The notes under the pieces were generated by a model, which searched no databases, had not been told where the DNA came from, and saw only the letters and a program-made list of their open reading frames with translations. A stretch of DNA of 44,615 nucleotides from Flavobacteriales bacterium. GTDB lineage: Bacteria > Bacteroidota > Bacteroidia > Flavobacteriales_D > Sanyastnellaceae. Positions 1-44,615 of the stretch are shown here, in pieces; positions within the stretch are counted from its first letter, which is position 1, and every line of letters begins with the position of its first letter. The stretch spans positions 1 through 44,615 of the forward strand of contig CANHSF010000003.1 in assembly GCA_947463065.1 (NCBI GenBank), given 5' to 3'. The translations under genes were made by a program, and so were the position numbers.

Positions 1-1
1 C

Positions 2-889
2 ATGATACCCGAACAACTGCGCGCAGGCACCTTCCAAACTCCTCCAACAGTGGGTGAATACAAAGTGCACCACTACCTAACTTATGGAACCTCCGAAACA
101 AACACCGCAAACGACCACGACACCACCTTTTTCCAAATCCATGACGTCCAATTTGCGCGCGACCGGCTCTTTGCGACCAGTGTTTACTTCCCATCTGATG
201 AATTCAACAACGTGCCTTACGAAATCGGCAATGTGTTTTTGAATTCCGCTGACAACATGACGCTGTATAGCCTCAGCGTTGGCATAGGTATCGGGACGTC
301 TCTTCCCTGCACCGTTTATGGAGCGCTGTATGAAATTGATTTTACCAATGCGCTCGAAGCCACCCTTATCGCCACCACCTCAGCCATCGACGTCAACAAT
401 TCCATGCTCAATGGATTTGCCGATCAGATCATGACTACTCTTTCATTCGACGATCCCATTCTCTTGGAAAATGGCAAGGCGTATTTAGCCATGGCAGGTT
501 CGGTTGAAGGCGGAAACTTCATGGTTTGCGCGCTATCCGGTGATGCACCCGAATACACGTCGTGGGTGCACTTCCTGCCCGATGAATGGCGCTTGGTCAG
601 TGTGATGCCCATGGTCCGTATGAACTTTGGAGCGTTCGATCAAATCGCCGAAACGGGAAAAGCCCCACAATCCATTTTGGTCTACCCTAACCCAAGCCAA
701 ACCACGATTGTTATCCCAACCGAACGTTCATTCGAGAACAATCCGATTCGAATCACAGACCATACCGGTCGAGAAATCATGCGCGATGTGGCCAAGTTTC
801 CAACCACACAGATCGATGTATCCCATTGGGCAAAAGGGGTGTACTTTGTGCACATCGATCGCGTTGTTACACGATTTGTAGTCGAATAA
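2..889 (+). CDS. T9SS-secreted protein with C-terminal type A sorting domain (probably 5'-truncated by the window edge)
   Basis: ORF open to window start; C-terminus ILVYPNPSQTTIVIP...GREIMRDVAKFPTTQIDVSHWAKGVYFVHIDRVVTRFVVE is a typical Por secretion sorting domain. Confidence 0.8.
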   Translation: MIPEQLRAGTFQTPPTVGEYKVHHYLTYGTSETNTANDHDTTFFQIHDVQFARDRLFATSVYFPSDEFNNVPYEIGNVFLNSADNMTLYSLSVGIGIGTSLPCTVYGALYEIDFTNALEATLIATTSAIDVNNSMLNGFADQIMTTLSFDDPILLENGKAYLAMAGSVEGGNFMVCALSGDAPEYTSWVHFLPDEWRLVSVMPMVRMNFGAFDQIAETGKAPQSILVYPNPSQTTIVIPTERSFENNPIRITDHTGREIMRDVAKFPTTQIDVSHWAKGVYFVHIDRVVTRFVVE

Positions 890-1208
890 ATCTGGGCAAC
901 AACTGCAAAAGGTATCCTGGCAAAATCCCGAAGGCAAATCCAACTGACATCAACCAATTGTCCTTGACAAAACCGTCGTTTGAACAACGTCGCGCCAATG
1001 AAGCGGCATTCCCGATTGGAATGGGCACAGCACGAATTGGTAAGCCGTTGGTTCAAGAGGTTCATACGAGACCACGTATTCTGCCCGATGCCGGTCTCAG
1101 CCATCGACAAGAATGTTTTCATCCACCGCAAATGGAATACGATCGCTCATTTTCGGATTGATCTTGGAAGTTATGCAATTGATGTGGCCATTTTAGAACC
1201 CGCCTTTT

Positions 1209-1216
1209 TACCTTTG
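1209..1216 (+). promoter_or_regulatory. Candidate Bacteroidota -7 element TACCTTTG 4 nt upstream of the GH3 ATG
   Basis: Perfect TAnnTTTG; -33 element only weak (TGTG at about N21). Confidence 0.45.
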
Positions 1217-1220
1217 CGCT

Positions 1221-2711
1221 ATGGGTATAAAATCGTTCGCTGCCAAAATCATTGCGCGCCGTGTTGCACAACGCATGGCACGCGAAGCTGAACAAGCGCT
1301 TGAACACCAACGAGCAATCTTCACTTCATTGATGAATACAGGCCGAAATACCGCATTTGGGCAAGACCATGCATTCAATAGTATTCACACGTACGATGAT
1401 TTTGTGACCCACGTGCAGCCCAACGATTACGAGTACTTTGTGCCCTACATCGAGCGCATCAAAAATGGTGAAGCCAATGTGCTGTGGAAAGGTCGACCAC
1501 TTTACCTGTGCAAAACAAGCGGCACGACGAGCGGAACCAAATATATACCGCTGACCAAAGAAAGCTTACCGAATCACATCAGCTCGGCGCGCAATGCGCT
1601 TTTGAGTTACATTGCGGAGACAGGAAATGCCGATTTTGTGGAGGGGAAAATGATCTTTTTGCAAGGCAGCCCCAAACTGGACCATCTACCAAGTGGAATT
1701 GCATTTGGACGACTCAGCGGAATTGTAGCCAATCACGTGCCCTCTTATCTGCAAAAGAACCGCATGCCGAGTTACGCCACCAATTGCATTGAAGATTGGG
1801 AAACCAAGGTCAACGCCATTGCCGATGAAACCATGGATCAACCCATGTCGCTCATCAGTGGTATTCCAAGTTGGGTGCAGATGTACTTCGAAATTCTGCT
1901 TCAAAAATCAAAAGCCACCTCATTATCCGAGTTGTTTCCCAATTTTAGTCTATTTGTTTACGGTGGTGTCAATTTCGAACCTTACAAAGCCAAATTCAAA
2001 GCACTTGTGGGCAAGAACATTCCTACCATTGAACTGTATCCCGCGAGTGAAGGATTTATCGCTTTTCAAGATTCCCAAGCGCACGAGGGACTTTGGCTCA
2101 ACGTGAATTCAGGAATTTTTTATGAATTCATTGAAGCCTCAGCATGGGGCAAATCAGACGCCAAACGACTGACCTTGGAACACGTGCAGTGCGATGTCAA
2201 CTATGTGATCTTGTTGACGACCAACGCAGGGCTATGGTGCTACTGCATCGGGGATACGGTGAAGTTTGTTTCCTTGCAGCCCCATCGCATCAAAGTCACT
2301 GGGCGCATAAAACACTTTACATCAGCCTTTGGCGAACACATCATCGCCGAAGAAGCGGATGCGGCAATGGCCTATGCCAGCGAACAGATCAACGCCGCAA
2401 TCCACGAATTTCACTTGGCGCCTCAAGTCCATCCCGATCAAGGGCTGCCCTACCACGAATGGTTTGTGGAAGCCGATGTTGACCTCAATGCTTCTGCTTT
2501 GGCAAAGGCTTTGGATCAAAAAATGCAACAGCTCAACATTTATTATCGCGACCTGATCAACGGACATGTACTAGAACCCGCCAAGGTTACGTTAGTCAAA
2601 AAGGGAGGCTTCAATGCGTATATGGCGAGTCAAGGCAAACTTGGCGGCCAAAACAAATTGCCTCGCTTGAGCAACGATCGAAAAATTGCCGATGCATTGG
2701 AAAAAATATAA
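1221..2711 (+). CDS. GH3 auxin-responsive promoter family protein (acyl-amido synthetase-like, ANL-like adenylating enzyme)
   Basis: MGIKSFAAKIIARRVAQRMAREAEQALEHQRAIFTSLMNTGRNTAFGQDHAF..., LYLCKTSGTTSGTKYIPLT, ELYPASEGFIAFQ; characteristic bacterial GH3 motifs. Confidence 0.88.
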   Translation: MGIKSFAAKIIARRVAQRMAREAEQALEHQRAIFTSLMNTGRNTAFGQDHAFNSIHTYDDFVTHVQPNDYEYFVPYIERIKNGEANVLWKGRPLYLCKTSGTTSGTKYIPLTKESLPNHISSARNALLSYIAETGNADFVEGKMIFLQGSPKLDHLPSGIAFGRLSGIVANHVPSYLQKNRMPSYATNCIEDWETKVNAIADETMDQPMSLISGIPSWVQMYFEILLQKSKATSLSELFPNFSLFVYGGVNFEPYKAKFKALVGKNIPTIELYPASEGFIAFQDSQAHEGLWLNVNSGIFYEFIEASAWGKSDAKRLTLEHVQCDVNYVILLTTNAGLWCYCIGDTVKFVSLQPHRIKVTGRIKHFTSAFGEHIIAEEADAAMAYASEQINAAIHEFHLAPQVHPDQGLPYHEWFVEADVDLNASALAKALDQKMQQLNIYYRDLINGHVLEPAKVTLVKKGGFNAYMASQGKLGGQNKLPRLSNDRKIADALEKI

Positions 2712-4020
2712 AAATTACATCTTCGGAATACTTGCCCTTATCGTATGCAGCGCTATTCCGAGCTGGGCACAAGTAGTGCTCAGTCCCAACCGATTGGACT
2801 TCGGAACCACATCACAGCAAACCGTTTGGGTGCGCGACATTGTGGTTAAGAACACGGGCAAGAAGCAAGACTTTTTATTGCGTCACACATTCTCACACGA
2901 ATACAGCATTTTGCTCAGCGCCAAATCCGTTGCGCCCGACAGCTCAATGGTCATTCGCGTCCAATTCAAACCGCGCGAAAAAGCGGTTTACGATGAAAAA
3001 ATAGCATTGTACTTCGCTTCCATGAACGAGCCGCTCATTGTTCCCGTTTACGCAGACGTGCGCTATCTCAACCCCGAAGATCACTTGGCTTGTCCTGATT
3101 TCAGTAGACAAAGCGCCGAATGCTGTCCGCAATTTATGTTTGTCGCCGAGGTGATCGATTCAGCCACCGGACAATCGATTGAGCGTGCCAAAATTCAGTT
3201 TCAACCCATGGACGGATCGGCCTTGCAACTTCAAACCAACGCCGATGGTAAAGTTGCCCACGACTTGCCCATCCAATATTATTACATCAAAACTTCGGCA
3301 AAAGGCTATCGCCCAGACATCAGGGAAACCTATATCAATCATCGAAAAAACTATTTGCGCATTGCACTCATTGCGGATGAATCATCAAAACCACCATTGA
3401 CCGAGATCCAATTGACCGATTCCGTTGAATTGCCAGAGGTATCTGACCCATCGCTTTTGCCCGCATCGTGTGTGCCCAACAACATCGTTTTTTTATTGGA
3501 TGTAAGCTCCAGCATGGCCAAGGAAGAAAAACTAGCCTTGATGAAAGCAAGCATCGTACAACTCGCTAAAGTGCTTCGACCGCAAGATCAAATCACACTT
3601 CTGGTCTATGCCGATCGCGCTGAAGTGCTATTGGCCACAACGACTGGGGATCAAAAGCAGGTAGTGATTGCAACAGTGGAACAACTCCAAGCCAGCGGAA
3701 AAACCAATGGGGCCGATGGCTTCAAAGCTGCATACAAAGTACTGCGCGAACATACCATCAAAGGTGGCAACAATCAATTGTATGTCATCACCGACGGCGC
3801 ATTTGCGACAACAGATCAGGAGCTTATTCTCAAAAGCGTGAAAAGGAGTAAAAGAAAAGGGGTGCACACCAGCATTATCGGAATACGAGCCAATATATTT
3901 GCCCAACAGAATCTAGGAAGTGTGGCATCCATTGGAGGCGGAGAAATGATTGCTGTTGATGAATGGAGCGACACACAAATGATTATTGAAGATTTGAAAG
4001 CACATAGTCTTGTCCAATGA
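2692..4020 (+). CDS. Secreted VWA-domain protein with N-terminal DUF1573/ASH-like Ig domain and carboxypeptidase-regulatory-like domain
   Basis: Signal peptide-like MHWKKYKNYIFGILALIVCSAIPSWAQ; LSPNRLDFGTTSQQTVWVRDIVVKNTGK; MIDAS motif IVFLLDVSSSMAKEEK; overlaps the GH3 3' end. Confidence 0.82.
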   Translation: MHWKKYKNYIFGILALIVCSAIPSWAQVVLSPNRLDFGTTSQQTVWVRDIVVKNTGKKQDFLLRHTFSHEYSILLSAKSVAPDSSMVIRVQFKPREKAVYDEKIALYFASMNEPLIVPVYADVRYLNPEDHLACPDFSRQSAECCPQFMFVAEVIDSATGQSIERAKIQFQPMDGSALQLQTNADGKVAHDLPIQYYYIKTSAKGYRPDIRETYINHRKNYLRIALIADESSKPPLTEIQLTDSVELPEVSDPSLLPASCVPNNIVFLLDVSSSMAKEEKLALMKASIVQLAKVLRPQDQITLLVYADRAEVLLATTTGDQKQVVIATVEQLQASGKTNGADGFKAAYKVLREHTIKGGNNQLYVITDGAFATTDQELILKSVKRSKRKGVHTSIIGIRANIFAQQNLGSVASIGGGEMIAVDEWSDTQMIIEDLKAHSLVQ

Positions 4021-4640
4021 AAAAACCATTTGTAGTGGGTATCGCAGGAGGAAGCGGTTCCGGTAAAACAACATTTTTGCGCGAATTGCTCAGCCATTTT
4101 AGCGAAGAGGAAGTGGCCTTGGTCTCCCAAGACAATTATTATTTGCCCGCCGACCAACAACTGGTCGATCCAAACGGCGTCACCAACTTTGATTTGCCCA
4201 CCTCCATTGACCGCAACAAGTTCCATATCCACATGACCCAGTTGATCGCTGGCCATTCGATCGAAGTCATGGAATACAATTTTAATAATCCCGCCTGGAT
4301 CCCCGTACCCATTCAGGTTGATCCCGCACCGGTAATCATCATGGAAGGACTATTTGTTTTTCACTACAGCGAAATCCGCGAAAAACTCGACTTCAAAACC
4401 TATGTCGATGTCCATCATGAAGAACGCTTGTTGCGCAGAATTGCCAGGGATGGTCAAGAACGGGGTTATCCCGAAGACGCCGTGCGTTACCAATGGCACC
4501 ATCATGTGCGGCCAGCCGAAATTCAGTATGTCGAACCTCATTTGGCCGACTGTGACTTGGTGGTGGACAACAATGTGCACTTTGCGTCTGGTTTAGATCA
4601 GTTGGTGAAAATCATTCAAAACCGCATCAATTTCGATTGA
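4017..4640 (+). CDS. udk: Uridine kinase
   Basis: P-loop GIAGGSGSGKTTFLREL, SQDNYY, NFDLPTSID, IIMEGLFVFH; ATGA overlap with upstream VWA gene. Confidence 0.9.
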   Translation: MKKPFVVGIAGGSGSGKTTFLRELLSHFSEEEVALVSQDNYYLPADQQLVDPNGVTNFDLPTSIDRNKFHIHMTQLIAGHSIEVMEYNFNNPAWIPVPIQVDPAPVIIMEGLFVFHYSEIREKLDFKTYVDVHHEERLLRRIARDGQERGYPEDAVRYQWHHHVRPAEIQYVEPHLADCDLVVDNNVHFASGLDQLVKIIQNRINFD

Positions 4641-4670
4641 CAATGAACATTCATTGATTTTCATTGTTTT
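4640..4670 (+). terminator. Weak intrinsic terminator-like hairpin after udk
   Basis: 8-bp perfect inverted repeat ACAATGAA...TTCATTGT followed by TTT. Confidence 0.4.
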
Positions 4671-4701
4671 AGTGGGGATACGTACCTTATTTGTATTCCC
4701 C

Positions 4702-5058
4702 ATGAAGAAAATCTACCATTTAGCCAATTGTACGACCTGCCAGGAGATCCTCGATAGCTTTGGTGCACATTTGCCATCCTTTGATTTGCAAGACATCAAA
4801 ACCACGAAAATTACCGAAAAACAGCTCGACGAAATGCGTGACATGGCCGGAAGCTATGAGGCATTGTTTAGTCGCCGTGCCCTCAAATACCGCGAGCTCG
4901 GACTCAACAACAAGACATTGACAGAACCCGAATACAAAAAGTTCATTCTCGAAGAATACACCTTTTTGAAAAGACCTGTCGTCATTCATCACGATAAGAT
5001 TTTCATCGGCAATGCACCAAAGATTGTTGCTGCCGCCCGCGAATCCATGAAAAAATAG
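4702..5058 (+). CDS. ArsC/Spx-like thioredoxin-fold protein
   Basis: MKKIYHLANCTTCQEILDSFG... KRPVVIHHDKIFIGNAPK; ATG at 4702 preferred over the upstream ORF start. Confidence 0.78.
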   Translation: MKKIYHLANCTTCQEILDSFGAHLPSFDLQDIKTTKITEKQLDEMRDMAGSYEALFSRRALKYRELGLNNKTLTEPEYKKFILEEYTFLKRPVVIHHDKIFIGNAPKIVAAARESMKK

Positions 5059-5094
5059 CATATTGCCCTACCTTGCCGGACGATTTTAGGCAGT

Positions 5095-6033
5095 ATGTCC
5101 ACTTTTTCGTCTCCTTCATCCAGTGCCATTGCGCATGCCGCCCTTCTAGGGGCCGCCACGATCTACGGGGCCAATTATTTGGTGGCCAAATGGGTAATGC
5201 CCGAGCCTGTTGATCCCAACTCCTTTATCTTGTTGCGAATATGGGGGGCTTGCGCGTTGTTCTGGTTGTTCTTTGGCCGCAAAAGCATGTTCATGCCTGA
5301 CCGCTCCGATTGGATGCGTCTTCTGCTGTGTGCAATCACCGGTGTAGTCACCAATCAACTTCTCTTTTTCAACGGCCTTTCACTCACCTCGCCCATTCAT
5401 GCCAGTATCATGATGACCAGCAATCCCATTATCGTGTTGTTGCTGTCTGCAGCACTTTTGGGGAAAAGCATCCGGGTTCATCAGCTCATCGGCGTTGCTC
5501 TTGGTGCAGCCGGCGCATGCATGATCATACTCGACCGAGGCGGAACCACAACATCGGGTTATTGGCTGGGCGATCTTTTGGTGCTCATCAATAGCTTATC
5601 GTGGGCCACTTACTTGGTACTGGTTGTTCCACTCATGAAAAAATACAATACCCTCGCGGTCACCACATGGGTATTTACCATCGGTGCTGTTTTGGTTACT
5701 CCTCTTTTTTTCTTTTTCGGACAACATGTGGAGTGGTCCCAACTGCAGCCTTTGCATTGGTGGTGCATCGGCTACGTTATTGTTGGCACTACATTTCTGA
5801 CCTACGCTTTCAACATGATTGGTGTAAAATATCTACCGCCTACAACTGTAAGCGCATATATCTATTTGCAGCCATTGCTTGCAGCCGTTTTCGCTTGGCT
5901 CACCTCCACTTGGACCCACAAAGATTACAGCAGCGATATTCGTCCTTACACTTTACTCGCAGGGGCTGTCGTCATTGCTGGGGTTTACCTCACCAGTCTA
6001 GAGAAATGGCCTTGGCTGCGCATCAGATCTTAA
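5095..6033 (+). CDS. EamA/DMT-family transporter
   Basis: Ten hydrophobic segments, EamA motifs (ATIYGANYLVAKWV..., TYLVLVVPLMKKYNTLAVTTWVF). Confidence 0.88.
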   Translation: MSTFSSPSSSAIAHAALLGAATIYGANYLVAKWVMPEPVDPNSFILLRIWGACALFWLFFGRKSMFMPDRSDWMRLLLCAITGVVTNQLLFFNGLSLTSPIHASIMMTSNPIIVLLLSAALLGKSIRVHQLIGVALGAAGACMIILDRGGTTTSGYWLGDLLVLINSLSWATYLVLVVPLMKKYNTLAVTTWVFTIGAVLVTPLFFFFGQHVEWSQLQPLHWWCIGYVIVGTTFLTYAFNMIGVKYLPPTTVSAYIYLQPLLAAVFAWLTSTWTHKDYSSDIRPYTLLAGAVVIAGVYLTSLEKWPWLRIRS

Positions 6034-8380
6034 AATTCACACCAAAGGTCCATTGCCGCAAAGCTTGTGGATAATAGAAACGCTCCGTTACGCGATCTCC
6101 CCAAATATAACTGTAGGTATATCCATTGCTCACAAAGGCAGTATTCAATAGGTTATTCACACCAACACTGAACTCAATGGAATGCCCCTTGTGAATGGAC
6201 ACGTACTCGTAACTGATTCGTCCATCCAACACATTGTATGCATCCAATGCCACCGCATCGTTGCCTGTATTGTCCATGTATTGTCGCCCTACCAATTTCC
6301 ACATCAACATGACCGAAAATGGGGCCCGTGTGCGCTCTTTTCGCTCCTCCTCTGTGGTAGTGCGCATGGCCATCCATTCGGGCCAAAGTGTAAAGCGATC
6401 ATAGCGAACTTGCACACCTGAAATCACCGAGGGAGAAAATGAAATGGGTACATCTTTCATTTTTTCGCTCACCACCAAGACATCACTGCCGCTGTAGTCA
6501 TAGATGACATTCTCAAACTGTGATATGCGGTTGCGGCTTACGGCAAGATTGGCCATAGCCGAAAATGCATGCTTGCGGCCCCATTCTTTGGTGTACGATG
6601 AAACCAACTCCAAACCTGCCCTGTAGCTATCTTTCACATTGGTGCGCAACGGTGCGCCCACATCATTCAACGTTCCATTCAACACCAACTGATTGGTGTA
6701 ATCCATGTAATACGCATTGGCGCTTACCTCCCACGACTTCTTTTTCCATTGGCCTCCCAACTCGTAATCGATCATCGACTCGTGTCTGACCTGCGTTGGA
6801 TCGATGGCATCAATGAAATCGTTGCGGTTGGGCTCCTTGTTGCCACGGGCAACCGATGCGTAATACTTCAAGCGCTCATTGTGGATATAAGTAAGGCCTG
6901 CCTTGGGATTGAAAAACAAAAAATCCGTGTCGATACTGTAGTTCATCAAGTCGTTGTCCACACCGTTCGTCACATAATCGACATATCGAATTTGTGCATC
7001 CATATAAACATCCAGTTTTCGACCAATTTGTCGATTCATTTTGAGGTACGACCCCGCATCAAATTTGTCGCTCCAGCCTTGATAGTAGCGCGCATTCTTT
7101 TCGATGTTGCCCGCATACTGAAGCCAAATCAACTCACCGAAATGCTCGCCGCGATAGTGATGGGCATTGCCTCCCCACGTGATGTCGGTTTTGTGCAATC
7201 GCTTCATTACGCTAAAGACTCCACCAAAGAAATGGTTGCGCAACCAACGTCGACGAACAACATCGGTTGAAGTTATGGTGTCATTTTCCAGCACCTGCGG
7301 TGCAAATCCATACCGCTCATACGACTCGCCTCTTCGTTGTTCTTCAAAATACCCCGCTCCACGCGTGTAGTTCAGTGTGGCATTGAACGACAAACGCTCG
7401 CGGAAGGATTTGCGATAGCTCAACTGTGCATGGTCTTGACCATACGCATCCACTTGATCGGGATACTGATAGAAATTATATGTGCGGCCGCTTTGCAATA
7501 GATTGTTCGTTTGATCTTGATCGAATCCATTGCGTTCGGCAAATGCTTGACGCTGCTCAGCCGTGCCGTACAACACCTCCCAAGGTGTGCCATACCAACT
7601 CTGATAGGTGCGTTCACGCCCACTGAACGCCACAATGCGCCAGCTCGAATTGTGCAAATTCATCTCGCCATCCACATAGGCAGAATACAAATCCGTTGAA
7701 GCTCTGTCAAGGTATCCATCGCTACTGATTTGACTCAAACGCGCATTGATCTTAAAGCGTTCTTTGAATACCCCGGTTCCGAATGCCAAGGTGTTGCGCA
7801 TGGTTGCGAAGGAACCATAACTCGAAGAAAATCGCGTGTAGGGCAGTGGGCTGTAATCGCGGGTATCGATGCGAACACTGCCGCCAAAGGCACCAACACC
7901 GCTCGAACTGGTGCCAACACCGCGTTGTATGTTAATATTGGTTGCAGAAGACCCCAAATCCGGTGTATTCACCCAAAAGACCTGCTGGCTTTCAGGATCA
8001 TTCAGTGGAATATCGTTGATGGAAATATTGACACGAGAGGGATCGCTGCCTCGAATCCACATGCCTGTGTAACCTACTCCATTGCCCGCATCGCTGGTTA
8101 CCACCAACGACGGGGTAAATCGCAACAAATAGGGCAGGTCTTGACCATTGTTCAAGGGGGCAATTTGGGCTGCACCTACATTGGCCATTGCCATAGGGGT
8201 ATTGCTGTGGGGCATGGTCACTGTGATGACCACCTGCTGCAATAGCATCTGATTGCTGGTGTCTATGGGATTAGGTGCCTTTGATGGCTCAGTTTGTTGA
8301 GCCCAAGTAGCACAAAATGCTGTGGTGAAAAACGCAACCGAAAAAAATTTACGCGCTGCACAAATTGAACTTTTTCTCAT
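6023..8380 (-). CDS. TonB-dependent outer-membrane receptor, probably thiamine/thiamine-precursor uptake
   Basis: Signal peptide MRKSSICAARKFFSVAFFTTAFCATWAQ; plug domain (DLPYLLRFTPSLVVTSDAGNGVGYTGMWIRGSDPSRVNISINDIPLNDPESQQVFWVNTPDL); beta-barrel end TFGVNFKI; preceded by a TPP riboswitch. Confidence 0.88.
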   Translation of the reverse strand: MRKSSICAARKFFSVAFFTTAFCATWAQQTEPSKAPNPIDTSNQMLLQQVVITVTMPHSNTPMAMANVGAAQIAPLNNGQDLPYLLRFTPSLVVTSDAGNGVGYTGMWIRGSDPSRVNISINDIPLNDPESQQVFWVNTPDLGSSATNINIQRGVGTSSSGVGAFGGSVRIDTRDYSPLPYTRFSSSYGSFATMRNTLAFGTGVFKERFKINARLSQISSDGYLDRASTDLYSAYVDGEMNLHNSSWRIVAFSGRERTYQSWYGTPWEVLYGTAEQRQAFAERNGFDQDQTNNLLQSGRTYNFYQYPDQVDAYGQDHAQLSYRKSFRERLSFNATLNYTRGAGYFEEQRRGESYERYGFAPQVLENDTITSTDVVRRRWLRNHFFGGVFSVMKRLHKTDITWGGNAHHYRGEHFGELIWLQYAGNIEKNARYYQGWSDKFDAGSYLKMNRQIGRKLDVYMDAQIRYVDYVTNGVDNDLMNYSIDTDFLFFNPKAGLTYIHNERLKYYASVARGNKEPNRNDFIDAIDPTQVRHESMIDYELGGQWKKKSWEVSANAYYMDYTNQLVLNGTLNDVGAPLRTNVKDSYRAGLELVSSYTKEWGRKHAFSAMANLAVSRNRISQFENVIYDYSGSDVLVVSEKMKDVPISFSPSVISGVQVRYDRFTLWPEWMAMRTTTEEERKERTRAPFSVMLMWKLVGRQYMDNTGNDAVALDAYNVLDGRISYEYVSIHKGHSIEFSVGVNNLLNTAFVSNGYTYSYIWGDRVTERFYYPQALRQWTFGVNFKI

Positions 8381-8419
8381 TTCGATCCAATGTATATTAT
8401 TTCCATCTGACCGGCCCAG

Positions 8420-8446
8420 GGTAGCCGACCTTTTTTGGCTGCTACC
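8420..8446 (-). promoter_or_regulatory. Hairpin downstream of the TPP aptamer, possible expression platform
   Basis: 6-bp GGTAGC/GCTACC stem plus inner GG/CC pairs; not followed by a U-tract on the minus strand. Confidence 0.4.
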
Positions 8447-8450
8447 TCTT

Positions 8451-8533
8451 TTTCTTCCTCGGCAGCATGACCTGCCCAGGTTCAAAGGGTATAATCTCAG
8501 TCTCGTTTTTAACGAGACACCCCTGTGAGAAAT
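8451..8533 (-). promoter_or_regulatory. TPP riboswitch (THI element)
   Basis: Minus strand reads TTTCTCACAGGGGTG-TCTCGTTAAAAACGAGA-CTGAGATTATACCCTTTGAACCTG-GGCAGGTCATGCTGCC-GAGGAAGAAA; conserved CTGAGA, ACCC, GAACCTG, P1, P3 and P4/5 pairing present. Confidence 0.9.
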
Positions 8534-8595
8534 GCGGTGCGAAAGTAATACAAAGGAATTGGATTGAACAAAAAATATCAAGACGCCTGTCTCGC

Positions 8596-9528
8596 TTAAC
8601 GACGCCGCTGCCCACCTTCGGCCTCATCCATATGCATGCTGACGTAACTGCGATAACGTGACTCCGCTACATGTCCCTCTTGCAGTGCTTTTATCACTGC
8701 ACACCCTGGCTCATTGAGGTGCTGGCAATTGTGGAATTTACAGGAAGGCAAAAGGGCAAAAAACTCTTTGAAATAGGTATGCAGCTCCTCTTTTTCTATA
8801 TCGACCAACCCAAATCCCTTGATCCCAGGTGTATCGACAAAATAACCGCCTTCAGGTATCGCATGCATTTCGGCAAAGGTGGTGGTGTGCATTCCCTTGC
8901 CCGTTGCATCCGATACATCACCGATGCGCAGATCTTTATCGGGTATAAAATAATTCACCAAAGACGACTTGCCCGTTCCGCTATGTCCGCTGATCAAAAC
9001 CACTTTGCCAATGATTAAATCCTCCAACTCCTCGAGCCCTTCATCTGTTTCCAAAGAGGTTCGCAAACACGAGTACCCGATCGCGGAATACATGGCGATC
9101 ATCTCCTCCACTTCTTTCATTTCTGAAGCTGTGTATTGATCCATCTTATGAAAGACCAAAGTCACTGGCACTTGATAGGCCTCGGCGGTAACTAAAAATC
9201 GATCGATAAATCCTGGAGTCGTCTGTGGTTGTGTTAAGGTGACCACCAACAAGGCAAGATCAATATTGGCTGCTACAATCTGTGCTTCTTTGGAAAGGTT
9301 GACGCTGCGTCGAATGATGTAATTTTTTCGGGGCAAAATTTCGACGATGGTTCCCTCTGATTCATTCTCCAACTCGACCATCACATGATCTCCCGCAGCC
9401 ACCGGATTCGTCGTGCTGCGACCTTCCAAACGAATCTTGCCGCGCACTTGGCACATCATTACTGCACCCGATGCATCCACTACCTCGTAGTTCTTTCCCG
9501 TTGTTTTGAGCACCAAGCCTTGAATCAT
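8596..9528 (-). CDS. rsgA: Ribosome small subunit-dependent GTPase A
   Basis: Circularly permuted GTPase motifs (GHSGTGKSSLVN, VDTPGIKGFG) and zinc-binding LPSCKFHNCQHLNEPGCAV. Confidence 0.93.
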   Translation of the reverse strand: MIQGLVLKTTGKNYEVVDASGAVMMCQVRGKIRLEGRSTTNPVAAGDHVMVELENESEGTIVEILPRKNYIIRRSVNLSKEAQIVAANIDLALLVVTLTQPQTTPGFIDRFLVTAEAYQVPVTLVFHKMDQYTASEMKEVEEMIAMYSAIGYSCLRTSLETDEGLEELEDLIIGKVVLISGHSGTGKSSLVNYFIPDKDLRIGDVSDATGKGMHTTTFAEMHAIPEGGYFVDTPGIKGFGLVDIEKEELHTYFKEFFALLPSCKFHNCQHLNEPGCAVIKALQEGHVAESRYRSYVSMHMDEAEGGQRRR

Positions 9529-9532
9529 GCTC

Positions 9533-9540
9533 CAAAATTA
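9533..9540 (-). promoter_or_regulatory. Candidate -7 element TAATTTTG 4 nt upstream of the rsgA ATG
   Basis: Perfect TAnnTTTG on the minus strand. Confidence 0.4.
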
Positions 9541-9561
9541 CAATAATTCACCTCCCAAACC

Positions 9562-11040
9562 TTATTGTGCCAATTGATCCAAAAAGGCATTGGCCTTTTG
9601 CATTAATGTATTTCGTTTGGCGCCATCCATTTTATCCAAGTTTCTAACCATCATCACTGAACGTGGATTGCGCTCAAAAAAATCGCGATGCCGATCAATG
9701 AATCGCCAGAACAAACCATCCCAAATGTCACACCATTCCCCCTTTTTGTAATGACTCATCTTAAGGATATAATTTGATCCACTGATGTAGGGTTTCGTAC
9801 TCATCAGTCCACCATCCGCAAATTGCGACATGCCATAGACATTCGGAACCATCACCCAATCGTACGCATCGATAAACAAGGACATGAACCACTTATACAC
9901 TTCATCGGCATCGAACTCACACAACAACATAAAATTCCCGGCAATCATCAAACGCTCGATATGATGCGCGTAAGCGGTTTCATTCACACCCCGAATCATA
10001 TCATCCAATGGTGGAATACCGGTAGTCCCATTCCAAAAAGATGCTGGTATGGAGCGATGATGATTCCAAAAATGGCGCTTGCGTTGCTCCACTCCCTTCA
10101 ATTCATACACGGCACGAATGTATTCTCGCCAACCCATGACCTGCCGCACAAAACCTTCGATGTTGTTGAGGGGCACATCCAACTCTTGACCGATGGCAAT
10201 GGCTTGACTCCATACATCGCGCGGAGACAACAAACCGACATTGAGCATAGGTGTCAAAACACTGTGGTACATATACCGCTGTCCAATTTGGATGGCATCT
10301 TGATAATCCCCAAACTTATGCAAACGCTCTTTGCAAAAGCGCTGCAGCCAGGTTTTGGCATCCTTTGGGGTGATCGGATAAGGCGGGATTTTCATGGATC
10401 CTGGCGCTTGAGGAAAGCGACTTTGCACATAACGCAAGGCCTCCTCATAGTCCTCCGATGCACTATAATCGGGCAATGCAGGCAAGACTTCGGCCGCTGG
10501 CATACGCTTTCTATTTTCAGCATCATACGTCCACTGCCCTCCAAGTGGTTCTCCCGCTTGATCCAATAAAACCTTATGCCTTTTCCGCTCATCGATATAG
10601 AAGGATGTTAAGAAAAACCTTTTCTTGCCTTTGAAATAGGTATGCAAATATTCCGACGTCACCTCGAAATTTGTACTTTCTAAGACTTCCAAGCGAATGT
10701 TCATTCGGTCCGTATAACGTCGAATGCGTCGCATAGCCATGTAGTCCACGGCATCTGCCATCCATACACTTGTCACTCCACTCGAACATAACGCATTCAT
10801 CAAAATTTCACCATTTGCGAGTTCATGGTGCGCATCAATGTACTGCACCTCAAAGCCTGCTGCAGCCAATCTTTTGGCATAGGCCTTCATACTGGCCCGA
10901 TGGTAGATCAATTTCTGTGCGTGAAAAGGGTACTGCAAAAAATACAAGCGATCTTCTACCAACACCACTGTGCGCCCCATTTTTAAAGCGGGATGTTGCT
11001 CGAACAATTGGTGTGGAAGGATAAGTGTGGCTTCCTTCAT
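9562..11040 (-). CDS. Cryptochrome/photolyase-related protein of the PhrB/FeS-BCP (prokaryotic 6-4 photolyase) family
   Basis: LILPHQLFEQHPAL..., EGFVRQVMGWREYIRAVYELKG, AYAHHIERLMIAGNFMLL, PNVYGMSQFADGGLMSTKPYISGSNYI. Confidence 0.9.
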   Translation of the reverse strand: MKEATLILPHQLFEQHPALKMGRTVVLVEDRLYFLQYPFHAQKLIYHRASMKAYAKRLAAAGFEVQYIDAHHELANGEILMNALCSSGVTSVWMADAVDYMAMRRIRRYTDRMNIRLEVLESTNFEVTSEYLHTYFKGKKRFFLTSFYIDERKRHKVLLDQAGEPLGGQWTYDAENRKRMPAAEVLPALPDYSASEDYEEALRYVQSRFPQAPGSMKIPPYPITPKDAKTWLQRFCKERLHKFGDYQDAIQIGQRYMYHSVLTPMLNVGLLSPRDVWSQAIAIGQELDVPLNNIEGFVRQVMGWREYIRAVYELKGVEQRKRHFWNHHRSIPASFWNGTTGIPPLDDMIRGVNETAYAHHIERLMIAGNFMLLCEFDADEVYKWFMSLFIDAYDWVMVPNVYGMSQFADGGLMSTKPYISGSNYILKMSHYKKGEWCDIWDGLFWRFIDRHRDFFERNPRSVMMVRNLDKMDGAKRNTLMQKANAFLDQLAQ

Positions 11041-11330
11041 CGTTTGCTCATTTTATTGTGGGTAATGAACCGTTGTGAAGCGCTTTTGTGGCGGGCAACA
11101 TCGTTTGTCCTCAATCCAAGGTGCTTGGTGCTGCGCCCCGTAACGCGTTTTCTCCACATTTCAAAACTGCTTCGCTTCATGTGTTTGCGCATGAGCGCTA
11201 TGACCATGGCTTCAGACAAACCGAATTGTCGTTCGATAGCATCGAATGGGGTGCGGTCTTCCCAAGCCATTTCAATGACACGGTCAATTTGCTGCTCGGA
11301 TAAATCAGTATTTGGTTTACTCATGCCCAT
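11037..11330 (-). CDS. TIGR03643/DUF2805 family small protein, HTH-like
   Basis: LSEQQIDRVIEMAWEDRTPFDAIERQFGLSEAMVIALMRKHMKRSSFEMWRKRVTGRSTKH; overlaps both neighbours. Confidence 0.82.
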   Translation of the reverse strand: MGMSKPNTDLSEQQIDRVIEMAWEDRTPFDAIERQFGLSEAMVIALMRKHMKRSSFEMWRKRVTGRSTKHLGLRTNDVARHKSASQRFITHNKMSKR

Positions 11331-12598
11331 AATTTTCCAAAGGTTTGTTTCGGATCGTAGTCTGAAGCTTGTTTATCGACATTGAATTTGCGGCCTGCCC
11401 GTGGATCGTTGCCCACACCAGCAATGTAGGCCCAATTGCACCAATTGCTAGCCACATCGTAATCCAGCAAGTGATATTCAAAAAAAGAGGCACCGATGCG
11501 CCAGTCGATAGCGAGATCATGCACCAAGTAACTCGCTGCATTCTGCCGACCCCGATTGCTCATATACCCTGTGGCAACGAGCTCGCGCATGCAAGCATCC
11601 ACAAAAGCATGACCCGTTTGGCCCTCTTTCCATTTTATTTCGTCGACCGAACGACCATTCGACTTGGATCGAACACCTTCACCGAATCCACTGCGCAAGA
11701 AGATTCTACGCCCTTCTTTGCGTGCCGTAAACTGAAAAAAATCGCGCCACAACAATTCGAAGACCAACCAATACGAAGATTCATTGGCACCGAATTTATC
11801 CTCATAGTTCAATATGGCGTCGTAGACCTCAACCGGCGACAAACAACCCCAAGCCAACCAAGGCGATAATTTGCTGCTGTAATCTGGGCCAATCAACCCA
11901 TTGCGGGTCTCTTTGTACCTCCCCAAAAGATCCGCAGATCCACAATAGCAAAGCAATCGCTCATAACCGGATTTGGCTCCTCCTTTAAAGTCCAAGGATG
12001 CACGGGGGTCCATTTTCTTCTCCTTCGCAAATTCTAACTGCCAAGGATCCGATGGCAATGCCACGCTTTTCGGCCACGACAATACATCTGCTGATTCTCT
12101 GACATGCCAATTTTGCTCGACCTTGGTGCGGAAGGATGTAAATACGCGCGGCAAATTATTGATCCCAAAGGGCAAGTCGGACAAGGAGAGCAGCGTGCGT
12201 TGCCAGTGCTGAATGACCTGCACTCCATTGCTCGCGGCATAGTCGCTGATCGTCTTCCATCCCATGATTTCCTCAGTGCCCGGTAGCTCTTCGCCATACA
12301 ATCGATCGTAAGAACATTCCGCTTTTATTTGGGCCAAGACCTGCACGGGATCGCCAAATCGCACGACCAACACGACACCTTCAGCGGCCAAATCCGCACG
12401 CAAATCTTCGATGCACTCCCGCATAAAAGCATACCGGAGTGAACCCGCACGATGCGATGACCAAGCATGGCCCGGCTGACTCGGTGGTGGACACACCCAA
12501 ACATAAATCAATTGATCGCATTCCGCGCAAGCCCGCGCAAGCAGAGGATTGTCATTGATACGGCAATCTTTTCTAAAGTAATAGACTCCCACTGGCAT
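11321..12598 (-). CDS. DASH-family cryptochrome/photolyase
   Basis: YYFRKDCRINDNPLLARA, GRQNAASYLVHDLAIDWRIGASFFEYHLLDYDVASNWCNWAYIAGVGNDPRAGRKFNVDKQASDYDP. Confidence 0.92.
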   Translation of the reverse strand: MPVGVYYFRKDCRINDNPLLARACAECDQLIYVWVCPPPSQPGHAWSSHRAGSLRYAFMRECIEDLRADLAAEGVVLVVRFGDPVQVLAQIKAECSYDRLYGEELPGTEEIMGWKTISDYAASNGVQVIQHWQRTLLSLSDLPFGINNLPRVFTSFRTKVEQNWHVRESADVLSWPKSVALPSDPWQLEFAKEKKMDPRASLDFKGGAKSGYERLLCYCGSADLLGRYKETRNGLIGPDYSSKLSPWLAWGCLSPVEVYDAILNYEDKFGANESSYWLVFELLWRDFFQFTARKEGRRIFLRSGFGEGVRSKSNGRSVDEIKWKEGQTGHAFVDACMRELVATGYMSNRGRQNAASYLVHDLAIDWRIGASFFEYHLLDYDVASNWCNWAYIAGVGNDPRAGRKFNVDKQASDYDPKQTFGKLWA

Positions 12599-12655
12599 AG
12601 CCTCAAAACATGATGCGCAAGCACATGTTCATATGGGCACAAGAAGAAATGTGTG

Positions 12656-12988
12656 TTACAATCTCGATTGAATGGTCAGCAACTCTGCTTTGATTCGCAT
12701 CAAACGCTCGACAACAATTGATTTCTGATGTGCATTGCCCGATTGTTTGAAAGCCTGCTTGGCACCTTCAAGTGTATAACCACGCTCCTTTACCAAATGA
12801 TGAATTTTTCGAAACAACTCGAGATCCTTCTTGGTGTAGACGCGATTGCCCCTCGCGTTCTTGCGGGGTTGCAATTGTGGAAACTCCTTTTCCCAAAACC
12901 GAATAAGCGATGTATTGACATCAAACATATCGGCCACCTCTCCTATCGTAAAATAGATCTTTTCGATCTGATGTGTTTCGGTTAACAT
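12656..12988 (-). CDS. MerR-family transcriptional regulator
   Basis: FTIGEVADMFDVNTSLIRFWEKEFPQLQPRKNARGNRVYTKKDLELFRKIHHLVKERGYTLEGAK; no obvious effector (e.g. B12) domain. Confidence 0.88.
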   Translation of the reverse strand: MLTETHQIEKIYFTIGEVADMFDVNTSLIRFWEKEFPQLQPRKNARGNRVYTKKDLELFRKIHHLVKERGYTLEGAKQAFKQSGNAHQKSIVVERLMRIKAELLTIQSRL

Positions 12989-13061
12989 AAGCTTGGTTAT
13001 CTAGGTTGGGGCAGGCAAGATAAGCGACAGTTGCGTCTCGTACCTTATCCGATCCCATAAT

Positions 13062-14033
13062 TTAGTCAAAGGACTGCGTTGCATTGGCAGCGCGTTGCAA
13101 CAAGTCCTCGTATTGTTCCGGTGTAATATCGCTATAGAAATAAAACGCCGGATCTACCTTTTCGCCATTTCTAACGACCTCATAATGCAAATGGGGCCCC
13201 GTGGATGTCCCGGTGTTGCCCACGTAGCCAATCACTTGACCGCGCGTTACGCGTTCACCTTGGCGAACAATGATCTTGCTCATATGGGCATACAGTGTCT
13301 CGTAGCCATAACCGTGATTGATGACGGCATGGTACCCATAGCCTGAAAACTTATTCTCAACCAAAGAGATCACTCCATCTCCTGTGGCGTAGATTTCGGT
13401 GCCAACATCGGCGGTAAAATCCAAGCCGGTGTGCATCTTTGCAATGCGATAAATTGGATGAACACGCACCCCGAAACCCGAAGCAATGCGTTTCAAATCC
13501 TTGTTGCTCACCGGTTGAATGGCCGGCATGCTCTGAAGCATCTGATCTTGTGCTTTGGCCAATTCAAAAACCTCTTCGAAACTCTTGGATTGCGCCACCA
13601 TACCGCGCTGCAACGCCTCAATCCGACGTTTGGTCTCGATCAATTCTTCCGAACTGCTGAAGCCACGCATATCGCGATAGCGATCGCGGCCTCCTACACC
13701 GCCAATACGCATGTGCTCAGGGTAAGGCTCCGAACCAAAAATAGAGCGGTACACATTGTCGTCCTTATCCTGCAAGTCGCCCGCAAATTGCTCCAAGGTA
13801 TCCAGTTGGTTGTTGAAATCGCGAATTTGCTTCTTGAGGAATTTCACTTCTCGCTCCAATTGGGCTGTAGCGGGATCTTTGAAGAAGGACGCATAAAGCA
13901 CCACTCCAATGGCGCCAATAACCAATCCAGCAAACAAATACTTGAGCGCACTCAGCAAATAGTCACGAAACTCGTAACTGATACGCTCGAAATTCAGCGT
14001 CGTTGGATTGAATTTGTACTTAAGCCTTGGCAT
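13062..14033 (-). CDS. M23-family metallopeptidase (membrane-anchored)
   Basis: N-terminal TM; GFGVRVHPIYRIAKMHTGLDFTADVGTEIYATGDGVI...NTGTSTGPHLHYEVVRNGEKVDP. Confidence 0.9.
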   Translation of the reverse strand: MPRLKYKFNPTTLNFERISYEFRDYLLSALKYLFAGLVIGAIGVVLYASFFKDPATAQLEREVKFLKKQIRDFNNQLDTLEQFAGDLQDKDDNVYRSIFGSEPYPEHMRIGGVGGRDRYRDMRGFSSSEELIETKRRIEALQRGMVAQSKSFEEVFELAKAQDQMLQSMPAIQPVSNKDLKRIASGFGVRVHPIYRIAKMHTGLDFTADVGTEIYATGDGVISLVENKFSGYGYHAVINHGYGYETLYAHMSKIIVRQGERVTRGQVIGYVGNTGTSTGPHLHYEVVRNGEKVDPAFYFYSDITPEQYEDLLQRAANATQSFD

Positions 14034-14041
14034 CCCGAGCG

Positions 14042-14072
14042 CGAAAATAAGCATTCGGCGGTTATTTTCAAC
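14042..14072 (-). promoter_or_regulatory. Candidate promoter GTTG-N19-TATTTTCG of the M23 peptidase gene
   Basis: Close to TTTG-N19/21-TAnnTTTG; -7 element ends 8 nt before the ATG at 14033. Confidence 0.4.
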
Positions 14073-14119
14073 GCCAATTTGACTTGCCAATACGCACTCG
14101 TTTCGTGTGGGCATAAAAC

Positions 14120-14150
14120 TTGGCCAAATGGCACATTCGGGGTAAATTCG
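14120..14150 (+). promoter_or_regulatory. Candidate promoter TTGG-N19-TAAATTCG of alaS
   Basis: -7-like element ends 7 nt before the alaS ATG. Confidence 0.4.
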
Positions 14151-14157
14151 CGCCGCT

Positions 14158-16770
14158 ATGGCAATACTTACATCCAAACAGATCCGCAAACAATTCTTGG
14201 ATTTTTTCCAATCCAAAGGTCACCAAATCGTACCCAGCGCCCCAATGGTGGTCAAAGGCGATCCTACCCTCATGTTCATCAATAGCGGGATGGCTCCCTT
14301 CAAAAATTGGTTTTTGGGCAACGAAGCCATCCAATATCCCCGCGTAGCCGATACGCAAAAATGTCTGCGCGTGAGCGGAAAACACAACGACCTGGAAGAA
14401 GTGGGCGTGGATACCTATCACCACACCATGTTCGAAATGCTCGGCAATTGGTCGTTTGGCGATTACTTCAAACAAGACGCTATCGCTTGGGCTTGGGAAC
14501 TGCTTACAGAGGTCTATCAGATCCCCAAAGACCGCTTGTACGTCACTGTATTTGAAGGCGACGATAAAGAAAATTTAGAGTTCGATCAAGAAGCCTACGA
14601 CATTTGGAAAGAGCGTATCGCTGAAGACCGCATTTTGCGCGGCAATAAAAAGGATAATTTTTGGGAAATGGGCGACACTGGACCCTGTGGACCATGCTCC
14701 GAAATTCACGTCGATCTCCGCGATGATGCCGATCGCGCTGCTGTAGATGGCAAAACATTGGTCAACAATGATCATCCGCAGGTCGTTGAAATTTGGAACA
14801 ACGTATTCATGCAGTTTGAGCGCAAAGCAGATGGAAGCCTCGTGCCACTTGCGCAAAAGCACGTCGACACCGGAATGGGTTTCGAGCGTCTCTGCATGGC
14901 TTTGCAAGGTAAAAAATCCAACTACGATACTGACGTTTTCACACCATTGCTCAGCGCGGTTGAGAAAATCTCTGGCAAAACCTACCAACGCACCGACAAC
15001 AAAAAAGATGTCGCCATGCGTGTGATCTCCGACCACATACGCGCTGTTTCGTTTGCCATTTGCGATGGACAACTTCCCTCCAGCAGTGGCGCAGGGTATG
15101 TCATTCGACGCATTCTTCGCCGAGCGATACGCTACGGGTACAGTTTTCTTGACCTCAAAGAACCGTTCATGCATCAATTGGTGCCCGTGTTGGCCACCGA
15201 AATGGGTGAATTTTTCCCAGAAATAGAAGCCAACAAATCTTTTGTTTCTAAAGTTATCTTGGAAGAAGAAGAAAGTTTCCTCCGCACCTTGGACAAAGGC
15301 ATTCAATTGTTGGATCAAATTGTCAAAAACACCACAGGCGATGTCATAGATGGAAAAGTGGTGTTTGAACTGTACGACACGTTTGGATTTCCGACCGACC
15401 TTACTGCACTGATTGCGGGAGAAAGCGGCAAGCGAATTGATCAAAATGGATTCGAAAGCGAATTGCAAAAACAAAAAGAACGCAGTCGTGCAGCCACCAA
15501 ATTGGAAACCGAAGATTGGGTGGAATTGGCAGTGGGCGAAACGCAATTCGTCGGCTACGATGCCGTACAATGCCAGGCCAAAATTTTGAAGTACCGCAAA
15601 GTCAAAAACAAAGGGAAAGAATTTTATCAATTGGTCTTGGATCAAACACCATTTTATGCCGAAGGTGGCGGTCAGGTAGGCGACAAAGGCATTTTGCAAA
15701 GTGCCAACGACATCGTTCGCATTTTCGACACCAAAAAAGAAAACAATCTGTGGGTGCATTTTACCGAGCAGCTTCCCGAGCAACCCGAGGCTGCATTCCA
15801 TGCGCAAATCGATACCGCTTTCCGCACGAATGTAACCAGCAACCACAGCGCTACGCACTTATTGCACGAAGCCCTGCGCGAAGTATTGGGCACCCATGTC
15901 GAACAAAAAGGATCATTGGTGAATGCAGAAGCTTTGCGTTTTGACTTTTCGCACTTTTCCAAAATGACCGACGACGAATTGGAGCGCGTGGAGCAGTTGG
16001 TGAATGGGCGTATTCGCCAATCGTTGCCCCTGATCGAAAATCGTTCTATGGCCATTGATGATGCGCGCAAAACTGGAGCAATGATGCTCTTTGGCGAAAA
16101 ATATGGTGATCGCGTGCGCGTTATTCAATTCGGCACATCCATCGAATTGTGTGGCGGTACGCACGTGCAGAATACCGCTGAAATCGGATTGTTCAAATTG
16201 CGCTCCGAAGCTGCTGTTGCGGCAGGTGTGCGTCGGATCGAAGCCATCTCGTCCAACAACGCATTTGAATACCTCAAAAACGAAGTCCAAACACTGGATG
16301 ACATCCGACAGTTGTTGAAAGCCAAAGACCCGCTCAAGTCCGTTCAAGATTTGATGCAGCGCAACGCCGATTTGCAAAAACAGATCGATGTGCTCAATAA
16401 AGAGAAGGCTCAACACATCAAGAAACAATTGATTCCTCAATTCAGCGAGGTCAATGGTATTCAGTACTTGGCGACCCATGTGGATTTGGATGCCGCTGAG
16501 CTCAAAGACGTAGCCTTTCAATTGCGCGCTGAGATGAACAACATGTTCGCGGTATTTGCAGGCGAGTCAGGCGGCAAAGCCACATTGACCGTCATCATGA
16601 CCGATGATGTGATGACCGCCAAAAACTTGAATGCCTCCAACATCATCCGTGACTTGGCCAAAGACATCAATGGTGGCGGCGGTGGACAAGCCTTCTTTGC
16701 CACAGCAGGAGGCACCAAGCCCGAAGGATTACAATCCGCCCTCGACCGAGCCAAAGCCTTTATCCAATAA
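14158..16770 (+). CDS. alaS: Alanyl-tRNA synthetase
   Basis: [97 protein letters not shown]. Confidence 0.97.
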
Positions 16771-16787
16771 GGAATAGTCTATGCATG

Positions 16788-16818
16788 AAAAAACCCAGCA
16801 CGATGTGTTGGGTTTTTT
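16788..16818 (+). terminator. Intrinsic terminator of alaS
   Basis: AAAAAACCCAGCAC-GAT-GTGTTGGGTTTTTT hairpin with T-tract. Confidence 0.88.
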
Positions 16819-16933
16819 GTGCTTTGAATCATTTATAGATAGTGAGTTTTATCTTCTCAGCCTGACGTGCAATGAAAAAGAAAGCTCTTAGGGCACTTCT
16901 AAAAGCATATCAGCTAATCTTGCCTCCACCCCA

Positions 16934-16966
16934 TTTGAACCTTTCCCCCTCTTGGTTGTACCTTGC
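16934..16966 (+). promoter_or_regulatory. Candidate promoter TTTG-N21-TACCTTGC
   Basis: -33 TTTG at 16934-16937, -7-like TACCTTGC at 16959-16966, ATG at 16973. Confidence 0.45.
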
Positions 16967-16972
16967 GCTGTC

Positions 16973-19504
16973 ATGACATCACGTAGTATTAATCTTTTGG
17001 TTCACAGCTCTTCCTTCTTATCGGTGGGGCTTGCGCTCGTGCTCTGCCTCCTGCTCAGGTCCACTGCATGGGCGCAACCTGCGCAAGATGATCATGTGGC
17101 CTTGGTCATGCGTATCGTGGACTCCAAAACAGGTCAGCCCATCCCTGGCCTCAAAGTTTATTTGGTCGACGAAAACCACGTGCCTTACACCGTCAAAAAT
17201 GCACATTGGGACGATGACCTTAAGCGTTTCTCATTCAGCTACGACTCACTTGTTTTTTATGACAATGCCCATATTCGGCATCCGCGGGGACAACATCTCG
17301 AACCCTACCCCAGACGGGCATTTGCGGGTTTCGAAACATCCTACGTCGTTGAAATGCCTCCGCACGACATCCAGCGAACTGCCCCCTCTCAAATCCCTGT
17401 TTACATGGCCAAGGTGGTCGACATCGATGGTGAAAAAAATGGTGGGCTATTCCCTACGCGTATCTATCGCCTCGACTACCGCAATGCAGTCCCCTTGCAT
17501 CAGCCCGGTTGTTTCGAAGCGCCGCAGCGTGGTTCATATGTCTTCGCGCTGCAGACCGTAAGCGGAAATCGTTTTGAGCCAACCACGTATTACCTCGATC
17601 AACCTGCTCGACCCAATCCGGCATTTGATCCGCAGGTCCACATGTATCGTACAGTAATCGACACGCTGCGCGCAAGCAATGGCATGGATAGTTTATATGG
17701 ACTGCGATCTGTCGTTATTCGCAATTGGTACTCCTTGAGTAAGATCAAAGAAATTGAGCCCTCCAACATCATGTATCTCGGCAGCGAAGGCAGTAAAAAG
17801 GTGTTGGAACTCGGCGATTACTTAGACCCCAATCCCAATGGAATCATGGATTTGCGCATTTGGGTCAAGCGTGTCAAAAACGACCTCGATCAATTCGAGG
17901 ACTACTACGACTTCTATTGTTATGACGAAACAACGCAATCCTACGCCCGCATCCCGCAGTTGAGCGATTACCCCAACGTTCGCATTCAAGCCATCACCGA
18001 GCCCATTCAACGCAAGGCAACCGGCTTAGAAAACGGCCGCATCTATGAACGATTTTTTGTCCTCAAGGAGTTGGAATGGGTCATGGTCAATGAAATTTTT
18101 CACATCCCCAATCCTGTTTCCACAGTCGATGAACCCCTTTCGGCCTGTGTGCAATGGTTAGACGACCGATCGCATCTGGCCAAAGTGTATTTCCACTCCA
18201 ATGCAGAGGGCAGCGTGGATGTGCGCCACCGCTTTAAATACGTGAATACCGGTCGTGGCACGTATCGACCGATGCCCTTTCGTTCATCCCATGACCCCTT
18301 CTTTTCGGCTTCTAAATCCGTGGCCTCAGGGGACACGGGGTGGGTGCAATTCAAGGCCACCATCGCTGCGCATACCACCGGCCTGCAAGCTATAACCCAC
18401 ATGGCTTATGTGCCTACCAAAGACAACCCCCACCATAGCGTGGACATTGCCTTTTTCGTCGCCCACACCGAATGGGTCATACATTGGCACTCCAATGGAA
18501 CTCCTGCTTTTGCAATGGTCAATCGCAGCGATGGCCTGGCCAATGCATTGGTCGTGGACGAGGAAGGTTATCCGGTGGAAGCAGGCATTTATTATCCCAA
18601 GGACGAGCAAAAAATTGGAACTTGGACCAGGTACAATCGCGGCGGTGTAAAATCGTATGTGCGTTATGGGTGTATCGTGCATCTCAATATCGCCTGGCCC
18701 ACTGAGGTCAGCGAAGAAGTATTGGTCTACGTCTACCGCAACGGCCAATGGCTTCCGCATGAGGCTACCGTTCGACAAGGTGATCGCAAAATCCATCTCT
18801 ATGAAAAAATAGACAGCGTGCGGGTGCAAGCCGGAATGGGTGTATTTCAACAAGCCATCGACTACGATCAATTGCCCAATGAATCGTGGTTGCATGTGCA
18901 ACTCATTTACCCCGATCAAATCCCTTTGCCCATGGGTCCTGCTGTTGCCGGGATTGAGTTCGTCGCCGACAACTACGGCGTTGAATGGAATCGCATCTTT
19001 TTGGGCGATCACCCTGAAATACCCGCCAAAGACCGCTTGGATCTCGAACGAGCACTATTGCAGCGCCATCCACACATTGAAATTGTTGCGAGCCATTGCC
19101 AATATTGCACCATGCTATCATTGGCCCATCTATCCAGCAGCCAACGCATCCTAGTAATGGAGTCGTTATTGGCCGACTCTATGATTCTACATCTCAACCA
19201 GGTCATTCGACTAAACCGCAACGCCATTACCTTCTTGCACGGAGACGCCACCATGCGGGTCAACTACAACCTGAGTTATGCCAAGGTGCAAGCCAAATTG
19301 GAAGCATATCATTTTGTTTATCGCGATCAAGTGTTTGGGGCAGCTGGACTCTATGCGGTGAACTGGCCCCATAAGCTTCGTGGCATCGAGTATGTCCGCG
19401 CCCTGCAAGAAGCAGCCAAAGACAAAGACATTACACAGGTTACGCCTTCTCTCTATTTCGAGGCAACCATTGATACGGGAGAAAGAGATATGATGCGCGA
19501 TTGA
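16973..19504 (+). CDS. Large secreted protein of unknown function; C-terminal region resembles a subtilase/fervidolysin-type propeptide
   Basis: Signal peptide (LLVHSSSFLSVGLALVLCLLLRSTAWAQ); N-terminal VDSKTGQPIPGLKVYLVDE; C-terminal NLSYAKVQAKLEAYHFVYRDQVFGAAGLYAVNWPHKLRGIEYVRALQEAAKDKDITQVTPSLYFEA. Confidence 0.7.
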   Translation: MTSRSINLLVHSSSFLSVGLALVLCLLLRSTAWAQPAQDDHVALVMRIVDSKTGQPIPGLKVYLVDENHVPYTVKNAHWDDDLKRFSFSYDSLVFYDNAHIRHPRGQHLEPYPRRAFAGFETSYVVEMPPHDIQRTAPSQIPVYMAKVVDIDGEKNGGLFPTRIYRLDYRNAVPLHQPGCFEAPQRGSYVFALQTVSGNRFEPTTYYLDQPARPNPAFDPQVHMYRTVIDTLRASNGMDSLYGLRSVVIRNWYSLSKIKEIEPSNIMYLGSEGSKKVLELGDYLDPNPNGIMDLRIWVKRVKNDLDQFEDYYDFYCYDETTQSYARIPQLSDYPNVRIQAITEPIQRKATGLENGRIYERFFVLKELEWVMVNEIFHIPNPVSTVDEPLSACVQWLDDRSHLAKVYFHSNAEGSVDVRHRFKYVNTGRGTYRPMPFRSSHDPFFSASKSVASGDTGWVQFKATIAAHTTGLQAITHMAYVPTKDNPHHSVDIAFFVAHTEWVIHWHSNGTPAFAMVNRSDGLANALVVDEEGYPVEAGIYYPKDEQKIGTWTRYNRGGVKSYVRYGCIVHLNIAWPTEVSEEVLVYVYRNGQWLPHEATVRQGDRKIHLYEKIDSVRVQAGMGVFQQAIDYDQLPNESWLHVQLIYPDQIPLPMGPAVAGIEFVADNYGVEWNRIFLGDHPEIPAKDRLDLERALLQRHPHIEIVASHCQYCTMLSLAHLSSSQRILVMESLLADSMILHLNQVIRLNRNAITFLHGDATMRVNYNLSYAKVQAKLEAYHFVYRDQVFGAAGLYAVNWPHKLRGIEYVRALQEAAKDKDITQVTPSLYFEATIDTGERDMMRD

Positions 19505-19507
19505 ACC

Positions 19508-19546
19508 GAATAGTTGTTCGGTAACGGTGTTCATTCGCAACTATTC
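19508..19546 (+). repeat. 9-bp perfect inverted repeat just downstream of the 16973-19504 stop codon
   Basis: GAATAGTTG (19508-19516) / CAACTATTC (19538-19546), 21-nt loop. Confidence 0.55.
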
Positions 19547-19640
19547 AGTAAATCCCGGGCTGAATCGCATTTGGCGCAGTGCCACCCGCGTGCGCGCATC
19601 GCTAGACGGCATACTCTGCATTTAGGGAAGAGACATCAAA

Positions 19641-19668
19641 CAAAAACCCCTCTAAAGAGGGGTTTTGC
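19641..19668. terminator. Bidirectional intrinsic terminator between convergent genes
   Basis: CAAAAACCCCTCTAAAGAGGGGTTTTG hairpin with A/T flanks. Confidence 0.88.
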
Positions 19669-19694
19669 TCCGTAGGGATATGAAACCAAAAAAT

Positions 19695-20117
19695 CTAAAC
19701 TAATGCAGGTTCCTGTTCCTGCACGTTCTTGTGGCCTCGGCCATAAACCGGACCTATATACTCCTCGTTGTAAGCCAACGCAAGATTTAGCACGTAAAAT
19801 CCATTGAAAAAACACACCAAGATGTAATCGATCACCGAGTATTTGCCAAAGCTTTGGGCAATCTCGATAAACAATCGAAACAAAAAGTAGATGTTGTAAA
19901 GCGGGACCAGGAAAAAGCCAATGTGGCTTACCGGGCGACCGACCATGCGCAGCACTTCGATAACATTGTATACTGGAATAAAAGCAGCATACCAGCGGCG
20001 GCCAGCCTTCTCAAATAATTTTGCACCACCGACAGCACCAATGACGACAATGAACATTCCCAACATGAGGTATCCAGGATATTCTCTGAAAAGTGTTTGA
20101 ATCAAGTCCGGTTTCAT
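19695..20117 (-). CDS. Integral membrane protein, DUF5684-like
   Basis: Multiple TM segments; GRRWYAAFIPVYNVIEVLRMVGRPVSHIGFFLVPLYNIYFLFRLFIEIAQSFGK. Confidence 0.68.
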   Translation of the reverse strand: MKPDLIQTLFREYPGYLMLGMFIVVIGAVGGAKLFEKAGRRWYAAFIPVYNVIEVLRMVGRPVSHIGFFLVPLYNIYFLFRLFIEIAQSFGKYSVIDYILVCFFNGFYVLNLALAYNEEYIGPVYGRGHKNVQEQEPALV

Positions 20118-20248
20118 AGCAGTAAAATTTTATGGTTAGACGTTTTGTTTCAGCGCTCATAGGTAAGACGCACCTGAAAATCAATGGTTGCCACTTTTTT
20201 TTACTTTTTCGTAACTTTTCCGAAACGCGGCCGTTCAATCGCGGTCGA

Positions 20249-20746
20249 TCAATCGGGTTTTACCAATGTTTTTGAGTAAATGATGTTGCTTTTGTTTTGG
20301 GCCCGATCCACAATGAAAATCTCGAATCGGCAGGTATCTCGCCCGGTGTTGATTGCCCAATTTCCAATTTCAACTTCCACAAACCCCTTCTGCGTCTTGT
20401 TTTGACCGGTGGGTTCCGCATACGGTGCGCGATAGTAATACGGCACGTAATCGGGATCTACGCAGGGGTCCAATTCGTACAACTCCCATACCCCATTATC
20501 CAATTCGTAATACTTCATGAAGATGTTGTAATACTTCCTGCAATCGTAGTTTTCGCCCTCGAACTCCCCTTCGTTCAAACCAAAATCGCCATCACCATCG
20601 GTAAAATCAATCGCAAAATAGGCCGAATCGCCTATGATTTCCTGCGCGCGCATGCCGATCGCCGGTGTATCTGGATAAGATTCCCTTTTTAGGCAGGACA
20701 CCAATCCTGTCACCAATAGAATGAAAAAGAAAAATCGATTGTTCAT
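20249..20746 (-). CDS. Hypothetical lipoprotein
   Basis: MNNRFFFFILLVTGLVSCLKRES lipobox; FTDGDGDFGLNEGE acidic segment common in Bacteroidota surface lipoproteins. Confidence 0.72.
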   Translation of the reverse strand: MNNRFFFFILLVTGLVSCLKRESYPDTPAIGMRAQEIIGDSAYFAIDFTDGDGDFGLNEGEFEGENYDCRKYYNIFMKYYELDNGVWELYELDPCVDPDYVPYYYRAPYAEPTGQNKTQKGFVEVEIGNWAINTGRDTCRFEIFIVDRAQNKSNIIYSKTLVKPD

Positions 20747-20769
20747 ACCGCGAATAGGGCTTTTCTTTG
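20739..20769 (+). promoter_or_regulatory. Candidate promoter TTG-N20-TTTCTTTG before the LuxE-like gene
   Basis: Spacing fits the Bacteroidota consensus; -7-like element imperfect (TT instead of TA). Confidence 0.3.
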
Positions 20770-20778
20770 CATCGTCGA

Positions 20779-21765
20779 ATGGACATTGCAACGCTAAATA
20801 TACAACAAATAGTGGATCACTCCACCTCTCGCTTTGACGATGTCGTGCACGAAGTTTTCCAATACCAAGCTCGGCATAACGTCATTTACAAAGACTACTT
20901 GCAAGCACTCCGGGTTCGCCCAGACGAGGTAAAAGATTACACAAAAATTCCATTTCTACCGATTTCATTCTTTAAAACCCACGATGTGCGCAGCGGATCT
21001 TGGTCTGCCGAAACAACCTTCACCAGCAGCGGAACCACAGGCGCAACGACCAGCCAACATGCCGTGCGCTCAAAGGCCGATTATGTCGATCACACCATAC
21101 GGCTCTTTGAAAGCATCTACGGACAAGTATCTGAATATTGTATCCTTGGGCTATTGCCCAGCTACTTGGAACGTTCAGGATCGGGTTTAATCACCATGGT
21201 AGAGGGCTTTATGGAACGCAGCAAGCATCCACAAAATGGGTATTTCCTTTATGATCACCAAGCCCTTGCCGATCGTTTGCTTGCTTTGGAAGCGGTGGGC
21301 CAAAAAACCCTTTTGATCGGGGTAACATTTGGCTTGCTCGATTTTGCCGAAAATTTCGCCATTCCGCTGCATTCCACGCTTGTAATGGAAACAGGGGGAA
21401 TGAAAGGACGTGGTCGCGAAATGACCCGAGAAGAGGTCCATCGCGCATTGGAAAAGGCGTTCGAAATCTCCTCCGTGCACAGTGAATACGGCATGACCGA
21501 ATTGAGCAGTCAAGCCTATTCCGTTGGGCAAGGCATCTATTTGCCGGGACAAGGCATACGTGTGCTGGTGCGCGACACCACCGATCCGCTCTCTTGTTTT
21601 GAATATGGCTCTGGTGGGCTCAACATCATCGATCTGGCCAATGCCCATACCTGTTCCTTTATCGCCACCGAAGATCTGGGCAAAGTGCACCCCGACGGAC
21701 GATTTGAAGTTTTGGGGCGATTCGACCAAAGCGACGCGCGTGGATGCAATTTGATGGTCATTTAA
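20779..21765 (+). CDS. LuxE/PaaK-like acyl-protein synthetase (acyl transferase)
   Basis: ETTFTSSGTTGATTSQHAVRS, YCILGLLPSYLERSGSGLITMVEGFM, VHSEYGMTELSSQAYSVG. Confidence 0.83.
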   Translation: MDIATLNIQQIVDHSTSRFDDVVHEVFQYQARHNVIYKDYLQALRVRPDEVKDYTKIPFLPISFFKTHDVRSGSWSAETTFTSSGTTGATTSQHAVRSKADYVDHTIRLFESIYGQVSEYCILGLLPSYLERSGSGLITMVEGFMERSKHPQNGYFLYDHQALADRLLALEAVGQKTLLIGVTFGLLDFAENFAIPLHSTLVMETGGMKGRGREMTREEVHRALEKAFEISSVHSEYGMTELSSQAYSVGQGIYLPGQGIRVLVRDTTDPLSCFEYGSGGLNIIDLANAHTCSFIATEDLGKVHPDGRFEVLGRFDQSDARGCNLMVI

Positions 21766-21922
21766 CCCTGTTCACAATTCAAGGTATTTTGCCTCCCAAA
21801 AGCAACCTTCCATGCAGCCCGACGTCTTACTTTTGTCGAATGAAAATTCGATTGGTATTTACGGAGCGGATCCGGTAGTCCGACACCCAGAGATATCAAG
21901 AAAATTCATGATTTCCTAAACA

Positions 21923-21962
21923 AATAACCAAGGCTTCCTCACGGAGGCCTTCGTTATTTTTT
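21923..21962. terminator. Bidirectional intrinsic terminator between convergent genes
   Basis: AATAACcAAGGCtTCC-TCAC-GGAgGCCTTcGTTATTTTTT. Confidence 0.85.
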
Positions 21963-21976
21963 AGTATCCCTATGGA

Positions 21977-22897
21977 TCATCTCACTACCGGTACCTTGGT
22001 GATGTATACAACACCCTCGCTATCGACCAAACGCAGCATATAGATGCCTGCAGGCAACGCTCCCACATCCATCGAGCCATTGGTCCTATTTTCGACATCG
22101 TATTTCGCACCCGAAGCCGTATACAGCTCTATGCGCATGGGCGTTACTTCTTGCGCTAACTGCCAAACGATGTTTGATCCGTCAAAATAGGCACGCCACA
22201 AGCTTTCTCCCAATTCTTCATTTATTCCAACATAATCAGCCAAATCGCATAGCGGAGGCTCGGGATAATAAGAATACTCGAACTCTCCTTGGTGCTTGAA
22301 ACAACTCAGTGTAAAGCTCATTTCTTGGGTCATCCAAACCGCATGACCCAAGGGGTGACGATCGGAGCCAATGCCTTCGATATAGGTATACCAAAAAGGC
22401 GAACACATATCTTGGTAAGGCATCAATTGCCACCTGGTCCTATAACTATCGTTCATCCAAACCGAATCGATGGACTGCACCACGAACAAACTCATATCCA
22501 AACTAATGGGCAAATACAAACTATCGCCTACTTCGTCCAAGGTAAAATCATAAACCAAATACTCCTGCTCGGCCTCTAAACACGTATTGCCAAACTCGCC
22601 AAATCCGATTTTGCGATAATAGACCCTTTTGTTTTCCTCACGCATGCCCGCTACAAGTAAAGGGGAATTTGGATTGCTCGCATATCGCAGATAAATTTTA
22701 TGATACAGTGTGTCTTCTACTAGTGTGTCGCCATCCATGGCGAAGGAGGCGAATGAGGTGGATGTAGGCCCACCGTTACCAGCAAAGTATCGTTTGATGA
22801 TCCATTCGGCGTCATCTACCGGAAACGGAGTGTAGTCTTGGCCTAACGAGGAAAAGTGCACCAGCGCACACGCGAACAAGCAAAAGACATTTTTCAT
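21977..22897 (-). CDS. Secreted protein with C-terminal T9SS type A-like sorting domain
   Basis: Signal peptide MKNVFCLFACALVHFSSLGQ; C-terminus PMRIELYTASGAKYDVENRTNGSMDVGALPAGIYMLRLVDSEGVVYITKVPVVR. Confidence 0.78.
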   Translation of the reverse strand: MKNVFCLFACALVHFSSLGQDYTPFPVDDAEWIIKRYFAGNGGPTSTSFASFAMDGDTLVEDTLYHKIYLRYASNPNSPLLVAGMREENKRVYYRKIGFGEFGNTCLEAEQEYLVYDFTLDEVGDSLYLPISLDMSLFVVQSIDSVWMNDSYRTRWQLMPYQDMCSPFWYTYIEGIGSDRHPLGHAVWMTQEMSFTLSCFKHQGEFEYSYYPEPPLCDLADYVGINEELGESLWRAYFDGSNIVWQLAQEVTPMRIELYTASGAKYDVENRTNGSMDVGALPAGIYMLRLVDSEGVVYITKVPVVR

Positions 22898-22966
22898 AAG
22901 ATGGAGGTTTAGTTCTCCAAATATACAAATCGGATGACCACCCCCCTACTACTTCGAAAATGCGAA

Positions 22967-24259
22967 CTAGTCCGATACTTCCACCAAAAAATAATCCTTT
23001 TTACCCTTTTGCAAGAAAATCAAATTCCCCGGCAACACATCATCCCGAACAATCATTCGGCCATGTAGTGCTTTCTCCTTGTTAACGCTTATGCTATTTT
23101 CATCCAATGCTCTTTTGGCTTTGCCGTTGCTGTCAAAAAATCCCGTTTTCACCAGAGCGTCTTGGATGGAGACTCCCGCCTCCAGTTCCGACCACGTCAG
23201 TTGACCCTTGGGCAAGGCCTCAGCCACTTGATTCAATACCGCTGCAGGCATTGCCTTCATTTCGGCCACTGTGGACTTCCCGAAGAGAATTCCAGATGCC
23301 GCAATGGCAATATCCAAATCCTCTTTGCTATGCACACGAATGGTGATGTCCTCGGCCAATGCCTTTTGCAACAATCGACGCCCCTTGTCCAAGGCATGTT
23401 CAGCTTCCAACGCCTGAATTTCCTCTTGCGTTTTGAGGGTGAAAATTCGAATATAATTGACCACATCCTCATCACTGGCGTTGAGCCAAAACTGATAAAA
23501 TGCATAAGGAGAAGTGCGGTTGGGATCCAACCAGATATTGCCTCCTTCGGTTTTCCCGAACTTGGTGCCATCGGCCTTTTTGATGAGTGGAGTGGTCAGG
23601 GCGAACGCCTCTCCCCCATCCATTCTACGAATGAGCTCGGTGCCGGTGGTGATGTTGCCCCATTGATCACTGCCTCCCATCTGCAGCATCACACCTTTAT
23701 TCTTCCACAAATGGTAAAAGTCGTAACCCTGTATCAATTGGTAGGTAAACTCAGTAAAGCTCATGCCTTCTCTATCCTCGCCGCTGATGCGGTTTTTTAC
23801 CGAATCCTTGGCCATCATGTAGTTTACCGTAAGGCGCTTGCCAACGTCGCGGATGAAGTCCAAAAAACCAAAGTCCTTGAACCAATCGTAATTGTTGACG
23901 AATTCTGCCGAATTCTCACCGCAATCAAAATTCAAAAACTTCTCCATTTGCTTGCGCTGGCATTCTTGGTTGTGGCGCAAAACGTCTTCATTCAACAAAT
24001 TGCGTTCAGCCGACTTGCCGCTTGGATCGCCCACCATACCCGTTGCGCCGCCGATAAGGGCTATTGGCTTGTGTCCGCAACTTTGAAAATGCAACAAGGT
24101 CATGATCTGCACCAAATTCCCCACCCCAAGTGAATCTGCTGTTGGGTCAAATCCAATGTACCCTTTAGTCACCCCTTTTTGGAGCATTTCTTCGGTGCCC
24201 GGCATCGCATCGTGCAACATGCGACGCCATTTCAATTCCTCAATAAAATTCTTTTTCAT
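22967..24259 (-). CDS. tyrS: Tyrosyl-tRNA synthetase
   Basis: YIGFDPTADSLGVGNLVQIMTLLHFQ, GGSDQWGNITTGTELIRR, KFGKTEGGNIWLDP, C-terminal S4 domain. Confidence 0.96.
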   Translation of the reverse strand: MKKNFIEELKWRRMLHDAMPGTEEMLQKGVTKGYIGFDPTADSLGVGNLVQIMTLLHFQSCGHKPIALIGGATGMVGDPSGKSAERNLLNEDVLRHNQECQRKQMEKFLNFDCGENSAEFVNNYDWFKDFGFLDFIRDVGKRLTVNYMMAKDSVKNRISGEDREGMSFTEFTYQLIQGYDFYHLWKNKGVMLQMGGSDQWGNITTGTELIRRMDGGEAFALTTPLIKKADGTKFGKTEGGNIWLDPNRTSPYAFYQFWLNASDEDVVNYIRIFTLKTQEEIQALEAEHALDKGRRLLQKALAEDITIRVHSKEDLDIAIAASGILFGKSTVAEMKAMPAAVLNQVAEALPKGQLTWSELEAGVSIQDALVKTGFFDSNGKAKRALDENSISVNKEKALHGRMIVRDDVLPGNLIFLQKGKKDYFLVEVSD

Positions 24260-24299
24260 TACCACGAATTTTGAACGCGCGAAAATACAACCAAAGCGA

Positions 24300-25580
24300 T
24301 TACAATACAGGAACCAATTGTTCCAATCCGATGCCTCTTGATCCCTTCACCAAGATCAACTTGTCACGCCACTGTTGCTCTTTCAAATGGATCATCGCCT
24401 CCTCCACATTGGTAAATCCAAGTGCTCCATTGTTTTGAGCAATTTCCCTGAACCAAGTACCCACCCAAATGCCCTTGAGTTGGAGTTGTTGAGCGAGATT
24501 AAAAATGCGCTCATGTTCCATTTGCGAGGCTTCGCCCAATTCACGCATATCGCCCAATACAAAGGTTTTGTCGGCGTGATTTTGTCGGGCAAACGCCTGC
24601 AACGCGTGTTCCATGCTGCTTGGATTGGCATTGTAGGCGTCCAAAATGAGATCGTTGTATGCGGTTTTGTGCCATTGCGACCGATTGTTGTCGGGCTGAT
24701 AAGCTCCAATGGCTTGATGAATATCGGCTTCCAGTACACCAAAGTGTCGGCCAACCGCTATCGATGCTGCGATGTTGTACAAATTATATGCACCCGCCAA
24801 ATGGGTCGTCACCTCTGTGGTTGCGCCCTCCCACGTGCTAGAATACACCAAGGTCGGACTTTCGCTCACGACCTTGAGGTCCATACCCCCGTGGTGAAAG
24901 CCGTATTCAACACGTTGCGCTCCTGCTGCTGCTTCGGACATGCGCGGTAGTTCGGGATTTACAAAAACCACCCCGCCGCGTTCTTTCACTGCCTCAAACA
25001 ACTCGCGCTTGCCAATGAATACACCTTCTTCTCCACCGAAACCTTCCAAATGGGCCTTTCCAATATTGGTGATTAAACCGTGTGTAGGCAGCGCATAACG
25101 GCAATAACCCGCAATTTCCTTTTGATGATTGGCTCCCATCTCGATAATGGCCAAGGTGGTGGTTGAAGCCATCGACAACAAGGTCAATGGAACACCGATG
25201 TGGTTGTTCAAATTTCCTTTGGTGGCGTGCACTTCAAACTTCTTGAGCAACACATTCCGAACCAATTCCTTGGTTGTCGTTTTACCATTGCTGCCCGTAA
25301 TGCCCAGCACCGGTATATCGAAAGTTTGTCGGTAGCGCAGCGCAACTTCTTGCAGAGCCGCGAGCACATCCTCCACCACAACCATGCGATCGTCAGATTT
25401 GAAGTGCTCCTCGTCGATAACAGCCATGGAAGCACCCGCATCCAAAGCTTGTTGTGCAAAGCTGTTGCCATTGAACCGCTCTCCTTTGAGGGCAAAAAAT
25501 ATCGCGCCTGCAGGGATGTTGCGTGTATCTGTGGTCACTTTGCGCACTTGCAAATAGTGTTTGAAAATGGTGTCGATCAT
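24300..25580 (-). CDS. murF: UDP-N-acetylmuramoyl-tripeptide--D-alanyl-D-alanine ligase
   Basis: VTTDTRNIPAGAIFFALKGERFNGNSFAQQALDAGA, GITGSNGKTTTKELV, NLNNHIGVPLTLL; start at 25580 chosen (MIDTIFKHYLQ). Confidence 0.94.
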   Translation of the reverse strand: MIDTIFKHYLQVRKVTTDTRNIPAGAIFFALKGERFNGNSFAQQALDAGASMAVIDEEHFKSDDRMVVVEDVLAALQEVALRYRQTFDIPVLGITGSNGKTTTKELVRNVLLKKFEVHATKGNLNNHIGVPLTLLSMASTTTLAIIEMGANHQKEIAGYCRYALPTHGLITNIGKAHLEGFGGEEGVFIGKRELFEAVKERGGVVFVNPELPRMSEAAAGAQRVEYGFHHGGMDLKVVSESPTLVYSSTWEGATTEVTTHLAGAYNLYNIAASIAVGRHFGVLEADIHQAIGAYQPDNNRSQWHKTAYNDLILDAYNANPSSMEHALQAFARQNHADKTFVLGDMRELGEASQMEHERIFNLAQQLQLKGIWVGTWFREIAQNNGALGFTNVEEAMIHLKEQQWRDKLILVKGSRGIGLEQLVPVL

Positions 25581-25591
25581 AGGACCAAAAT

Positions 25592-25623
25592 AAAAAACCC
25601 CGAAGCAGATGCTCCGGGGTTTG
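25592..25623 (-). terminator. Intrinsic terminator of gldJ
   Basis: AAACCCCGGAGCATCTGCTTCGGGGTTTTTT hairpin with U-tract on minus strand. Confidence 0.85.
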
Positions 25624-25647
25624 TATTGTGATTTGAACAATGTATTC

Positions 25648-27396
25648 TTATTCTTTTCCGCCAATACCAGTTGGGCTACCAACGCGATCCATTGCACAAC
25701 GGAATCCAAGCGTTGACATGGCACGGCGCTCATCCAAGAAGCGGCGTGTTCCAGGTATGGTATAGTACGCACGATCTCTCCAGTTACCGCCCTTGTAAAC
25801 ACGAGCGCGGTTGTTGATCAACGTGGTGGTTCCCCATTCGTACATGCGGTTCTGATCTTGTTCTTTATCGGCATCGCTATAGTAGATACTGCTTTGGAAG
25901 TCTCCGTCGTCATAATCGATGTAATCCGATTTGCGGTAATTGCGACGATCGATGTTTTCCTCAACAGTTACTTGACGCTTGCGCACTTCACCCGGCGTAT
26001 TGTCAATGTAATCGCTTACTCCGTCGCGAAGATCTGGGGCAATGGGCGAATCGCTATCCACGATCAATTCCATTACCTCTTGCATCAAGTCTTGGGCTTC
26101 ATCGATTTTGCGTTCTTTCTCTTTGTCACCTGCTTGCGTAACTTTCTCCAAACAGTTGTTGATCAACGTATTGTCCGCTTCGGTCAATTTAGCTCCAGCT
26201 TGTTCTTGGTATTTGGTCAAGAAGTAGCTCACGCCGTTGATATCATAGATGTTTTTGTCGTATTTGTCGGCAAATGAACCATCGCTATTCAGCACGCGCG
26301 TCTCATAGACGTTACCGCGGAAAGGACGGAATTCGCTTTTATCTTCTGGAGATAGTGGACGGTAAACATCCATCACCCATTCCGATACGTTGCCCGACAT
26401 GTTGTACAAACCGTAATCGTTTGGAGGATAAGCATAGACAGGAGCAGTGATATCTGCGTTATCATTGAGGTAACCGGCAACCCCCATCATATCCCCGCTG
26501 CCACGCACGAAGTTGGCACGGATGGTACCAAAGAAGCGGCCTCCATTGTCGTCGTTGCGCACGTAGTGACCATTCCATGGGTAAGTTCTGCGATCGGTGA
26601 TCAATTCTTGGAATGAGTTTCCGATCAATCCCAACGCAGCGTACTCCCATTCAGCCTCGGTAGGCAAGCGGTAACGTGGCAACAAAATACCATCTTCCAA
26701 GCGAACCAAACGGGTTCCGGTTCCTTTTGGACTGTAATCTCTCATTTGACCACCGCCACTTGCATCGGCGTATTGACCACTCAGATAAGCATCAGTATTG
26801 AAATGTTCTTCGTCGGTTTGGCCGGTTGGATTGTGTTCCATCAAGCCCTCGCGAATCAAGATCAACTCGTTCACACGGTCAGATCTCCAAGCACAGAACT
26901 CATTGGCTTGCAACCAGCTCACACCCACCACAGGGTAATCTTGGTAAGCGGGGTGGCGCAAATAGTAGTCGACATATGGATCGTTGAATTCCATTTTTTC
27001 GCGCCAAACCAATGTATCCGGCAATGCGCGATTGATGATCTCGGGATAGCTTTCTCCGTAAACCAATTTGAGATAATGCAAGTAATCCAACCAATATTGG
27101 TTGGTGACCTCTGTTTCATCCAAATAGTAGGAGGACACCGTGACACGGCGTGGATAATTGTCCCAACCAAAAGCCACGTCGTCTTCTACGCGTCCCATGG
27201 TGAAGGTACCGCCCTCGATGAGCACTAGACCAGGACCGGTTTCTTGTTCGATGTAGGCATTGCGTTCGTAGCCGCCGTTTTTCTCGTCGTTGTAACTCCA
27301 ACCGGTTGCTCCGGAACGCTCTGGTTCACACGAACTCAAAAACACAATAGCCGCAAGAGCGACCATGGTGCCAAAGTTTTTTAAGAGGTTCTTCAT
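25648..27396 (-). CDS. gldJ: Gliding motility lipoprotein GldJ (SUMF1/FGE-like fold)
   Basis: Lipobox LSSCEPERSGATGWSYNDEKNGGY; GPGLVLIEGGTFTMGRVEDDVAFGWDNYPRRVTVSSYYLDETEVTNQYW; GGNWRDRAYYTIPGTRRFLDERRAMSTLGFRCAM. Confidence 0.92.
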   Translation of the reverse strand: MKNLLKNFGTMVALAAIVFLSSCEPERSGATGWSYNDEKNGGYERNAYIEQETGPGLVLIEGGTFTMGRVEDDVAFGWDNYPRRVTVSSYYLDETEVTNQYWLDYLHYLKLVYGESYPEIINRALPDTLVWREKMEFNDPYVDYYLRHPAYQDYPVVGVSWLQANEFCAWRSDRVNELILIREGLMEHNPTGQTDEEHFNTDAYLSGQYADASGGGQMRDYSPKGTGTRLVRLEDGILLPRYRLPTEAEWEYAALGLIGNSFQELITDRRTYPWNGHYVRNDDNGGRFFGTIRANFVRGSGDMMGVAGYLNDNADITAPVYAYPPNDYGLYNMSGNVSEWVMDVYRPLSPEDKSEFRPFRGNVYETRVLNSDGSFADKYDKNIYDINGVSYFLTKYQEQAGAKLTEADNTLINNCLEKVTQAGDKEKERKIDEAQDLMQEVMELIVDSDSPIAPDLRDGVSDYIDNTPGEVRKRQVTVEENIDRRNYRKSDYIDYDDGDFQSSIYYSDADKEQDQNRMYEWGTTTLINNRARVYKGGNWRDRAYYTIPGTRRFLDERRAMSTLGFRCAMDRVGSPTGIGGKE

Positions 27397-27456
27397 GATT
27401 TCCTTGATAAAAAATGTTGGTTTAAAACAAAAGTGGACCAATATACAAATAAATAA

Positions 27457-28446
27457 CTAGAAAGAAGGACAAGCTATTGTGCGAAGTGTCTTCTTTTTCT
27501 TGCGGCACTCGAAATTGAATCCGAGCGATACCTCATGTGAACCTCCGGTAGAAGGTGTCAACTCTGAGATGGTCACGTCATAGCTGTAGCCAAAACGGAT
27601 CACATCGGTTTGAATTCCAATGGTGGTGATAAAGCTGTCGCGGTATTTTTCGCCAAAAAGCAATCCGCGGAACCAAACACCAGCCACAAGTGGACCTTTA
27701 TTTACATATACTCCCATATTCAATTGCTGAAACTCCCCCTGACGACGGTAAAGTACGTTGGGTGAAATCTTTGCATCTGCATTCTTGCTTTTCTTTTCGA
27801 TTGGAATCACCGCTCCAGCATGAACCGTATATTTCATAGGCAAGCGGCTGGTTCCGACGATCAACGATTCGTTGGGCTCATTGAGGTGGTGCACTGCAAA
27901 ACCTCCATAAACCACATCGCTAAAGCCCAAAATACCAGCGGAAAAATCGACTGCTTTGACCGCTCCGCCGCGCTGCTGATCGGCTGTTTCGTAGATAAAT
28001 CCTTTGCGCGGATCAATCATATCACCAAACGTTAACTTGCTCCAATCCAATGACTTCTGCAAGTAAGTTGCTTGTAAACCGGCCTTGATGGAGAACTTTC
28101 TGTTGATGGCTTGCTGGTAGCTGTATATACCGCTCACCGTGGTGGTTTTTAGGGTACCCTCGGCGGCGCGGTCATTGAGTACAATGAGTCCCAAGCCACC
28201 TTGAATGGTCTCCACGTGTTGATCGTAGCTCACACTGGAAGTCACAAAGTTACCGCTGAGCGAAGGCCACTGGTTGCGGTAGTTCATCACCAGACGAGGG
28301 CAACGATTGGTACCGGCAAAAGCGGGATTTAAATAGAGTGGATTGGCATAAAACTGAGTAAACTCAGGATCTTGAGCCAATACCGAACTGCTAAATGCGG
28401 AAAGAATAGTGACAATTAATGAGCAGTAGATTAAACTTTTCTTCAT
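27457..28446 (-). CDS. PorP/SprF family type IX secretion system membrane protein
   Basis: AQDPEFTQFYANPLYLNPAFAGTNRCPRLVMNYRNQWPSLSGNFVTSSVSYDQHVETIQGGLGLIVLND. Confidence 0.92.
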   Translation of the reverse strand: MKKSLIYCSLIVTILSAFSSSVLAQDPEFTQFYANPLYLNPAFAGTNRCPRLVMNYRNQWPSLSGNFVTSSVSYDQHVETIQGGLGLIVLNDRAAEGTLKTTTVSGIYSYQQAINRKFSIKAGLQATYLQKSLDWSKLTFGDMIDPRKGFIYETADQQRGGAVKAVDFSAGILGFSDVVYGGFAVHHLNEPNESLIVGTSRLPMKYTVHAGAVIPIEKKSKNADAKISPNVLYRRQGEFQQLNMGVYVNKGPLVAGVWFRGLLFGEKYRDSFITTIGIQTDVIRFGYSYDVTISELTPSTGGSHEVSLGFNFECRKKKKTLRTIACPSF

Positions 28447-28581
28447 CTGAACGATTTTCAATAGGGTGTAAAATCAATTAGCAATATTAAGGCAATTATC
28501 AACAAAAAAAAATATTTGTTGACTGCAATAATCAGACGCAAGAAGTGTTAATGGCGTTGCGTCCAATCTTACCTTAGCGGC

Positions 28582-31500
28582 ATGTTTTTTAGAAAACTCC
28601 ATACAATACTGATTCTAGGTCTGTTCATGAGCCATCAGGCCCAAGGCTTTGAAACTATAAAATTCGACAAAAAGTTACAGTGGTCGAATAGCGAAAATAC
28701 ATTTTCAACAACATTTGATGGTGCATATCTCGATGCGGATAACCAGGATATGCCTACCATATTGTGGCAAACCACTAAAAAAGGCCTCTTCAGAGCGGGC
28801 AATTATCGCATCACCCGTTTGACGCTAGAGCCCGTCAGCGCTCAAGAAGAGCGAATGCTGCAGCGGTACCGACCTTCCTCCGCCCCTATGGCGAGGTGCT
28901 CAGAAACCAATAAAAACACCATCGTCCAATTCCAATTCCCCGCCTTTCAATGGGTGGACAACCGCTGGCAAAGGGCAACCGAGGTGGAAATAGAGCTTGA
29001 TATTGAACCCGGTGCACCCGCTCGCAACCGAACTCTTACTTTCGCTCAAGAAAGTGCTTTGGCCTTTGGCGAGTGGTACAAAATCGCCATTGCCAAAGAC
29101 GGAATATACAAGGTGGATAAAAGCTTGTTGACCCAAATGGGCGTCTCCGACCCCAATCCGCAACGCATCAATATTTATGGCAACGGTGGCAACCTATTGC
29201 CCTCCAACAATGCCTTACCCCGACCCGATGATCTCCGCCGCTGCGCCGTAGGATTCGTTGGTAACAGCGATACAATCATGTCCAGCGACGAGTATTTTCT
29301 GTTTTACGGCGAGGGACCCGATACCTGGGCCATGGGAAATGACACCGAGTTGAACCGTCGCGTTTGGCAGCACATCAAACACTTCTATACCGACAGCGCC
29401 TATTACTTCATTCGGGTCGACGATATCGCAGCCGGCCGAATAGGCAACGCTCCATCCATCGATGCCCCTGCTGATCATGTGGTCAATAGCTTTCAAGACT
29501 TTCAATACCACGAACTTGATCTTTACAACCTCGTGGCCTCTGGTCGTGAATTTTACGGCGACGAATTCGGATCCAATGTGAACTCGTCTTTCAACTTTAG
29601 CTTTCCCAATATTGTCACCACAGCTCCTGCCGTCATCCAAGCGCGGGCAGCCATCCGCTCGGTCAATATTCAAAGTTCTTTCACCTTCGCGTCTAGCAAT
29701 AGCTCTGTGACTACTGCTCCAGCGTCTCATGCCGATGCCGCCACTTCACCCCGCGCTGTAACCCGCGAAGCTTCCTTGCTGATTACGCCGGTCAACTCCG
29801 CCATCAACGTGGCGGTCACCTACAACAAAGGCTATTCGGATGCTCAAGGGTGGTTGGATTATATCCGCGTCAATGCTACCCGTCAACTCACCATGACAGG
29901 CTCTCAAATGGTTTTTAGGGATTCGGCCTTTGCTGGAAGCGGACAAATTGGCGAATACCAATTGGCTAGTGCACAAAACGTCTGGCAAATTTGGGACATC
30001 ACGGATGTCAGCTTGCCACAAAAGGTGAATTTCAATACGTCCGGTTCCGTTGTCAGCTGGAAGGGATACAAAGATGCCGTGCGCGAATACATTGCCTTTG
30101 CCAATGGTGGATTCCTGACCCCCACTCCTATGGGTGCTGTCGAAAACCAAAACCTTCATGGCCTGAGCAATGTGGATTATCTAATCATTGCTGCACCCAA
30201 TCACCTAGAAGCCGCCAATATTTTGGCAGAAATCCACGCAGAAGAAGGACTCAACGTGGCTCTGGTCACGCAGCAACAAATATTCAACGAATTCAGCTCG
30301 GGTAACCCCGATGTGACCGCAATACGGATGCTTGTGAAAATGCTATACGACCGCGCAAATGGCGACGAATCACTGCGACCCAAAAATGTTTGTCTTTTTG
30401 GCGACGGCGATTATGCGCGCAACAAAGGTTGGAATGCTTTCTTGGGCAACAATGTCATCGTGTTCGAATCAGACCGAAGCGAAGCCCCATTGTCGAGTTA
30501 CGTGAGCGACGATTACTTCGTGTTTCTGAGTGACGATGACAATGCCTCTCCCGATAATTTCACCGACTGCGGAGTAGGACGAATTCCAGCCGAGACCACG
30601 AGCATGGGATTGGATTATGTGAGCAAAGTGCAAGCCTACTTATCGGAACAAACCAACGGATCGTCCGACGCAAGTTGTATCGGCGATGAGCAACAAAGTT
30701 CTTTTGGACCTTGGCGCAACAAGCTGATTTTTGTGGCCGATGACCAAGACGGCAGTTCGGGCCCCAGCGAGTTCTATCATACCACCCAAAGCAATCTTCT
30801 TAGTGATGTGACAGCCCAAAATCACCCGGAATACGATCTGATCAAAATTTTCATGGATGCCTATCAGCAGGAAAGCACACCGGGCGGAGAGCGCTACGAA
30901 GCCGTCGAAGATGAGTTGCGCAACCGCATTGAAGCTGGAAGTTTGATCGTGACATACATCGGCCATGGCGGTGAAAAAGGCTGGGCCCATGAGCGCATTC
31001 TAAACATCGAAACCATCAACAATTTCACCAACAAATACCGACTGCCCCTCTTCTTGACAGCCACTTGTGAGTTGGCCAAATTTGATGACAACTCACAAGA
31101 CACGGCAGGTGAAGAGCTGATCATGAACCCCAACGGCGGAGGAATTGCCGCCATGACCACCACCCGCATTGTATTTGTAAGCGACAACAATGAATTGAGT
31201 TCGGCCTTTTACGAATACGCCCTCGAAGACGACGATGCGGAGCTCACTTTCGGCAAAATCAATATGCTCACCAAGAATGGCGTATCGGCCTCCAACGACA
31301 GCAAGCCCAATTTCAGCTTGTTGGGTGATCCCGGTCTTCGGTTGCGCTATCCACAAGAAAATGTAGTCACCACCGCCATCAACGGCATTGCGATTGACGC
31401 TTTCAACGATACCATCAAGGCTTTGCAAGAAGTAACGGTTACCGGCATGATCACCAATCACAATGGCGAGAAATTGACCAATTTCAATGGCTTTGTTTAC

Positions 31501-32451
31501 CCCAACGTTTTTGACAAGCGCACCCGCGTAACCACACTGAACAACGATTCCGATCCCATCCAAGGTGGAGGTCAACTCTTGCAGTACAACACCTGGAACA
31601 AGATCATTTTCAGGGGAAAAGCCAGTGTGCAAAACGGTGATTTCACCTTCAAATTTGTGGTGCCTTACGACATCAACTACACCGTAGGCAATGGTCGCAT
31701 CAGCTATTATGCCGTGGCCAATCAAATGGACGCGCATGGTTCTGGCGAAGATTTTCAGATTGGCAGCATGTTGTCCAATGCCGAACTCAATACCGTAGGT
31801 CCCGAAATAATGCTATACATGAACGACACCACGTTTGTATCGGGTGGCCTCACCAACAATTCTCCGCTCTTGTTGGCCCTTTTGGCGGACGAAAACGGCA
31901 TCAATACAGTAGGAAATGGTATCGGCCATGATCTGACGGCCGTTATCGATGAAGACACGAGCAATCCATTGGTATTGAACGATTTTTATACCTCCGACAC
32001 CGATACCTACAAAAGCGGCGAAGTGCGCTATCCCTTGGATGGTTTGGCAGAAGGCGAGCACACCCTTACACTAAAAGCGTGGGATGTGCACAATAACAGC
32101 AGTAATTCCTCGTTGGAGTTCGTGGTAGCCGCAAGCTCAGAAATTGCCTTAGAACACGTACTGAACTATCCGAACCCCTTTACGACAAAGACATTTTTCA
32201 TGTTCGAACACAATCAAGCATGTGAAATGTTGGATGTCCGAATTCAAATCTTCACGGTCAGCGGAAAATTGGTAAAAACAATCGTCCAGCAAACCCAACA
32301 AGAGGGATTCCGCACAACTCCTATTGAGTGGGACGGTTTGGACGAATACGGCGACAAAATCGGTCGAGGTGTTTACATCTATAAGGTCGAAATTCGAAAC
32401 GAATTGGGCCAAAAGGCCGAACAATTCGAGAAGTTGGTTATTCTTAAATAG
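28582..32451 (+). CDS. porU: T9SS C-terminal signal peptidase (gingipain-like C25 fold)
   Basis: 1289 aa; C25 His/Cys motifs VTYIGHGGEKGWAHE and LFLTATCELAKFDD; C-terminal FlgD-like LNYPNPFTTKTFFMFEHN... Confidence 0.92.
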   Translation: MFFRKLHTILILGLFMSHQAQGFETIKFDKKLQWSNSENTFSTTFDGAYLDADNQDMPTILWQTTKKGLFRAGNYRITRLTLEPVSAQEERMLQRYRPSSAPMARCSETNKNTIVQFQFPAFQWVDNRWQRATEVEIELDIEPGAPARNRTLTFAQESALAFGEWYKIAIAKDGIYKVDKSLLTQMGVSDPNPQRINIYGNGGNLLPSNNALPRPDDLRRCAVGFVGNSDTIMSSDEYFLFYGEGPDTWAMGNDTELNRRVWQHIKHFYTDSAYYFIRVDDIAAGRIGNAPSIDAPADHVVNSFQDFQYHELDLYNLVASGREFYGDEFGSNVNSSFNFSFPNIVTTAPAVIQARAAIRSVNIQSSFTFASSNSSVTTAPASHADAATSPRAVTREASLLITPVNSAINVAVTYNKGYSDAQGWLDYIRVNATRQLTMTGSQMVFRDSAFAGSGQIGEYQLASAQNVWQIWDITDVSLPQKVNFNTSGSVVSWKGYKDAVREYIAFANGGFLTPTPMGAVENQNLHGLSNVDYLIIAAPNHLEAANILAEIHAEEGLNVALVTQQQIFNEFSSGNPDVTAIRMLVKMLYDRANGDESLRPKNVCLFGDGDYARNKGWNAFLGNNVIVFESDRSEAPLSSYVSDDYFVFLSDDDNASPDNFTDCGVGRIPAETTSMGLDYVSKVQAYLSEQTNGSSDASCIGDEQQSSFGPWRNKLIFVADDQDGSSGPSEFYHTTQSNLLSDVTAQNHPEYDLIKIFMDAYQQESTPGGERYEAVEDELRNRIEAGSLIVTYIGHGGEKGWAHERILNIETINNFTNKYRLPLFLTATCELAKFDDNSQDTAGEELIMNPNGGGIAAMTTTRIVFVSDNNELSSAFYEYALEDDDAELTFGKINMLTKNGVSASNDSKPNFSLLGDPGLRLRYPQENVVTTAINGIAIDAFNDTIKALQEVTVTGMITNHNGEKLTNFNGFVYPNVFDKRTRVTTLNNDSDPIQGGGQLLQYNTWNKIIFRGKASVQNGDFTFKFVVPYDINYTVGNGRISYYAVANQMDAHGSGEDFQIGSMLSNAELNTVGPEIMLYMNDTTFVSGGLTNNSPLLLALLADENGINTVGNGIGHDLTAVIDEDTSNPLVLNDFYTSDTDTYKSGEVRYPLDGLAEGEHTLTLKAWDVHNNSSNSSLEFVVAASSEIALEHVLNYPNPFTTKTFFMFEHNQACEMLDVRIQIFTVSGKLVKTIVQQTQQEGFRTTPIEWDGLDEYGDKIGRGVYIYKVEIRNELGQKAEQFEKLVILK

Positions 32452-32474
32452 AAACATTATTTACGCAGTCGCCG

Positions 32475-32482
32475 TATATTTG
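32475..32482 (+). promoter_or_regulatory. Candidate internal -7 element TATATTTG before porV
   Basis: Perfect TAnnTTTG 21 nt before the ATG; no clear -33 TTTG. Confidence 0.3.
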
Positions 32483-32503
32483 GCGCCCCTTATATTGAAT
32501 ATC

Positions 32504-33739
32504 ATGTTAAAAGCACGTTTTCCTTTTGTCGCCTTGCTTGTTGCTCTTGCTCCCGCATGTTTTGCGCAGCAACTCAATCAAAACGGCAAGGCCCAACAGG
32601 TCCAGCTCAACACCATCACTACGGCAGTGCCCTTCTTGCAAATCACTCCCGACTCTCGGGCCGGTGCTCTGGGTGATGCCAATGTTGCGCTCAGTCCTGA
32701 TGCCAACTCCCCATACAGCAATGCGGCCAAGTTGGCCTTTGTGGAAGAAGATATGGAAGTATCCCTGTCCTACTCCCCATGGTTGCGCGCTTTGGTCAAC
32801 GATATGAGCTTGGCTTATGTGAGCGGATACAAACGCCTATCCAAATTGCAAACCGTAGGGGTATCGCTTCGTTATTTCACCTTGGGCAATATTACCTTCA
32901 CCGATGAAGTAGGCACCGCAGTGCGCGATTTCAAACCCAATGAATTCTCGATCGATGGTTCGTTCGGTCAAAAATTCAGCGATAAACTTTCAGGGGGTAT
33001 TGCAATTCGTTTCGTGAACAGCAATCTCACTGGTGGCACGAATGTAGGTGGCGCAGAAAGCCGCCCCGGCCGTTCGCTTGCTGCTGACATCTCGGTGTTC
33101 TATACCAATGATAAAATCAAAATCGGTGGCAAAAAATCACGATTGAATTTGGGGGCCAATATCTCGAACATTGGAAACAAAATGCGCTATACCAACAGCG
33201 ATAAACGCGATTTCATCCCAACCAATCTGCGTTTGGGTACTGCGATCACTGCCAACTTCGACGACTACAATCAACTCACTTGGGCATTGGACTTCAACAA
33301 GCTCTTGGTCCCCACTCCGCCACGTTATTCACCTGACGGTGAAACCATCGTTGCCGGTATGAATCCCGATGTGGGTACCGCTGGAGGTATCATCCAAAGC
33401 TTCTACGACGCGCCAGGCGATGTGGACAACGAAGGCAACTTGGTAGCTGGATCAGTTCTCAGAGAAGAGCTCCGCGAGATCAACATCGGGTCTGGTTTCG
33501 AATACTGGTACGATCAGCAATTTGCTTTCCGCACCGGTTACTTCTTTGAACACTTCTCTAAAGGAAATCGCCAATTCATCACTTTGGGCGCAGGTTTGCG
33601 TTACCAGGTAATGACCATCGACATTTCGTATCTCATTTCTACCACACAACAAAACCCATTGGCCAATACCCTTCGCTTCAGCTTAAAGTTCGCTTTGGGC
33701 AAAGCCAGTGGCGATGCAGCCGAAGGGGAAGCCAAATAA
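32504..33739 (+). CDS. porV: T9SS outer membrane protein PorV (LptO)
   Basis: NTITTAVPFLQITPDSRAGALGDANVALSPDANSPYSNAAKLAF; immediately follows porU. Confidence 0.93.
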   Translation: MLKARFPFVALLVALAPACFAQQLNQNGKAQQVQLNTITTAVPFLQITPDSRAGALGDANVALSPDANSPYSNAAKLAFVEEDMEVSLSYSPWLRALVNDMSLAYVSGYKRLSKLQTVGVSLRYFTLGNITFTDEVGTAVRDFKPNEFSIDGSFGQKFSDKLSGGIAIRFVNSNLTGGTNVGGAESRPGRSLAADISVFYTNDKIKIGGKKSRLNLGANISNIGNKMRYTNSDKRDFIPTNLRLGTAITANFDDYNQLTWALDFNKLLVPTPPRYSPDGETIVAGMNPDVGTAGGIIQSFYDAPGDVDNEGNLVAGSVLREELREINIGSGFEYWYDQQFAFRTGYFFEHFSKGNRQFITLGAGLRYQVMTIDISYLISTTQQNPLANTLRFSLKFALGKASGDAAEGEAK

Positions 33740-33748
33740 AATTTTGAT

Positions 33749-34231
33749 ATGCAAATACGCGTTGGGTACGGATTCGACGTACACCAAATGACAGAGGGGC
33801 GCGATTTGTGGTTGGGAGGCGTGAAGCTACCTCACCACAAAGGCGCCCTTGGCCATAGCGATGCCGATGTGCTGCTGCATGCCATTTGCGATGCGCTTTT
33901 GGGTGCTGCGAATCTGCGCGATATCGGATATCATTTTCCCGACACCTCTGGGGCTTTCAAAAACATCGATAGCAAAATTCTATTGGCCGACTCGGTCAAG
34001 TTGATCCGCGAAGAAGGTTGGGAAATTCAAAACATCGACTCCACCTTGGTGCTTGAAAAACCGAAAATCGCACCGCACATCGATGCCATGAAGGCCGCCA
34101 TTGCTGAACACGCAGGCATCGCCATGGATCAGATTTCAATCAAAGCCACTACCAATGAAAAAATGGGATTTATTGGCCGCGAAGAAGGTGTTGTAGCGCA
34201 TGCTGTTGCATTATTGATGCGCCATCGATAA
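33749..34231 (+). CDS. ispF: 2-C-methyl-D-erythritol 2,4-cyclodiphosphate synthase
   Basis: RVGYGFDVHQMTEGRDLWLGGVKLPHHKGALGHSDADVLLHAICDALLGAANLRDIGYHFPD. Confidence 0.96.
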   Translation: MQIRVGYGFDVHQMTEGRDLWLGGVKLPHHKGALGHSDADVLLHAICDALLGAANLRDIGYHFPDTSGAFKNIDSKILLADSVKLIREEGWEIQNIDSTLVLEKPKIAPHIDAMKAAIAEHAGIAMDQISIKATTNEKMGFIGREEGVVAHAVALLMRHR

Positions 34232-34350
34232 CAGACTCCAAATTTTGCTTCTTTCCAATCGGTTGTTCCATTCGAAACTGCTTCAGCTTGGACTAACCCA
34301 TATTGCCAATTGCTGTTCTGATTTTAGGTTGACATACCCGTCCTGCGCCA

Positions 34351-34887
34351 TCAATTCGACAATCTGTAGAGCACTACCGACTGCAAAGAGCGCATAGGAA
34401 AGGAATAGACGATTGGAACGTCATCGGTACCTTGACCAGAAGTGCGTGCCGCTTCATTGCCAAAACTGAAGAAACGTACATTCATCTGATCGCCGTTCAC
34501 TTCAAACGCATCCACGATTCGGGTGCCCATTACTTCAAATGCACTTGAAAAGGTATTGCCGAAGAGATATTGATCGATCAGGATGCCGTTGTTTTCGTCT
34601 ACTACCCAATGACCGCTTTCAAGATCAACCGGTTTGAGGGTGTAGCCGCGGTTGTCGGCTTGATCGGCGCCATACACCAAATTCCAACTGTAATGCCCAA
34701 TGCTATCCAACGGTTCGATCACCAAGTGCATTTCGACAGTTTGAGAAGAATCGGGACCAATTTGCCAAATCAAATTGCCTTTCCAATGGCCCAACCAAGG
34801 CGCAATGCATTCTTCCGCTGTGGTTTTTTGAGCAAAAATCGGCAGTGCCCAAATAAGCAGGCCAATTGTCCATAACCTTCTTTTCAT
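34351..34887 (-). CDS. Small secreted protein of unknown function, possibly lipocalin-like
   Basis: Signal peptide MKRRLWTIGLLIWALPIFAQ; APWLGHWKGNLIWQIGPDSSQTVEMHLVIEP; start codon overlaps the glgB stop (TGATG). Confidence 0.68.
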   Translation of the reverse strand: MKRRLWTIGLLIWALPIFAQKTTAEECIAPWLGHWKGNLIWQIGPDSSQTVEMHLVIEPLDSIGHYSWNLVYGADQADNRGYTLKPVDLESGHWVVDENNGILIDQYLFGNTFSSAFEVMGTRIVDAFEVNGDQMNVRFFSFGNEAARTSGQGTDDVPIVYSFPMRSLQSVVLYRLSN

Positions 34888-36860
34888 CACAAGGTCAATC
34901 GTTTTTGTTTTTTCTCCAAAGGACATTGCAGCACCACAGCACCCAACGGAGGCAAGCTCAATGCCGCTGAGTAAGGCCTTCCTTGCCAAGCAATTTCATC
35001 CACATGAATCACCTCGTTGACTAGGCCGCTTCCGCCGTATCGTTGCGCATCGCTATTGAGTGTCTCCTGCCAATTGCCCGCACCGGGTAAACCGATGCGA
35101 TAATGTGGTCGGGGAACCGGCGTCAAATTTAAAATTACAACCACATCATCCGCTGTTCGATGGCCCCGACGAAGAAATACAAGAATGCATTGTTCATGGT
35201 CTGAATTATCAATCCATTCAAAACCGCTGGCCTGCATGCCGCGCTCATATAGCCCGGGCGATGAGGTGTACAAACGATTGAGGTCTTTTACAAAATTTTG
35301 AATGCCTGCATGCGGCGTATATTCCAGCAAGTGCCAATCTAAACTTTGTTGATGATTCCATTCTGCGGTTTGCGCAAACTCGCAGCCCATGAACAAAAGT
35401 TTCGCACCCGGATGCGTGTACATCCAACTGTACAACAAACGCAGGTTGGCCATGCGCTGCCAATCGTCTCCAGGCATTTTGTAGATCAACGCGTGTTTGC
35501 CGTGCACCACTTCATCGTGCGACAAAGGCAACATAAAATTCTCGGTAAAGGCATAGACCAATGAAAAGGTAATTTCATTTTGGTGAAACTTTCGGTAATA
35601 CGGGTCGCGCTCGAAATAACGCAAAGCATCGTTCATCCAACCCATCATCCACTTCATACCGAAACCCAAACCACCGGCATATGTGGGGTGCGAAACGCCG
35701 GGCCAGCTAGTACTTTCTTCCGCAATGGTATGTATCCCCGGAAAATGACTATACAACGCTTCATTCAGTTCTTTAAAAAATGACACCGAATCCAAATTCT
35801 CGCGACCGCCCAAATGATTGGGCACCCATTCACCAGCATTGCGGGAATAATCGAGGTACAACATGCTCGCCACAGCATCCACACGCAGTGCATCGACATG
35901 AAAAACATCCAACCAAAAAGCCGCGCTGCTTTTTAGAAAAGAACGAACCTCACCACGACCCAAATTAAAGATATATGTTTTCCAATCGGGATGATACCCC
36001 TTGCGCGGATCGGCATGCTCGTACAAATGTGTTCCATCGAACTGATACAAACCATGGGCATCTCCCGGAAAATGTGCAGGCACCCAATCCAAGATAACAC
36101 CGATTCCGACCTGATGAAAGCGGTCCACGAGGGCAGCAAAATCTTGAGCCGAACCAAAACGCGAACTCGGGGCAAAATACCCTGTGACCTGGTATCCCCA
36201 ACTGCCATCAAAAGGATGCTCCATTACAGGTAAAAACTCGATATGGGTGAATCCCATCTCGACCACATAGGGAATCAAACGGTCGGCTAGCTCATTGTAG
36301 CTCAGAAAACGATCAGGCTGAGCTGGATCGCGTTGCCAAGAAGCCAAATGCACCTCATAGACGCTGCATGGGGATTGGAGCAAATCGCTGGATGCTCTTT
36401 TCTTCAGCCACTTTGTATCCTTCCATTTGTGTTTCCATGCCCAAGTGATGGATGCCGTTTGTGGGCGCAGCTCCGCAAAAAATGCGAATGGATCGGCCTT
36501 TTCCAAGACTTCGCCCGACTCGGTATGGATGGCGAATTTGTAGGCTTCACCGCTACCCATGTTCGGGATAAATCCTTCCCATATCCCACTGCTGTCCCAA
36601 CGCACAAAAAGTTCGTGTTCTGCATGGGACCAATGATTGAAGTTGCCTATAACAGCAACCGAACGTGCATTCGGTGCCCAAACAGCGAAATAAGTGCCCT
36701 CAACACCTTTGTGCTTGATGGCATGGGCTCCAAAGAGCTTGTAAAGCGCAATATGGTCTCCATTGCGAAAAGCGGCGACATCCGCTTCGCTGAACAACGA
36801 ATGCGGAATAACCTTTTGACCTGCTCCTTTAGGAGATGAAACTGCCGTTTTTTTCGCCAT
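34887..36860 (-). CDS. glgB: 1,4-alpha-glucan branching enzyme
   Basis: CBM48 + GH13: SVAVIGNFNHWSHAEHELFVRWDSSGIWEGFIP, LPVMEHPFDGSWGYQVTGYFAPSSRFG, VDALRVDAVASMLYLDYSR, TIAEESTSWPGVS, LSHDEVVHGK. Confidence 0.95.
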   Translation of the reverse strand: MAKKTAVSSPKGAGQKVIPHSLFSEADVAAFRNGDHIALYKLFGAHAIKHKGVEGTYFAVWAPNARSVAVIGNFNHWSHAEHELFVRWDSSGIWEGFIPNMGSGEAYKFAIHTESGEVLEKADPFAFFAELRPQTASITWAWKHKWKDTKWLKKRASSDLLQSPCSVYEVHLASWQRDPAQPDRFLSYNELADRLIPYVVEMGFTHIEFLPVMEHPFDGSWGYQVTGYFAPSSRFGSAQDFAALVDRFHQVGIGVILDWVPAHFPGDAHGLYQFDGTHLYEHADPRKGYHPDWKTYIFNLGRGEVRSFLKSSAAFWLDVFHVDALRVDAVASMLYLDYSRNAGEWVPNHLGGRENLDSVSFFKELNEALYSHFPGIHTIAEESTSWPGVSHPTYAGGLGFGMKWMMGWMNDALRYFERDPYYRKFHQNEITFSLVYAFTENFMLPLSHDEVVHGKHALIYKMPGDDWQRMANLRLLYSWMYTHPGAKLLFMGCEFAQTAEWNHQQSLDWHLLEYTPHAGIQNFVKDLNRLYTSSPGLYERGMQASGFEWIDNSDHEQCILVFLRRGHRTADDVVVILNLTPVPRPHYRIGLPGAGNWQETLNSDAQRYGGSGLVNEVIHVDEIAWQGRPYSAALSLPPLGAVVLQCPLEKKQKRLTL

Positions 36861-36862
36861 GA

Positions 36863-38401
36863 TTATGATTCGTATTTTTCCAATTCGTTGATCACTTGAA
36901 GCACGCCTTTCAGAGGTATTTTCAACCAATCGGGTCTGCCGTTCAATTCGTAACCCACTTCATAAATTGCTTTTTCCAAGAGATGCAGCAAAAATAAGAA
37001 GTTCAACTCTGCTTTGCTGGCAAACAACTTTTGGTCCGGTCCCAATTCCTTCAGATAAGTCTCTGTATATGTTTCGCGTATCAAATAAAACCAACGATCT
37101 GCGGCTTTTTGCAACTTTTCGCGATCCATTTCGCTTGTCTCGGCACTAAAAAAGAGTTTCGCACTTACCGCATAATGGAATGAACGAATCATACCGGCTA
37201 CATCCTTCAATGGCGAATGTTTGATTTTGCGCTCAGCAATGGACGATTCCGGTTCTCCCTCAAAATCGATGATGACAAAATCGCCACCGGTGTACAGCAC
37301 CTGACCCAAATGAAAATCACCGTGAATGCGTGTGCGCAATGATTTCAACGGTACGCGCTGAATGCGTTCAAAAAATTTGAGAATAACCCCTCTGCGTGCG
37401 ATAAAAAACTCGGCCATGGATCGAGCTTCTTCATCTAAATGCGGCAAACTTCTTTTGAGCAATGCCATGCGGCCATCGATCAAGTCGCGCAGATGATGAA
37501 ACAACCACTGCCTGTATTCTGGACTAAATTTCTCCACCTTAAACTCCTTGTCGCGCGTGGCAATGGCCAAGGCCTTGTGCATCTCTGCTGTGCGTTTTGC
37601 CAACAATTCGACATGTTCAAAAACAAATTCATGGATCGAAAAACGGCCATCGATAAATGCATGCAAGAAGTCGTTCAGTTCATCGCCTGTGGTGGTCCAG
37701 TTGTCGCGCGTAGCCTCTATTTTGTACATCATCAACGCCAACGTCACAGGCAACGTACCCTTTCGCTCCCAAATTAAGCTACCCCGATAGGCAGGCACAT
37801 GCGAGTAATGCCCTTGTTCGGTCAACTGCTTTAACATCTCGACTTCTGGATTGGTCTCAAGAAACAACTTGCGATAAATTTTCATGAAGTATTTGTCATT
37901 GAAAAAAATCGAGCTATTGCTTTGATCCACCCCGGGATTACGCGAATTCAAATAGGTTTGTGAGGTATTGAGACCGATTCCGCAATCGAATTTCAATCGA
38001 CCGGGCGTAGTGGTCAATTGACGGTTGCCAATGATATGATCAAACATGGCGCGATGGAAACTCTGGCATGAAACAGCATCCACAATCACCTCTTGCTCAC
38101 TCCAATCGGCCAACACAACTGCATTTCCCACTTCAGAGCGCTTGACACAGGCCCAAGGAAAAAAGTAATACTCCAACGGGTGATCCACATAAGCCACTTC
38201 TATGATCACCAGCATGAAGAGTTGATCCTCGAATGGAAAATGAAGAACATGATCGTACATGACATGCTTCAGTTGATAGGCTTTGCCGCCAAACCAACGC
38301 GCTTGAACAATGTGCGGAGTCATACCGCTCAAGAGGAGGTTGACATGTTCCTTGTTGCGGTGCAATTCGGACCATGGCATGGCGTGTGCGTGAGGATTCA
38401 T
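36863..38401 (-). CDS. Maltokinase (Mak/Pep2-like phosphotransferase)
   Basis: LLSGMTPHIVQARWFGGKAYQLK; catalytic RIHGDFHLGQVLYTGGDFVIIDFEGEPESSIAERKIKHSPLKDVAGMIRSF. Confidence 0.9.
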   Translation of the reverse strand: MNPHAHAMPWSELHRNKEHVNLLLSGMTPHIVQARWFGGKAYQLKHVMYDHVLHFPFEDQLFMLVIIEVAYVDHPLEYYFFPWACVKRSEVGNAVVLADWSEQEVIVDAVSCQSFHRAMFDHIIGNRQLTTTPGRLKFDCGIGLNTSQTYLNSRNPGVDQSNSSIFFNDKYFMKIYRKLFLETNPEVEMLKQLTEQGHYSHVPAYRGSLIWERKGTLPVTLALMMYKIEATRDNWTTTGDELNDFLHAFIDGRFSIHEFVFEHVELLAKRTAEMHKALAIATRDKEFKVEKFSPEYRQWLFHHLRDLIDGRMALLKRSLPHLDEEARSMAEFFIARRGVILKFFERIQRVPLKSLRTRIHGDFHLGQVLYTGGDFVIIDFEGEPESSIAERKIKHSPLKDVAGMIRSFHYAVSAKLFFSAETSEMDREKLQKAADRWFYLIRETYTETYLKELGPDQKLFASKAELNFLFLLHLLEKAIYEVGYELNGRPDWLKIPLKGVLQVINELEKYES

Positions 38402-38428
38402 GGGCGAGGAAACGGTTAACGGGTTAAT

Positions 38429-38447
38429 AAGTGTCAAATGTACACTA
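38429..38447. promoter_or_regulatory. Putative operator, copy 1: AAGTGT-CAAATGT-ACACTA
   Basis: 19-bp inverted repeat of 6-7-6 layout also found at 43036-43054; overlaps the mak -7 element. Confidence 0.5.
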
Positions 38448-38466
38448 AGCACCCCGTTGTTCCAAA
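38435..38466 (-). promoter_or_regulatory. Promoter of the maltokinase-glgB unit: TTTG-N20-TACATTTG
   Basis: Both elements match the Bacteroidota -33/-7 consensus with 20-nt spacing; 33 nt before the ATG. Confidence 0.65.
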
Positions 38467-38502
38467 TTTCATTACCGATTGATCCCCGCCTGTTCAACGG
38501 AT

Positions 38503-40482
38503 TTATTGCTCCAAACGAAACAAATGGAACGGCAATCGATAAGGATCCAACTCCACGTAATTGGCACTACCCTGCCAGCGGTAGGCTTCTCCGGTAATGA
38601 CATCGACCACCGAGAAGGAGCGCTCTTGGGACAACCCCATGGCGCTCAGTGGCAGGTGAATCATGGTTTGTTGCTTGTGATACGCATCCAAATTGACCAC
38701 TACGATCACACGGCTTTCGCCAGAGCATTTGGCCCAAGCCATGATGTGTTCGTTTTCGGTCGGCACCTCCAAATAGTTGTTGGTCGATTGCAGCGCAGCA
38801 TGTTCATTGCGCGCTGCATTGACCAAACGCATGACCTGCATCAGCTTGTTGCGTTTGTTCCAATCCCAATGGCGCACTTCGTACTTTTCGGAATCGAGGT
38901 ACTCTTCTTTGCCCGGAATTGCCGCATGTTCCATCAATTCGAAGCACGGCCCGAAAACCCCATAATTGCTGCTGAGGGTGGCTGACAAGACGAACCGAAT
39001 GATGTATTGCGGTTCGTGACCGGTTTGCAAAATATACGGATTGATATCGTGGGTATTGGGCCAAAAATTGGGGCGGAAATACTCGCGCATGGGGCTTTGC
39101 GTCAATTCGCGCATGTACTGCGTGAGTTCCGATTTGGTATTGCGCCAAGTGAAATAGGTATAACTTTGATGGTAACCCTTTTTGGCTAAATTTTCCATGA
39201 TGCGCGGACGCGTGAATGCTTCCGATAAAAAGATCACATCTGGATGTTGTTTTTCGATTTCCTCCAAACACCACTGCCAAAAAAGAAAACTTTTGGTGTG
39301 TGGATTGTCGACCCTAAAAATGCGAATGCCTTGCTGGATCCAGTATTCCAAAATACTTTTCAGTTCCAACCACATGGCTTTCCAATCGTCGCACTCGAAA
39401 TCCAAAGGCAACACATCTTGGTATTTCTTTGGCGGATTCTCGGCGTATTGCACTGTTCCGTCTGGACGCCATTTGAACCATTGCGGTTGGTCCTTGACAT
39501 AGGGATGATCGGGCGAACATTGAATGGCGAAATCCATGGCCAACTCCATGCCTGCCTCGCGGGTTTTCGCGATGAGCCGCTGAAAATCCTTGAGCGAGCC
39601 CAATTCCGGCAAGATCGCCTTGTGCCCGCCTTGGCCCAAACCTGTGGCATAGGGGCAACCGGGTTCGTCCGGCTGAACATTGAGGCTATTGTTTTTTCCC
39701 TTTCGAAAAGCTTTGCCAATGGGGTGAATGGGCGGAAAATAAACCACATCAAAACCCAATTCTTTGATGCGTGGAAGCAAGGCCTCGCAATCGCGGAATG
39801 AACCGTGTTCTCCCGCCTCTTGGGCAGCGCTGCGCGGAAAATACGAATACCATGCGCTAAAGCCTGCGCGTTTGCGGTGAGCCACCACCTCCAAAGCAGT
39901 TGGCCATTCGGTCACAAAATCGGCCAAAGGATAAGCGTCAAAAAATGCTTCCAATTCTTGACTGGCCGCCTTTTCATTGGCTTGATCGCCTTGCAACGCC
40001 TCTATCCATTGGTGTGCTTGTTTTGCGGCCTTTTTGTAGCGCACTGCTAAACTTTCCAAGAAAGAAGCTCCAATGGCACATTGCACATTAAGTTCATGTG
40101 CATCTGCCTCTTGCAAGCGTTTGCGAAAAGCATGAATCCATGTTTTCGGATGATCGATGTAAGCCTTTACCGTATAGATGTACTTGCCCACATTCTCCAA
40201 CGCATAGGACGCCATAAAACGATCATTGCCCAAGGGCGACATGATCAACACGTCCCATTTTTTTTGACCCGACGGACGAATGTGCACTTCCGCTCTGACC
40301 ATGTCGTGTCCGTCGGTGAACACGTCTGCTTCAATTTGCAAAAGATCCCCTTCTATTCTTTTAACGGGATACAGACCGCCTTCGACTTGAGGCGAAATGC
40401 CCTCAATGAAAACGCGGTTTTGACCGATGCGGCTATAGGAAGCAGCAATAGCTGTGGAAGAGGATGAGCGTTTGGTAGGCAT
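38503..40482 (-). CDS. glgE: Alpha-1,4-glucan:maltose-1-phosphate maltosyltransferase
   Basis: RVFIEGISPQVEGGLYPVKRIEGD, GIRIFRVDNPHTKSFLFWQWCLEEI, PDVIFLSEAFTRPRIMENLAKKGYHQSYTYFTWRNTKSEL, FWPNTHDINPY. Confidence 0.95.
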   Translation of the reverse strand: MPTKRSSSSTAIAASYSRIGQNRVFIEGISPQVEGGLYPVKRIEGDLLQIEADVFTDGHDMVRAEVHIRPSGQKKWDVLIMSPLGNDRFMASYALENVGKYIYTVKAYIDHPKTWIHAFRKRLQEADAHELNVQCAIGASFLESLAVRYKKAAKQAHQWIEALQGDQANEKAASQELEAFFDAYPLADFVTEWPTALEVVAHRKRAGFSAWYSYFPRSAAQEAGEHGSFRDCEALLPRIKELGFDVVYFPPIHPIGKAFRKGKNNSLNVQPDEPGCPYATGLGQGGHKAILPELGSLKDFQRLIAKTREAGMELAMDFAIQCSPDHPYVKDQPQWFKWRPDGTVQYAENPPKKYQDVLPLDFECDDWKAMWLELKSILEYWIQQGIRIFRVDNPHTKSFLFWQWCLEEIEKQHPDVIFLSEAFTRPRIMENLAKKGYHQSYTYFTWRNTKSELTQYMRELTQSPMREYFRPNFWPNTHDINPYILQTGHEPQYIIRFVLSATLSSNYGVFGPCFELMEHAAIPGKEEYLDSEKYEVRHWDWNKRNKLMQVMRLVNAARNEHAALQSTNNYLEVPTENEHIMAWAKCSGESRVIVVVNLDAYHKQQTMIHLPLSAMGLSQERSFSVVDVITGEAYRWQGSANYVELDPYRLPFHLFRLEQ

Positions 40483-40485
40483 GCT

Positions 40486-42882
40486 TTATTTGATGGTAAT
40501 CGTGTGAAAATGTTTGTCTACGGTAAACTTAATTTTACCCATGGCGCGGTTGCGTTCGCCGATTTTTTGTGGTTTGCCATCGATTTCGTAGTGCGTGGCT
40601 TTGAACGGTATACCGGTGACCACAAACTTATACTTTTCTGTGCGGTCTGCTGGAAAAGAGCCCATGGTGTTTTGCCAAATTTTGAATTGATTCTTTTGAC
40701 CACTCACTTCAAAGCGAACGAGCGTGCGTTGGCCCTTTTTATATCCCATGTTATCGCCATCGTCCATGTACATCCAACTGTTTTCGGATCCCTCTTTGAA
40801 ATAGACATGCAAGGTAATTTCACGCACCACTTTTTCACCAACGAATTGCATTTGCGGCCATGTGGGTATTACCGCCCCTTCGCGAATGAACAAAGGAATT
40901 TGCTTGATGGGTGTAGGCACCTCGACCTCTTGCGACCCTTTAAAAAAGTGATCGTCCCAATTGTGGTACCACCCGCCTTTGGGCAAATACACACGGCGAC
41001 TGTGCTGACCCGGCGAGGTCACAGGACACACCAACAGATGATCGCCCAACAAAAACTCCTCATTGCGCAGGTGGGTTTCCGCATCGTTTTGATCAGCAAA
41101 GACCAGCGGTCGGAGCATTGGTGTGCCGTACTTCATGTTTTGGTAAAACGTGGTATAGAGATAGGGCAGCAGGCGATAACGCATTTGAATGAATTTTTTA
41201 CAAATGGCTTCGTACGACGAACCGAAACTCCAAGGTTCTTGATCGAATCCTGTTTCGTTGCTGGCGCTATGGGTTCGCATGAAAGGATGAAATGCCGCCA
41301 ACTGTACCCATCGGGTATACAGCTCACCGTCCGGTTCTCCGATAAAACCGCCAACATCGCTGCCGGCAAAAGAAATGCCTGAGATGCTCAAGCGCTGGCA
41401 TTGTTGAGATGCGATGTGCAGATGTTGCCAAGTGGCGGTATTGTCGCCCGTCCATACGCTACTCCACTTTTGAATTCCGCTGTACGCGCTTCTGGTAATG
41501 ACAAATGGCCGTTTGGGCATCTGAAATTTTTTGAGTCCTTGCCACGTTGCTTTGGCCATCATGTGCCCGTAAATGTTGTGGGCTTTGCGGTGGCTGCAGG
41601 GATCACCATCGTAATCGTGTCGTACGTCCTCGGGAAAGGTTCCAATTTCGAAGACGGCCGGTTCATTCATATCGTTCCAAACTCCGGCTACACCGTTGTC
41701 TATCAAAACTCCAAACAAATTGCTCCACCATTCGCGCACACGAGCGCTGGTGAAGTCAGGAAAGACACATTTGCCTGGCCACACATCGCCTTCCATCAGC
41801 GCACCGTCCTGTCTTTTGCAAAACACATCGTTCTTGATGCCATCATTGTAAATCTCGTATTCGGGATCCACCTTGATACCGGGATCGATGATGACCACCG
41901 TTTTGAATCCAGCGTCATTCAGTGTTTGGGTCAATCCTTTGGGGTCGGGGAAATGGGATTTGCTAAAAGTGAAACAGCGGAAACCTTCCATGTAATCGAT
42001 GTCGAGGTACATGACATCGCAGGGGATGTTTCGTTTGCGAAATTCCATGGCGACTTCTTTGACCTTGGTGTCGGGGAAGTAACTCCAGCGGCATTGGTGG
42101 TAGCCCAGTGCCCAAAGCGGCGGCAATTCGGGCGTTCCGGTCAGCATGGCATATTGCTCTGCTACGTTCATTAGCTGTGGGCCGTAGATAAAATAATAAC
42201 ACATCTCGCCTCCCCTTGCCCAATAGCTGCTAACATCATCTCGCTCTTGACCAAAATCGAATATGGTGCGAAAGGTATTGTCGAAAAAAATGCCGTAAGC
42301 TGTGTTGTGATGCAATCCGTAGTAAAAGGGAATATTCTTGTACAAAGGATCGGTCTCTTCGCCGTAAGCGTAGGCATCTGTACCGAAATTCTCGAAGCGC
42401 TTTCCCCTCAATTGCAAGTTGGTCGGCTTATCCCCTAACCCATAAAAAACTTCTTGCTCTTGAATTTTTTTGCTGCAATAAACGATCTTGCCGCCTTTGG
42501 TGAGATAGTGTTGCCAATGGAAACCGGCCTCGTCTTGGTTGATGATGCGGCCTTGCAAATCGGTTATGGTTACCTTGAGATTTTCCTTATGAATAAAACA
42601 CTTGAGCTCTTTGGTAATGATTCCAATGTTCTCTCCATCGTCGAATGCGCTGAGCGAAACCAAACTCACCTGTATATCGGCATTGACAGCGTAGGAAAAA
42701 TCGCGATGAAACTTGCCGTCTGCTGCATAGCGGAATCGAAACAACTTGTCGGAGAGCACTTGCACTTCCAAAATTGTTTCAGAGGTGTAAAAAAGGAAAA
42801 AATTACCCTTTTGTTCCCAACGGCGGATTGCGTCGGGGAAATACTTTGCACTGTATTTATGATTGACTGCTGATACTTGCAT
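40486..42882 (-). CDS. GH31 family alpha-glucosidase
   Basis: PLWALGYHQCRWSYFPDTKVKEVAMEFRKRNIPCDVMYLDIDYMEGFRCFTFSKSHFPDPKGL, GVWNDMNEPAVFE, WTGDNTATWQHL. Confidence 0.93.
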   Translation of the reverse strand: MQVSAVNHKYSAKYFPDAIRRWEQKGNFFLFYTSETILEVQVLSDKLFRFRYAADGKFHRDFSYAVNADIQVSLVSLSAFDDGENIGIITKELKCFIHKENLKVTITDLQGRIINQDEAGFHWQHYLTKGGKIVYCSKKIQEQEVFYGLGDKPTNLQLRGKRFENFGTDAYAYGEETDPLYKNIPFYYGLHHNTAYGIFFDNTFRTIFDFGQERDDVSSYWARGGEMCYYFIYGPQLMNVAEQYAMLTGTPELPPLWALGYHQCRWSYFPDTKVKEVAMEFRKRNIPCDVMYLDIDYMEGFRCFTFSKSHFPDPKGLTQTLNDAGFKTVVIIDPGIKVDPEYEIYNDGIKNDVFCKRQDGALMEGDVWPGKCVFPDFTSARVREWWSNLFGVLIDNGVAGVWNDMNEPAVFEIGTFPEDVRHDYDGDPCSHRKAHNIYGHMMAKATWQGLKKFQMPKRPFVITRSAYSGIQKWSSVWTGDNTATWQHLHIASQQCQRLSISGISFAGSDVGGFIGEPDGELYTRWVQLAAFHPFMRTHSASNETGFDQEPWSFGSSYEAICKKFIQMRYRLLPYLYTTFYQNMKYGTPMLRPLVFADQNDAETHLRNEEFLLGDHLLVCPVTSPGQHSRRVYLPKGGWYHNWDDHFFKGSQEVEVPTPIKQIPLFIREGAVIPTWPQMQFVGEKVVREITLHVYFKEGSENSWMYMDDGDNMGYKKGQRTLVRFEVSGQKNQFKIWQNTMGSFPADRTEKYKFVVTGIPFKATHYEIDGKPQKIGERNRAMGKIKFTVDKHFHTITIK

Positions 42883-43035
42883 GCCTATGGTCCAGATGAA
42901 AATTTCGGTTGTTCAGGATAAAATTAGCGCAGCCCAACCTGTGCATACTGCTTCACTTCGAAATTCTTTGAACAGCATTCCCTCCAGGTCAGGATCAGGG
43001 CACAAACTTTATCCAATTGGTTGGCAATTTAATGA

Positions 43036-43054
43036 AAGTGTACCAAATACACTT
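43036..43054. promoter_or_regulatory. Putative operator, copy 2: AAGTGT-ACCAAAT-ACACTT
   Basis: Perfect 7-bp arms (AAGTGTA/TACACTT) with 5-nt centre in the divergent GH31 / GT87-like intergenic region. Confidence 0.5.
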
Positions 43055-43130
43055 ACCTAAATGCACAAATAATTCACAAAGTGCTACATTCGCGGTGGAG
43101 CACTCATGCTTCATACGATTCCATTTGAAA

Positions 43131-44327
43131 ATGACTATCGCTTATTTCGAACGCTTTGCAAAGGCCATTGCATATCGGCATTTGGCAATTCTTTTGCTGC
43201 TGTTGGCGGGTGTGGCTACTGCACAGGCTATTCTCACCAGTCATCCAGTTCCGCCTTATCCCATTACCAATTACAACAACTACGTCATTTTTAAGCAGAG
43301 TTTTTATCATCTCTTGAATGGACAGGATCTCTATGCCAAATACAAATACGAATACTGGGATCTTTACAAGTACAGTCCAACCTTTGCGGTTTTGATGGCC
43401 CCCATGGCATCATTGCCCGATGCCTTGGGTTTGTTGTTGTGGAACCTGTTGAATGTCGCTCCCATATTGTGGGGACTCCATGCACTGAAAAGCATTGGTG
43501 ACCGTGTCCGAATGTTCACCTTGCTTTATATCGCTTTAGAACTTTTTACTCAACTGCAAAATGAACAAAGCAATGGATTGCTATTGGGCTTGGTCCTTAT
43601 GGGGTTCGCTTTGGCAGAGCAACAAAAAATGTTTTGGTCAGTGCTGTGCATTTGCCTTTGTGCCTACATCAAAGTGCTCGGTTTGGCTGCCTTTGCTATG
43701 TACTTGTTCTACCCAAAGGTTTGGCGCAGCGCGCTGTATGGAATTTTCTGGATGGTATTGCTGGGTGCATTGCCACTGCTTTGCGTGTCTTTTGATGTGT
43801 TGTGGAATATGTATGGCAAATGGCTGCTGTTGTTGCAGAAAGACCACAATGGCCCTCCGGGTTTATCGGTGATGACCCTTTTGAATCACGTCTTCCATTG
43901 GTATCCCGAGAAATGGCAAGTGCAGCTGTATTCCATTGTTGTATTCTGCATTCCGCTTGTTCTTGTGCGCAGATATTCAACACCTCTTTATCGGACCTAC
44001 GTGGTATGCTCCGCATTGATTTGGATGGTCATTTTCAATCACAAAGCCGAGTCACCCACCTTCATATTGGCTGCGGCTGGTGTTGGCCTGTGGTATTTTA
44101 TACGACCCGATGTCACTGCGCTGCATCGCATAGTTTTTGTGTGTGCATGGGTGATGACACAGTTATCGTCGACCGATTTGTTTCCCGAACATTGGCAAAC
44201 GGGCCTATTTACCTACTATGCATTCAAAGCCATTCCCTGCGTAGTGGTTTGGTTGATGATTCAATGGGATTTTTGGCAGCCTTTTATGCTTTCGCCCCGA
44301 GAATACGACGGATCTCTGAAAGTTTAA
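43131..44327 (+). CDS. DUF2029/GT87-like polytopic membrane protein
   Basis: YNNYVIFKQSFYHLLNGQDLYAKYKYEYWDLYKYSPTFAVLMAPMASLPDALGLLLWNLLNV; many TM segments. Confidence 0.78.
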   Translation: MTIAYFERFAKAIAYRHLAILLLLLAGVATAQAILTSHPVPPYPITNYNNYVIFKQSFYHLLNGQDLYAKYKYEYWDLYKYSPTFAVLMAPMASLPDALGLLLWNLLNVAPILWGLHALKSIGDRVRMFTLLYIALELFTQLQNEQSNGLLLGLVLMGFALAEQQKMFWSVLCICLCAYIKVLGLAAFAMYLFYPKVWRSALYGIFWMVLLGALPLLCVSFDVLWNMYGKWLLLLQKDHNGPPGLSVMTLLNHVFHWYPEKWQVQLYSIVVFCIPLVLVRRYSTPLYRTYVVCSALIWMVIFNHKAESPTFILAAAGVGLWYFIRPDVTALHRIVFVCAWVMTQLSSTDLFPEHWQTGLFTYYAFKAIPCVVVWLMIQWDFWQPFMLSPREYDGSLKV

Positions 44328-44615
44328 GTAAGGCTTCAACCGGGGTGAGGCGGTCGATATCCAAATCCAAAATTTGTTCTCGGATTTGCGCCAAAGTTGG
44401 GTCATCCAGTTGGAAGAAACTCAATTGCAGATTTTCCTTGGCCACTTGTCCTGCGGTTTCTTTGCGCCGTTCTGTTTGATGCGACTTTTCCAATTCCACC
44501 AGCATTTGCTTGGCACGCTCCAACACCACAACAGGCATTCCGGCCAACTTGGCCACATGAATCCCGAAACTGTGATTGCTGCCGCCTTTCATTAATTTTC
44601 TCAAGAAAATGATAC
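44284..44615 (-). CDS. mutS: DNA mismatch repair protein MutS, C-terminal fragment (continues past window end)
   Basis: IIFLRKLMKGGSNHSFGIHVAKLAGMPVVVLERAKQML; frame open to window edge. Confidence 0.9.
   Translation of the reverse strand, partial: IIFLRKLMKGGSNHSFGIHVAKLAGMPVVVLERAKQMLVELEKSHQTERRKETAGQVAKENLQLSFFQLDDPTLAQIREQILDLDIDRLTPVEALLKLSEIRRILGAKA

Follow-up and report, generated by a model that had tools for sequence, protein, structure and literature searches.

A predicted pfkA-linked NrtR-family repressor and its putative operators at alpha-glucan and central carbon metabolism genes of Bacteroidota

Introduction

In other phyla, central carbon metabolism is governed by regulators such as Cra/FruR, HexR and CggR, which are LacI-, RpiR- and SorC/DeoR-type proteins, respectively, and are unrelated to the Nudix-type regulators. 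To our knowledge, the regulation of glycolysis and glycogen metabolism has been little described in Flavobacteriales and Sphingobacteriales. The characterised members of the NrtR family, which combine a Nudix-like domain with a winged helix, are repressors freed from DNA by their ligand (PMC4666351). The described protein closest to the subject of this report is BtAraR (BT0354), the arabinose repressor of Bacteroides thetaiotaomicron, which in EMSA binds oligonucleotides containing AAGTGTAAAAAAGACACTT, GAGTGTATTTGATACACCA and AAGTGTTACTTTTACACCC and is freed by its sugar (PMC4666351). In the solved BtAraR–DNA complex, recognition-helix residues 178–184 contact the GTGT half-site.

Here we analyse two inverted repeats in a GlgE/GH31 gene cluster of a Flavobacteriales genome; the window denotes the whole stretch of 44,615 nucleotides that contains them. 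We posit that these repeats are very probably operators of an NrtR-family repressor, encoded elsewhere in the genome next to pfkA, that would act over alpha-glucan use and central carbon metabolism. While the family, the fold and the operator type are already known, our search of the available papers on NrtR with phosphofructokinase or glycolysis in the Bacteroidetes found no published description of a pfkA-linked branch controlling alpha-glucan and central carbon metabolism.

Two inverted repeats in the GlgE/GH31 cluster

The cluster and its repeats comprise the following features:

34887..36929, minus strand: GlgB, the glycogen branching enzyme, encoded farther downstream in the cluster (Pfam CBM48, GH13 and GlgB_N)
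36863..38401, minus strand: maltokinase, predicted target of copy 1 (APH domain; NCBIfam TIGR02457 'putative maltokinase' at 361 bits, cut-off 375)
38429..38447, no strand assigned: predicted operator copy 1, AAGTGTCAAATGTACACTA, 27 bp upstream of the maltokinase ATG and over the predicted -7 element
38442-38435, minus strand: predicted -7 element of the maltokinase promoter, TACATTTG, inside copy 1, with TTTG 20 bp upstream as the -33 element
38503..40482, minus strand: GlgE, alpha-1,4-glucan:maltose-1-phosphate maltosyltransferase (Pfam GlgE_dom_N_S and GLGE_C)
40486..42882, minus strand: GH31 alpha-glucosidase, which copy 2 likely controls (Pfam GH31; nearest NCBIfam model alpha-glucosidase MalA, under its cut-off)
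43036..43054, no strand assigned: predicted operator copy 2, AAGTGTACCAAATACACTT, a perfect 7-5-7 palindrome
43131..44327, plus strand: GT87-type membrane protein (Pfam GT87)

Copy 1 sits in the 101-bp gap from the glgE stop (38503) to the maltokinase ATG (38401, minus strand), and copy 2 between the divergent start codons of GH31 (42882, minus) and GT87 (43131, plus), 153 bp upstream of the former and 76 bp upstream of the latter. A pattern search of the window with AAGTGTN7ACACTW bore out the preliminary description, which had placed the repeats at these positions as non-coding and had spotted no further copies by eye: it returned the two repeats and no third match. The same pattern, which was picked after the fact, has no occurrence in shuffled windows. 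The overlap claimed for copy 1 with the maltokinase -7 element likewise holds, as TACATTTG within it is a perfect instance of TAnnTTTG, the flavobacterial sigma-A -7 consensus (PMC9723704). Around copy 2, neither direction shows a clear -33/-7 pair.

The preliminary description had also pointed to the identical half-sites and 6-7-6 layout of the pair. The window contains 13 pairs of 6-7-6 inverted repeats whose arms are as alike as these, as against a mean of 8.7 and a maximum of 18 in shuffled windows. Judged from the window alone, the pair is thus within chance and not significant, and the reality of the motif rests on the genome-wide and comparative evidence. An improved consensus is (A/T)AGTGTA-N5-TACACT(T/A). 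The window has no regulator gene beside the cluster, as the preliminary description had it; the candidate regulator is encoded in trans, on contig C226.

Elsewhere in the window (28582-33739), the gene for a secreted protein of large size is paired with one for an outer-membrane protein resembling PorV, next to ispF; judged by eye, these are apparently type IX secretion components.

Sites across the source genome

The source genome (3.06 Mb in 283 contigs, 87% complete) was covered by pattern searches and by stretches around the matches. At up to two mismatches, AAGTGTANNNNNTACACTT has 19 matches, 13 of which are intergenic and start-proximal; five lie within genes, each with two mismatches, as background would give, and the remaining one is C2:47464. 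The closest matches are thus not spread through coding DNA, and the two window sites belong to an operator set that is larger than had been claimed, with 13 sites genome-wide. Outside the window, the sites and the genes they precede are:

C226, one site: pfkA-gapdh and, divergently, the Nudix gene
C28, one site: a small gene, then pyruvate kinase
C37, one site: MFS sugar transporter behind a class II aldolase
C244, one site: pyruvate dehydrogenase (PDH) E1 alpha
C145, one site: GH65 protein of the maltose phosphorylase type
C111, two sites: SusC-type receptor; secreted GH13 amylase
C220, one site: amylase lipoprotein, its gene cut by the contig end and named from orthologs
C66, one site: CBM20/48 starch-binding secreted protein
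C198, one site: secreted L-type lectin
C13 (L023:6491-7327), one site with one mismatch, 32 bp upstream: ComA-type (phosphosulfolactate synthase) gene

The ComA-type gene is the odd member of the proposed regulon. Each of the eight exact instances of GTGTAN5TACAC in the genome falls in a gap close to the start of an alpha-glucan or glycolysis gene, and five variant sites are similar. A control pattern for this 10-base core also has eight genome matches, so that at core stringency the sites are not enriched in number and it is their position and the function of the adjoining genes that carry the argument. When all 14 bases are used and at most one mismatch is allowed, there are six sites as against no control matches.

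A candidate regulator divergent from pfkA

The gene on C226 that is divergent from pfkA-gapdh codes for a 239-aa protein with a C-terminal winged-helix domain (PF21906 NrtR_WHD, 92.6 bits, cut-off 27), an AraR_C domain and an N-terminal Nudix-like domain (PF00293, 23.9 bits, cut-off 21.1) whose Nudix box is impaired, reading RVLxELTxL instead of REUxEExGU. Its best match in the PDB is BtAraR, both by sequence (2.7e-41) and, using the AlphaFold model of a 63% identical homolog (pLDDT 88.7), by fold (2.4e-22), with AraR and NrtR as the top PDB matches of the fold search. Going by its winged helix, impaired Nudix box and predicted fold alike, the protein is a member of the NrtR family. Two narrower assignments were rejected: that to the NAD-type NrtR, for which NCBIfam NF050029 gives 99.6 bits against a cut-off of 400, and that to the AraR orthologous group, as only one of the three arabinose contacts is kept and the linkage, in most loci, is to pfkA rather than to arabinose genes.

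The recognition helix, DKRNFRK, is identical to BtAraR residues 178–184, while the wing is less well kept, with His in place of Lys204 and Lys in place of Arg205. On the DNA side, copy 2 is near-identical to the BtAraR-bound GAGTGTATTTGATACACCA, and the BtAraR-bound sites depart from our consensus by one difference in the BT0365 operator and by three in each of the two BT0356 sites, mostly at outer bases. Among the arabinose contacts, only His131 is kept; Arg34 is replaced by Gln, and Arg86 aligns with a Glu beside a 15-residue insert. Hence, the effector of the regulator is probably other than arabinose.

Orthologs with 49–87% identity are found in most relatives, and the named organisms with the pfkA-regulator arrangement include Schleiferiaceae and many Pedobacter isolates. 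The spacers between the two genes contain the site, counted at up to two mismatches or as an exact GTGTAN5TACAC, in 49 of 56 loci, where shuffled spacers would give about 0.1; these loci include duplicates (e.g., L061/L104 and L049/L176) and related species and are therefore not independent, and several of the misses are spacers shortened by over-long ORF calls. Pedobacter glucosidilyticus has sites both at pfkA and upstream of pyk.

Several further observations concern the family. Just upstream of the regulator ATG in the source genome (L026:2452-2500) there is a degenerate second site, GAGTGTCAAATGTACGCAA, that resembles copy 1, and in the relatives G011 and G030, too, the regulator start has an additional weak site nearby. 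The cyanobacterium Leptolyngbya sp. PCC 7375 (L237) encodes a regulator of 45% identity, preceded by TTGTGTACTTTTTACACTA, which may have arrived by horizontal transfer. In Marinifilum, Geofilum and Saccharicrinis (L205:3974-8666, L210 and L216), a related branch of the regulator stands before an MFS transporter and a GH94 phosphorylase, with the domains checked in L205; the palindrome is of the GTGTA type in the first two and a variant in Saccharicrinis. This branch raises the question of what prevents cross-talk between paralogs that share a helix.

Conservation and predicted regulon in relatives

Out of 40 relatives searched, three, of different genera, have the GH31 and maltokinase genes together, and in each the orthologous intergenic region at the operon head contains the site. 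The operon GH31-glgE-mk-glgB is preceded by a perfect palindrome 50 bp upstream of GH31 in G011 and 47 bp upstream in G019, while G012, with the order glgE-mk-glgB-GH31, has AAGTGTCAAGTGTACACTA, near-identical to copy 1, 89 bp upstream of glgE. Rearrangement has thus left the site at the operon head. No counterpart of copy 1 was found inside the G011 and G019 operons. The GT87 gene was rejected as a conserved target of copy 2, as unrelated genes occupy that side in G011 and G019. That the window pair is a functionless coincidence, for which the expectation of such pairs in the window alone might speak, is scarcely credible in the face of operon heads that conserve the site in orthologs and a genome-wide target list that is coherent.

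Across the relatives with sites that were examined (G001, G011, G012, G015, G016, G018, G019, G020, G033 and G034), sites precede genes of glycolysis and pyruvate dehydrogenase (pfkA, PGI, PDH E1 alpha and PDH E1 beta), the ortholog of the small gene before pyruvate kinase, and genes for ATP-type PEPCK, monomeric isocitrate dehydrogenase, glutamate dehydrogenase and ETF, as well as amylase lipoproteins, L-type lectins, CBM20/48 proteins and MFS transporters. Several kinds of target recur from one genus to another, among them the PDH, MFS, starch-binding, lectin and amylase lipoprotein genes seen in the source genome. The PEPCK, isocitrate dehydrogenase and glutamate dehydrogenase targets are not obviously explained by a simple sugar-catabolism repressor.

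Genomes with the regulator have a mean of 4.2 sites at up to one mismatch as compared to 0.7 in those without it (Mann-Whitney p=2e-5), whereas with a reversed control pattern the two sets are alike (p=0.55). In G003, G010 and G029 the regulator is present, yet there are few or no near-consensus sites. The sites across the genome, their conservation in three genera and a candidate of the right family, with the right helix and a site upstream of its own gene, together support the earlier proposal that the repeats are operators for a regulator acting in trans.

A paralog as an internal control

The source genome encodes a second NrtR-type paralog (contig C82, L114:4321-5073), a 42–46% identical homolog with the recognition helix DKGNFRK. 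Its upstream motif, TATTGTATTTGTTACAATT (L114:5109-5127), lies in the spacer to a secreted CBM20/48-type starch-binding protein. TTGTAN5TACAA is found in front of the gene in eight of ten DKGNFRK loci tested, and this pairing of helix and motif recurs in relatives. As helix and half-site change together, the DKRNFRK protein is indicated as the reader of the window sites.

Its presence in the same genome, its degree of identity and its adjacency to a starch-binding protein gene might commend the paralog, rather than the pfkA-linked protein, as the binder of the window sites. We rejected this candidate on its helix and motif and regard it as very unlikely; moreover, G007 and G026, whose only homologs are at the paralog level (46–47% identical), have zero and one near-consensus sites, respectively. 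A still smaller probability attaches to an unrelated regulator of the TetR, GntR, LacI or Crp type that reads a similar palindrome: many families bind palindromes of such size and the cluster in the window has no adjoining regulator gene, but against it speak that operator and helix specifically match those of the solved BtAraR system, that nearly every pfkA-regulator spacer contains the site, and that helix residue and half-site covary from one paralog to the other.

The two Nudix-type paralogs of one cell, set apart by the intercalating arginine of the recognition helix and, in their operators, by a matching base, offer a natural specificity experiment.

Proposed mode of regulation

The sites, the membership of the regulon, the conservation in relatives and the association of sites with the regulator gene, by linkage and by co-occurrence, are computed results; from these and the published work on BtAraR we infer binding by the pfkA-linked protein, repression and the effector. 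In the proposed mechanism, an NrtR/AraR-type factor, consisting of a Nudix-like sensor and a winged helix-turn-helix, would act in trans on both repeats, its dimer reading GTGT on each half-site via the DKRNFRK helix. Located at or beside the -7/-33 elements, it would most likely repress, sterically, the maltokinase gene, GH31-glgE and a broader regulon of alpha-glucan and glycolysis genes, and would be released when its non-catalytic Nudix domain binds a sugar or sugar-phosphate. Steric repression is the best-supported mode because copy 1 lies over the -7 element, TAnnTTTG is enriched just downstream of the sites (10 as against 2.5 expected), and family members are ligand-released repressors.

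The pfkA-linked factor might instead activate from the same sites, or both activate and repress, as Cra does on gluconeogenic and glycolytic genes. The PEPCK, TCA or anaplerotic genes among the targets in relatives would suit such a role, as would the position of the site relative to the -7 element, which varies and is often just upstream. We consider this unlikely given the precedent of the characterised family members, which are repressors released by ligand (PMC4666351), and the coverage of the -7 element itself by copy 1.

In many Bacteroidota, the same switch appears to govern the metabolism of starch and maltose along with central sugar metabolism. Only tentatively do we suggest that the pfkA-linked regulator might be a global central-carbon controller in several Bacteroidota orders, doing the job of Cra, HexR and CggR by means of an unrelated protein and sensing a hexose or hexose-phosphate via a Nudix pocket altered by the conserved KDQxWL insert. 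To this same tentative reading belongs the idea that a single helix residue, the Arg/Gly at BtAraR position 180, might set GTGT versus TTGT operators and thereby separate the paralogs. In any event, the analysis gives a concrete candidate regulator, an operator and a predicted target list that spans uptake, starch breakdown, the GlgE glycogen pathway, phosphofructokinase, pyruvate kinase and pyruvate dehydrogenase, and the regulon is amenable to test in cultured Pedobacter.

Comparison with known systems

BtAraR is similar to the pfkA-linked regulator in its Nudix-like and winged-helix domains and its impaired Nudix box (PMC4666351). The two also have in common the identical recognition helix, the AAGTGT-N7-ACACTT operator type, and loci in trans that take in SusC/D and glycosidases. 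They differ in that the regulator is 42% identical, has the 15-residue insert (GDPxRVxxLKDQxWLRxFR region) in its Nudix domain, and is linked to pfkA, alpha-glucan and glycolysis genes rather than to ara genes. BtXylR (BT0791), a predicted xylose regulator here compared by its published description, shares the NrtR family, the phylum and a role in sugar metabolism, but its predicted regulon is that of xylose (PMC3878776). NrtR of Shewanella oneidensis (PDB 3gz5 and 3gz6) shares the fold and domain order, while its targets are NAD synthesis genes and its ligand is ADP-ribose. SusR, the starch regulator of Bacteroides, likewise governs starch and maltose use in Bacteroidota; however, it is a different kind of protein, namely a membrane-bound activator with direct-repeat sites (PMC3878776). 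Finally, if the predicted regulon is right, the likeness to Cra/FruR, HexR and CggR would be one of role, with glycolytic genes coupled to a sugar signal.
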